Assembly: GCA_017624155.1 (NCBI GenBank)
Contig: JAGANS010000053.1
Coordinates: 1 to 45,396, forward strand
Length of the DNA: 45,396 nucleotides
Source of the DNA: Muribaculaceae bacterium
GTDB lineage: Bacteria > Bacteroidota > Bacteroidia > Bacteroidales > Muribaculaceae
Direction of reading: 5' to 3'
This document shows positions 1 to 45,396 of the stretch, piece by piece; position 1 is the first letter of the stretch; every line of letters starts with the position of its first letter. The position numbers and the translations under genes are program-made. The notes beneath the pieces were generated by a model, which saw nothing but the letters and a program-made list of their open reading frames with translations, did no database searches and was not told where the DNA came from.

Positions 1-115
1 AACCTGATCAGCCGCGTCCGGCTTCAGCGCAGGGCAGGCCCTGCGCCCTCCCGCAAGAGAAAGAGAAGAAGAATGAGAATTCAACATTCCCCATTCAACC
101 TTCAGCATTCTCAGC

Positions 116-154
116 AAGGCCCCGTGTGGTGATGTCGACACTGTGCGGGGCCTT
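116..154 (+). terminator. Hairpin, possible terminator
   Basis: The arms AAGGCCCCG (116-124) and CGGGGCCTT (146-154) are a perfect 9-bp inverted repeat with a 21-base loop, and the pairing extends outward with one bulged base. A loosely T-rich stretch follows on the plus strand. There is no T-tract on the minus side, so it is a poor terminator for the efflux operon ending at 177. It may end a plus-strand gene lying left of the window. I see no gene in 1-176. Confidence 0.35.
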
Positions 155-176
155 TGCTATGATCTTTTCAGATACC

Positions 177-1346
177 TTAGAAATCCATCGAGCGGTAGCG
201 GTTGAGGCGGGCGAGGGCGAGGTTGTAGCGATAGAGGAGATCGAGGTAGTTGAGGCGCGACTCTGTGTAGAGGTTTATCTCCTGCAGGTAGTCGATTACG
301 TTGAGTTCGCCCCCGTCATAGGATTTGGCCAGCAGCCTGAGGTATGAATCATCGCCGAGCAGTTCGCGATAGCGGGCTATCTCCTCGCTGAGTTTTTCGG
401 CTGTGGCTTTAAGACCTGTTTCCTCGGTCTTGGTGCGGAGGTCTGTCTCTGTTACGTCGAGTGTTGCCGCGCGTGCCTCGAGTGCGGCGGCGCGGCGGCG
501 TTTGCTCTGTGAGAATGAAGGCAGCCGCAGGCTTATTGAAAGGCCATTGAAATGCTGGTTCTCCTCGAATGCGTGGCGATATCCCAGCGCCAGTGTGGGC
601 CATGCCTGCATTCGCACGGCCCGGGCCTCGGACTTGTTGGCCCGGTCGGTGGCGTCGGCAAGGCTGCGCAGGTATGCATCTGTGGCCGAGTCGTTCTTGT
701 CGAAGGTCTGCAGCGGGTATTCGTTCCACAGGTCGGTATCTTTGGCCGGAACAACTACGCCGCTGCCGGCGAGAGACGCGAAAAGCCCCTCTATGTCGGT
801 ATCGATCGTGGCGATGGCGCTTTCGTTGTCGAGCACGGCAAGCTGCATCTTGCGCAGCGACAGTATCGTGGCGTTGCCGCCGGCGTATTGCCGCTGAGTA
901 AGGTCGGCGATGCGGCTGAGGTTGTCGTGGATTGTGGTGTAGAGCTTGCGGCGGGCGTGGGCATTGATGATGTCGAGCATTGCGAGCTTGGCGTTGAGAG
1001 CCTTGTCGGCCTTGATTCCGAAAAGTACGATGGCCGACGCTTCGGCGCGGCTGTCGGCGGCCTGCGAGCGGGCTCGGTAGAGCCCCGGGAACGAAAGTTC
1101 CTGCGTGAGGCCGATGTTCCACTTCTTGTCGGAGGAGGACGAGGCCCACAGGTGCTCGAATTCCAGTTCGGGGCCTTCGGGGGCATTTTCGGCGCGGGCC
1201 ATTGCATCGGCGGCCTCGTTGCGGGCCTCGGTCGAGGCTACCTCAAGGCTGTTATTGACAGCCATGGCGATATATTGGCGGAATGGCGATTCGGCCATAC
1301 AGGTCAGGGCCGATGCCATGAGCAGGGCAGTGAGCAGATGTTTCAT
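177..1346 (-). CDS. TolC-family outer-membrane efflux protein
   Basis: Probable outer-membrane channel of a tripartite heavy-metal efflux system. The 389-residue protein opens with a cleavable signal peptide (MKHLLTALLMASALTCMA), followed by long alanine- and glutamate-rich helical stretches with two repeats of the outer-membrane-factor coiled-coil type. It is shorter than most TolC/CusC proteins (usually above 420 residues), which is common for Bacteroidota members. The ATG at 1346 overlaps the stop of the RND pump gene (ATGA), so the two are translationally coupled. It is the last gene of the operon adaptor, pump, channel. The family assignment is firm from context and composition; the transported metal is unknown. 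Confidence 0.9.
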   Translation of the reverse strand: MKHLLTALLMASALTCMAESPFRQYIAMAVNNSLEVASTEARNEAADAMARAENAPEGPELEFEHLWASSSSDKKWNIGLTQELSFPGLYRARSQAADSRAEASAIVLFGIKADKALNAKLAMLDIINAHARRKLYTTIHDNLSRIADLTQRQYAGGNATILSLRKMQLAVLDNESAIATIDTDIEGLFASLAGSGVVVPAKDTDLWNEYPLQTFDKNDSATDAYLRSLADATDRANKSEARAVRMQAWPTLALGYRHAFEENQHFNGLSISLRLPSFSQSKRRRAAALEARAATLDVTETDLRTKTEETGLKATAEKLSEEIARYRELLGDDSYLRLLAKSYDGGELNVIDYLQEINLYTESRLNYLDLLYRYNLALARLNRYRSMDF

Positions 1347-4300
1347 GCCTTGGTAATTTTCTTGCGGTTAATAAGCCGGTATACGGCCGGCACGACGTAG
1401 ATATTGAGAATAGTGGAGGTGACGAGGCCGCCGAGAATCACTGTCGCCAGCGGAGCCTGAATCTCGTTGCCGGTCTTGTCGCCGTTGATGGCGAGCGGAA
1501 TAAGGGCGAGAGCCGATGTCAGGGCCGTCATCACGATGGGCAGCAGGCGGTCGGACGAGCCGGTGCGGATGCGCTCGTCAAGGCCGACGCCGGCATCACG
1601 CAGGCTGTTGTAGCGGCTTATGAGCAGCATGCCGTTGCGTGTTGTGATACCGAGCAGCGATATGAAGCCGATGATGGCCGGTATGTTGAGCTCCGAGCCG
1701 GTGATGACGAGGATGAGTATGCCGCCGATGAATGCCAGCGGGATATTGAGCAGGATGACGAGCGACTCGGCCACGTTGCGGAACTGTGCATACAGCAGCA
1801 TCATGATCACGAGCAGTGCGCACAGCGACGTGAGCAGCAGAGTGCGCGATGCCTTGGCCTCGCTTTCAAACTGGCCTCCGTAGCTCAGATAGTAGCCTTC
1901 GGGCAGCGGAACAGCCTCGTCGATGCGGGCGCGGATATCGTCGACGGCGCCGCGGAGGTCACGGTTGTCGACGTTGGCCGAAATAACAATGCGGCGTTTC
2001 ACGTTTTCGCGATTGATGGTATTGGGGCCGGTCGACGATACGATCTCTGCTATCTCGGCCAGTGGTACCGGCCCGGTGGGCGAGTCGACAGTGATGTCGG
2101 GAATCGCGGCGAGCGACGAGCGGGCGGCCGGTTCGGCGATCAGAGTGACATCGTAGGGCAGACCGTCCTCATACACCTGCGACACCTTGCGGCCGGCCAC
2201 AGCCGTGGATATGGCGGCGTTGAAGTCGGCCACGCTTATGCCGTAGCGGGCAAGCAGCTCGCGCTTGGGGCGTATGACGAGCTCGGGGCGTTCCACCTGC
2301 TGCTCGATATTCACGTCTACGATGCCCTCGATACCGCTTATGGCATGCTTGATCCGGCCGCCGAGATTATAGAGGCGGTTGAGATCATCGCCAAACAGTT
2401 TGATGGCGATCTGCGATTCTGTGCCCGACAGCATGGCGTCGATGCGGTGGGAAATAGGCTGGCCTACCTCGATATTCACGCCGGGGATGTCGGACAGGCG
2501 CTCGCGTATCTCGCGTGCCACCTCGCCGCGGGTGCGGCCGTTGAGGGTGTAGGGAACATCAAGCTCACTGACGTTGGGGCCGAAGGAATGCTCTGCCAGT
2601 TCGGCTCGGCCTGTCTTGCGCGACTCGGTGTTGACCTCCGGTATCGACATTATGATGCGTTCCACCTCGCGGCCGATTTTATCACTTTCCTCAAGCGATA
2701 CGCCCGGCAATGTGGCGACATTGACGGTGAACGAGCCCTCGTTGAAGGCCGGCAGGAACGAACGGCCCAGTGTGAAAAACAGGCCCAGTGCGACGGCAAA
2801 CAGCACACCGGTGCCGATGAGCAGCCCGCGGGTGTGGGCCAGTGCGAAGGCAAGCGAGCGCTCGTAGGCGGCACGCATGCGGCGTGTGAGCCATGGCTCG
2901 CGGTCGAGGCGCTCCTCGTCGCTCTTTTTGGGGCTGAGCAGATATGTACACAACACCGGTGTGAGCGTCAGCGCCACAACGGTCGAGGCAATGAGTGCTA
3001 CGATGAAGGCCACACCCAGCGGGATCAGCAGGCGCCCTTCCATGCCGGTGAGGAAGAACAGCGGCATGAAACTGGCGATGATGATAAGCGAGGAGTTGAA
3101 GATCGGCATGCGCACCTCGGCCGATGCATGGAACACGACTTCCACCGCCGGCTTGCGCTCGGCCGGCGGCAACGCACGGTTCTGACGCAGCCGATGGTAA
3201 ACATTCTCCACATCCACTATCGCGTCGTCGACAAGCGAGCCTATGGCGATCGCTATGCCGCCGAGACTCATGGTGTTGATGGTATAACCCATGAAGTGGA
3301 GGACAAGCACGGCGACTATTATCGACATCGGGAGCGCCACAACGGATATGATGGTGGTGCGGATATTCATCAGGAAGAAGAACAGCACTATGATGACGAA
3401 GAAGGCACCCTCGAGCAGAGCCCGCTGCAGATTGCTTATCGACGTGTCGATAAACTCGCTCTGGCGGAAGATGTCGCTGTGTATCTTCACGTCGGACGGC
3501 AGCGTGCGGGCGATGTCGGCCAGCTCGGCGTCGATGCGTTCCGTAAGGCCGATAGTGCCGACGGCAGGCTGTTTGGTGACAGTGACGAGGACGGCAGGCT
3601 GCTGTTCCACCGATGCGAGGCCCAGCAGCGGCAGGGCGCCGGCCACAGTCACGGTGGCGACGTCGGCCACGCGGACCGTGCCGCGGCTGTCGGAGCGCAC
3701 TACGGCCTGCTCGAGATCGGCGGTCGAGGCGGTGTTTATCTCGCCCTTCACGATATACTCGTTGCCGTAGTCGTATATGATGCCGCCGGTCGCATTGTCG
3801 TTTATACCTTCGACGGCTGCGGTGAGTTCATTGAGGCTTATGCCATAGGCCTTCATCTTTTCTGGCGAGAACCGTATCTGAAATTCTCTCGCTTCGCCTC
3901 CCTGTACCGATACCTGCGACACGCCGCCTATGGCGAGCAGCCGCGGGCGCACCACGCGGTCGGCGATGCTTCGCAGCTGCAGTGCTGTGGTGGTGGAGTC
4001 GGCTGTGAGTCCGATTATCATCATTTCGCCGAGGATCGACGACTGCGGACCCATCTGCGGGGCCTTGACCGTGTTGGGCAGCTCGTCGGAAACGATGGCC
4101 AGGCGCTCAGACACCGTCTGACGGGCGATATAAATATCGGTATCCCAGTCAAACTCGACGTTCACCACCGAGAATCCGGTAGTCGATGACGAGCGCACGC
4201 GGCGCACGCCCGTGGCGCCGTTCATAGATGTTTCGATAGGGAATGTGACGATTTTCTCAACCTCCTCGGGGGCCATCCCCGGGGCTTCGGTCATAATGGT

Positions 4301-4441
4301 TACCGTCGGCGCGTTGAGGTCGGGAAAGATGTCTACCTCGGTGTGCATGAGCGTATAGCAGCCGGCGATGAGGATTATGGCGCTGAGAACGAGTACGCTC
4401 AGACGGTTGATCAGCGACCAGTGTATTATCTTGTTAAGCAT
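1343..4441 (-). CDS. CusA/CzcA-family heavy-metal RND efflux pump
   Basis: Inner-membrane proton/metal antiporter of the HME-RND family; at 1032 residues it is a full-length member. It shows the RND layout: TM1 at about 13-32, a first periplasmic loop with porter motifs, a TM cluster from about 345, a second large loop, and a C-terminal TM cluster. The TM4 motif GSLVDDAIVDVEN (401-413) carries the proton-relay acids Asp405/Asp406 and Glu412, in a context (GGIAIAIG) closer to CusA than to classical CzcA. It lies 12 bases downstream of the adaptor gene and overlaps the channel gene. Substrate is not settled: the motif is CusA-like, while the adaptor is His-rich as in zinc, cobalt or nickel systems. 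Confidence 0.95.
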   Translation of the reverse strand: MLNKIIHWSLINRLSVLVLSAIILIAGCYTLMHTEVDIFPDLNAPTVTIMTEAPGMAPEEVEKIVTFPIETSMNGATGVRRVRSSSTTGFSVVNVEFDWDTDIYIARQTVSERLAIVSDELPNTVKAPQMGPQSSILGEMMIIGLTADSTTTALQLRSIADRVVRPRLLAIGGVSQVSVQGGEAREFQIRFSPEKMKAYGISLNELTAAVEGINDNATGGIIYDYGNEYIVKGEINTASTADLEQAVVRSDSRGTVRVADVATVTVAGALPLLGLASVEQQPAVLVTVTKQPAVGTIGLTERIDAELADIARTLPSDVKIHSDIFRQSEFIDTSISNLQRALLEGAFFVIIVLFFFLMNIRTTIISVVALPMSIIVAVLVLHFMGYTINTMSLGGIAIAIGSLVDDAIVDVENVYHRLRQNRALPPAERKPAVEVVFHASAEVRMPIFNSSLIIIASFMPLFFLTGMEGRLLIPLGVAFIVALIASTVVALTLTPVLCTYLLSPKKSDEERLDREPWLTRRMRAAYERSLAFALAHTRGLLIGTGVLFAVALGLFFTLGRSFLPAFNEGSFTVNVATLPGVSLEESDKIGREVERIIMSIPEVNTESRKTGRAELAEHSFGPNVSELDVPYTLNGRTRGEVAREIRERLSDIPGVNIEVGQPISHRIDAMLSGTESQIAIKLFGDDLNRLYNLGGRIKHAISGIEGIVDVNIEQQVERPELVIRPKRELLARYGISVADFNAAISTAVAGRKVSQVYEDGLPYDVTLIAEPAARSSLAAIPDITVDSPTGPVPLAEIAEIVSSTGPNTINRENVKRRIVISANVDNRDLRGAVDDIRARIDEAVPLPEGYYLSYGGQFESEAKASRTLLLTSLCALLVIMMLLYAQFRNVAESLVILLNIPLAFIGGILILVITGSELNIPAIIGFISLLGITTRNGMLLISRYNSLRDAGVGLDERIRTGSSDRLLPIVMTALTSALALIPLAINGDKTGNEIQAPLATVILGGLVTSTILNIYVVPAVYRLINRKKITKA

Positions 4442-4453
4442 GTCGGCTGAGTG

Positions 4454-5659
4454 TTAGTGGCTGTGAGTGTGTCCGGCGGGGACAGCGCCTGATGCTCCTG
4501 CCAGTTTTACGGCGGTAACGCCGCTGCTTACGATATTCTCTCCCCCGTGCAGACCCGATGTTATCTCGACGCGCTCGCCGTCGGATGCGCCGGTTGTGAC
4601 AGCTATCTTGCGGTAGCAGTCCTCATCCAGCTTCTCGTATACGAAGAACGAGCCCTGTTGCTCGGTGAGAGCGCTTACGGGCACGGTGACACACCGGCGT
4701 GTGTCCGGTGACAGCAGATACACCTCTACTGCCGAGCCGGGAATGAGCGAGCCGTCGTTGCGCAGGGTGAAAGTCACAGGCACATATCCGCCGGCAGCGG
4801 CTGCGCTTTGGTCGGCAGAGGCTGTGCGCCGTCCGTCGAGCTGCGACAGCGTGTAGGTCATGCCTGAATAAGGTACTACTATGCGGGCGTCGGTGGCTCC
4901 GGCAGCCTGCTGATACAGCTTGAATGGGACATCGGCCCGCAGGGTGAGCCTTGCCGAGGATGCCACTGTGGCGATCGGCTCGCCGGTGGACACATATTGG
5001 CCGGTCTGAACATTCAAGGCCGTTATTACGCCGGCGATCGGCGAAGTGGCTGCGCCCGAGGCGGCCGGGGCGCTGTAAGCTGCCTTGGCACGCTCATAAG
5101 CGGCGCGTGCGGCGTTGAGCTGCGATACTGTGACAAGGCGGTCGGCATACAGGCCTTCCACACGGTCGAGCTCGGTTTTGGCAGCATCGAGTTCAACTTT
5201 GGCGGCACGGTTGGCGTCACCACCGCTCACGCCGTCGGCGCGTACCGAGGCAACCGTCTGCCCGGCGCGCACATTGCTGCCGGCATTGATACCTGAGGCG
5301 AGCCGCACGATGCCCGATGTAGGCGCCGACACCACAGCCGAGCCTTCGGATGCGGCGATGACCGTACCGCCGGCCTTCACTACCTGTCCGAACGGACCAA
5401 AGGCCGCCGTGTCGGTCGCCACGCCGAAGCGTGCAGCCACCTCGGGCTTGAGCACTATGTCATCGGTGCCTGACTCTTTACCTTCACCATGATTGTGATC
5501 ATGGCCCTCGTTTTCGTGATCATGGGCTTCGTGACCGGAATGCTCATGTTCTTCGTGTTCCTCGGCGCCGCCGTGATTATGTGAGCCAGCCTCGTTATGG
5601 CACGATGAAAGTGTGAACATTGAGGCTGCACAGAGCATAAAGAAGTATCTGAATTTCAT
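4454..5659 (-). CDS. RND periplasmic adaptor (CusB/CzcB type), His-rich
   Basis: Membrane-fusion protein linking the RND pump to the outer-membrane channel. The 401 residues start with a lipoprotein signal ending LSSC (Cys20), so it is probably a lipid-anchored periplasmic protein. Residues about 21-60 are extremely rich in His, Glu and Asp (HNHGG, EEHEEHEHSGHEAHDHE), and the C-terminus ends HTHSH; both are likely metal-binding. The rest shows the adaptor order: barrel-sandwich half, short coiled coil around the TELDRVEGLYADRLV segment, second sandwich half, beta-barrel and membrane-proximal domain. First gene of the efflux operon. No metal-responsive regulator gene lies beside it. Confidence 0.93.
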   Translation of the reverse strand: MKFRYFFMLCAASMFTLSSCHNEAGSHNHGGAEEHEEHEHSGHEAHDHENEGHDHNHGEGKESGTDDIVLKPEVAARFGVATDTAAFGPFGQVVKAGGTVIAASEGSAVVSAPTSGIVRLASGINAGSNVRAGQTVASVRADGVSGGDANRAAKVELDAAKTELDRVEGLYADRLVTVSQLNAARAAYERAKAAYSAPAASGAATSPIAGVITALNVQTGQYVSTGEPIATVASSARLTLRADVPFKLYQQAAGATDARIVVPYSGMTYTLSQLDGRRTASADQSAAAAGGYVPVTFTLRNDGSLIPGSAVEVYLLSPDTRRCVTVPVSALTEQQGSFFVYEKLDEDCYRKIAVTTGASDGERVEITSGLHGGENIVSSGVTAVKLAGASGAVPAGHTHSH

Positions 5660-5677
5660 TGTATAAAAATTTCAGGC

Positions 5678-5685
5678 AAAATTAG
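5678..5685 (-). promoter_or_regulatory. Candidate -7 box for efflux operon
   Basis: CAAAATTA on the plus strand reads TAATTTTG on the minus strand and matches the Bacteroidota -7 consensus TAnnTTTG, 18 bases ahead of the adaptor ATG. The -33 spacing is poor (nearest CAAA at 5711-5714). A second minus-strand box, TAACTTTG, lies at 5740-5747, so which one is used is uncertain. Confidence 0.4.
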
Positions 5686-5817
5686 GTAGAATAAAAGATA
5701 ATGTGTTGCACAAATCCGACAAAATATTGTCAGACGCTACAAAGTTACGAAATAATCACAACTTTTTGCGGAATCAAGCGTTATAAAATTTATATTCATC
5801 ATATCATTACTTATGTT

Positions 5818-8124
5818 ATGCGCCGTGTGATAATAATGCTGGCAGCCTTGCTGCTCTTGCTTGATGTTGATGTCCGTGCTGCCGACGACACGAGGCAGTC
5901 GGTGGGACTTGTCCTCAGTGGCGGCGGTGCCAAAGGCATCGCCCATATAGGTGTGATCCAGGCTCTTGAGGACAACGACATTCCGATCGATTATATAACC
6001 GGTACGTCGATGGGTACGATAGTGGGCGGCCTGTATGCCTGCGGATTCACACCGCAGGAGATGCTCGACCTCATATTGTCGCGCGGATTCTCATATTGGT
6101 CGACCGGCAAGATCGATCCCGACCTGCGGTATTATTTTACCGACGGCGATGCTACACCGGCAATGTTCAGCGTGCCGATAGGCAAGCAGCCGGCCGCGGC
6201 CGATTCTGTACCGGCCTCCCTGATATCGCCGCTCCCGATGAGCTTTGCCTTCATGGAACTGTTTTCGCCATATACGGCGCAGTGCGGCAGCGATTTCAAC
6301 CGGCTCTTCGTGCCGTTTCACTGTGTGGCGTCGGACGTCGCTGCCAAGCGCAAGCAGGTGTTCCGCAGCGGCCGTCTCGGTGATGCGATTCGTGCATCGA
6401 TGTCATTCCCGATTGTCTTTCAGCCCACGACGATCGATGGCCGGCTATACTATGACGGCGGCATATACGACAATTTTCCGGTGGATGTGATGCGCGAGGA
6501 TTTTGCCCCCTCGATTATGATCGGCGTGGATGTGTCTACAAAGGCCAAAGGCCCGCAGACCACCCTCATGGACCAGATCGAGAACCTCGTGATACAGGGC
6601 GGCAGCTATGAGTTGCCCGCCGAGGAAGGCATAAAACTGCGGCTCGATCTCAACGAATTCGGCCTGCTCGACTTCCCTGCTGCGCGCCGTATATATAAGG
6701 TGGGATACGACTATGCGATGTCAATGATGGATTCGATAAAGACCCGCGTAAAGTCGCGCACGCCCAAAGCCACGCGTGAGCTGCGGCGCAGTGTGTTCAA
6801 GTCGCAGACTCCGTATCTGCGATTTGATGAGGTGAATGTCTATGGTGCCTCGCCGAAGCAGAACGAATATATCGAATACCTGTTCCGTCCCGCATCGGGC
6901 GAGGATACGATAGGTGTGACCCGCGCCCGTGACGCCTATTACCGCGCTTTGTCGGCCGGCAAACTGCGCGAGCTCTACCCCCAGGCATCCTACAACGACT
7001 CGACAGGTCTGTTTGATCTCAGCCTCAAGGCTACTCCCAAGGGTACGCTCGGCGGATCGCTCGGCGGCTATATCACGTCGGCCACATCAAGTTTCCTGTA
7101 TCTGTCGGCCGAATACAGCTCTATGAGTTTCCGCAGTCTCGATTCGCGGCTGAGTGCCTGGATAGGCCAGTCGGTGATGGCAGGAGTGTTTGAGGGCAAG
7201 CTGTACCTGCATACGCCGCTGTCGTCGGCCATAGGCGTTCAGGCGGTGGTGAGCCGCAACAAGTATTATGAGTCGGAGCACGCATTCTTCGACGTGAAGC
7301 AGCCGACATTTGTCATAAACAACGAATATTTCGGACGGCTGATGTGGAGCGTAGCAGCCGGGCGTCGCGGACGTATCGATGCCGGCGCCGGTTACGGAGC
7401 CGTACATTCGTCGTATTATCGCAATAACCGTCTGATAAGCTATGAGGAGGGCAAACTGAATACCCATTACAAGCTCGGCCAGGCATTCGTACGCTACACG
7501 TCGTCGACACTCGACAATCATGATTATCCTACTATGGGCAGTTCGTACAATGTGTCGGCGATGGGATTTCTCGGCACGGCCGCATTGCAGACAGGTGAGC
7601 CGCATGGCCGCGTGGAGACGCATCCCAAGTGGGTGCAGCTCGAGCTGCGTACACGCAACTATCTGTCGCCGTCGACACACTTCAGCCTCGGCATCGAGAG
7701 CGATGTGATGCTGTCGACCCGCAAGTTGCTGCCTACATACAGCGCGTCGATGGTGGCGGCCCCGGCCTTTGCGCCGACACCATCGTGCGGCAACTCGTTC
7801 AGGCCGCCTTTCCGTGCCAATACTTTTGTGGCCGCCGGCATTGTTCCCGTCTACAAGTACAACAGCGGGCTGTCGGCACGCCTGGCTGCATACGGTTTTG
7901 TGCCGTTGCGCAAGATTTGCGAGAGTGACGCCGGCAATGATCTGCCACGTTACGGCAAGTGGTTTTCCAACCCCGAATTTTTCGGCGAACTCAACGTTTC
8001 ATATCAATTCCCTTTCAAGGCTACGCTGGCCGGTTATCTCAATTACTCAACTGTTCCCGGCGACAAGTGGAATGTCGGCATATCATTCGGCATCTACATC
8101 CTTCCTCCCAAATTCATGCGGTGA
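5818..8124 (+). CDS. Patatin-like phospholipase with BamA/TamA-type barrel (type Vd-like)
   Basis: Predicted outer-membrane-linked lipolytic enzyme. I chose the ATG at 5818 because it gives a clean signal peptide (MRRVIIMLAALLLLLDVDVRA); an in-frame upstream ATG at 5701 would add a non-signal extension. The 768-residue product has a patatin domain at about 28-320, with oxyanion loop GGGAKG (35-40), nucleophile elbow GTSMG (Ser64) and the DGG motif with Asp213, so the Ser-Asp dyad is intact. A POTRA-like segment (about 335-420) follows, then an aromatic, glycine-rich beta-barrel ending in a short C-terminal strand (PPKFMR). This order is the type Vd autotransporter plan known from PlpD. Monocistronic and divergent from the efflux operon. 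Confidence 0.9.
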   Translation: MRRVIIMLAALLLLLDVDVRAADDTRQSVGLVLSGGGAKGIAHIGVIQALEDNDIPIDYITGTSMGTIVGGLYACGFTPQEMLDLILSRGFSYWSTGKIDPDLRYYFTDGDATPAMFSVPIGKQPAAADSVPASLISPLPMSFAFMELFSPYTAQCGSDFNRLFVPFHCVASDVAAKRKQVFRSGRLGDAIRASMSFPIVFQPTTIDGRLYYDGGIYDNFPVDVMREDFAPSIMIGVDVSTKAKGPQTTLMDQIENLVIQGGSYELPAEEGIKLRLDLNEFGLLDFPAARRIYKVGYDYAMSMMDSIKTRVKSRTPKATRELRRSVFKSQTPYLRFDEVNVYGASPKQNEYIEYLFRPASGEDTIGVTRARDAYYRALSAGKLRELYPQASYNDSTGLFDLSLKATPKGTLGGSLGGYITSATSSFLYLSAEYSSMSFRSLDSRLSAWIGQSVMAGVFEGKLYLHTPLSSAIGVQAVVSRNKYYESEHAFFDVKQPTFVINNEYFGRLMWSVAAGRRGRIDAGAGYGAVHSSYYRNNRLISYEEGKLNTHYKLGQAFVRYTSSTLDNHDYPTMGSSYNVSAMGFLGTAALQTGEPHGRVETHPKWVQLELRTRNYLSPSTHFSLGIESDVMLSTRKLLPTYSASMVAAPAFAPTPSCGNSFRPPFRANTFVAAGIVPVYKYNSGLSARLAAYGFVPLRKICESDAGNDLPRYGKWFSNPEFFGELNVSYQFPFKATLAGYLNYSTVPGDKWNVGISFGIYILPPKFMR

Positions 8125-8157
8125 TTTGTTCGTTTAGGGATAAAATTCGTATCTTTG
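8125..8157 (+). promoter_or_regulatory. ssb promoter, 4 bases before the ATG
   Basis: TTTG at 8125-8128 and TATCTTTG at 8150-8157 are separated by 21 bases and match both Bacteroidota promoter elements. The ssb ATG begins at 8162, only four bases past the -7 box, which leaves essentially no room for a 5' leader. Confidence 0.75.
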
Positions 8158-8161
8158 TGGC

Positions 8162-8485
8162 ATGAACAAGGCAATATTGAGTGGCCTGGTGGGAGCCGAT
8201 CCCACAATAAGGTATATCGATACAAGGCCGGTGGCGGAATTCTCGCTGGCCACGCGCGAGCCTGCACGCACCGGGACCGGTGGCGTGAAGATCCCCGAGC
8301 GCACCGAGTGGCACCGCATTGTGATGTGGGACGCCAATGCCGAATTTGCCGAGAAGTATATCCGCAAGGGCTCGCGGCTACTGCTCGAGGGGCAGTTGCG
8401 CACACGTACGTGGGAAGACCGCAACACTATCAAGCATACGGTTACAGAAATATATGTGAGCAGTTTCGAGCTGCTGCCCAAATAA
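8162..8485 (+). CDS. ssb: Single-stranded DNA-binding protein
   Basis: Binds single-stranded DNA during replication and repair. The 107-residue protein is a single OB-fold that opens like other SSBs (MNKAILSGLVGADPTIRYID) and contains the family's core strands (AEFSLATRE, TEWHRIVMWD, YIRKGSRLLLEGQLRTRTWED). It stops right after the OB-fold and lacks the long disordered tail and acidic tip (DDDIPF type) through which standard SSBs recruit partners. It is therefore probably a short SSB paralogue; this is inference. The predicted promoter lies immediately before its ATG. Confidence 0.92.
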   Translation: MNKAILSGLVGADPTIRYIDTRPVAEFSLATREPARTGTGGVKIPERTEWHRIVMWDANAEFAEKYIRKGSRLLLEGQLRTRTWEDRNTIKHTVTEIYVSSFELLPK

Positions 8486-8500
8486 CTCAAGTCCTGAAAT

Positions 8501-8522
8501 TTGCGGGCCCGGAGGGCCGCAA
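8501..8522. terminator. Hairpin between convergent genes
   Basis: TTGCGG (8501-8506) pairs with CCGCAA (8517-8522), with a further CCC/GGG pair inside and a GGA loop. It lies in the 43-base gap between ssb and the convergent DEAD-box helicase gene and could end both transcripts. No T-tract follows, so it is a weak candidate. Confidence 0.4.
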
Positions 8523-8528
8523 GGCAGT

Positions 8529-9881
8529 TTATTCTCCTTTTGGTAGCTGAGGCTTCTTTTTGGGGCGGTAGTAGCGCTTCTTGCGAGGCCCGGCAGTCTT
8601 CGGCTGTTCGGGCTGCGTTTCGGCCTGTGGCTGTGTTTCCGGAGCGGCCTCTTTGTCCTTCTTTTTGGCTCGCTGCACCTTGTCGCGGCGACCTTTGCCG
8701 CGGTGATCGCTGCGCTGCGGCTTGCTCTCGCGGGTAGTTTCGTCCTTCATGCCGCCGAGTTCGGATGGCAGTTCGCCTTTCCGGACCTCGTATCCGAGAA
8801 AATCCTCTATAAAGCGGAATTTGCGGCGGTCGCGCTCGCCTACAAGGGTTATGGCGATGCCGCCGGCGCCGGCGCGGGCTGTGCGGCCGATGCGGTGTAC
8901 ATAATCCTCGGCATCGTGAGGCACGTCGAAGTTCACCACCATGGATATATCGTCGATGTCGATGCCGCGCGACAGGATGTCGGTGGCCACCAGGATGTCG
9001 GTGTGCGAGTTGCGGAAGTCGCGCATCACCACGTCGCGGGCTTTCTGCTCAAGGTCGGAGTGCATCTCGGCCACGGCGTAGTGGCGGCGGCGCAGCTCGC
9101 GGGCCAACTCCTTTACCTTAAGTTTTGATGATGCAAATACGATGACGCGCTTGGAGCTTACGGTCTCGAATATGTGACACAGCAGGGCTGTCTTGGTGCG
9201 TTCGGGGCATATATATGCCGACTGAGCTATCTTCTCGGTGGGGCGCGATACGGCAATCTTTATTTCCACCGGGTTGTCGAGTACGGTTTTGGCGAGTTTC
9301 TGAATCTTGGGAGGCATGGTCGCCGAGAACATCATGGTGCGACGCTCGGCCGGCAGGTGTTTCACTATCTGCATAATGTCGTCGTAGAAGCCCATGTCGA
9401 GCATACGGTCGGCCTCGTCGAGGATAAAGAATTCCACCTCGCTGAGGTCGACATATCCCATCTGGAGGTGGGCAAGCATACGACCGGGGGTGGCGATAAT
9501 CACCTCGGCGCCGCTGCGCAGGGCGCGCTGCTGCTGTGCGAAGCCGGCGCCGTCGGTGCCTCCGTATATGGCGAGCGAGCTTATCGGGACGAAATATGAG
9601 AAGCCGTCCATCTGGGCGTCGATCTGCATGGCCAGCTCGCGGGTAGGAGTCATCACCACGCATTTCACCTTGTCGGATGGCTTGCGTTTGCTGAGTTCAT
9701 TTATGACGGGAAGTAAAAATGCGGCAGTCTTGCCGGTGCCGGTCTGGGCGACCGCTATGAGATCGCGGCCATTGAGAGCTGCGGGAATAGCCTGTTCCTG
9801 AATGGGGGTGCACTCGCTGAAATTCATGTCGTAGAGGGCATCGAGCACATCGTCGGTCAAATCCAGTTCTTCAAAAGTCAT
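8529..9881 (-). CDS. DEAD-box ATP-dependent RNA helicase (RhlE-like)
   Basis: RNA helicase for RNA or ribosome remodelling. I chose the ATG at 9881 (MTFEELDLTDD), which matches the usual family start; a longer frame begins at 9908. All core motifs are present in order: Q motif (TPIQEQAIP), Walker A AQTGTGKT, PTRELAMQ, GG and TPGR, DEAD, SAT, then in domain 2 the HSDLEQKARD, ATDILSRGIDI and HRIGRTARAG segments. The last 80 or so residues are a lysine/arginine-rich, low-complexity RNA-binding tail (KKRYYRPKKK). The gene is monocistronic and divergent from rpsO. A plus-strand CAAAATTA at 9906-9913 reads as a minus-strand -7 box. Confidence 0.95.
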   Translation of the reverse strand: MTFEELDLTDDVLDALYDMNFSECTPIQEQAIPAALNGRDLIAVAQTGTGKTAAFLLPVINELSKRKPSDKVKCVVMTPTRELAMQIDAQMDGFSYFVPISSLAIYGGTDGAGFAQQQRALRSGAEVIIATPGRMLAHLQMGYVDLSEVEFFILDEADRMLDMGFYDDIMQIVKHLPAERRTMMFSATMPPKIQKLAKTVLDNPVEIKIAVSRPTEKIAQSAYICPERTKTALLCHIFETVSSKRVIVFASSKLKVKELARELRRRHYAVAEMHSDLEQKARDVVMRDFRNSHTDILVATDILSRGIDIDDISMVVNFDVPHDAEDYVHRIGRTARAGAGGIAITLVGERDRRKFRFIEDFLGYEVRKGELPSELGGMKDETTRESKPQRSDHRGKGRRDKVQRAKKKDKEAAPETQPQAETQPEQPKTAGPRKKRYYRPKKKPQLPKGE

Positions 9882-9933
9882 GTTCAATAATCGGTTAATC
9901 GGCCACAAAATTACAAAAAAAGAGCGATATAGC

Positions 9934-9964
9934 TTTGCCGGACCGAAAAAAATGCTTACCTTTG
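9934..9964 (+). promoter_or_regulatory. rpsO promoter
   Basis: TTTG at 9934-9937 and TACCTTTG at 9957-9964 are spaced by 19 bases, a good match to the Bacteroidota promoter. The predicted start leaves a leader of roughly 40 bases before the rpsO ATG. Confidence 0.7.
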
Positions 9965-10007
9965 CAGCCGAATTAAAATATTATTAACTTTTTTAATCAT
10001 CTGAAGC

Positions 10008-10283
10008 ATGCACTTAAGCTCTGAAGAAAAAGAACAGATCTTCGAGAAGTACGGTAAGGGTAAGACTGACACTGGCTCGCCTGAAGCACAGATTGCATTA
10101 TTCTCGGTCCGTATCGCTCATTTGACTCAGCACCTGAAGTCAAATCACAAGGATCATACTACTGAGCGCGCTCTTAAGATGCTGGTAGGTAAGCGTCGTC
10201 GCCTCCTTGACTACCTTGTCAAGAAGGACATCAACCGCTACCGCGCCATCATCGCTCAAAAAGAGCTCGGTATCCGCAAGTAA
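10008..10283 (+). CDS. rpsO: 30S ribosomal protein S15
   Basis: Primary 16S rRNA-binding protein of the small subunit. Its 91 residues are close to the usual 89 for S15, and it has the diagnostic blocks KTDTGSPEAQIALFSVRI, LTQHLKSNHKDHTTERAL and GKRRRLLDYLVKKDINRY. Codon use is strongly biased (cgt, ggt, gct, aag), as expected for a ribosomal gene. It stands alone with its own promoter and a strong intrinsic terminator; the pnp partner seen in many bacteria is not here. Confidence 0.98.
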   Translation: MHLSSEEKEQIFEKYGKGKTDTGSPEAQIALFSVRIAHLTQHLKSNHKDHTTERALKMLVGKRRRLLDYLVKKDINRYRAIIAQKELGIRK

Positions 10284-10314
10284 GCCCCGCGCTCGCTTAA
10301 AGATTACAAACACG

Positions 10315-10352
10315 GCGGCTCCGGCAATAAAGCAGGAGCCGCTGTTGTTTTT
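10315..10352 (+). terminator. rpsO intrinsic terminator
   Basis: GCGGCTCC (10315-10322) and GGAGCCGC (10335-10342) form a perfect 8-bp stem with a 12-base loop, followed by TGTTGTTTTT. The T-run is shared with copy 1 of the dispersed palindromic repeat. Confidence 0.88.
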
Positions 10353-10369
10353 AAACAAGCTCTTAAACC
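10345..10369 (+). repeat. Dispersed palindromic repeat, copy 1
   Basis: TTGTTTTTAAACAAGC followed by TCTTAAACC, just after the rpsO terminator stem. It shares the core TTTAAACAAGC and a C/T-rich tail with four other copies in this window. Copies 1 and 2 lie 59 bases apart, both ahead of the META-domain gene. Confidence 0.8.
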
Positions 10370-10403
10370 TTTTGTATATGTGGATTGTCTATATGTAAAA
10401 GAT

Positions 10404-10429
10404 CTTGTTTTTAAACAAGCTCTAAAACC
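10404..10429 (+). repeat. Dispersed palindromic repeat, copy 2
   Basis: CTTGTTTTTAAACAAG (10404-10419) is a 16-base self-complementary sequence (seven-base arms around TT), followed by CTCTAAAACC. It ends 13 bases before the ATG of the META-domain lipoprotein and so lies within the likely leader. Confidence 0.85.
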
Positions 10430-10442
10430 GATTGAAATTATT

Positions 10443-11417
10443 ATGAAGAAAACATCAGCTATTATAATGCTTGTGACATTAGCCGCCGCGGCTACCTCGT
10501 GTTCAGTCCTCAATCCGTCGAAGAAATCAGGCGCCAGCACGACCTCGGGCGCCCAGGCCACTAAAATCGAATCTACGGCCCGGCCCGAGACGACAACAGA
10601 GAATAAGAAGCCTGTAAGCCAGGCAGCCGAGGCCGCCAATCCCGAGGCCGTAAAGCAGTCGGTGCCTGCTCCCGCCGTATCCAAAATCACCATGAATACC
10701 GGTGTGGCGCGCCGGCTCGGCGGTGAATGGACCATAGTTCAGGTCGGCGCCACGGCCATCGACCGCGACGAGGATATGCCCTATATAATCTTCGAACCCT
10801 CTACGGCGCAGTTCTATGCCAATAACGGCTGCAATACCCTCAATGGCACTTACGCGGTCGATACCGACGACAATGTGACGTTCCACAACATACTGTCGAC
10901 ATTGCGCATGTGTTCCGACGTCGAATTTGAAAATCAGATCAATTCCATCATCACCGAGAATGTGCCCGTCAAGGTGCGTCTCAGCGAGGTGGGACAGGAA
11001 AGCTTTGTAGAGTTTATCGGAACTCAGGGCAAGCCTCTCATGCGTATGCGTCGGGGCAATCTTGAATTCCTCAACGGCCATTGGAATGTGGAGTCGGTAG
11101 CCGGGCTCAGCAAGCTCGCGGCTCCTGCCGACATCTTCTTCGATCTCGGCGAGCTCAAGCTCAACGGCGACACCGGCTGCAATATCGTTAACGGCAACAT
11201 CTATCTCGACCACCGCCAGTCGAATGCCATCGACTTCTCCAACATGGGTACCACCCGTATGGCGTGCCCGCCTCAGATCGAAAAGCAGCAGACTGCCATC
11301 CTCGTGGCTCTCGAGGAGACCGCCACAGCTATCAGCGACGGCAAGGATAAGGTGATGCTGCTCAGCTCCGACGGCCGCATCCTCATGACTCTTGTGCGTG
11401 CTCCGAAGGCTGAATAA
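10443..11417 (+). CDS. Double META-domain lipoprotein
   Basis: Probable envelope lipoprotein of unknown function. I chose the ATG at 10443 because it gives a lipoprotein signal (MKKTSAIIMLVTLAAAATSC, Cys20); a frame open from 10380 adds a non-signal stretch. The 324-residue product has a low-complexity Thr/Ala/Pro linker (about 21-95), then two META domains: one with GGEWTIVQVG and FYANNGCNTLNGTY, a second with NGHWNVESVAG and NGDTGCNIVNGN. META domains occur in HslJ-type heat-shock and secreted proteins and their biochemical role is poorly defined. Two repeat copies precede it and an intrinsic terminator follows. Confidence 0.88.
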   Translation: MKKTSAIIMLVTLAAAATSCSVLNPSKKSGASTTSGAQATKIESTARPETTTENKKPVSQAAEAANPEAVKQSVPAPAVSKITMNTGVARRLGGEWTIVQVGATAIDRDEDMPYIIFEPSTAQFYANNGCNTLNGTYAVDTDDNVTFHNILSTLRMCSDVEFENQINSIITENVPVKVRLSEVGQESFVEFIGTQGKPLMRMRRGNLEFLNGHWNVESVAGLSKLAAPADIFFDLGELKLNGDTGCNIVNGNIYLDHRQSNAIDFSNMGTTRMACPPQIEKQQTAILVALEETATAISDGKDKVMLLSSDGRILMTLVRAPKAE

Positions 11418-11442
11418 GAGATCAGAATATATAATTTGACAA

Positions 11443-11486
11443 AAGGCAGGATGCTGTATATTACTGCGGCATCCTGCCTTAATTTT
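11443..11486 (+). terminator. Intrinsic terminator after META gene
   Basis: AAGGCAGGATGC (11443-11454) and GCATCCTGCCTT (11469-11480) form a perfect 12-bp stem with a 14-base loop, followed by AATTTTG. It separates the META gene from the TIR gene, so the latter needs its own promoter. Confidence 0.85.
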
Positions 11487-11504
11487 GTGATTTTTGAAAG
11501 AAAA

Positions 11505-11536
11505 ATTGACGGTTATGAAAAAAATAAGTATCTTTA
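11505..11536 (+). promoter_or_regulatory. Candidate promoter of the TIR gene
   Basis: ATTG at 11505-11508 and TATCTTTA at 11529-11536 are spaced by 20 bases; the -7 box differs from TAnnTTTG only in the last base. It lies 28 bases before the ATG at 11565 and supports a monocistronic, independently expressed gene. Confidence 0.55.
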
Positions 11537-11564
11537 CCCCATTATTACCACATATCGGAACGCT

Positions 11565-12752
11565 ATGCAGAAAAAGTTTGTCGCTTTCATTTCGTATTCG
11601 CGCAAGGATAAGACTATAGCCGACTGGCTTCACGCCAAGCTCGAGCGCTATGTGCTGCCATCCAATATAGACATAAAGAGTGTATTCCCTTTTGAGGGAA
11701 AATACTTCAGACCGGTTTTTCTCGACACACAGGATCTGCATGTCGAGGAGCGCCCATTTACCGACCGTATACGCGACGGGCTTGAAAATGCCTCGTTCCT
11801 GATAGTGCTTTGCAGCAAGAACTCGGCGCAGTCGGATTTTGTCGACAAGGAGATACGATATTTCCTTAAGGTACACGATAATAATTATTCGCGTATAGTG
11901 CCGCTATTTATCGACGAGGTCGATGGCAGTATCCCGCCTGCCCTGGCGTCAACATCGATAATGGAACGTCACTTTCCGATTTTCAACAGTCGTCTGGGCA
12001 AAGACAGCGAGGCCAACAACTACTGTTTTTATCAGATTATCTCATATATACTAAATATCGATTTCTCCACGATATACAACAGATATGAGATATATGCCTC
12101 GCACAAGCTCAGGGTACGAAAAAGAAGATACATTTCGGTCATCATCGCGCTGGTGGCAATGCTGGCCATTCTGGCCGGCTATCATTATAAATTCAAGGAG
12201 ATGAACGAGACTGCCCTGCACAAGAAGCAGGAGCTCATCGACTTTGAGAAAAAGGTCTTTCCGGCGGCTGTTGTCGAAGGCTATGAGAAGAATTTTCTCA
12301 GTCCGGTGATTTCATATCTGAAGGAGTCGCCCGAACCTTTCTGTATCTATATCCTTATGCCTAAGCATGAACGTGATCTCACGCACACTGACCGTGTGGG
12401 CGACTTTGCCTATATGGCCAAGTCGGCGTACGGCATGGATTCAATTCCGTATGAATTGCTGCCGACCAAGACGCGCCGCGGCAGCCGTATAATGCGAATA
12501 TCCATGAACGGACACTTGCTCGACGGCATATACCTGGATTTCGCCACTACCACAACTTCGTTCCTGCAGATAGCCAAATATAAGAAACGCAACGAGGCGT
12601 ATGAGGATGTGCCGATCGACTCACTTATCAACGAATACTCAATGGCTTTTATCGCCGAGACAAATGACAGACTAAAGGAGGATTCCGTTCACGTGAAGTT
12701 CTTCCTGGACAAGAAAGACTTGCTCGAGGATCTGAAGCATCGGCTGCAGTAG
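11565..12752 (+). CDS. TIR-transmembrane-STING-like protein (orphan cyclic-dinucleotide sensor candidate)
   Basis: Candidate immune effector of 395 residues. I chose the ATG at 11565, where the TIR domain begins directly (MQKKFVAFISYSRKDK). Residues 1-150 are a bacterial TIR domain: FISYSRKD strand, FLDTQDL, and the helix SDFVDKEIRYF whose Glu96 is the likely NADase catalytic residue. A basic stop-transfer patch (RVRKRR) and one hydrophobic helix (about 189-206) follow. Residues 231-395 resemble the prokaryotic STING fold: helix VVEGYEKNFLSPVISYL, strand CIYILMP, an Arg-rich hairpin (304-311), then LDFATTTT with Asp325 and Thr328/329, like the D-x-P-T-T ligand motif of bacterial STING, and a final acidic helix. 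The STING call is from motif memory, not alignment. No CD-NTase gene is adjacent. Confidence 0.68.
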   Translation: MQKKFVAFISYSRKDKTIADWLHAKLERYVLPSNIDIKSVFPFEGKYFRPVFLDTQDLHVEERPFTDRIRDGLENASFLIVLCSKNSAQSDFVDKEIRYFLKVHDNNYSRIVPLFIDEVDGSIPPALASTSIMERHFPIFNSRLGKDSEANNYCFYQIISYILNIDFSTIYNRYEIYASHKLRVRKRRYISVIIALVAMLAILAGYHYKFKEMNETALHKKQELIDFEKKVFPAAVVEGYEKNFLSPVISYLKESPEPFCIYILMPKHERDLTHTDRVGDFAYMAKSAYGMDSIPYELLPTKTRRGSRIMRISMNGHLLDGIYLDFATTTTSFLQIAKYKKRNEAYEDVPIDSLINEYSMAFIAETNDRLKEDSVHVKFFLDKKDLLEDLKHRLQ

Positions 12753-12823
12753 TCATGCCGCTATGCGTGAACCATATACCACGGTGAGATTTAAAGTTTG
12801 AAATATTTTGATAAATATTTGGA

Positions 12824-12862
12824 TTGACAGGAGAGGAATGTGAGTTTAAATTTGTAAATTTG
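12824..12862 (+). promoter_or_regulatory. Candidate promoter of the dedA-rpe operon
   Basis: Two tandem TAAATTTG boxes lie at 12847-12854 and 12855-12862. The first has a TTG at 12824-12826, 20 bases upstream, as a -33 element. The start codon follows at 12895. The rest of the 142-base gap holds nothing I recognise. Confidence 0.55.
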
Positions 12863-12894
12863 CATTTCTAAATCACGTAACACGCACCCAGGAT

Positions 12895-13566
12895 ATGCTT
12901 GACCTTTTTGTCCCGCTGGCGATTTTCGACGCCGCCTCGTTTTTTCAATGGTTTGTTGAAAATGCGTCGTATTGTTTTGTGTTCATCTTCATGGTGATCG
13001 AGAGTTCATTTATCCCGTTCCCGTCGGAGGTCGTAGTGCCGCCGGCAGCCTATCTTGCCGCCCAGCGCGGCGATATGAATATCCTGATGGTGGTGCTTGT
13101 GGCCACGGCCGGTGCCATCGTGGGTGCTCTCATCAACTATTACCTGTCGCTGTGGATCGGACGTCCGCTTGTCTATCGCTTCGCCAACTCGCGCTACGGA
13201 CATGCCTGTCTCATCGACGAGGCAAAGGTGGAGAAGGCTGAGAAATATTTTGACAAGCACGGTGCTATATCCACTTTCATCGGTCGTCTTATCCCGGCGG
13301 TGCGGCAGCTTATCTCCATCCCCGCCGGCCTTGCGCGCATGAACGTGGGAATATTCGTTATATTCACCGGCCTTGGCGCCCTTGTATGGAACGGTGTATT
13401 GGCCTGGCTGGGGTATTGGCTGGCTCAGTGGGTACCCCTCGACCAGCTGTTTGCTACCGTCGAAAAGTACAATTCATATCTGTCGTATGCCGGCCTGTTT
13501 ATAGGCGTAGTGTGTGTGGCGTTTATTGTCTGGCGACTCATTAATCCCAAAAAGAAAGCAGCATGA
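12895..13566 (+). CDS. DedA-family membrane protein
   Basis: Polytopic inner-membrane protein of the DedA/SNARE-associated family, whose members are lipid scramblases or transporters such as undecaprenyl-phosphate flippases. The 223 residues show the family signature: an early helix with ESSFIPFPSEVVVPPAAYLA (acid plus FPSE), the amphipathic segment AEKYFDKHGAISTFIGRLIPAVRQLISIPAGLARM with its paired conserved arginines, and several hydrophobic helices, ending in a basic tail (INPKKKAA). The stop overlaps the rpe start (ATGA). Substrate cannot be told from sequence. Confidence 0.92.
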   Translation: MLDLFVPLAIFDAASFFQWFVENASYCFVFIFMVIESSFIPFPSEVVVPPAAYLAAQRGDMNILMVVLVATAGAIVGALINYYLSLWIGRPLVYRFANSRYGHACLIDEAKVEKAEKYFDKHGAISTFIGRLIPAVRQLISIPAGLARMNVGIFVIFTGLGALVWNGVLAWLGYWLAQWVPLDQLFATVEKYNSYLSYAGLFIGVVCVAFIVWRLINPKKKAA

Positions 13567-14207
13567 AGGTAGCTCCATCAATATTGTCGGCCGACTTCGG
13601 CCACCTTGCCGCCGATATCGAGATGCTCAACGAGTCGGAGGCTGCGATGATCCATTGCGATGTGATGGACGGTGTCTTTGTTCCCAACATATCGTTCGGA
13701 TTCCCGATACTCGAAAAGGTAGGCCGGCTGGCCCGCAAGCCTCTCGATGTACATCTGATGATTGTGGATCCGCAGCGCTACGTGTCGCAGACACGCGACT
13801 GCGGCGCTACGTTCATGAACATCCATCAGGAAGCCTGCACACACCTCGAACGCACCGTACAGGAAATCAAGGCCGCCGGCATGAAGGCTGCCGTGACGCT
13901 CAACCCCGCAACTCCGGTATGCATGCTTGAGGATATTATATCCGAGCTCGACATGGTGCTGCTGATGAGCGTCAATCCCGGTTTTGGCGGCCAGAAGTTC
14001 ATCGAAAACACTTATGCCAAGATAGCACGTCTGCGCGACATGATAGCCGTTAGCGGCTCGTCGGCCATGATAGAGGTCGACGGCGGTGTCACCACCGGCA
14101 ATATCGGCAAGATCGCCGCTTCGGGTGTCGATATTGTGGTGGCCGGCAGCGCCGTTTTCGGGGCCGATGATCCGCGCTTGGCTATCTCAGCTCTTACAAA
14201 TGTATAG
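13563..14207 (+). CDS. rpe: Ribulose-phosphate 3-epimerase
   Basis: Interconverts ribulose 5-phosphate and xylulose 5-phosphate in the pentose phosphate pathway. The 214-residue TIM barrel is of normal length and has the family blocks PSILSADFGHL, MIHCDVMDGVFVPNISFG (metal-binding His and catalytic Asp), PLDVHLMIVDPQRY, LLMSVNPGFGGQKFI and IEVDGGVTTGNI (second catalytic Asp), ending with a phosphate-binding VAGSAVFG loop. The ATG overlaps the dedA stop, so translation is probably coupled. Confidence 0.97.
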   Translation: MKVAPSILSADFGHLAADIEMLNESEAAMIHCDVMDGVFVPNISFGFPILEKVGRLARKPLDVHLMIVDPQRYVSQTRDCGATFMNIHQEACTHLERTVQEIKAAGMKAAVTLNPATPVCMLEDIISELDMVLLMSVNPGFGGQKFIENTYAKIARLRDMIAVSGSSAMIEVDGGVTTGNIGKIAASGVDIVVAGSAVFGADDPRLAISALTNV

Positions 14208-14236
14208 TTTATAATCTCTCCGATCGTATCACATAA

Positions 14237-16885
14237 ATGAATTCCAATCACCCTCTCGATTTGTCGATGGACGGTTTCGGCGGCGTGGCAGGTGCCACCG
14301 CCGAACCGCGTCAGCAGCCTCATGACGAAGAATCGCCCCGGCGGCCCAAGGCACAGCCGCGGCAGCCGAAGAAGCCGATTCCGTCGCAGCGTCCTCAGCC
14401 ACCTAAGAAAAAGAAGAACAAGCCTACGTTCCATCCAGTGATAGAATTTTTCCGAGGCACGCAGTTTCGTATCGGACTGGGCTTGTTTCTGCTGATACTG
14501 AGCCTCGTCACACTCTTTGTAACTATAAATTTCATCCGTACCGGTGTCGCCGATCAGAGCATCGTGGCAGGCAGCAATGTGGCCGATATCGCCAATGCCC
14601 CCGAAGGCGTGGAGAATATCGGGGGAGCAGCCGGCGCCAAATGGGCGCATCTGCTTATGATCGACGGACTTGGCATAGGCTCCTTCGTAATGGTGATTTA
14701 CATCGGAGTGCTTGCTCTGTCGCTTTTCGGCATAATGCGCTGCCGCTTCTGGGCTTTCACTTTCCGCAGCCTTTTCACTGCCATCGCTCTGTCGGTGATC
14801 TTCGGTCTGTTTACCTATAATGCCGAGACAACTTTCCACTGGGGAGGCAACCACGGCCACTACGTGAACCAGTGGCTATATCATGTGTCGGATGCGCTTG
14901 GCGCTTATGCCGTCACGATATTCCTTATAGGTATGCTTGCAGTGATATATCTGACGCAGCTGCGCTCGATATATGTCAATGTGTCAGGCCGCGTGGCCAA
15001 GGCACGTCAGGCCATGGCTGAGGCCGCCGCCGAGGGTCGCAAGACCTCGACCGAGGTGCAGGAAGTACCCGGCGAGAGTGGTGAATCCGACGCTGTCGTG
15101 GTTGCCGGCAAGCCTGTGCGTGCAGCCACTGTTGCCGCGGCTTCGGCCAAGGTAGCCGCGCCTGTGATGGCCAATCCTATAGTCGGCTTTTCCATTGATG
15201 ATTCCGAAGGCGGGGATGATGCTCCTGAAGTTGCGGAAGCTGCCGGTCCCGTAGCCGTGCGCGCCCATGCCGTGGTCGGCGAACCCGAGTTCAGAATCAA
15301 AACATCTCTTCCGGGTCAGCCGTCCGATGATGGTCCTGCCCCTGCCACGGATGGCATGGATATGGAAAACGACGAGGTCGCATTGCAGCCCTATAGCATC
15401 CGCGACGAGCTATCGCATTACAGCTTCCCGACGCCCGATCTCCTCATCGACAGGCCCAACAAAGCCGTGATAGACGAGCAGGAACAGGAGGAAAACAAGA
15501 ATCTGATTGTAAAGACTCTCCGTGACTACGGTATTCCTATCGCCCGCATCGAGGCTACTATCGGTCCGACGGTCACGCTCTATGAAATAGTACCGGCCGA
15601 GGGTGTGCGCATCGCTCAGATCAAGCGCCTTGAGGATGATATCGCGCTGTCGCTCGCCGCACTCGGTATACGTATCATAGCGCCCATACCCGGCAAGGGA
15701 ACTGTGGGTATTGAGGTCCCTAACCGCGATCCACAGACGGTATCGATGTTCTCGGTAATTAATTCGCCGGAGTTCCGCGATTGCAAGATGCTGCTGCCTA
15801 TGGCGCTCGGCTATACCATCAACAACAAGGTATTCATCGTCGACCTCGCCAAGATGCCACACCTTCTTGTAGCCGGTGCTACTGGCATGGGTAAGTCGGT
15901 AGGACTCAACTGTATATTGGCTTCGCTGCTTTTCAAGAAGCATCCCGGCGAGCTCAAGCTGGTGCTTATCGACCCCAAGATGGTGGAATTCAGCCTTTAC
16001 AGCAAGCTTGAGAAGCATTTCCTCGCCAAAATACCCTACGAGGACGATGTCATCGTCACCGATGCGTCCAAGGCCCTTGCCACCCTGGCGTCGCTGTGTG
16101 TCGAGATGGATTCCCGCTACGAGTTGCTGCGTACGGCGGCTGTGCGCACCGTGGAAGAATACAACCGCAAATTCTCGGAGCGCCGTCTCAATCCCGAGAA
16201 GGGACACCGCTATCTGCCGTATATAGTGGTGGTGGTCGATGAGTTTGCCGACCTGATAATGACCGCCGGCAAGGACATCTCCACCTATATCGCCCGTATT
16301 GCTCAGAAGGCCCGCGCCGTGGGTATGCACATGATAATCGCTACCCAGCGCCCTTCCACAGACATAATTACCGGCATGATAAAGGCCAACTTCCCCGGTC
16401 GCATAGCCTTCCGCGTGGCTCAGATGGTCGACTCGCGAACCATCCTCGATCAGCCCGGTGCAAACAGGCTGATAGGCCGTGGCGACATGCTCTTCAGCCA
16501 CAACAGTCGTCTGGAGCGCGTGCAGTGTGCGTTCATCGACACCCCCGAGGTTGAGGCCCTTGTCGATTATATTGATAATCAGATAGGCTATCCATCGGCA
16601 TACGAGTTGCCCGAACCGCCCAAGGAAAACGGCGGCGCGGCCCCCGGTGCGATAGACCTGTCGAAGCGCGACGAAATGTTTGACGTCTGTGCCGAATTTG
16701 TGGTGCAGAACTCAACCGCCTCCACCTCATCGCTTCAGCGCCGCTTCTCGATAGGCTACAACAAGGCCGGCAAGATCATGGATCAGCTCGAGGCCGCCGG
16801 CATCGTCGGTCCCGCCGACGGCCAGAAGCCCCGTGCCGTCCTGGTCGACTCAATAACCTTGCAGGACATCCTCCGCAGCCTGTGA
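14237..16885 (+). CDS. ftsK: DNA translocase FtsK
   Basis: Septal DNA pump that clears chromosome termini during division. The 882-residue protein has a basic, proline-rich cytoplasmic N-terminus, four predicted TM helices between about residues 75 and 245 with a periplasmic loop, and an acidic linker (about 270-400). The motor domain follows: Walker A GATGMGKS (547-554), Walker B IVVVVDEFADLIM, and the ATQRPSTDIITGMIKANFPGRIAF block. The C-terminal gamma winged helix (SLQRRFSIGYNKAGKIMDQLE) reads KOPS-type polarity sequences. It lies 29 bases after rpe and 36 before the lolA-like gene, with no obvious promoter between, so it is probably cotranscribed. Confidence 0.96.
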   Translation: MNSNHPLDLSMDGFGGVAGATAEPRQQPHDEESPRRPKAQPRQPKKPIPSQRPQPPKKKKNKPTFHPVIEFFRGTQFRIGLGLFLLILSLVTLFVTINFIRTGVADQSIVAGSNVADIANAPEGVENIGGAAGAKWAHLLMIDGLGIGSFVMVIYIGVLALSLFGIMRCRFWAFTFRSLFTAIALSVIFGLFTYNAETTFHWGGNHGHYVNQWLYHVSDALGAYAVTIFLIGMLAVIYLTQLRSIYVNVSGRVAKARQAMAEAAAEGRKTSTEVQEVPGESGESDAVVVAGKPVRAATVAAASAKVAAPVMANPIVGFSIDDSEGGDDAPEVAEAAGPVAVRAHAVVGEPEFRIKTSLPGQPSDDGPAPATDGMDMENDEVALQPYSIRDELSHYSFPTPDLLIDRPNKAVIDEQEQEENKNLIVKTLRDYGIPIARIEATIGPTVTLYEIVPAEGVRIAQIKRLEDDIALSLAALGIRIIAPIPGKGTVGIEVPNRDPQTVSMFSVINSPEFRDCKMLLPMALGYTINNKVFIVDLAKMPHLLVAGATGMGKSVGLNCILASLLFKKHPGELKLVLIDPKMVEFSLYSKLEKHFLAKIPYEDDVIVTDASKALATLASLCVEMDSRYELLRTAAVRTVEEYNRKFSERRLNPEKGHRYLPYIVVVVDEFADLIMTAGKDISTYIARIAQKARAVGMHMIIATQRPSTDIITGMIKANFPGRIAFRVAQMVDSRTILDQPGANRLIGRGDMLFSHNSRLERVQCAFIDTPEVEALVDYIDNQIGYPSAYELPEPPKENGGAAPGAIDLSKRDEMFDVCAEFVVQNSTASTSSLQRRFSIGYNKAGKIMDQLEAAGIVGPADGQKPRAVLVDSITLQDILRSL

Positions 16886-16921
16886 TACGAACCATAGACG
16901 TATGTAAATCGTTAGAACAAC

Positions 16922-17542
16922 ATGAAACATATACGACTATCGGCTATGATAATGCTGCTGCTTGCCGCTTTGGCATTGCCGGCAGCCGGTCGTGCAGCCG
17001 AAACGGCCTCGCAGATAATTGCCAAGTGTGCCGCCAAGGTGTCGGCGTCGCCATCTATAAAGTTCAAGTTCACCCTTCAGTATGGTGAACGCACCTCGCC
17101 ATGCGACATTACGGTTGCACGACAGCGCTACCGCATGTCGTCGCCCGAGATGGAGGTGTGGTATGACGGCACCACTCAGTGGACATACGCCAAGGCTCAG
17201 AAAGAACTGTCGATAACCGAGCCGACGGCCGATGAGCTGCTCGAAAGCAATCCCTTTGCGATCCTCAGTCATTACGACAAGGTATACAAATGCAGACGCC
17301 TGTCCGGCAAGGGTCTCAGCATCGAGATGACTGCCCGCTCTGCCGCCTCGACAGTGCGCAAAGCGGTGGTGAGCATCGATCCGGCGACATATCTGCCTCA
17401 AAAACTTATCGTGACGCTGTCCACCGGCCGAACATTCACCGCATCGGTGGGAACTGCTACGGTTGGCAAAGAGCTTCCGGTGTCTTGCTTTATTTACGAC
17501 AAGAAACAATATCCGGCCGTAGAAACGGTGGATTTACGCTGA
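16922..17542 (+). CDS. LolA-like outer-membrane lipoprotein carrier
   Basis: Periplasmic chaperone-like protein of the LolA/LolB superfamily, which shuttles lipoproteins to the outer membrane. The 206 residues start with a signal peptide (MKHIRLSAMIMLLLAALALPAAGRA). The mature part has the open beta-barrel pattern with KFKFTLQYGERTSPCDITVARQRYRM, EVWYDGTTQWTYAKAQKELSI and ESNPFAILSHYDKVYKC, typical of the Bacteroidota LolA family. It follows ftsK by 36 bases, an arrangement also seen elsewhere (ftsK-lolA). Assignment to true LolA rather than a paralogue is likely but not proven. Confidence 0.85.
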   Translation: MKHIRLSAMIMLLLAALALPAAGRAAETASQIIAKCAAKVSASPSIKFKFTLQYGERTSPCDITVARQRYRMSSPEMEVWYDGTTQWTYAKAQKELSITEPTADELLESNPFAILSHYDKVYKCRRLSGKGLSIEMTARSAASTVRKAVVSIDPATYLPQKLIVTLSTGRTFTASVGTATVGKELPVSCFIYDKKQYPAVETVDLR

Positions 17543-17548
17543 CTATAA

Positions 17549-17572
17549 GCTTGCTTTTAAACAAGCTCTAAC
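17549..17572 (+). repeat. Dispersed palindromic repeat, copy 3
   Basis: GCTTGCTTTTAAACAAGC (17549-17566) followed by TCTAAC, starting seven bases after the lolA-like stop and ending 13 bases before the trxB ATG. It fills most of the junction and would fold as an AU-rich hairpin inside the mRNA. Confidence 0.85.
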
Positions 17573-17585
17573 TACATACGACATA

Positions 17586-18530
17586 ATGGCACAGATTAAC
17601 ACCAAATGCCTTATCATAGGCTCGGGCCCGGCCGGTTATACCGCGGCAATATATGCATCGCGCGCCAACATGGCGCCAATCGTACTTGAGGGGCCGGCGC
17701 CCGGCGGACAGCTCACTACTACCACCGAGGTGGAGAATTTTCCGGGTTATCCCAAGGGTATCACCGGCCCGCAGCTTATGGACGACCTGCGTGCCCAGGC
17801 ACAGCGCTTCGATGCCGACCTGCGTCAGGGAATAGCCACTGCTGTCGACTTCTCGAAGCGGCCATTTGCCGTTACCGTCAATGGCAGTGATACCGTTTTG
17901 GCCGACACTGTGATTATCGCCACCGGCGCATCGGCCCGCTACCTCGGTCTCCCCGATGAGCAGAAATATCTCGGCATGGGCGTGTCGGCCTGCGCCACAT
18001 GCGATGGTTTCTTCTACCGCAACCGCACAGTCGCTGTAGTTGGCGGCGGTGATACGGCATGTGAGGAAGCCCTCTACCTGGCATCACTTGCCGAGAAGGT
18101 CTACCTCATTGTGCGCAAGCCATATCTGCGTGCCTCAAAAGTTATGCAGCAACGCGTGTTCGACAACCCCAAGATTCAGATTCTCTTCAATACCAACACC
18201 CTCGGTCTCTTTGGCGACGAGGTGGTGGAAGGTGCTCATCTGGTGGAATATGCCGGCACCGACAAGGAGGATAAATTCGACATCAGCATCGACGGGTTCT
18301 TCCTGGCCATCGGTCATAAGCCCAACACGGATGTGTTCCGCGGGCAGATTGAGCTTGATGATGCGGGTTTCATTGTCCTCAAGGGCAACAGTTCGGCCAC
18401 AAGTGTGCCGGGGGTATTTGCCGCCGGCGATGTCGCCGACACAGTATACCAGCAGGCTGTTGTAGCCGCCGGTATGGGCTGCCGCGCCGCTCTTGACGCC
18501 GAGCGCTTCATGCTTGAATATCCCCTCTGA
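17586..18530 (+). CDS. trxB: Thioredoxin-disulfide reductase
   Basis: NADPH-dependent FAD enzyme that reduces thioredoxin. At 314 residues it is of normal length. Landmarks are the FAD dinucleotide fold GSGPAGYTAAIYASRA, the GQLTTTTEVENFPGYP segment, the redox-active pair CATC (Cys136/Cys139), the NADPH fold VVGGGDTACEEALYLA, and the C-terminal FAD contact GVFAAGDVADTVYQQAVVAAGMG. It sits between the lolA-like gene and an alcohol dehydrogenase that starts seven bases after its stop. Confidence 0.97.
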   Translation: MAQINTKCLIIGSGPAGYTAAIYASRANMAPIVLEGPAPGGQLTTTTEVENFPGYPKGITGPQLMDDLRAQAQRFDADLRQGIATAVDFSKRPFAVTVNGSDTVLADTVIIATGASARYLGLPDEQKYLGMGVSACATCDGFFYRNRTVAVVGGGDTACEEALYLASLAEKVYLIVRKPYLRASKVMQQRVFDNPKIQILFNTNTLGLFGDEVVEGAHLVEYAGTDKEDKFDISIDGFFLAIGHKPNTDVFRGQIELDDAGFIVLKGNSSATSVPGVFAAGDVADTVYQQAVVAAGMGCRAALDAERFMLEYPL

Positions 18531-18537
18531 TTCAGTG

Positions 18538-19659
18538 ATGCGGAGGGAATGGGAATATCGCCAGCCTGTCGATGTACACTTCGGCAGGGGCATCCTTGAC
18601 AGTCTGCCCGATGCTGTTGATCGGCTCGGTGGGCATAAAGGCCTGCTCGTAACATCGCCTTCGTTTGTGAGCCGCGGCGTTGCGGGACTGCTCGTTGATA
18701 TGTGCGGCGGCCGGCTTGCCGCAGTGTACAGCGGTGTGTCGCCAAACCCAGATGTCACGGAGTGCGACGCCTGCGCGGCGATGCTTCGCGACGGTGGCTG
18801 CGACTTTGTAGTGGCCCTCGGCGGCGGCAGTGTCATCGATTGCGCCAAGGCCGCTGCGGCAGTATGCCGCGCGGATGCCGCTGCGGCGGAGTATCTTGGC
18901 GGACGACCGTTGCCGCCGGATGTGCTTCCGATAATTGCCATACCCACCACGGCCGGTACAGGCAGCGAGGTAACGCCCGTGTCTGTGCTCAGCGACCATA
19001 TCCGCGGCATAAAGGCTCCGCTGCGCTGCGATGGCTTTTATCCCCGTATTGCTCTTGTCGACCCATCGCTCACCGACAGCATGTCGCCTTATATGACGGC
19101 ATGCACCGGCTTTGATGTGTTGTGCCACGCCATCGAGGCGTATTGGAGCCGCAGGCATCTGCCTGTATGCGATGCGCTCGCGGTGCAGGCCGCTCGTCTG
19201 GTGCTCGACAATCTGCTCAGGGCCTTCACCGAGCCGACTGATACGGAGGCACGCGACAGGATGGCCGAGGCATCAGTGACGGCCGGCATGGCATTTGCGT
19301 TGCCGGGGACCAACTGCGCCCACGTATGCTCGTATCCGCTTACCGGCCGCTATAATATTCCGCATGGCGAGGCGTGTGCGATGACAATCGACAACTTTAT
19401 ACGCCTCAACGGTCGCAAAGGCAGCGACCGCGCCGTATCACTGGCCCGTGCGCTGGGCTATGACAGCCCCGAAGCTCTGGCTGATGCCGTGTCAGCTCTG
19501 AAATCTGCCACCGGTATGCGGCCCGACCTCAGCGAATTTCATCTCGGCGACGCCGATGTGGAATCCCTTGCCGCGGCATGCATGCATCCCAATATGCGCA
19601 ATAATCCTGTCGAAGTGACATACGACGAGCTTTTGCAGCTGTTTCGTGCATTGGCCTGA
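18538..19659 (+). CDS. Iron-containing alcohol dehydrogenase
   Basis: Group III metal-dependent NAD(P) alcohol dehydrogenase of 373 residues. I chose the ATG at 18538 (MRREWEYRQPVDVHFGRG), which matches the family start; a frame open from 18493 overlaps trxB. NAD-binding GGGSVIDCAKA and the ITTAGTGSEVTP-type loop (IPTTAGTGSEVT) are present. The metal ligands can be traced in VDPSLTDS, GFDVLCHAIEAYWS, the NCAHVCSYPL segment and NIPHGEACA. Substrate is unknown; many family members act on short-chain alcohols or diols. Cotranscription with trxB is likely from the seven-base gap. Confidence 0.9.
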   Translation: MRREWEYRQPVDVHFGRGILDSLPDAVDRLGGHKGLLVTSPSFVSRGVAGLLVDMCGGRLAAVYSGVSPNPDVTECDACAAMLRDGGCDFVVALGGGSVIDCAKAAAAVCRADAAAAEYLGGRPLPPDVLPIIAIPTTAGTGSEVTPVSVLSDHIRGIKAPLRCDGFYPRIALVDPSLTDSMSPYMTACTGFDVLCHAIEAYWSRRHLPVCDALAVQAARLVLDNLLRAFTEPTDTEARDRMAEASVTAGMAFALPGTNCAHVCSYPLTGRYNIPHGEACAMTIDNFIRLNGRKGSDRAVSLARALGYDSPEALADAVSALKSATGMRPDLSEFHLGDADVESLAAACMHPNMRNNPVEVTYDELLQLFRALA

Positions 19660-19665
19660 GATATT

Positions 19666-19697
19666 TTTGCTGTATAGCCAAAAAAATTGTATCTTTG
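19666..19697 (+). promoter_or_regulatory. parC operon promoter
   Basis: TTTG at 19666-19669 and TATCTTTG at 19690-19697 are spaced by exactly 20 bases, a near-perfect Bacteroidota promoter. It lies 25 bases before the GTG start of parC and supports that start. Confidence 0.8.
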
Positions 19698-19722
19698 CAG
19701 AAAGTCTTAAACTATCCTGCAA

Positions 19723-22383
19723 GTGAGCGAAGAAAACGACTATATACCCGAATCCGAGGGCGAGAAGCGGCCCCCGAAGCCTTATTGTGACCCCAAGGAC
19801 GTAGTGAAACACCGCCTCAGCGGCATGTTTCAGACATGGTTTCTCGACTATGCATCGTATGTGATACTCGAGCGCGCCGTCCCGAATATCGAGGACGGCC
19901 TGAAGCCTGTGCAGCGTCGCATACTCCACTCGATGAAGACTCTCGATGACGGCCGTTTCAACAAGGTGGCCAACATCGTGGGCAATACAATGCAGTATCA
20001 CCCGCACGGTGATGCCTCGATCAACGATGCACTGGTGCAGTTAGGGCAGAAAGAGCTGCTTGTCGAGACTCAGGGCAACTGGGGCAATATACTTACGGGC
20101 GCCTCTGCGGCGGCCGGCCGTTATATCGAGGCGCGCCTGTCGCCATTCGCCCTTGAGACCCTTTATAATGCCAAGGTCACAGATTGGACTCTCAGCTACG
20201 ACGGCCGCAAACAGGAGCCCGTCACACTGCCGTCCAAGTTCCCGCTGCTGCTGGCTCAGGGTGCCGAGGGTATTGCGGTGGGCTTGTCGTCCAAAATCCT
20301 TCCTCACAATTTCAACGAACTTATCGATGCCTCGATAGCGTATCTCCGCGGCGAGGAGTTCACACTGCTGCCCGACTTTGTTACCGGCGGATTCATCGAC
20401 GTAAGCCGGTACAACGACGGCCGACGCGGCGGCGTGCTCAAGGTCCGCGCCAAGATCGAGAAGGTCGACAACCGTACGCTCGCTATCACCGAGATACCCT
20501 TTGGCCGTACCACCGGAGCGGTCATCGACTCGATACTCAAGGCATTCGAAAAAGGCAAAATAAAGATACGGCGTGTCGATGACAACACGTCGGAGCATGC
20601 CCGCATCATGGTGCATCTTATCCCCGGCACATCGAGCGACAAGACTATCGACGCGCTGTATGCCTTCACCGACTGCGAGGTGTCCATATCGCCAAACTGC
20701 TGCGTGATACGCGGCGACAAGCCCGAATTCCTCGGCGTGAGCGACGTGTTGCGGCACAGCGCCGACCGCACGGTCCAGATTCTTCACCGCGAACTCGAGA
20801 TTGAGCTCGGCGAACTGCGGGAGGCGCTGATGTTTGCCTCGCTCGAGCGAATATTCATCGAGGAGCGTATATACAAGGATAAGGAATATGAGGAGGCTCC
20901 CGACATCGACAAGGTTAAAGCGCATATATACAAGCGGCTCGAACCGTTTACCGGCTCGTTCACGCGTGCAGTCACCGATGACGATATAATGCGTCTGCTC
21001 GAGATAAAGATGAAGCGCATCCTGCGGTTCAACGAGGAGGAGGCCGAGGAGAAGATCGCGGCCCTTGGCCGTAAAATCGCGGCTACCCGGGAGCATCTCG
21101 ACAATATTGTGGCATACGCTATCGACTGGTACACCGCACTTAAAGATAAATACGGCCATGCCTATCCCCGGCGCACCGTGGTGCGCGGTTTCGATTCCAT
21201 CGAGGCCGCCAACGTGGCCGAGGCCACCGAGAAGCTGTATATAAACCGCGAGGAGGGCTTCATTGGCACAGGGCTTAAGAAGGACGAATTCGTGTGCAAC
21301 TGCTCGGATATCGACGACGTGATACTCTTCTACAAGGACGGCCGGTACAAAATTGTCAAGGTGCAGGAAAAGCTGTTTGTCGACAAGGGCGTGATATACA
21401 TCAACGTGTTCAAGCGCAAGGACGAACGCACCATATACAATGTCATATACCAGAACGGCAAGGGCGGCACGTATATGATGAAGCGATTTGCCGCCACTGG
21501 CCTTACCCGCGACAAGGAGTATAACGTGGTGCCCGGCGATCCCGTTCCGGCAGGCTCGCGCATCGTGTGGTTCTCGGCCAATCCCAATGGCGAGGCCGAG
21601 GTCGTTAAGGTGATACTCAAGCCTAAGCGCGGCCTTAAGAAACTGCAGTTTGACGTCGATTTTGCCGACATGAAGCCAAAGGGCCGTGGTGCGATGGGCA
21701 ATATCGTCACGCGCAACGAAGTGCAACGTTTCACTCTCAAGGGCCGCGGTGTGTCGACCCTCGATGACCTGAAGGTATGGTTCGACCCCGATGTGCTGCG
21801 TCTCAACTACGAGGGCCGCGGCAACTACCTTGGCGAGTTTGCAGGCGACGATCAGGTTCTTGTCATCACAAAGTCAGGAGAATTCTACACCACCGGCTTC
21901 GCCGCTACCAACCACTACGACGACAATATACTGTGTATCGAGAAATTCGAGCCGGACAAAGTGTGGACGGCCATACTCAACGACGCCGATCAGGGCTATC
22001 CCTATATCAAGCGCTTCCGCTTCGAGCCGTCGGCACGCAAGCAACGCTATCTCACCGACAATGAGAAATCAACGCTTATAGCGCTCAGCGACGCTTATGG
22101 GGCGATGTTCAGAGTGACATTCGCGGATCCCGACGACTTCCGTGACCCTGTAGAGATCGATGCCGACGAGTTCATAGGTATCAAATCATTCAAGGCCCGC
22201 GGCAAACGCCTTACCACCTATACCATCGGCGAGGTCGAAGAACTCGAACCCAAGCCGGCTCCGGTATCTGAGTCCGACATGCAGCCGACCGACGAAGGTG
22301 CTGATGAAACTGCCGGGCCGGATGAGAAGAGCGACGATGAACTGCGCGATGAATTTTCGGGCCAGCAAAGACTTTTTGACTGA
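19723..22383 (+). CDS. parC: DNA topoisomerase IV subunit A (Bacteroidota type)
   Basis: Type IIA topoisomerase breakage-reunion subunit of 886 residues, starting at GTG (19723), directly behind a strong promoter. The N-terminal winged helix holds HPHGDASIND (93-102); the active-site tyrosine is Tyr134 in GRYIEARLS. A long coiled-coil tower follows, then six-bladed propeller repeats and an acidic tail (SDDELRDEFSGQQRLFD). The lack of a canonical gyrase box and the GASAAAGRYIEARL context favour ParC over GyrA. In the quinolone-binding stretch, Ala98 occupies the place of E. coli GyrA Ser83. parE is not in the window. The next gene overlaps its stop (TGATG). Confidence 0.88.
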   Translation: MSEENDYIPESEGEKRPPKPYCDPKDVVKHRLSGMFQTWFLDYASYVILERAVPNIEDGLKPVQRRILHSMKTLDDGRFNKVANIVGNTMQYHPHGDASINDALVQLGQKELLVETQGNWGNILTGASAAAGRYIEARLSPFALETLYNAKVTDWTLSYDGRKQEPVTLPSKFPLLLAQGAEGIAVGLSSKILPHNFNELIDASIAYLRGEEFTLLPDFVTGGFIDVSRYNDGRRGGVLKVRAKIEKVDNRTLAITEIPFGRTTGAVIDSILKAFEKGKIKIRRVDDNTSEHARIMVHLIPGTSSDKTIDALYAFTDCEVSISPNCCVIRGDKPEFLGVSDVLRHSADRTVQILHRELEIELGELREALMFASLERIFIEERIYKDKEYEEAPDIDKVKAHIYKRLEPFTGSFTRAVTDDDIMRLLEIKMKRILRFNEEEAEEKIAALGRKIAATREHLDNIVAYAIDWYTALKDKYGHAYPRRTVVRGFDSIEAANVAEATEKLYINREEGFIGTGLKKDEFVCNCSDIDDVILFYKDGRYKIVKVQEKLFVDKGVIYINVFKRKDERTIYNVIYQNGKGGTYMMKRFAATGLTRDKEYNVVPGDPVPAGSRIVWFSANPNGEAEVVKVILKPKRGLKKLQFDVDFADMKPKGRGAMGNIVTRNEVQRFTLKGRGVSTLDDLKVWFDPDVLRLNYEGRGNYLGEFAGDDQVLVITKSGEFYTTGFAATNHYDDNILCIEKFEPDKVWTAILNDADQGYPYIKRFRFEPSARKQRYLTDNEKSTLIALSDAYGAMFRVTFADPDDFRDPVEIDADEFIGIKSFKARGKRLTTYTIGEVEELEPKPAPVSESDMQPTDEGADETAGPDEKSDDELRDEFSGQQRLFD

Positions 22384-23249
22384 TGAAACGCCTTTTACCA
22401 ATAATATTGGCTCTTCTGTCGGTGTTTCCCGGCGAAGCCGCTGCGGCCGATGGCCGTGATACCGTGGTGCGACCGGTTCTGTCGGCTTATATGATCGAGG
22501 CCGGGAGCGCGCACGTGTGCGACACATACCTGACGCCCCTCCATTATTCGGGCTGGAATACATCGCTTAGCTATGAGCGTATGCAGGCGATGAAGTTCGA
22601 TCCCGAGCGGTGGGTGATGCGTCTTGACGGACGGCTGTCGCTGGGGGCAACGGAAAATCCCGCCGGCACGGCCACGATATGGCAACTGGATTTCAGACCG
22701 TCATGGAGCATGATGTGGCGCACGTCGCTGCCGGGCGGCTTCACGCTGGCCGCCGGCGGAAACATCGGCGCTGATATCGGCGTGCTGTATCTGTCGCGCA
22801 ACGGCAATAACCCTGCCTCGGTGAGGGCTTCGCTCACAGTCGGTGCCACCGGCATGGCCGTGTGGAACGGCCGCCTCGGCCGGCTACCGCTCACATTGCG
22901 CTATCAGCCTGTCCTGCCTCTTGCCGGAGCATTCTTCTCTCCCGACTACGACGAACTTTATTACGAGATATATCTCGGCAATCACAAGGGGCTCGCTCAT
23001 GCAGCCTGGCCCGGCAACTTCTTCAGGCTCGACAACCTTCTTACAGCTGATCTGCATTTCGGGGCAACAACACTCAGGCTCGGATACCGCTGTGAGGTAT
23101 TCTCGTCCAAGGCTTCGGGCATAGTCACCCGTAATGTAACGCATGCCTTTGTACTCGGCATTACCACCGAATGGCTATCGCTGCGTGCCGGCAGCAGGCG
23201 CACGCCCGATTCTCGAATAATCTCTTCATTGTATTTAAACAAGCCCTGA
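22383..23249 (+). CDS. DUF3316-like exported protein
   Basis: Exported protein of unknown function, 288 residues. It has a signal peptide (MKRLLPIILALLSVFPGEAAAA), then aromatic and glycine-rich beta-strand patterns (SGWNTSLSYERMQAM, GFTLAAGGNIGADIGVLYLS, LPLTLRYQPVLPLAGAFFSPDYDELYYEIYLGN), which suggest an outer-membrane or periplasmic beta-barrel. I recognise it as resembling the Bacteroidales DUF3316 family; this is from memory. The ATG overlaps the parC stop (TGATG). Its last five codons (YLNKP) and stop are encoded by copy 4 of the dispersed palindromic repeat. Confidence 0.72.
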   Translation: MKRLLPIILALLSVFPGEAAAADGRDTVVRPVLSAYMIEAGSAHVCDTYLTPLHYSGWNTSLSYERMQAMKFDPERWVMRLDGRLSLGATENPAGTATIWQLDFRPSWSMMWRTSLPGGFTLAAGGNIGADIGVLYLSRNGNNPASVRASLTVGATGMAVWNGRLGRLPLTLRYQPVLPLAGAFFSPDYDELYYEIYLGNHKGLAHAAWPGNFFRLDNLLTADLHFGATTLRLGYRCEVFSSKASGIVTRNVTHAFVLGITTEWLSLRAGSRRTPDSRIISSLYLNKP

Positions 23250-23250
23250 A
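23229..23250 (+). repeat. Dispersed palindromic repeat, copy 4
   Basis: TTGTATTTAAACAAGC (23229-23244) followed by CCTGAA. It spans the last codons and stop of the DUF3316-like gene and ends one base before the S41 peptidase ATG. It is the most divergent copy, with one mismatch in the left arm and CCCTGAA in place of CTCTAAA. Confidence 0.7.
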
Positions 23251-23251
23251 T

Positions 23252-24292
23252 ATGCGCAGGTTGATTCTGATTATAGGCGCTATGACAGCCATGCTGTGTG
23301 TATCGTGCCATCAGGTAGAAAAGTGGGACAACGATGCCGAGGGCAATTTCGACGCCCTGTGGAGCATACTGGATACACATTACTGCTTCTTCGAGGAGAA
23401 AGGTATCGACTGGGATTCGGTATACAGGGTATATCGTCCTAAAGTGACGGCCAAGACTAATGTCGTCGAACTGTACTCGGTATGCGCCGACATGCTCGGC
23501 GAGTTGCGCGACGGCCACGTCAACCTCACCACGCCGTTTGCCACATCGTATTATAAAAAGTGGTGGAGCGACTACCCTCAGAACTACAACCAGCGGCTTG
23601 TCGACGAGTATTATCTTCATTTCGGCGGCCTTACGCGCGGGGGGTTCACCTATGGCATGTTTGCGGATTCAGTGGCCTATGTGCGTTACCCCAGCTTTGC
23701 CTATCCGCCCGGCGAAGGCACACTCGACTGGATGCTGGCCTTGCTGTCGCAGAGCCATGCCATGATAATTGATATCCGCGACAACGGGGGCGGCGACATG
23801 ACAGCCGTCGAGACTATAGTGCGTCGCTTTATCGACAAGCGTATTCTCGCCGGGTATATCAGCCACAAGTCGGGTCCGGGCCATAATGATTTTTCCGAAC
23901 CTTATGCCTATTATTTCGACCCGGCCGACGAAGGCCGCATACGCTGGCAGAAGCCGGTGGTGGTGCTTACCAACCGCTCTACATTCAGCGCGGCCAACAA
24001 CTTTGTGTCGGTGGTGCAGTATCTTCCGCAGTTCACCCTTGTCGGCGACCGTACCGGCGGTGGTTCAGGCATGCCTTTCAATTCAGAGATTCCGTGTGGC
24101 TGGGCCATACGCTTCTCCGGCTCGCCGGTTTATGATGCTCAGATGCAGGCCACCGAAACGGGTATCGAACCTGATGTTAAAGTCGACCTTGATCTGGAAG
24201 CTTCTCTTAAAGGCATCGACACCATGCTCGACAAAGCCATCGAAATCGCCGAGCAGGAGGGGGAGAAATACAAGAACGCGCATCCCAAGTAA
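23252..24292 (+). CDS. S41-family C-terminal-processing-type peptidase, lipoprotein
   Basis: Predicted envelope serine protease of the S41/TSP family, 346 residues. I chose the ATG at 23252, two bases after the upstream stop, because it gives a lipoprotein signal (MRRLILIIGAMTAMLCVSC, Cys19); a longer frame from 23171 lies inside the upstream gene. It has a short N-terminal helical domain and a catalytic core with IIDIRDNGGGDM, a PVVVLTNRSTFSAANNF nucleophile region (the Ser after NRST-F) and GDRTGGGSG. I see no obvious PDZ domain, as in many Bacteroidota S41 lipoproteins. Its stop overlaps the next start (TAATG). Confidence 0.9.
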   Translation: MRRLILIIGAMTAMLCVSCHQVEKWDNDAEGNFDALWSILDTHYCFFEEKGIDWDSVYRVYRPKVTAKTNVVELYSVCADMLGELRDGHVNLTTPFATSYYKKWWSDYPQNYNQRLVDEYYLHFGGLTRGGFTYGMFADSVAYVRYPSFAYPPGEGTLDWMLALLSQSHAMIIDIRDNGGGDMTAVETIVRRFIDKRILAGYISHKSGPGHNDFSEPYAYYFDPADEGRIRWQKPVVVLTNRSTFSAANNFVSVVQYLPQFTLVGDRTGGGSGMPFNSEIPCGWAIRFSGSPVYDAQMQATETGIEPDVKVDLDLEASLKGIDTMLDKAIEIAEQEGEKYKNAHPK

Positions 24293-24837
24293 TGGAAGGC
24301 TTTCTGAGAATATCCGGGGATTACTCCGATTGGAATGTGTATAGAAAATCGGTTATAATCTGTGATGTGACCGAGATGTTTGTCAACCGGGCATTACCTC
24401 CCGGTACCCGCACAATAGATCAGATGAGGCAGGCCGCGCGGTCGTGTAAGCAGAATATTGTAGAGGGTGTGAGTGACAGGACTGTTTCTGCAGAGATGTG
24501 CATAAAGTTGCTCGGGGTAGCTCGCGGTTCAGTAAGAGAATTGCTCGAGGATTATATGGATTATTTAAGGCAGCATGATCTTGAAATATGGTCAAAGGAT
24601 GATGAACGCACACTGGCTACGAGGGCATATTGTATCAAGAATGATGAGCCTCGCTCATTTACGGCAAAGTGCCGAGAACGCAGCAACGAGACTGTCGCTA
24701 ACATTATGCTGACGCAAATCAGGCAGATGGATTCGATGCTGGCTGCAGTGATGAAAAAAGTAGAGGCTGAGTTTGTGAATCAGGGCGGCATTAAAGAAGC
24801 AATGTCGCGTGCCCGACGCCAGTCGCGGGGATATTAG
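24292..24837 (+). CDS. Four-helix-bundle protein (23S rRNA IVS / S23 family)
   Basis: Small helical protein of 181 residues of the four-helix-bundle family first seen in intervening sequences of 23S rRNA genes and related to the Avd accessory protein of diversity-generating retroelements. The block TRTIDQMRQAARSCKQNIVEGVSDRT and the helix EMCIKLLGVARGSVRELLEDYMDYL carry the family pattern. The C-terminus is basic (SRARRQSRGY). Base composition is visibly lower in G+C and uses aga, ata and tta codons unlike its neighbours, which suggests transfer. The ATG overlaps the S41 stop. No reverse transcriptase or rRNA gene is nearby. Function unknown. Confidence 0.82.
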   Translation: MEGFLRISGDYSDWNVYRKSVIICDVTEMFVNRALPPGTRTIDQMRQAARSCKQNIVEGVSDRTVSAEMCIKLLGVARGSVRELLEDYMDYLRQHDLEIWSKDDERTLATRAYCIKNDEPRSFTAKCRERSNETVANIMLTQIRQMDSMLAAVMKKVEAEFVNQGGIKEAMSRARRQSRGY

Positions 24838-24850
24838 CGATAATTATATG

Positions 24851-24925
24851 TTATATAAGATCTTATAAATTTTATAATTCTTATAATTCTTATAATTCTT
24901 ATAATTCTTATAAGATCTTATATAA
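24851..24925. repeat. AT-rich 9-bp tandem repeat within 18-bp inverted repeats
   Basis: The arms at 24851-24868 and 24908-24925 are perfect 18-bp inverted repeats, and each contains the palindrome TATAAGATCTTATA. Between them are four exact copies of TTATAATTC (24872-24907). The whole 75 bases are almost pure A+T with a BglII-like AGATCT in each arm. It lies between the four-helix-bundle gene and the convergent radA gene. It may act as a bidirectional terminator, or be the end of an inserted cassette. Confidence 0.9.
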
Positions 24926-24933
24926 ACTCTTCT

Positions 24934-26304
24934 TCACGCAAACAGGGTGCGGAAGGCTTCGTCTACGCGGGCTACTTCTATGATTTCGATATTGAAGCGG
25001 CTGAGATCTACGCCCTTGAGATTGCCCTTGGGTACAATCATCCGCTCCATGCCCAGTTTGCAGGCTTCCGACACTCGTTGTTCGAGCCGGCCCACGGGAC
25101 GTATCTCTCCCGAGAGGCCTACCTCTCCGGCCATACAGGTGGAGTGGGGAATTACGGTATCGAAGTTGCTCGACAGTATGGCCGATATTACCGGCAGGTC
25201 AAGTGCCGGATCACTTACACGGAGGCCGCCGGCAATGTTCAGGAAGACATCCTTGGCTGCGAGTTTGAATCCCACACGTTTCTCGAGCACTGCAAGCAGC
25301 ATGTTCATGCGCTTGGAGTCGAATCCTGTGACCGAGCGTTGCGGTGTGCCGTATGCCGCGGTGCTCACAAGGGCTTGTACTTCGATAAGGAAGGGCCGGG
25401 CGCCGTCGATGGTGACACCTATTGCAATGCCGCTCAGAGCCTGATCGGCTCCTGTGAGCAGGAGTTCCGACGGGTTAAGTACCTCACGCAGGCCGCGCTG
25501 CCCCATCTCATATATACCGAGTTCGCTCGTGCTGCCGAAGCGGTTCTTGATGGCGCGCAGGATGCGGAACATATACTGGCGGTCGCCCTCGAATTGCAGC
25601 ACAGCGTCGACGATGTGTTCGAGCACCTTGGGACCGGCAAGCGAGCCCTCCTTGGTTATGTGGCCGATCAGAAGCACCGGCACTCCGCTTTCCTTGGCAT
25701 ATTTCAGCAGCTGTGCAGCACATTCGCGCACCTGGCTCACGCTGCCGGCCGACGAGTCGAGTGCCTCCGAGGCGATGGTCTGTATCGAGTCGATAACAAC
25801 GATGCCCGGATTTATTGCCTCGATATGAGCGAAAATATTTTCAAGCGATGTCTCGCAGACTATGAACATGTTGTCCGATCCGCGACCTATGCGGTCGGCG
25901 CGCATTTTTATCTGCGTGGCGCTTTCCTCGCCTGATGCATACAGTATGGTTTTGCTGCGGATAGCCAGCAGATTCTGGAGCACGAGTGTCGACTTGCCAA
26001 CGCCGGGTTCGCCGCCTATAAGGACCATTCCGCCAGGCACGAGGCCGCCGCCGAGCACACGGTTAAGCTCACCCGACGGCAACTGTATGCGCGGTTGCTG
26101 TTCGGCCGATATTTCATTGAGCACCTTGGCTTCCGACGGCCCGCTTCCGGCCACGGGCGACGGCGAGCGCGACGGCTTGGCCACTACCTTTTCCTCGACC
26201 ATGCTGTTCCATGCGCCGCAAGCCGGGCATTTGCCTTCCCAGCGCGGCGACTCATGGCCGCATTCGCCGCACATCCATACCGATTTATATTTAGTTTTTG
26301 CCAT
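24934..26304 (-). CDS. radA: DNA repair protein RadA (Sms)
   Basis: RecA-like ATPase that promotes branch migration in homologous recombination, 456 residues (normal length). It has an N-terminal zinc finger (CGECGHESPRWEGKCPACGAW), Walker A GGEPGVGKST, Walker B GIVVIDSIQTI, the RadA-specific KNRFGSTSELG motif and a C-terminal Lon-like domain (LNIAGGLRVSDPALDLPVISAILSS is within it). It is the last gene of a four-gene minus-strand operon, seven bases after the methyltransferase gene. The convergent AT-rich repeat lies just beyond its stop. Confidence 0.97.
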   Translation of the reverse strand: MAKTKYKSVWMCGECGHESPRWEGKCPACGAWNSMVEEKVVAKPSRSPSPVAGSGPSEAKVLNEISAEQQPRIQLPSGELNRVLGGGLVPGGMVLIGGEPGVGKSTLVLQNLLAIRSKTILYASGEESATQIKMRADRIGRGSDNMFIVCETSLENIFAHIEAINPGIVVIDSIQTIASEALDSSAGSVSQVRECAAQLLKYAKESGVPVLLIGHITKEGSLAGPKVLEHIVDAVLQFEGDRQYMFRILRAIKNRFGSTSELGIYEMGQRGLREVLNPSELLLTGADQALSGIAIGVTIDGARPFLIEVQALVSTAAYGTPQRSVTGFDSKRMNMLLAVLEKRVGFKLAAKDVFLNIAGGLRVSDPALDLPVISAILSSNFDTVIPHSTCMAGEVGLSGEIRPVGRLEQRVSEACKLGMERMIVPKGNLKGVDLSRFNIEIIEVARVDEAFRTLFA

Positions 26305-26311
26305 GATGATG

Positions 26312-27079
26312 TCAGAATTGCCGTGAGCGGAATTGTGAAAGCACTATAGCCGTGGCGGTTGCCACGTTGAGTGATTCGGAGGTCGGGCGTCCGGCAGGGT
26401 AGGGTGGAATGAGCAGGCGTCGCGTCACTGTCGCGGCCACCTCGGGTGATATGCCACGACCCTCGTTACCCATCACAACGATTCCGTTGTGGCTCAGCTG
26501 TGAAGAATATATGTTGTCGCCATCGAGGAATGTGCCGTAAATCTTCGCACCGGCGCGGGCTGCCTCGCCGAGCATGGCCGGCAGGTCGCCGTACACTACC
26601 CGTACGCGCGATATTGCGCCCATTGTGGCCTGTATTGTCTTGGGGTTGAAACAGTCGACGGTATCGTTAGAAGCTATTACGGTTGTGATGCCCATCCAGT
26701 CGGCCGTGCGCATGATGGTGCCGAGGTTACCCGGATCCTGCACCCGATCGAGGGCTACGATAAGCTGCGTAGCTGCATCATCCGCATGGAAAGCCGCCGG
26801 CTCGGGGAGTTCGTAAACGGCTATCACATCGGGCGCCAGACTCATCGATGACATTTCGCCTATCTCGCCCCGGTTGGCCTCGATGATGTCGGTGCCCTCG
26901 GGCAAGCAGTGCGCGGCAAGCCACGCCGGAGTGGCTATGATATGACGCACGGCAAAGGCTCCGATGGTGTCGAGGACACATTTTGTGCCTTCGGCCATGA
27001 ACGCACCTATCTTGCGCCGTCCTTTGATCTCGGCGAGCGATGCTATGTCGCGGCGCAGGGCTTTTGTCAATACAGTCAT
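26312..27079 (-). CDS. TrmH/SpoU-family RNA 2'-O-methyltransferase
   Basis: Transfers a methyl group from AdoMet to a ribose 2'-OH of rRNA or tRNA. The 255 residues have an N-terminal L30e-like substrate-binding part (KGRRKIGAFMAEGTKCVLD) and a C-terminal SPOUT knot with the three SpoU motifs: DRVQDPGNLGTIMRTADW, VVMGNEGRGIS and ESLNVATATAIVLSQF. The target nucleotide cannot be deduced. It lies 15 bases after bioB and seven before radA in the same operon. Confidence 0.93.
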   Translation of the reverse strand: MTVLTKALRRDIASLAEIKGRRKIGAFMAEGTKCVLDTIGAFAVRHIIATPAWLAAHCLPEGTDIIEANRGEIGEMSSMSLAPDVIAVYELPEPAAFHADDAATQLIVALDRVQDPGNLGTIMRTADWMGITTVIASNDTVDCFNPKTIQATMGAISRVRVVYGDLPAMLGEAARAGAKIYGTFLDGDNIYSSQLSHNGIVVMGNEGRGISPEVAATVTRRLLIPPYPAGRPTSESLNVATATAIVLSQFRSRQF

Positions 27080-27094
27080 TGGTTTAGCGGGCTC

Positions 27095-28045
27095 TCAGAA
27101 TGAATATCCGGCATCGTTGGCGAGCCGGCGGTCTTCGTCAACTGTCGAGCCGATTGTGGTGAGCAGGTCGCCGACTATGCCGCCGTTGATGCCGATGCGC
27201 ATGGCTTCGAGCTGGGTGTCGCGGCTCAGGCGCTTGCGGCCGCCGGCAAACCGCAACTGGGTGCGCGGATGCACGAGCCGGAATATAGCTATCGTATCCA
27301 GAATGTCATCGTCGCTCAGCGGTGCGGTACCCTCGAGCGGGGTGCCGGGAATCGGCGACAGCAGGTTGATGGGGATAGAGCATGGCCTGGCCCGGCGCAG
27401 TGTCAGGGCAAACTCGATACGCTGCATTTTGCTCTCGCCCATGCCGATAATGCCGCCCGAGCATACCTCCATATCCAATTCGTGAGCATAGCCTATTGTG
27501 CGCAGCTTGTCCTCGATGGAGTGGGTGGTGCACAGGGTAGCAAAGTGCGACGGAGCTGTTTCCAGATTGCAGTGATACCGGCGCACGCCGCTGTCGTATA
27601 GCTGCTGCATTTCCTCGCGGCCGATGAGTCCGAGCGAGGCGCAGGTTGATATTCCCACCTGCTCGTGTATGTCGCGCAGCATACCGGTGATTGTCTTCAG
27701 GGCATCGCCCTTTACGGCCTTGCCGCTTGCCACAAGCGAGAAACGCTTTACCCCACACTCATGATTAAGTCGTGCGGCCTGCATACATTCCTCGTGACCT
27801 ATCATCGGATATTCTTCACAGCCCGTATGGTAATGGGCCGACTGTGCACACCACTTGCAGTTTTCCGAGCATTTGCCCGAGCGGGCGTTGACAATCGAAC
27901 ACGAGTCGAATACCGGCGGGCAGAATTTTGCTGTTACTTCGGCTGCGGCTTCGCGCAGTTCATGCGACGGCACGTCATACAGGCCATAGGCTTCCGCTTC
28001 CGAGAGTATGCCTCCGTCAAGTATCTTTATTAATAACTCTTCCAT
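27095..28045 (-). CDS. bioB: Biotin synthase
   Basis: Radical-SAM enzyme that inserts sulfur into dethiobiotin, the last step of biotin synthesis. The 316 residues hold the SAM-cluster motif CSENCKWC in SGKCSENCKWCAQSAHY, followed by SLVASGKAV, CASLGLIGREEMQQLYDSGVRRYHCNLET (split by family-typical spacing), GGIIGMGES and the C-terminal FAGGRKRLSRD with the [2Fe-2S]-ligating Arg region. Its ATG directly abuts the upstream stop (no gap). No bioA, bioD or bioF gene is in the window. Confidence 0.96.
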   Translation of the reverse strand: MEELLIKILDGGILSEAEAYGLYDVPSHELREAAAEVTAKFCPPVFDSCSIVNARSGKCSENCKWCAQSAHYHTGCEEYPMIGHEECMQAARLNHECGVKRFSLVASGKAVKGDALKTITGMLRDIHEQVGISTCASLGLIGREEMQQLYDSGVRRYHCNLETAPSHFATLCTTHSIEDKLRTIGYAHELDMEVCSGGIIGMGESKMQRIEFALTLRRARPCSIPINLLSPIPGTPLEGTAPLSDDDILDTIAIFRLVHPRTQLRFAGGRKRLSRDTQLEAMRIGINGGIVGDLLTTIGSTVDEDRRLANDAGYSF

Positions 28046-28600
28046 TCAGTTAAAATCCATCTCGTCGAATCCTTCGGCCTCAAACTCGTCGGGGTTGAAT
28101 GATTCCGAGCCGTAGAATTCCTCGTCGATATCGTCGGCCGACGGGATGGCTTTCGCAGCTTTGGCGTCGATCTGAGCGTCGAACTCGTCCATGTCGACGG
28201 TCTGTTTCGGTGCGTGGCCGAGCGACAGAGTGCATACCGGGTCCTTGAGTGTACGTCCGGGAATCATCTCTTTCATTTCCATGAACAGGGCGCGGTCGGT
28301 CATATAATCGAATACGAAGAGCAGTTTCTGACCCTCGTCGTCGATAAAGTCCTCAAGCACCGCATCGTCCATGAGCCATGCTTCCTGATCGGAGTCGAGA
28401 TCCATGTCTTCGTAAGTGATTTCCTTGCGCTTTTCCCAACTGTCGTCGCAAATAAAGAACGAGTCCATCATCGTCTTTTCCCATCCGCAACTGTCGCATA
28501 TTGCGTTTTTGAGATCGAGAAATGTGGCCTGTGCGTCGATTTGAATTTCACGTTTGAATGTCTCGGCGCCGTCCGAAACAATTCTGAAATTGAAAATCAT
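28046..28600 (-). CDS. pRiA4b ORF-3-like protein
   Basis: Acidic 184-residue protein resembling the plasmid pRiA4b ORF-3 domain family (N-terminal FRIVSDGAETFKREIQIDAQATFLDLKNAICDSCGW, then FFICDDSWEKRKEI). The C-terminal 60 residues are strongly acidic (DDIDEEFYGSESF, ending FDEMDFN). The family is widespread in Bacteroidota but has no established function. It is the first gene of the operon pRiA4-like, bioB, methyltransferase, radA, and its stop touches the bioB start. The family call is from memory. Confidence 0.75.
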   Translation of the reverse strand: MIFNFRIVSDGAETFKREIQIDAQATFLDLKNAICDSCGWEKTMMDSFFICDDSWEKRKEITYEDMDLDSDQEAWLMDDAVLEDFIDDEGQKLLFVFDYMTDRALFMEMKEMIPGRTLKDPVCTLSLGHAPKQTVDMDEFDAQIDAKAAKAIPSADDIDEEFYGSESFNPDEFEAEGFDEMDFN

Positions 28601-28750
28601 ATAGTTATGCTTGTGTTAAGTTATAAATTCCTTTTATTTGAAATTCCAATGGATTTCATGGTGCGAAGATAATAATTATAAGCTGATAAATGCAAATAAT
28701 TCTGCGAAAAAATTTAAATGCGTGCGCCGAAAGCCGGTTAATATCGTTCT

Positions 28751-28779
28751 GTTGCAACAAACGCAACACAATCGTTGCG
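28751..28779. promoter_or_regulatory. Candidate operator upstream of HTH gene
   Basis: The palindrome GTTGCAAC (28751-28758) is followed three bases later by CGCAAC (28762-28767) and GTTGCG (28774-28779), a 6-bp inverted repeat around ACAATC. The sites share the half-site GTTGC and lie 44-72 bases ahead of a -7 box (TAACTTTG, 28823-28830). They could bind the HTH protein encoded at 28898. The remainder of the 28601-28897 gap is AT-rich and shows nothing else. Confidence 0.4.
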
Positions 28780-28822
28780 ATAAATGCAATGCTTAAGTGC
28801 TTTATACCAAATACTTATGTAG

Positions 28823-28830
28823 TAACTTTG
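28823..28830 (+). promoter_or_regulatory. -7 box of the small HTH gene
   Basis: TAACTTTG matches the Bacteroidota -7 consensus exactly, 67 bases before the ATG. No clear TTTG lies at the -33 position (only TTTA nearby). Confidence 0.5.
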
Positions 28831-28897
28831 CATTAGTTATAATACCACACATCTCCAGTATCCGTTTACTATAATAATTCCCCCATCTATTTTCACC

Positions 28898-29122
28898 ATG
28901 GAACCCATAGGACAGCTTATAAAAGACGAACTTACTGCCCAGGAGCGCTCGGTGGCATGGTTTGCCCGCAAACTCTGCCTTGACCGCTCCAATGTCTATC
29001 GTCTTTTTCAGAAAAACAGTATCGACACATCTTTGCTCATGCGAATTTCGCTCGTGCTCAACAAGGATTTCTTTTCATTGCTGTCCGATCAGGTGAGGAT
29101 GCGGCGAGATTTGCAACAATAG
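28898..29122 (+). CDS. Small helix-turn-helix protein
   Basis: A 74-residue protein that appears to be little more than an XRE-type helix-turn-helix: helices at about 5-12 and 18-25 (VAWFARKLCLD), recognition helix RSNVYRLFQKN, then IDTSLLMRISLVLNKDFFSLLSDQ. This RSNVYRLF pattern is common in small Bacteroidales DNA-binding proteins. It has its own -7 box and paired GTTGC-type sites upstream, consistent with autoregulation. Whether it controls the surface-lipoprotein gene 143 bases downstream is unknown. Confidence 0.75.
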   Translation: MEPIGQLIKDELTAQERSVAWFARKLCLDRSNVYRLFQKNSIDTSLLMRISLVLNKDFFSLLSDQVRMRRDLQQ

Positions 29123-29164
29123 TGTGTCAACTACGCTACAACACAGCTACTTACATCATAAACA

Positions 29165-29195
29165 TTTGTCGTAACTTTGTCGTGTTGTAAATTTG
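29165..29195 (+). promoter_or_regulatory. Promoter of the large surface lipoprotein
   Basis: TTTG (29165-29168) and TAAATTTG (29188-29195) are spaced by 19 bases. A second -7-like box, TAACTTTG, lies at 29172-29179. The start codon follows about 70 bases later, leaving a leader of roughly 60 bases. Confidence 0.7.
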
Positions 29196-29265
29196 TCGGC
29201 CTTGTGCCGGCTCCAAACCGGATAATAAACAATCAATCCACATTAATAATTTATTAAAACAATTT

Positions 29266-32200
29266 ATGAACAAAGATTTATTGAAAATCGCGCTTCTTTC
29301 GCTTGTGTGCGCATCGATGCCGGCTTCGTTCACGTCCTGTAAGGACTACGACGACGACATTGATCGTCTCAACAAGGAAGTCGCCGAGAACAAGTCTGCT
29401 ATCGATAATATCGCGCAGAAGGTTTCTCAGGGTGGTGTGATTACTTCGGTTGTTCCTACCGCTGATGGCAAGGGTATTGTCATCAATATGGAAAAGGATG
29501 GCAAGACCGAGAGCTTTACCATTCAGAACGGCAAGGATGGCCAGAACGGCAAGGATGCCGACGTATGGACCATCAACGCCGAAGGCTACTGGTGCAAGAA
29601 CGGCGAGCCCACCGAATATAAGGCTATCGGCCAAAACGGTACTAACGGTGCCGATGGCAAGCCCGGTGAGAACGGCAAACCCGGCGAAACCGGCGCCCCC
29701 GGCGACTACTACAAGCCCAACAACGAAGGCTACTTCGATCTCTATCACTGGAACACCGAAACCGGCAAGTGGGATGTTACCAAAAACGTTATCCGCTATG
29801 CTACCGACGGTGACAAGATCACTGCTGCTGTAACAGCCAACGACGTATTCCTCTTCGGCGTTGCCGGTCAGGATGGCGCTATCGTACTTGCCAAGACAGG
29901 CGCTCTCCGCAGCCTCGTCTTCAAGCCCGACTTCTACTATCAGGGCATCGAGGCTATGGACGCTGCTACCTTCAAGTTCAACGAACTCAGGCTCAATCCT
30001 GTTACTCCTGACGGCAAGAACGGCGAAGACGCTCCCGAGGTCAAGGATCTCGTAAGCATGACTCCCGCTCTGGTAGCCAACTACTATCTCAACCCCTCGA
30101 GCGCTAATGTAGAGAATATCTTCGGCCTCGAATTCATCACCGAGGATCTCGTTTACGCACGTTCTGCTTCATCTGTTACCGCCAAGATCTTCGACCAGTC
30201 GGCCAAGAACGGTATCCTTACCGTAAAGGCTAATCTTCAGGGCGACATCAAGAGCATCAACGATGACGACCAGGTTACAGTACTTGCCCTCAAGGCCCGT
30301 CTCAACAAGGACTCGAAGGCCGGTGCAGCCGACACCGTTATCGTATCTGACTACGCTGCCGTTCGCGCTTCATACTACACCAACATCGACCTCGCAGTTC
30401 CTGCAGGAGCTACCGGTGTGACACTCAGCAATCCCCCCTCGCCCGATCACTGGTACACCAAGGCTGCCGACGCTATCGCCGCCGAGCCCGCTCTTACCAT
30501 CGCCTGGAACAATAAGGAAGGTATCGACCTGTCGAAGTACATCCAGGCCGACTACACCAATGCTGAAGGCAAGCACGTTAAATGGGCAAAACCCGTCAAC
30601 GAATATGGCTTCAAGTACAACTATGAACTCGTAGGCTACACCGAAGGTACAAACGTTACCTCGCAGTCGGCCCACGCTGCTCTCAACCCCGCCAACAACG
30701 CTATCATCCACGCTCAGATGCCTAAGGATGGCAAGTGGCAGCCCTGGTGCGACGATCAGAACAAGGCTTCTGTAGGCCGTATGCCTCTCGTCCGTGTAAG
30801 CCTCGTCGATACCGTCAGCGCCAACCGTCCCGTAGCTGCTGTCGCTTACGTTAAGCTCGAGATCGTTGTTCCCGGTGCAGTTCCTCCTGCCGAGGCTGTT
30901 ACCCCTGTTGATTTCACATGGTCAAAGGATTACGGTTACACCGTTAGCTGCGCTACTGCCGATCAGGAATTCAAGCTCGCCTGGTATCAGGTTGAAGAGC
31001 GTATCCTCGCTACCCTCAATATGGAGAAGGCTGAGTTCGAGAAGAACTACGAGCTCCGCCTTAAGAAGAACTCGGATGATCCGTCGCTTGCACAGCAGGT
31101 TACCGTAGCTGCCGACAAGAGCATCAGCAACGCTGCCGTTGAGTATGGTAAGGTTAACCTCATCGACGACCTCAACGAAGGTACAACCACCCGTGTGCTC
31201 AAGTGGACTATCAGCGCCAACGATGTTTACAACTACTTCACCGGCTCGACCAAGCCTACCTCGATGAAGGTAACCGTGGTTTACGACGGTAAGAAGGGTA
31301 CCCGCTACGAAGGCACACATGTGGCAGTTACATTCACATGGGCTCCCGATCCCCTGAATGTGAATCCCACAGCAGCTGTCGATGACAACAGCAAGATTGC
31401 TGAGCTCTGGTACACCTACAACAGCGCCGTATCTGCATCGAACGGTGGCAAGAAGGAAGAAACACACTTCAATGTAGCTGTCCCCAACAACAATCTCACA
31501 TCCGCTGCCTGCACATTCATCAACAACATGCTCTATCCCTTTGTCGGCAACGAGATGGTAGGCCTCACCGGTCTTAACACCACAATCTATAAGGACTACG
31601 TCAACACAACCGACGCATTTGAGTTCACAACCCTCGCCAACGCTCCCACAGAGGTCAAGGGTATGTCGGGTGCTACTTACGTCCTTGTTCCTGATGGTGC
31701 AGCTCTCAAGGCTTATATCAAGGGTCAGCCCGCTACTACAGCCGTTGCAGTAGCTAAAATTGACAACAGCAAATACGAGGTGGAATATCAGAGCAACGAT
31801 GTTGCCAAGGATATTCTCAACTATGCAGGCGCTCAGGATCTCGCTTATGGTCAGACCCTTGCCGCTACCGTTAAGGTAACTGCCGAGAACTCTTGCCAGA
31901 AGCCCCTCTTCCTCACCAACAACACCTACAATGTACGCTTCCTCCGTCCTATTACAGTTACGAGCAAGGAAGCTCCCGGCCTCGAAGACGCTCATGATGA
32001 TGGCTCCACCCTCGAGATCGCACAGTGCATCGGCTTCAAGGACTGGCGTAACATTGCCTTCACTACTGCCAACAAGTATCTCGACTACTATGGTGTGGAA
32101 GGTGTATATGTCGGCATCCTCAATGCTACCACAGGCAAGGTTGATATTGTAGAGAAGAATGAAGACGGCTCTCCCAGTGACATCACCAAGTATGTAACTA

Positions 32201-32442
32201 CAAACCTCAACGGCGGTTCACTTGATAGCCAGAAGCTTTCGAGTGTCCTCCCCGACATCCGTCTTACATACACACCCGACGACAACCTTACCCTTACCAC
32301 TATCGGTAAACTCAACTACAAGAACGGTGGCAACGTACTCGGCTACGCTTTCCAGATCCGTGTTCCCTTCGTAGTTAAGTACAAATGGGGCTATGTCAAG
32401 CTCAACCTTGACATAACCGTTAAACCGACCATCGGTCAGTAA
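29266..32442 (+). CDS. Large surface-exposed lipoprotein with PL29-N-like region
   Basis: A 1058-residue lipoprotein: signal with lipobox ending FTSC (Cys25), then KDYDDD, an acidic signal like the one that sends Bacteroidota lipoproteins to the cell surface. Residues 30-55 form a short coiled coil. GKDGQNGKD and a collagen-like run of G-x-y triplets (122-146, GQNGTNGADGKPGENG and onward) follow. The rest is Thr/Asn/Ala-rich beta-type sequence. The N-terminus resembles proteins annotated as having a PL29-lyase N-terminal domain, but I see no lyase catalytic domain. Codon choice (gct, ggt, aac, ctc, gta) resembles rpsO and mdh and suggests very high expression. Exact role unknown; a structural surface protein is plausible. 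Confidence 0.75.
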   Translation: MNKDLLKIALLSLVCASMPASFTSCKDYDDDIDRLNKEVAENKSAIDNIAQKVSQGGVITSVVPTADGKGIVINMEKDGKTESFTIQNGKDGQNGKDADVWTINAEGYWCKNGEPTEYKAIGQNGTNGADGKPGENGKPGETGAPGDYYKPNNEGYFDLYHWNTETGKWDVTKNVIRYATDGDKITAAVTANDVFLFGVAGQDGAIVLAKTGALRSLVFKPDFYYQGIEAMDAATFKFNELRLNPVTPDGKNGEDAPEVKDLVSMTPALVANYYLNPSSANVENIFGLEFITEDLVYARSASSVTAKIFDQSAKNGILTVKANLQGDIKSINDDDQVTVLALKARLNKDSKAGAADTVIVSDYAAVRASYYTNIDLAVPAGATGVTLSNPPSPDHWYTKAADAIAAEPALTIAWNNKEGIDLSKYIQADYTNAEGKHVKWAKPVNEYGFKYNYELVGYTEGTNVTSQSAHAALNPANNAIIHAQMPKDGKWQPWCDDQNKASVGRMPLVRVSLVDTVSANRPVAAVAYVKLEIVVPGAVPPAEAVTPVDFTWSKDYGYTVSCATADQEFKLAWYQVEERILATLNMEKAEFEKNYELRLKKNSDDPSLAQQVTVAADKSISNAAVEYGKVNLIDDLNEGTTTRVLKWTISANDVYNYFTGSTKPTSMKVTVVYDGKKGTRYEGTHVAVTFTWAPDPLNVNPTAAVDDNSKIAELWYTYNSAVSASNGGKKEETHFNVAVPNNNLTSAACTFINNMLYPFVGNEMVGLTGLNTTIYKDYVNTTDAFEFTTLANAPTEVKGMSGATYVLVPDGAALKAYIKGQPATTAVAVAKIDNSKYEVEYQSNDVAKDILNYAGAQDLAYGQTLAATVKVTAENSCQKPLFLTNNTYNVRFLRPITVTSKEAPGLEDAHDDGSTLEIAQCIGFKDWRNIAFTTANKYLDYYGVEGVYVGILNATTGKVDIVEKNEDGSPSDITKYVTTNLNGGSLDSQKLSSVLPDIRLTYTPDDNLTLTTIGKLNYKNGGNVLGYAFQIRVPFVVKYKWGYVKLNLDITVKPTIGQ

Positions 32443-32479
32443 TTTGACATCCCCTCGGTTAAATCAATAAATCAACGGG

Positions 32480-32505
32480 GCAGGGGCGTAGCTTTACGTC
32501 CCTGT
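32480..32505 (+). terminator. Hairpin after surface lipoprotein gene
   Basis: GCAGGGGCGTA (32480-32490) pairs with TACGTCCCTGT (32495-32505) over 11 positions with two G-U pairs and a four-base loop. The tail (CTCTATCT) is only moderately T-rich. It lies 38 bases after the stop. Confidence 0.6.
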
Positions 32506-32530
32506 CTCTATCTACCGACTAAATTTTTAT

Positions 32531-33037
32531 ATGAAATCATTACTTTCAATCGCAGCTTGTCTGTTTGTGGCGCTATGCCTGTGCTTCACATCATGCGGCG
32601 GCTCGGCCGACAAGGGTTCCGCTCTCCCCGAGGAGAACCGCATGGTGCTCACTCAGCAGGATACTACCGAGAGTCTCGGGCTGGTGCGTCAGTTTATGGA
32701 CTGCGTCGTTGCCGGTGATGCCGATGGTGCGGCTTCGCTCCTCTATATCGTCGACTATGACGACGAGGACCGCGAGCCTTATCCCCTCACCCTCGAGCAG
32801 CGCGACAAGCTCGCTGCCATGCTTTCAATGCCTGTGAAAGGATACGAAATCGTGGACTGTATATATCATTCGCCCGAAGTTAACGAGGTGCAGTGCCGCG
32901 TCAATGTCAACGACCGCATCAGCACCAACTGGTATTTCAAGCCGGTGCGTTATCTCGGCCAATGGTATCTTTGCCTCAAGGAATCATCCAACGGCGATTA
33001 TACCATGGAAGGCAAAAAGGCCGATGTGGCGATATGA
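32531..33037 (+). CDS. Hypothetical lipoprotein, NTF2-like fold possible
   Basis: A 168-residue lipoprotein with signal MKSLLSIAACLFVALCLCFTSC (Cys22). The mature region (ESLGLVRQFMDCVVAGDADGAASLLYIV, then EVQCRVNVNDRISTNWYFKPVRYLGQWYLCLKES) has the helix-then-sheet pattern of DUF4878 or NTF2-like proteins, small domains that often bind ligands or other envelope proteins. I cannot place it in a named family. It follows the large surface lipoprotein by 88 bases, with a hairpin between, and has its own terminator. Confidence 0.72.
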   Translation: MKSLLSIAACLFVALCLCFTSCGGSADKGSALPEENRMVLTQQDTTESLGLVRQFMDCVVAGDADGAASLLYIVDYDDEDREPYPLTLEQRDKLAAMLSMPVKGYEIVDCIYHSPEVNEVQCRVNVNDRISTNWYFKPVRYLGQWYLCLKESSNGDYTMEGKKADVAI

Positions 33038-33131
33038 AAACAGCAAGATAGGTTTCTCATATTATAAGATATTATGATTGAATTAGTAGATTGAAACATT
33101 TAAAGTTTTCACAAGCCTTTAAATAACCCGG

Positions 33132-33165
33132 ATACCCTTCGTCGTGACGACGCGGGGTATTTTTT
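33132..33165 (+). terminator. Intrinsic terminator
   Basis: ATACCC (33132-33137) pairs with GGGTAT (33155-33160), with an inner CGTCG/CGACG stem (33140-33144, 33148-33152) capped by TGA, then TTTTT. It ends the small lipoprotein transcript about 95 bases after its stop. The rest of the 33038-33277 gap holds only this and the mdh promoter. Confidence 0.82.
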
Positions 33166-33218
33166 ATGTCTTTATGTCAGCGGCCGCACTACGTTTCATG
33201 CCGAAAACATCAAATAAA

Positions 33219-33250
33219 ATTGCTTTTTCAGAATTATTTGGTTAAATTTG
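33219..33250 (+). promoter_or_regulatory. mdh promoter
   Basis: ATTG (33219-33222) and TAAATTTG (33243-33250) are spaced by 20 bases, with the ATG at 33278. Confidence 0.7.
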
Positions 33251-33277
33251 CGCTGTTAATTTAATTAAACCAACCTT

Positions 33278-34213
33278 ATGTCAAAAGTAACTGTAATCGG
33301 CGCCGGCAATGTAGGCGCTACTTGTGCAAATGTTCTGGTGACCAATCAGGTCGCCGATGAAGTGGTGCTCCTCGATATCAAAGAAGGCGTTGCTGAGGGC
33401 AAGGCTATGGATATCATGCAGACTGCCAATATCCTCGGCATCAATACCCGCCTCACCGGTGTTACTAACGATTATGCCATGACCGAGAACTCCGACGTCG
33501 TTGTCATCACTTCGGGTATCCCCCGCAAGCCCGGTATGACCCGCGAGGAACTCATAGGCGTTAACGCCGGCATCGTAAAGTCGGTTGCCGACAACGTGCT
33601 CAAGCACTCGCCCAACGCAATTATCCTCTGTGTATCCAATCCTATGGATACGATGACCTACCTTATCCACAAGGTAAGCGGCCTGCCCAAGAACCGTATC
33701 ATCGGCATGGGCGGCGCACTCGACAGCGCACGTTTCAAATACTTCCTCAGCATCGCCCTCGGCGCCAATGCCACAGAGGTTGAGGGTATTGTAATCGGCG
33801 GTCATGGCGACACAACCATGATTCCGCTTACCCGCTTCGCCGCTTACCGCGGTCTCCCCGCTGCAAGCCTTCTGCCCGCCGAACAGCTCGAGAAGGTAGC
33901 TGCCGACACAATGGTTGGCGGTGCCACTCTCACCAAGCTCCTCGGCACATCGGCATGGTATGCTCCCGGTGCTGCCGCAGCTCAGGTTGTTGCCGCCGTG
34001 CTCCACGACCAGAAGAAGCTCATCAGCTGCTCTGCCCTCCTCGACGGCGAATACGGCGAGAAGGATCTCTGCATCGGTGTTCCCTGTATCCTTGGCAAGA
34101 ACGGTATCGAGAAGATCGTTGAATTTGATCTCAACGAAGCCGAGAAGGAAGCATTCCACAAGAGCGCAGAGGCCGTCCACAAGACCAACGCTGCCCTTGC
34201 CGGCTGCTGCTGA
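33278..34213 (+). CDS. mdh: Malate dehydrogenase
   Basis: NAD-dependent oxidation of malate to oxaloacetate, here probably run in reverse in the fumarate/succinate branch of anaerobic metabolism. The 311-residue protein of the LDH-like MDH group has the NAD fold GAGNVGATCANVL, substrate loop ITSGIPRKPGMTREEL (Arg-x-Pro-Gly-Met), CVSNPMDTMTYL, a DSARFKYFLS segment and the catalytic His in IGGHGDTTMIPL. The C-terminus is Cys-rich (LAGCC). Biased codon use indicates high expression. Monocistronic with promoter and terminator. Confidence 0.97.
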   Translation: MSKVTVIGAGNVGATCANVLVTNQVADEVVLLDIKEGVAEGKAMDIMQTANILGINTRLTGVTNDYAMTENSDVVVITSGIPRKPGMTREELIGVNAGIVKSVADNVLKHSPNAIILCVSNPMDTMTYLIHKVSGLPKNRIIGMGGALDSARFKYFLSIALGANATEVEGIVIGGHGDTTMIPLTRFAAYRGLPAASLLPAEQLEKVAADTMVGGATLTKLLGTSAWYAPGAAAAQVVAAVLHDQKKLISCSALLDGEYGEKDLCIGVPCILGKNGIEKIVEFDLNEAEKEAFHKSAEAVHKTNAALAGCC

Positions 34214-34221
34214 TAACTAAA

Positions 34222-34246
34222 AGCTTGTCTTTAAACAAGCTATAAA
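34222..34246 (+). repeat. Dispersed palindromic repeat, copy 5
   Basis: AGCTTGTCTTTAAACAAGCT (34222-34241) followed by ATAAA, beginning nine bases after the mdh stop and just ahead of the mdh terminator. It has longer matching outer arms (AGCTTG/CAAGCT), the same as copy 3. Confidence 0.85.
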
Positions 34247-34251
34247 CTATC

Positions 34252-34297
34252 ACCGGAGAGAACGAGAATCCAACTTTTTGTCCTCTCCGGTTGTTTT
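34252..34297 (+). terminator. mdh intrinsic terminator
   Basis: ACCGGAGAG (34252-34260) and CTCTCCGGT (34283-34291) form a perfect 9-bp stem with a 22-base loop, followed by TGTTTTT. Confidence 0.85.
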
Positions 34298-34320
34298 TAA
34301 TTCTGATTTACAATATTATT

Positions 34321-34818
34321 ATGAAAAAATATCTCTTTATTGCCGCTGTTGCTGCTCTGTCGCTGGCTTCGTGCGGTAAATCCGAATCTAAGGCTGTCGA
34401 GGCAGCAGAGGCTGTTGACCCTCAGCCTGAAGTTGTTCTCGACGACGATACAGCCGACGAGGTGCTCCCCCAGTGGAGCGCCGAGAAGTATGGCAAGGTC
34501 GAGGAACTTACCGACGATAATGCCCTGCGCCCCGACACAAAGGTTTCGGGCCTTACAATCGTCGATTTCAATGCTACCTGGTGCGTTCCCTGCAAGCAGT
34601 TCGCCCCCGTGTTCCATGAGGCTGCCGGCAAGTATGAAGGCGTACACTTCGTATCGGCCGACATTGACAAGCTTCCGGCTACTGCTCAGGCATTCCAGAT
34701 AGAGGCCGTGCCTACGGTAATCTTCATCAAGGCCGACGGCACCACTATGCGCTTTGTGGGCACTGAGGATCTGCTCCCCGCCGCGGCATTTGACAAACTT
34801 ATCAACGACAACTTCTGA
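34321..34818 (+). CDS. Thioredoxin-like lipoprotein
   Basis: Membrane-anchored periplasmic thiol-disulfide protein of 165 residues. I chose the ATG at 34321, which gives a lipoprotein signal (MKKYLFIAAVAALSLASC, Cys18); a frame open from 34291 adds ten residues. An acidic linker (about 19-55) precedes a thioredoxin fold with active site WCVPC in VDFNATWCVPCKQFAPVFHEAA and the cis-proline strand AVPTVIFI. The WCVPC pair suggests a reductase or general oxidoreductase role. The downstream helicase gene starts one base after its stop, so the two are coupled. Confidence 0.9.
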   Translation: MKKYLFIAAVAALSLASCGKSESKAVEAAEAVDPQPEVVLDDDTADEVLPQWSAEKYGKVEELTDDNALRPDTKVSGLTIVDFNATWCVPCKQFAPVFHEAAGKYEGVHFVSADIDKLPATAQAFQIEAVPTVIFIKADGTTMRFVGTEDLLPAAAFDKLINDNF

Positions 34819-34819
34819 A

Positions 34820-36124
34820 TTGATCGATCTTAAGGAAATAATCGGCCGGCGCCTCGGCATTGCGGCTCCCAATGCCATGCAGCAGGCTGTGTGGGCCTCG
34901 CAGGCATCGCGCCTCGTGGTACTGTCGCCCACCGGCTCGGGAAAGACGGTTGCCTTTGCCGGCGCCATGTTGCTGCGTCTGTCGCGGCCTTGTGGCAGGG
35001 TGCAGGCAGTGGTGCTCGCGCCTTCGCGCGAACTCGTTCTGCAAATCTCCGAAGTAGTGCGCCGTGTGTGCGAGGGCTACAAGGTGGCAGCCTTCTACGG
35101 CAAGCATTCCATGGCCGACGAGGTGGCCACGCTCAGTGTAGTGCCCGACATCATTGTGGCCACGCCGGGCCGTATGCTCGACCATCTGCAGCGGCACACC
35201 GCAGATATTTCGCAGGTGTATATGCTCGTCATCGACGAGTACGACAAGGCCCTCGAACTGGGCTTCCTCGACGAGATGCGGAGGATATGCGCCTGCACCG
35301 GCAGGCTGTCATCGGTCATTCTCACATCGGCCACCAGGCTTGCTGATTTGCCCGGATTTATCGATATGTCAGGCGCGGAGACCGTTGATTTCAGCTCGGC
35401 GGCCGATCCGCGCTCGCGCACCAACATCGCCCGTGTCGAGAGCCCTGCCCGTGACAAGTTGCAGACCCTTGTCGACCTGCTGCGTTCGCTCGACGACGGC
35501 AAGGTGATTGTCTTTGTCAATCACCGCGAGTCGGCCGAGCGCGTCTATGAGCGTCTCAGGGCCGAGCATTTGCCTGTCGGCCTCTATCACGGCGGCCTTG
35601 AGCAGATCGACCGCGAGCGGGCCGTGATTCAGCTCAACAACGGCTCTACGCCCATACTTGTCGCCACAGATCTTGGCTCGCGCGGCCTTGATATCGATGC
35701 CGTAGGCTCGGTGATTCACTATCATTTGCCGGGCTCGGCTGAGGTGTGGACCCACCGCAACGGACGCACGGCCCGTGTCGATGCCGACGGCAGCGTGTAT
35801 GTCATTACATCCGATGCCGACGACATACCCGACTATGTGGTGTGGGACCGCGATTACAACCCTACCGGCCACAGCGACAGTCCCATAAGGCGTACAACCG
35901 CTACGCTGCATATCAATGCCGGGCGCAAGGAGAAAATCTCGCGTGGCGATATCGTAGGCTTTCTGTGCAACAATGCCGGAGTCGAGGCCGCACAGATCGG
36001 CAAGATCGACCTGCGCGACCATGCAGCATACGTGGCCGTGCCGCGCTCATGTCTCGGCGCCGTCGCAGCCTTGCAGTCGCCTAAGATCAAAGGCAAACGA
36101 GTGCGCGTCACAAAGTTTGAATAA
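34820..36124 (+). CDS. DEAD-box-family ATP-dependent RNA helicase, TTG start
   Basis: Second RNA helicase in the window, about 434 residues. The best start is TTG at 34820, one base after the thioredoxin-like stop: it keeps the Q-motif region (APNAMQQAVW), which the first in-frame ATG (34877) would cut, and the only longer ATG start lies inside the upstream gene. Motifs: Walker A SPTGSGKTVAFA, APSRELVLQ, TPGRMLDHL, a variant motif II DEYD in place of DEAD, SATRLADL, VFVNHRESAERV, ATDLGSRGLDIDAV and HRNGRTARV. The C-terminal 90 residues (KEKISRGDIVGFLCNNAGVEAAQIGKIDLRDH) resemble the DbpA/CsdA RNA-binding domain. The DEYD motif is unusual but keeps the catalytic Asp-Glu. Confidence 0.9.
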   Translation: MIDLKEIIGRRLGIAAPNAMQQAVWASQASRLVVLSPTGSGKTVAFAGAMLLRLSRPCGRVQAVVLAPSRELVLQISEVVRRVCEGYKVAAFYGKHSMADEVATLSVVPDIIVATPGRMLDHLQRHTADISQVYMLVIDEYDKALELGFLDEMRRICACTGRLSSVILTSATRLADLPGFIDMSGAETVDFSSAADPRSRTNIARVESPARDKLQTLVDLLRSLDDGKVIVFVNHRESAERVYERLRAEHLPVGLYHGGLEQIDRERAVIQLNNGSTPILVATDLGSRGLDIDAVGSVIHYHLPGSAEVWTHRNGRTARVDADGSVYVITSDADDIPDYVVWDRDYNPTGHSDSPIRRTTATLHINAGRKEKISRGDIVGFLCNNAGVEAAQIGKIDLRDHAAYVAVPRSCLGAVAALQSPKIKGKRVRVTKFE

Positions 36125-36163
36125 ACTGTTAAAATCCACGTTAACACGCGCTTAAAAATCCTT

Positions 36164-36200
36164 AACAACCGCACATTTTGCATGTGCGGTTGTTGTTTTT
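36164..36200 (+). terminator. Intrinsic terminator
   Basis: AACAACCGCACAT (36164-36176) and ATGTGCGGTTGTT (36182-36194) form a perfect 13-bp stem with a five-base loop, followed by GTTTTT. It ends the thioredoxin-helicase transcript. Confidence 0.92.
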
Positions 36201-36262
36201 ATAAAGCCGTACTATTAAGCTACGGTACACCTATGATCAACCGATAACTAAAACACACGAAT

Positions 36263-36772
36263 ATGTCTTCCAAAGCATTTGAAGCCAAACTGCTGGCAAT
36301 CCAAGATAATCTGTTGAATTTCGCTTACCTGCTTACATCAAACCGCGACGATGCCTGCGACCTGCTTCAGGACACCACCCTTAAGGTCCTCGATAATGAG
36401 GACAAGTATATCGACAATACCAATTTCAAGGGCTGGGTGTTCACGATCATGCGCAATATATTTATAAACAATTACCGCAAGATGGTGCGTGCCAATACTG
36501 TTGTCGACCGCACGGAAGACCTGTATCATCTGTCTATGCCCCAGAATTCAGGATTCGACACACCCGAAGGGTCCATAGCCATGAAGGAGATTCATCAGCT
36601 TATCGACAGTTTTGCCGACGAATTGCGGATACCGTTCTCGATGCACCTTGCCGGATACAAGTATGCCGAGATCGCCGAGGCGACCGGCACTCCGATAGGC
36701 ACCATCAAGAGCCGCATATTCTTTGCCCGCAAGCGTTTACAGACCGAGCTACGTGACTATCGCAGTGAATAA
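36263..36772 (+). CDS. ECF-type RNA polymerase sigma factor
   Basis: Extracytoplasmic-function sigma-70 factor of 169 residues. Region 2 spans about 15-85 (LLNFAYLLTSNRDDACDLLQDTTLKVL, then NFKGWVFTIMRNIFINNYRK). Region 4 at about 110-165 has the -35-binding HTH AEIAEATGTPIGTIKSRIFFARKRLQ. No anti-sigma gene adjoins it: downstream is a convergent operon, upstream a terminator. Control may therefore be transcriptional, or by an unlinked factor. A 14-bp perfect hairpin straddles its stop codon. Confidence 0.93.
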   Translation: MSSKAFEAKLLAIQDNLLNFAYLLTSNRDDACDLLQDTTLKVLDNEDKYIDNTNFKGWVFTIMRNIFINNYRKMVRANTVVDRTEDLYHLSMPQNSGFDTPEGSIAMKEIHQLIDSFADELRIPFSMHLAGYKYAEIAEATGTPIGTIKSRIFFARKRLQTELRDYRSE

Positions 36773-36789
36773 ACATCACTGCGATAGTC
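36755..36789. terminator. Perfect hairpin over the sigma-factor stop codon
   Basis: GACTATCGCAGTGA (36755-36768) and TCACTGCGATAGTC (36776-36789) form a perfect 14-bp stem with the seven-base loop ATAAACA, which contains the TAA stop (36770-36772). No T-tract follows. It may be a 3'-end stabiliser or a terminator between convergent genes. Confidence 0.6.
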
Positions 36790-36829
36790 GTTGCAACTGG
36801 CTCGTAATCGCACAGTCCGCGTAAGTTTG

Positions 36830-37474
36830 TCAGTCGATTTCGGTGAAGTTCGATCTGTCGACGCTGCATATCGGACAGATATAGTCGGCCGGCAGGTCTT
36901 CGCCTTCGGTTTCGGCTATGTAGCCGCATACACCACATTCAAAGCGTCGCTTGGCCGTGACGTCCTTCCCGGTGCTGTCGCCACGGTAGGTAGGGGCGTT
37001 TTTCGGCTCCTTGCCCTTTATCACGTTGTGATAATAAGCATAGGTCATAGGTGTGCCTTCGCCCTTGACGGTATCTGTAAGGCGGGCTATTATCAGCATG
37101 TGGGTGCCGCAGTCCACTGTCTGCTCCACTTCAAGAATCAGCCGTCCGGCGAAGCGGCCGTTCACGCACGGTACATAGTCGATCACTTCGTAGCCACGTC
37201 CTTCATACTTGTCGGTGTCGCGGCTGCTCATGAAGCCAAATCGGCCTATGACGGCGGGATCGCTGTCCTCCGACAGTATGGACACCGAGAAGCGTCCGTT
37301 CTGTAATACGGCTTCGAGTGTGTGGTTGTTCTTATTGAGCGAAACCGCTACGCGGGGAGTGTCGCTGGTAATCTGGAAGCATGTGTTGATTGTGCATCCA
37401 ACGGCTTTGCCGTTTTTGAATGCCCCCACTATATACAGCCCGTAGCTAAGATTGTACAGTACCGAGAGATCCAT
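36830..37474 (-). CDS. Flavin reductase-rubredoxin fusion protein
   Basis: Probable electron donor for the neighbouring rubrerythrin: an FMN-binding flavin-reductase domain (about 1-155: LYNLSYGLYIVGAFKNGKAVGCTINT, VSLNKNNHTLEAVLQNGRFSVSILSE) fused to a C-terminal rubredoxin (FECGVCGY and ADYICPICSVDRSNF, four Cys for iron). This matches the high-molecular-weight rubredoxin type that passes NADH electrons to rubrerythrins or flavodiiron proteins. I prefer the ATG at 37474; a TTG at 37483 overlaps the rubrerythrin stop and would add three residues. Third gene of the perR operon. Confidence 0.9.
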   Translation of the reverse strand: MDLSVLYNLSYGLYIVGAFKNGKAVGCTINTCFQITSDTPRVAVSLNKNNHTLEAVLQNGRFSVSILSEDSDPAVIGRFGFMSSRDTDKYEGRGYEVIDYVPCVNGRFAGRLILEVEQTVDCGTHMLIIARLTDTVKGEGTPMTYAYYHNVIKGKEPKNAPTYRGDSTGKDVTAKRRFECGVCGYIAETEGEDLPADYICPICSVDRSNFTEID

Positions 37475-37479
37475 GGTTT

Positions 37480-38022
37480 TCAATAGTTTTTAGCTTCTAT
37501 TTCGAAGAAACTTTCGGGGTGATTGCATACCGGGCATACTTTGGGGGCTTTCTTGCCGATGACGATGTGTCCGCAGTTGCGGCATACCCACACTGTGTCG
37601 CCTTCGCGCGAGAAAACGATGCCATCCTCTATGTTGGCGAGCAGGCGGCGGTAGCGCTCTTCGTGGTGGCGCTCGATGGCTGCCACGGCGCGGAAACGGA
37701 ACGCGATTTCGGGGAACCCTTCTTCCTCGGCCTCGCGTGCCATGCGGTCGTACATCGATGTCCATTCGTAGTTTTCGCCTTCGGCTGCTTCGCGGAGGTT
37801 GGTCATTGTATCGGATATTTCGCCACCGTTGAGGAGTTTGTACCAGAGTTTGGCATGTTCCTTCTCGTTGTTGGCTGTTTCTTCAAAGATGGCCGCGATC
37901 TGTTCGTAGCCGTCTTTACGTGCTTTTGATGCGAAATACGAGTATTTGTTGCGTGCCTGCGATTCGCCGGCGAAGGCTTCGAGGAGGTTTTGTTCGGTTT
38001 TTGTTCCTTTGAGATCTTTCAT
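37480..38022 (-). CDS. rbr: Rubrerythrin
   Basis: Non-haem di-iron peroxidase that reduces hydrogen peroxide in anaerobes. The 180 residues have the four-helix ferritin-like domain with iron ligands in [58 protein letters not shown] and [11 protein letters not shown], then a C-terminal rubredoxin domain ([32 protein letters not shown]). Length and motifs are those of classical rubrerythrin. It lies 33 bases after perR and directly before the flavin reductase-rubredoxin gene, which is its likely reductase. Confidence 0.97.
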
Positions 38023-38055
38023 TTTCGGTTGGTTTTAATGTTATATAATATGTTG

Positions 38056-38493
38056 TCAGTTAGTCTGTTTGTGGCATTTAGGGCACAAGCCCCTGAATAT
38101 TACGTCCACGCTGTCGATGTCGAAGCCTCCGGTGTCTATCGAGCTGACTGTTTCCGGCATCGGCAAGTCGAAGATTTGTCCGCATCTGCGGCAGGAGAAA
38201 TGGCTGTGGCGCGGCTGTGGTGCGAGGTCGTAGTTGCACGTTCCGCTTCTGATTTCGAGTTCCCTCACGAGTCCGCCTTCTACGAGTGTGTGGAGCGAAT
38301 TGTACACGGTGGTACGCGACAGTGAAGGGTAATGCTGCGATATCTCGCGATAGATCTCGTCGGCTGTGGGGTGGCGTCGGCCGTTGGCTATACATGCCAG
38401 TACCGCAATCCTTTGGATTGACGGTCTTATGCCGCGCTCGTGCAGCATACCTACGAGTTCTGTGTCGGTGAGCGTGTATTCTGCGAATGCCAT
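38056..38493 (-). CDS. perR: Fur-family regulator, PerR type
   Basis: Peroxide-sensing metal-dependent repressor, 145 residues. The N-terminal winged helix (RPSIQRIAVLACIANGRRHPTADEIYREISQHYPSLSRTTVYNSL) is followed by the dimer domain with RHSHFSCRRCGQIFDL and a C-terminal CPKCH, the two CxxC pairs for structural zinc. The His-rich segment suits PerR, and the operon with rubrerythrin and its reductase supports it; Fur or Zur cannot be fully excluded. Two palindromic boxes overlap its own promoter, so it is likely autoregulated and released by peroxide. Confidence 0.9.
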   Translation of the reverse strand: MAFAEYTLTDTELVGMLHERGIRPSIQRIAVLACIANGRRHPTADEIYREISQHYPSLSRTTVYNSLHTLVEGGLVRELEIRSGTCNYDLAPQPRHSHFSCRRCGQIFDLPMPETVSSIDTGGFDIDSVDVIFRGLCPKCHKQTN

Positions 38494-38569
38494 TTTTTAA
38501 CTATATTGTATTTATTACAAAGTTAGTATTTATTACAATATTGGCAATTGTTTATATAGTTAAAAAATG
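38491..38569. promoter_or_regulatory. perR operon promoter with two PerR-like boxes
   Basis: Minus-strand promoter: -7 box TAACTTTG (38518-38525) and -33 ATTG (38545-38548), 19 bases apart. Two near-palindromic boxes overlap the -7 region: TTGTATTTATTACAA (38506-38520) and TAGTATTTATTACAA (38524-38538), which share an exact 13-base direct repeat 18 bases apart. Both fit the 7-1-7 layout of Fur/PerR sites. The whole is bounded by a perfect 16-bp inverted repeat (38491-38506 and 38554-38569), of which the left arm includes the perR start codon. Confidence 0.72.
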
Positions 38570-38660
38570 CAAAATAATAAATTCGGTAATCGGTATTGGG
38601 CAAGAAGATGAGATAAACTAATTTTTAATGACTACTTATTAATTTATGATATAAAATGGC

Positions 38661-38668
38661 TAAATTTG
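38661..38668 (+). promoter_or_regulatory. -7 box of the ABC-F gene
   Basis: TAAATTTG matches the consensus exactly, 19 bases before the ATG at 38688. No TTTG lies at the -33 position. Confidence 0.5.
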
Positions 38669-38687
38669 CAGTCTAAAACCCGCATCC

Positions 38688-40544
38688 ATGACATATCTGC
38701 AGATAGAGGAACTAACCAAGAGCTATGGCGACCGCATGCTGTTTGCCGATGTCACATTCGGCATCGACGAGGGCGATAAGATAGGTATCGTGGCCAAGAA
38801 CGGCACGGGCAAGTCGACCTTGCTCCGTATAATCGCCGGCCGCGAGGATGCCGACAGCGGATCGGTGGTGGCACGCAATGGCCTGCGCATCGGCTACCTT
38901 GAACAGAAGCCTGCCTTCAAGGGCAATCCTACTGTAGCCGAAGCCGCGCTCGACAGCGATGATCCGGTGGCTGCAGTGGTGCGCGAATACGAGGCTGCCT
39001 CGGCCTCGGGTGATGCAGCCCGTATACAGGAGGCGTCGCATGCGATGGATACCGCCGGTGCCTGGAATTATGAAGATCGCCTGCGGCAGTTGCTCGGGCA
39101 GTTGCATATCACTGATCTCAACGCATGTGTCGACACACTGTCGGGCGGCCAGCGCAAGCGTGTGGCTCTCGCAGCCGTGATAATGCGTGAACCCGAGCTA
39201 ATCATACTCGACGAACCCACCAACCACCTCGATATCGAAGTGATCGAATGGATCGAGAGCTATCTGAAACGCTCGCGAGTGACATTGCTGATGGTGACGC
39301 ACGACCGCTACTTCCTCGACCGTGTGTGCAACCGCATCATAGAGATTGACAACCGCACTATATACACCTACGACGGCAATTACGACTACTATCTGCGCCG
39401 CCGAGCCGAACGCATCGAGGCAATGACCGCAGAGCTCGACAAGGTGCGCAACACATTGCGCCGCGAGCAGGAATGGATGAGCCGTCAGCCTCAGGCACGC
39501 GCCGGCAAAGCCAAATACCGCATCGACGCGTTCTACGAGCTGAAAGACCGTCAGCGCAACGGCATACGTCCCGAGAAGGACGTGAGCCTCGACGTCAAGG
39601 CGTCGTACATCGGATCAAAGATCTTCGAGGCCGAGCATATAAGCAAGGCATTCGGCGACAAGGTGATACTGCGCGACTTCTCCTATACCTTCGCCCGTTA
39701 CGAGAAGGTGGGGCTCATCGGAGCCAACGGTGTGGGTAAATCCACATTCATCAAGCTGTTGCAGGGCATTGTCCCCATTGACAGCGGGCATTGGGATGTG
39801 GGGCAGACGGTGCGATTCGGATATTACAGCCAGGACGGCATACAGTTTGACAGCTCCAAGAAGGTCATCGACGCCATCACCGAGATAGCCGAGGAGATAG
39901 ACACAGGTGAGGCCCGGTTGTCCCCGATGCAGTTTCTCAACCGCTTTCTTTTCACTCCGGCCGATCAGCAGAAATATATACATACCCTCAGTGGCGGTGA
40001 ACTGTGCCGCCTGCATTTGGCCGTAGTGCTTATGCGCCAGCCCAACTTCCTTATTCTTGACGAACCCACAAATGATCTTGACATAGTCACGCTCGGTATT
40101 CTGGAGGAATATCTTGCCGAGTTCAAGGGATGTCTTATCGTGGTGAGTCACGACCGCTATTTCCTCGATAATATTGTGGATCACCTGTTTGTGATGGAGG
40201 GTGACGGCGAGGTGCGTGACTTCCCCGGCACATACAGCGAATATGCCGAGTGGCATCGACGCTATCTTGCCGAGCAGGCCCGCGCCCAGTCCGAGGCTAA
40301 GGCTGTCCCGCAGCGGCCAAAGGCCGAGCGCAAGCCCAGGATGAGCTTCAGGGAACGCAAGGAATTCGAGGCTCTGTCTGCCGAGATTGAGGCCCTGAAT
40401 GCTGAAAAAGACGATCTTGAGGCCAAGTTCAACAGCGGTGATACACTTGATGACGCAGCCACTTTGGCCGCCCGCTATCAGGAAATAAAGGACCTCCTCG
40501 ACGAAAAGGAAATGCGTTGGCTCGAACTCTCGGAACTGGAATAA
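38688..40544 (+). CDS. ABC-F family ATPase (Uup/EttA-like)
   Basis: Soluble dual-ATPase of the ABC-F family, which acts on the ribosome; 618 residues, no TM segments. NBD1: Walker A AKNGTGKST, signature LSGGQRKRVALA, Walker B ELIILDEPTNHLD. NBD2: Walker A GANGVGKST, signature LSGGELCRLHLA, FLILDEPTNDLD. A charged linker (about 240-300, MTAELDKVRNTLRREQEWMSRQPQARAGKAKYR) is the P-site tRNA-interaction motif region, and the C-terminus is a coiled coil (FEALSAEIEALNAEKDDLEAKF), as in Uup. Housekeeping translation factor or antibiotic-resistance ABC-F cannot be told apart; the coiled-coil tail favours the Uup group. Confidence 0.95.
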   Translation: MTYLQIEELTKSYGDRMLFADVTFGIDEGDKIGIVAKNGTGKSTLLRIIAGREDADSGSVVARNGLRIGYLEQKPAFKGNPTVAEAALDSDDPVAAVVREYEAASASGDAARIQEASHAMDTAGAWNYEDRLRQLLGQLHITDLNACVDTLSGGQRKRVALAAVIMREPELIILDEPTNHLDIEVIEWIESYLKRSRVTLLMVTHDRYFLDRVCNRIIEIDNRTIYTYDGNYDYYLRRRAERIEAMTAELDKVRNTLRREQEWMSRQPQARAGKAKYRIDAFYELKDRQRNGIRPEKDVSLDVKASYIGSKIFEAEHISKAFGDKVILRDFSYTFARYEKVGLIGANGVGKSTFIKLLQGIVPIDSGHWDVGQTVRFGYYSQDGIQFDSSKKVIDAITEIAEEIDTGEARLSPMQFLNRFLFTPADQQKYIHTLSGGELCRLHLAVVLMRQPNFLILDEPTNDLDIVTLGILEEYLAEFKGCLIVVSHDRYFLDNIVDHLFVMEGDGEVRDFPGTYSEYAEWHRRYLAEQARAQSEAKAVPQRPKAERKPRMSFRERKEFEALSAEIEALNAEKDDLEAKFNSGDTLDDAATLAARYQEIKDLLDEKEMRWLELSELE

Positions 40545-40560
40545 CATACATTTATATATC

Positions 40561-40600
40561 AGCAACGACCCTGATGCCGCCGGGCATCAGGGTCGTTGCT
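40561..40600. terminator. Perfect 18-bp hairpin between convergent genes
   Basis: The arms at 40561-40578 and 40583-40600 (starting AGCAACGACCCTGATG) pair perfectly over 18 bp with a four-base GCCG loop. It lies between the stops of the ABC-F gene and the convergent M13 peptidase gene and probably serves both. There is no strong T-tract on either side. Confidence 0.8.
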
Positions 40601-40618
40601 ATTATATGGTGAGTGGTA

Positions 40619-42661
40619 TTACCAAATTACCACGCGCTCTGCTTCCGGACGCCACATCTTGTCGCCTTCCTTTATGTTGAAGGCCTTGAAGAAGGGTGCT
40701 ATATTGCGGAGTGTCACGTTCACGCGGTTCTTGCCCAGTGAGTGTACGTCACCGGTTGTGAGCGAGCGCATCTCCTCGGGACGGATGTTGTTGGCCCACA
40801 GGTTGGCATAGTTCATGTAGAACACCTGCACGGGGTCGTAGCCGTTGATCTTGGCTGCGTCGGATGTGATGTCAACGCCTTTCTTTTTCTGCGAGTCGAG
40901 GAAGGCGGTCATGGCGATACGCAGGCCTCCCTGGTCGGCGATGTTCTCGCCGAGGGTATACTGACCGTTGGCGTTAAGGCCGGGAAGAACTTCTACTGCG
41001 TCAAACTGAGCTATGAGGCCCTTGGTCTTTTCGGCAAAGGCGGCGGCATCCTCGGGAGTCCACCAGTTGACCATGTTGCCCTGTGCGTCGAAGTTGCGGC
41101 CCTGATCGTCGAATCCGTGAGTCATCTCGTGGCCGATCACCACACCGATGCCGCCGTAGTTTTCGGCGTCGCTGGCCTCCGGGTCGAAGAAAGGTGCCTG
41201 CAGGATGCCGGCCGGGAATACGATTTCGTTGGCCAGGGGATTATAGTAGGCGTTGATTGTCTGAGGAGTCATGCCCCACTCGGTCTTGTCGACGGGCTTG
41301 CCCCACTTGGCCAGTTCCTGATCCTGGTGCCACATGTTCACATTGTGCATGTTCTCATAGTAGGAAAGCTTGGGATCGATTGTCATCGATGAGTAATCCT
41401 TCCACTTGTCGGGGTAGCCGATCTTCACGGTGAAGGCGTTGAGTTTCTTGATGGCATTGAGCTTGGTGTCGTCGCTCATCCAGTCGAGGTTGATGATGTG
41501 CTTGCCGAGCGAGTTGCGCAGGTTTTCCACAAGGCCGAGCATATACTGCTTGGATGACTCGGGGAAATATTTCTCCACGTATAGTTGGCCGATGGCTTCG
41601 CCGAGGGCACCCTCGGTGGCGCCGAGTGCACGCTTCCAGCGCGGACGCATCTGCTGCACGCCGCTGAGCACCTTGCTGAACTCGAAGTTGGCGTTAGTGA
41701 AGTCATCGCTCAGCATACCCGATGCCTGGCTGACGTATTTCCACAGATAGTAGTCCTTGATTTCGCGCGGTGTGAGCGAGCCGAGCAGATTGTCGCCCTG
41801 CTTCACTGTATTGGGCGTGGTGACGATCACTGTTTCGGGCGTGGCGATGCCCATGGTCTTCACAAAATATGTGTCCCAGTCGGTATGGGGAAATTCGGCT
41901 TTGAGCTGTTCGAGAGTATAGAGGTTGTACATCGCTGGGATGTTGCGGCTTTCCTCGCGGGTCCATGTCGAGTCGGCGATGGCTGTCTCGATTTTCATTA
42001 CGTTTTTGGCGATGCGGGCGGCGTCCTTCTTGGAGTAGCCGGCATTGCGCATCTGCGATGTGATTAGCTTCTTGTAAGCCTCGCGCACCTTGGTGTTATC
42101 CTTGTCGTTGAGCAGGTAATAGTCGCGGTCGCCCATGCCGAGGCTTGCTCCGCTCAGATACATGGCGTATTCGTTGCTGTTGGCGAGGTTTTCCATCGGG
42201 CCTGCGGCAAAGAAGGGGTTGGAATACGACTTGTGCATCCACAGCAGCAGGTCGTTGAGCTCGTCGGCATTGGCGGTTTCGATTTTCTTAAGGTCGGCGA
42301 GGATGGGAGTGGCGCCTTCGGCATTGCGGCGTACAGAGTCGAGCGACTGGTTGTATATTGTTGATACCATGAAGGCAACGGTGCCCGGCTCGGGATTGGT
42401 GGATGCGAGGTTTGTTACGATCTCGCGCACGCGGTTCTCGCTCGAATCGTTGAGAATGTTGAACTGTCCGTAGCGCGAATGCTCGGGAGTAAGGGGATGG
42501 GCTTCCATCCAGCCGTTGTTTACATGTTGGTAAAAATCCTGCGACGCGGGAGTTGACGGGTCGAAATAAGCCGGATTCAGGCTCTTGAGGTGCTCCTGGG
42601 CGCCTGCGCCGAGTGTGGTTGCGGCCATGAGAGCTCCTGCGATAAATTTGATTGATTTCAT
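40619..42661 (-). CDS. M13-family (neprilysin/PepO) zinc metallopeptidase
   Basis: Exported oligopeptidase of 680 residues with a signal peptide (MKSIKFIAGALMAATTLGAGA). The large helical N-terminal domain spans about 25-430. The catalytic C-terminal part holds the substrate-binding INAYYNP, the zinc motif HEMTH in VVIGHEMTHGFDDQGRNFD, third ligand Glu in ENIADQGGLRIA, and ends with RPEAERVVIW, the family's Cys-less variant of the terminal CxxW. Length is normal for bacterial PepO. Predicted site is periplasm or cell surface. Monocistronic. Confidence 0.95.
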   Translation of the reverse strand: MKSIKFIAGALMAATTLGAGAQEHLKSLNPAYFDPSTPASQDFYQHVNNGWMEAHPLTPEHSRYGQFNILNDSSENRVREIVTNLASTNPEPGTVAFMVSTIYNQSLDSVRRNAEGATPILADLKKIETANADELNDLLLWMHKSYSNPFFAAGPMENLANSNEYAMYLSGASLGMGDRDYYLLNDKDNTKVREAYKKLITSQMRNAGYSKKDAARIAKNVMKIETAIADSTWTREESRNIPAMYNLYTLEQLKAEFPHTDWDTYFVKTMGIATPETVIVTTPNTVKQGDNLLGSLTPREIKDYYLWKYVSQASGMLSDDFTNANFEFSKVLSGVQQMRPRWKRALGATEGALGEAIGQLYVEKYFPESSKQYMLGLVENLRNSLGKHIINLDWMSDDTKLNAIKKLNAFTVKIGYPDKWKDYSSMTIDPKLSYYENMHNVNMWHQDQELAKWGKPVDKTEWGMTPQTINAYYNPLANEIVFPAGILQAPFFDPEASDAENYGGIGVVIGHEMTHGFDDQGRNFDAQGNMVNWWTPEDAAAFAEKTKGLIAQFDAVEVLPGLNANGQYTLGENIADQGGLRIAMTAFLDSQKKKGVDITSDAAKINGYDPVQVFYMNYANLWANNIRPEEMRSLTTGDVHSLGKNRVNVTLRNIAPFFKAFNIKEGDKMWRPEAERVVIW

Positions 42662-42708
42662 ATTGTGATTATATGTGATATTTATTGCAATTCATTTATT
42701 GGACGCGG

Positions 42709-42739
42709 CAAAGTTCGGAAAATTACACGACACGGCAAA
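42709..42739 (-). promoter_or_regulatory. Candidate promoter of the M13 peptidase gene
   Basis: On the minus strand, TTTG (42736-42739) lies 19 bases ahead of GAACTTTG (42709-42716), one mismatch from TAnnTTTG. The -33 element falls in the A/T run that is the T-tract of the gdhA terminator. Confidence 0.5.
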
Positions 42740-42775
42740 AAAAATCGGCCGCACCTGAGCCGGTACAGCCGATTT
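42737..42775 (-). terminator. gdhA intrinsic terminator
   Basis: AAATCGGC (42742-42749) and GCCGATTT (42768-42775) form an 8-bp stem with an 18-base loop. On the minus strand the stem runs into eight T residues (42737-42744). It lies 21 bases after the gdhA stop. Confidence 0.85.
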
Positions 42776-42796
42776 AATCGTTTATTCAGAGGATTA

Positions 42797-44134
42797 TCAG
42801 CATACGCCTTCGCCCATCATGGCGTGGGCCACCTTCATGAAGCCGGCGATGTTGGCGCCCTTCATATAGTTGATGTAGCCGTCCTTCTCAACGCCGTAGG
42901 TGAGGCACTGGGTGTGGATGTCGGCCATGATTGTGTGGAGCTTTTCGTCGACTTCCTCGGCGCTCCACTGCAGGTGCATGGCGTTCTGGCTCATTTCGAG
43001 ACCCGAGGTGGCTACGCCGCCGGCGTTGACAGCCTTGCCGGGAGCATAGGTGGTGCGGGTAGCGATGAAGTGGTCGATGGCTTCGGGTGTGCAGCCCATG
43101 TTCGATACTTCGGCAACCATTTCCACGCCGTTGGCGACGAGCTGCTTGGCGTCTTCGCCGTTAAGCTCGTTCTGAGTTGCGCAGGGCAGAGCGATGTCCA
43201 CCTTGCGTTCCCAGGGCTTCTTGCCTGCGAAGAATTCCGATCCGGGGAACTTCTCGGCGTAGGGAGCCACTACGTCGTTGCCCGATGCGCGGAGCTCGAG
43301 CATATAGTTGATCTTCTCGTCGTTGAGACCGGCGGGATCGTAGATGTAGCCGTCGGGGCCCGAGATAGTCACAACCTTGGCGCCGAGTTCGGTAGCTTTC
43401 ATGGCTGCGCCCCATGCAACGTTGCCGAAGCCCGAGATAGCCACAGTCTTGCCCTTGATGTCGTCGCCCTTCTCCTTGAGCATGGCCTGCACGAAGTAGA
43501 GAGCGCCGAAGCCGGTAGCTTCGGGACGGATGCGCGAGCCGCCGAATTCGAGGCCCTTGCCGGTGAATGTGCCGTCGTGCTGGTTGACGAGCTTCTTGTA
43601 CATGCCGTACATGTAGCCTACTTCGCGGCCGCCTACGCCGATATCGCCGGCGGGAACGTCGCGGTCGGGACCGAGGTTCTTCCACAGACCGAGCATGAAG
43701 GCCTGGCAGAAGCGCATGATTTCACGGTCGCTCTTGCCGCGGGGCGAGAAGTCGGAGCCGCCCTTTGCGCCGCCCATAGGCAGAGTGGTGAGGGCATTCT
43801 TGAATGTCTGCTCGAAGCCGAGGAACTTGAGGATCGACAGGTTGACCGATGCGTGGAAGCGGATACCGCCCTTGTACGGGCCGATGGCGTTGTTGAACTG
43901 TACGCGGTAGCCGATGTTGTTCTGCACCTCGCCCTTGTCGTCGAGCCAGGTTACACGGAAAGTGACGATACGGTCGGGCTCGACCATACGTTCGATTATC
44001 TTGTTGCGTTCAAATTCGGGGTGCTGGTTGTACACGTCCTGTACGCACAGGAGCACTTCTCTCACAGCCTGGAGGTATTCCTTTTCGCCGGGGTGTTTGG
44101 CCTCAAGGTCGGCCATGATTTTGTTTATATCCAT
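42797..44134 (-). CDS. gdhA: NADP-specific glutamate dehydrogenase
   Basis: Catalyses ammonium assimilation onto 2-oxoglutarate, the main nitrogen-entry route in Bacteroidales. The 445 residues are of normal length for the hexameric bacterial enzyme. Landmarks are GPYKGGIRFH, the catalytic-lysine motif PMGGAKGGSDF, VPAGDIGVGGREVGYMYG, nucleotide fold VAISGFGNVAWGAA and LPCATQNELN. Codon use is biased as for a well-expressed gene. It has its own promoter and terminator. Confidence 0.98.
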   Translation of the reverse strand: MDINKIMADLEAKHPGEKEYLQAVREVLLCVQDVYNQHPEFERNKIIERMVEPDRIVTFRVTWLDDKGEVQNNIGYRVQFNNAIGPYKGGIRFHASVNLSILKFLGFEQTFKNALTTLPMGGAKGGSDFSPRGKSDREIMRFCQAFMLGLWKNLGPDRDVPAGDIGVGGREVGYMYGMYKKLVNQHDGTFTGKGLEFGGSRIRPEATGFGALYFVQAMLKEKGDDIKGKTVAISGFGNVAWGAAMKATELGAKVVTISGPDGYIYDPAGLNDEKINYMLELRASGNDVVAPYAEKFPGSEFFAGKKPWERKVDIALPCATQNELNGEDAKQLVANGVEMVAEVSNMGCTPEAIDHFIATRTTYAPGKAVNAGGVATSGLEMSQNAMHLQWSAEEVDEKLHTIMADIHTQCLTYGVEKDGYINYMKGANIAGFMKVAHAMMGEGVC

Positions 44135-44463
44135 AACGATTTAGGTTTTAGGGGGTTATGTAGTTTTTTGTCGTTTATATCGTATTCGAGTGTAATTCAC
44201 TTGCGCAAAAGTAACCAATAAACCAATCGCTTCCAAATAAATTTATGTGTTTTATGACATAAAAATCATATAACGCCTTAGCGCCGAAGTGTCAAATTTA
44301 CACAATTATGCCTCCGCAGCCGCCAAATCGGTGCATATTCCGCCCATAAAAGCCCAATATTCACCGCAACCAGCTTACAAATTAGCATCGCACAAATTTG
44401 AAAATTGATTATCCGGATTAAAAATTATATGGATTTCTTTTTGGATTTTTTGATTATTGATGT
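44135..44463. other. Intergenic region between gdhA and the thi leader
   Basis: No gene is visible in these 329 bases. They hold the gdhA promoter on the minus strand (at 44206-44237) and the -33 element of the thi promoter on the plus strand. The near-palindrome GTGTCAAATTTACAC (about 44288-44302) contains a second minus-strand TAAATTTG. The rest is AT-rich with no clear structure. Confidence 0.6.
44206..44237 (-). promoter_or_regulatory. gdhA promoter
   Basis: On the minus strand, TTTG (44234-44237) and TACTTTTG (44206-44213) are spaced by 20 bases. The predicted leader to the ATG at 44134 is about 65 bases. Confidence 0.7.
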
Positions 44464-44471
44464 TAACTTTG
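44440..44471 (+). promoter_or_regulatory. thi operon promoter
   Basis: TTTG (44440-44443) and TAACTTTG (44464-44471) are spaced by 20 bases and sit about 40 bases before the TPP riboswitch. Confidence 0.75.
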
Positions 44472-44510
44472 CAGGCGATTGGCGGAGGGTGTTCTGCCGG
44501 TCGTTGATAT

Positions 44511-44596
44511 TCAGGGGTGTCTTTTATTTCGCCTGGCGATGGAAAGACTGAGATCAGACCCTAAGAACTTGATTCGGGTAATGCCGACGAAAGGAG
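44511..44596 (+). promoter_or_regulatory. TPP riboswitch (THI element)
   Basis: The thiamine-pyrophosphate aptamer lies in the leader of thiS. Its conserved blocks appear in order: GGGGTGT (44514-44520), a variable arm, ACTGAGATCAGACCCTAAG (44548-44566 or so, the CTGAGA core), GAACTTGATTCGGGTAATGCC (split by stem P4/P5) and CGAAAGGAG. The aptamer ends within a few bases of the thiS ATG at 44602, so binding probably blocks translation initiation, the usual mode in this group. It predicts repression of the thi operon by thiamine. Confidence 0.93.
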
Positions 44597-44601
44597 TGAT
44601 T

Positions 44602-44805
44602 ATGAAAATATATCTAAACCAAAATGAGTTTGAGGTGGCTGCCGATACGATCACAGTCACAGAATTGCTGCAGCTCAATCAGCTGCCTGTCACCGGTATT
44701 GCGGTGTCGGTAAACAATAAGGTCATCAGGAAGGCGAACTGGAGTGCCACCGCTCTCGCCGATGGCGATCGTGTTACCGTTATTACCGCGGTGTGCGGGG
44801 GCTGA
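44602..44805 (+). CDS. thiS: Sulfur carrier protein ThiS
   Basis: Ubiquitin-like carrier that delivers sulfur as a C-terminal thiocarboxylate for thiazole synthesis. The 67-residue protein begins at ATG 44602 (MKIYLNQNEFEV); a frame open from 44479 runs through the riboswitch and is not real. The beta-grasp pattern is clear (TVTELLQLNQLPVTGIAVSVNNKVI) and it ends with the essential Gly-Gly (AVCGG). The stop overlaps the next start (TGATG). First gene of the thiamine operon. Confidence 0.95.
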   Translation: MKIYLNQNEFEVAADTITVTELLQLNQLPVTGIAVSVNNKVIRKANWSATALADGDRVTVITAVCGG

Positions 44806-45396
44806 TGAAATTCATAGCCGTCACATATCCCGATTTCAGGGAGGGGGAGGCAGAGAGCATCTGCCGCCTTATTGACCGCGGATGGTATCGCGTGCATATA
44901 CGCAAGCCCGGGGCCGACCGGGCATGTATAGCCGGATTGCTCGACCGTATTCCCCGTCGGTATTATCCGGCGCTGTCGCTGCACGACTGTTTTGACCTTG
45001 CGGTGGAATACAGCCTTGGCGGCGTGCATCTCAATGGCCGCAACCCCGAGGCGCCTGCCGGCTGGACGGGCCTCGTGAGCCGCAGCTGTCACAGTCTTGA
45101 GGAGCTTGAACGGTATGCGTCGCTCGATTATCTGTTTCTGAGTCCTGTCTACGACAGCATATCCAAACGGGGCTACCGCGGCCGTTTTGACCCGGACGCG
45201 CTACGGGGTGTGCCGCTGAGAAATGTCTTTGCGCTGGGCGGAGTCACGCCGTCTAAAACTTCCGAACTTGAAAAGGCAGGCTTCGGCGGCGCGGCGATGC
45301 TGTCGGCGGCCTGGAGTAAACCAATGGAAATGTTACAGTTTATCACACATACCGACCGCGGCCTCGAGGATGTGCTGCGGGGAGGCTGCCGCTGGG
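44805..45396 (+). CDS. thiE: TenI/ThiE-type protein fused to start of a second ThiE domain (partial)
   Basis: Thiamine-phosphate synthase family protein, cut by the window end after 197 residues. The ATG overlaps the thiS stop. Residues 1-170 form a TenI/ThiE TIM barrel: VHIRKPGAD, GGVHLNGRNPEAP, SRSCHSLEELERY, DYLFLSPVYDSISKRGYRG (the SPV-x-SxSK motif) and FALGGVTPSKTSEL. It ends AAMLSAAWSKP. The frame then continues with no stop into MEMLQFITHTDRGLEDVLRG and GCRW (174-197), which looks like the N-terminus of a second ThiE. So this appears to be a tandem two-domain protein. The gene continues beyond the window. Confidence 0.85.
   Translation, partial: MKFIAVTYPDFREGEAESICRLIDRGWYRVHIRKPGADRACIAGLLDRIPRRYYPALSLHDCFDLAVEYSLGGVHLNGRNPEAPAGWTGLVSRSCHSLEELERYASLDYLFLSPVYDSISKRGYRGRFDPDALRGVPLRNVFALGGVTPSKTSELEKAGFGGAAMLSAAWSKPMEMLQFITHTDRGLEDVLRGGCRW

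Follow-up and report, generated by a model that had tools for sequence, protein, structure and literature searches.

A gene in Muribaculaceae codes for a single polypeptide in which a TIR domain at the N-terminus, one transmembrane helix and a C-terminal domain follow each other, and this last domain is almost certainly a remote homologue of the bacterial STING domains. It comes from a contig of Muribaculaceae bacterium (GCA_017624155.1, contig JAGANS010000053.1), whose positions 1 to 45,396, on the forward strand, make up the stretch analyzed here, hereafter the window. Bacterial STINGs are regarded as sensing, in the cytosol, the product of a partner CD-NTase. Here a STING is joined via a single helix to another TIR family, and this combination lies in three different neighborhoods in which we found no such partner. 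Our literature search, in which subscription journals were thinly covered, returned no description of a TIR-TM-STING protein, and the term itself was absent from it. The features discussed below are collected in the table.

Features of the TIR-TM-STING gene and its upstream region (positions in the window)
Feature	Positions	Strand	Remarks
TIR-TM-STING gene, 395 aa	11565..12752	+	relatives: P0002, L019/L020 pieces
Terminator-like hairpin 3' of META gene	11443..11480	+	16 pairs, 8 G-C; consensus match only
Possible Bacteroidota-type promoter element TATCTTTA	11529..11536	+	pattern match only
TIR_2 domain (PF13676), residues 8-127	11586..11945	+	Pfam E 6.2e-17
Glu96, candidate catalytic glutamate of TIR NADase	11850..11852	+	within FVDKEIRYF
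Basic patch before helix, residues 181-188	12105..12128	+	15 residues preceding the helix contain 6 K/R and 1 acidic residue
Single predicted transmembrane helix, residues 190-208	12132..12188	+	hydropathy 2.1
Predicted STING domain, residues 229-374	12249..12686	+	profile alignment
Asn243-Phe244	12291..12296	+	aligned to the Asn that contacts phosphate and the Phe/Leu that stacks on the base in bacterial STING
Arg305 and Arg308, putative lid	12477..12488	+	Arg305 at the Arg153/Tyr235 position of FsSTING/PcSTING by hhalign
Asp325-Phe-Ala-Thr328-Thr329	12537..12551	+	aligned to D-F-P-N/T-T motif (Asp169 of FsSTING)

STING affinity of the C-terminal domain

In a phmmer search against all PDB sequences a sole entry matched at E<=1, namely 6wt4, which is a bacterial STING (E 2.2e-4, residues 235-341), and a two-row profile retrieved the same single entry (E 0.0037). 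The Pfam model prok_STING (PF20300) did not match the window protein at E<=1, nor did a separate search at E<=0.001. As the domain is missed by this model, we used PF20300 to gather reference STING domains, which yielded 16 from 15 of 395 Bacteroidota genomes. Against these, a three-row profile of the domain gave an hhalign score of 64.7 (probability 96.8%, P 2.7e-10, 136 columns), the controls being 28.0 for the best of 200 column shuffles and 13.5 for the reversed profile. Used as single sequences, the window protein, its relative from genome G020 and a fragment from genome G313 scored 46.2 (93.2%), 55.4 (95.8%) and 33.4 (69.1%); the most divergent Pfam-recognized STINGs, L040 and L041, scored 64.3 and 54.3 against the rest when treated likewise. 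Of the two pieces of the G313 relative, L020 overlaps L019 with differences, and for this reason it was excluded from A3-A5 and from the STING profile.

The reverse search of the 395 Bacteroidota genomes with the three-row profile recovered, besides the window, G804 (E 1.9e-5) and G962 (E 3.2e-4), with E-values that are per genome, such that about 0.4 chance matches at E<=0.001 are expected overall. Both matches are two-helix TM-STINGs, and both genomes are among the 15 found by PF20300. In pairwise comparisons L038, L037 and L036 headed the 16 references for the window domain (scores of 99, 92 and 87, the next being 59), standing 10.7 to 11.2 standard deviations above 1000 shuffles. They were also the top three for the G020 protein (5.7-9.0 standard deviations) and for the G313 fragment (4.2-6.8), whose scores are weak (54, 70 and 60 versus shuffle maxima of 53, 59 and 66). 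The profile comparison likewise gave 57.3 with six two-helix STINGs versus 38.9 with eight proteins of the TIR-STING group, four of them Pfam-scanned and the other four grouped by eye. A tree of the STING domains, weakly resolved with 2 of 16 inner branches well supported, agrees with the TM-STING affinity and places the three TIR-TM-STING proteins on a long branch.

The sequence-only reading had described this domain as STING-like and had named a prokaryotic STING profile as a check. The description was upheld by the PDB search, the profile comparison with its shuffles, the reverse search and the pairwise scores, whereas PF20300 gave no match. Pfam's STING model thus overlooks genuine members. 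Two matches of the STING profile at the level of the order were rejected: L024 (E 4.2e-4), a long ORF with what we take to be the look of a RelA/SpoT synthetase, and L025 (E 8.8e-4), a 55-column match with an internal stop.

All the motifs read earlier from the letters are present, namely VVEGYEKNFLSPVISYL, CIYILMP, an arginine cluster (RRGSR, 304-308) and LDFATTTT, the latter within YLDFATTTT (323-331). The roles of the Asn, Phe/Leu, Asp and Thr ligand contacts in bacterial STING have been described (PMC8748872). Asn243-Phe244, Arg305, Asp325 and Thr328/329 are retained wherever a relative covers the site: the window protein, its G020 relative and the L020 piece all have NFL, while the L019 piece does not reach that position. 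Thr328 and Thr329 are three and four places after Asp325, at the sites of known Thr contacts, and DFATTTT is invariant in all three proteins, Ala replacing the Pro of the D-x-P-T/N-T motif. The conservation of Asp325 and Thr328/329, on which the case for STING had been staked beforehand, therefore extends to 3/3.

The lid is more divergent, and its register is agreed upon by hhalign and one MAFFT alignment, with phmmer and another MAFFT alignment shifting it by one to three residues. An RX(Y/F) lid marks the class I STINGs, which bind c-di-GMP (PMC8748872). No R-x-Y/F occurs in residues 300-325, and hence class I binding of c-di-GMP is not predicted. As for the RXR lid of class II, the Arg151 position is occupied by Thr/Val or a gap according to hhalign and one MAFFT alignment, the other alignments differing in register; the second lid Arg of class II is probably not kept. 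Arg304 is replaced by Lys in G313.

Architecture, topology and known systems

The N-terminal TIR domain with Glu96, which had been recognized from the letters, is matched by TIR_2 at 62.7 bits against a curated cut-off of 28. ThsB_TIR matches the same stretch, and there is no further Pfam match at E<=1 in the 395-aa protein; the best stretches of all six PADLOC and NCBIfam matches are likewise the TIR part. The Pfam model CAP12-PCTIR_TIR (PF10137) has no match in the window protein. By analogy with the TIR family Glu96 is a candidate catalytic residue, and the domain is likely to be an active enzyme.

The segment 190-208 is the only one of 19 residues with a mean hydropathy above 1.6 in the window protein; the earlier call of a basic patch and one helix thus stood, with the bounds of the helix changed from 189-206. 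Across all three proteins the helix has a mean hydropathy of 2.1-2.5, with six K/R among the 15 residues that precede it and three to four after it. A point that goes beyond the sequence-only reading is that a lone helix should leave the two domains, TIR and STING, separated by the membrane, provided that the helix spans it. Together, the basic patch and the need of a TIR domain for cytosolic NAD+ point to a cytosolic TIR and a periplasmic STING, an orientation that we favor to a modest degree. The K/R before the helix outnumber those after it by 2 in the window protein, by 2-3 in the three proteins and by 3-6 in 11 related proteins with other C-terminal parts (TIR_2-TM-X). To our knowledge the described STINGs are cytosolic, and a periplasmic one would lack any precedent known to us.

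Bacterial STINGs have been described as TIR-STING or TM-STING, along with a few fusions to other enzymes (PMC10732462), the TM-STING being called Cap13 in PMC12421889. The window protein resembles the TM-STINGs (FsSTING 6wt4, L036-L038) in that their STING domains are its closest, in having a helix before STING, and in its Arg-rich lid, Y-x-D-F and conserved Asp and Thr. However, the six two-helix STINGs have two hydrophobic segments, and four of four scanned with Pfam are devoid of a TIR, whereas the window protein has one helix and an N-terminal TIR_2; its STING match begins at about residue 229-235, farther from the helix than in the two-helix proteins, and it keeps the RXR lid at best by half. 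The two predicted helices of bacterial TM-STINGs should keep their STING in the cytosol (PMC10732462). Like the classical TIR-STINGs (Cap12; SfSTING, PcSTING), the window protein has its TIR effector and its STING in a single polypeptide, the TIR coming first. In contrast to its PF13676 domain and helix, these proteins have PF10137 (four of four scanned) and no hydrophobic helix; they also have the RX(Y/F) lid of class I and mostly adjoin a CdnE, neither of which was found for the window protein. TIR and STING are also combined in one chain in the oyster Crassostrea gigas, where they are reported to be an independent animal fusion (PMC10732462).

The kind of TIR, the placement of a single helix and the K/R before it are shared with the TIR_2-TM-X proteins, which differ in having a C-terminal part that is CarboxypepD_reg-, WD40- or RHS-like where Pfam matched, rather than STING. 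One helix is present in 11 of 14 TIR relatives: L003-L008, L012-L014 and L016 from Muribaculaceae and L010 from another family of the order. The topology table was confined to these 11, some of whose ORFs are cut by locus ends, leaving out L009 and L011, in which no helix exceeded the threshold, and L015, in which two did. Their helix starts at ORF residue 182-210 and has 3 to 8 K/R in the preceding 15 residues. The C-terminal parts of the eight scanned with Pfam (all but L005, L012 and L014) are CarboxypepD_reg-like in four (one of them above the Pfam cut-off), WD40-like in one, RHS in one and unmatched in two. CarboxypepD_reg-like and RHS domains are usually extracytoplasmic, WD40-like repeats less typically so. 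Domain types that usually lie outside the cytoplasm thus follow the helix in 5/8 scanned relatives, in two of these five above the Pfam cut-off, which speaks for the periplasmic orientation. L013, in which the helix is followed by WD40-like repeats, comes from the same genome as the window. Given their very different C-termini, the TIR-TM-X proteins give the impression of a family of transmembrane TIR receptors in bacteria.

Since the nearest STINGs are TM-STINGs and the TIR belongs to a Pfam family other than that of the TIR-STINGs, the TIR_2-TM-STING fusion looks to be independent of the classical one. The simplest history would be that a TIR-TM unit gained a sensor of the TM-STING type.

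Ligand source, mechanism and rival readings

The Pfam model SMODS gave E 0.0059 for L027 and no match for L038; being a poor detector of STING-type cyclases, its absence counts little, and we therefore built a CdnE profile (A6) from seven STING-associated cyclases, each of which it recovers in leave-one-out searches at E 7e-63 or better (7/7). The absence of a neighboring CD-NTase, which had been claimed, holds: the profile has no match in the window or in loci L020-L022, so that by this profile, unlike in CBASS, no CD-NTase shares the operon. The suggestion that the ligand source be sought elsewhere in the genome led to no STING-type CD-NTase, as SMODS has no CD-NTase match in the window's genome (87.8% complete) and the CdnE profile none in G000, G020 and G313 (88, 88 and 57% complete), SMODS being the model by which other cyclase clades were covered. 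Run on 10 genomes, the profile matched two, G804 and G806, which supply rows to it and hence are no independent control. Its matches in 3/247 Muribaculaceae genomes are independent, and each adjoins a STING-domain gene, in L077, L078 and L079 (G185, G165 and G129), whose start resembles the classical TIR-STINGs. Normal STING CBASS pairs thus exist in the family, and the three genomes with the TIR-TM-STING gene show none. The G129 and G165 loci look like duplicates of each other, and their CdnE match has one internal TGA.

All five genomes with Pfam-recognized STINGs that were searched whole (G1058, G1047, G962, G955 and G1002) are without a match to the CdnE profile, which suggests that orphan STINGs may not be rare. 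The STINGs in question are L034, L036, L037 and L040-L042; L035 (G1017) was outside that search. A further TIR-STING-like protein, L033, has no long ORF before it in 3.4 kb, with WD40-like and TIR-like frames on the opposite strand (by eye). As for other cyclases, GGDEF has no match in the window's own genome, which contains one DAC domain (c-di-AMP cyclase).

Our preferred reading is that of a one-chain, membrane-anchored receptor and effector, and for this account as a whole, comprising ligand, clustering, NAD+ cleavage and topology, we would put the probability at about 0.45. A cyclic dinucleotide or related small ligand would bind in the dimer cleft of STING via Phe244, Arg305, Asp325 and Thr328/329, whereupon the dimers would close and then cluster in the membrane. 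The TIR domains, gathered in the cytosol through the helix, would cleave NAD+, and its loss would stop or kill the cell, probably in defense against phage or another insult. In SfSTING the ligand closes the lid, the dimers form filaments and the activated TIR cleaves NAD+ (PMC9402430); in the present protein we infer that ligand-driven clustering of STING might unite TIR domains across the membrane, and that it could serve in abortive infection. If STING lies in the periplasm, its ligand should come from outside or from damaged neighbors, and not from a partner enzyme of the same operon. We entertain, tentatively, an outward-facing STING that reads external cyclic dinucleotides, for instance from lysing neighbors or other gut bacteria, and signals to the cytosolic TIR. 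Such a protein would be comparable to a Toll-like receptor of animals whose ectodomain is a STING, and the role of bacterial STING would then go beyond that of an internal CBASS effector. With this topology, STING sensing would be separated from self-made signals, providing a testable instance of transmembrane STING signaling in bacteria.

A receptor that is membrane-bound but wholly cytosolic, the helix only dipping into the membrane or the chain being otherwise arranged, would instead sense a cytosolic dinucleotide, e.g. c-di-AMP made by the DAC enzyme of the cell itself or the product of a CD-NTase missed in an unassembled region. This would conform to the cytosolic location of described STINGs, as generally known, and to the modest charge bias across the helix; the genome being 87.8% complete leaves room for a missed enzyme, a DAC-domain gene is at hand, and ElSTING has been reported in complex with c-di-AMP (PMC12421889). 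Nevertheless, the 19-residue segment, with its hydropathy in all three proteins, looks like a normal bitopic helix, no STING-type CdnE was found in the three genomes, and MySTING binds c-di-AMP and 3'3'-cGAMP weakly or not at all (PMC8748872), and we hold such an arrangement to be rather unlikely. More doubtful is a STING fold retained without dinucleotide binding, which would serve to form dimers or filaments or would sense some other envelope or phage signal, with the TIR doing the killing. The Thr/Val or gap at the Arg151 position, the divergent lid, the failure of PF20300 and the lack of a detected cognate synthase speak for it, as does the fact that relatives combine similar TIR_2-TM units with C-terminal domains of quite different kinds; the retention of the aligned ligand residues wherever they are covered, with DFATTTT invariant, speaks against it. 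That the domain is not a STING at all, its similarity arising by chance or being limited to a few motifs, could appeal to PF20300 and to the weakness of the G313 fragment when taken alone (69.1%, and pairwise). The PDB search, hhalign, the reverse search and the pairwise scores agree, however, and the profile alignments, 136-137 columns long, take in the ligand residues, rendering this reading highly improbable.

Genomic setting and distribution

The ATG at 11565 is consistent as a start with the relative P0002. That the gene is a lone one between META and dedA agrees with what had been read from the letters: the flanking genes are META and VTT/DedA by Pfam, dedA begins at 12895, 142 bp downstream, and the gene seems to stand alone, with the hairpin between it and the META gene. 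Terminator-like sites in 11300-13000 numbered three, against 1.4 expected in shuffles. PADLOC has no match in the adjacent META and dedA proteins. Among the genomes of the genus, 45/49 have dedA, and with a view to the gene possibly being cargo at a shared hot spot we compared the window with 29 other loci. rpe follows dedA in all 29 and FtsK is present in 27; since the conserved dedA-rpe pair lies downstream of the window's gene, contamination is unlikely. Neither META nor the TIR-TM-STING gene precedes dedA in these 29 loci, within a flank of about 1.5 kb that contig ends cut in some; a DEAD helicase is present there in one. The ten of 29 flanks that were listed are variable, at least L046 and L052 having a similar gene. 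The G+C content is 47.2% for the gene versus 54.9% for the window, and 35.3% for the G020 gene versus 45.6% for its 20.5-kb locus, and this low G+C in both suggests acquisition by horizontal transfer.

The three-part architecture, whose conservation had been singled out beforehand as a check, recurs in relatives: the TIR_2-TM-STING protein is present in three Muribaculaceae genomes, namely the window's genome, G020 (396 aa, 63%) and G313, where an N-terminal piece is one of two contig-end pieces (L019 and L020) over which the relative is split. The overlapping, non-identical STING stretches of these pieces may reflect two copies, a strain mixture or contig-end errors. Carriers amount to 3/397 genomes of the family and to 0/222 of those at least 90% complete, the carriers themselves being 88 (the window's), 88 and 57% complete. 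Samples of 393 order and 395 phylum genomes held no further such protein, and viral contigs, plasmids and phages gave no relative of the STING domain; six plasmid matches to the whole protein cover residues 2-173 at most, i.e. the TIR part. When genome contigs were scanned by pattern, a method limited to close relatives, the G020 and G313 relatives were recovered. The G313 pieces have genes for an RyR-domain protein and a PrsW protease beside them, one at each. In G020 the neighborhood comprises LicD and sugar-transferase genes upstream and a metallo-beta-lactamase-fold protein downstream (L021:10550-11872; Pfam 22.4 versus a cut-off of 22.7 bits), which starts 15 bp after the G020 gene and has a weak PADLOC match to LmuA (E 9e-6).
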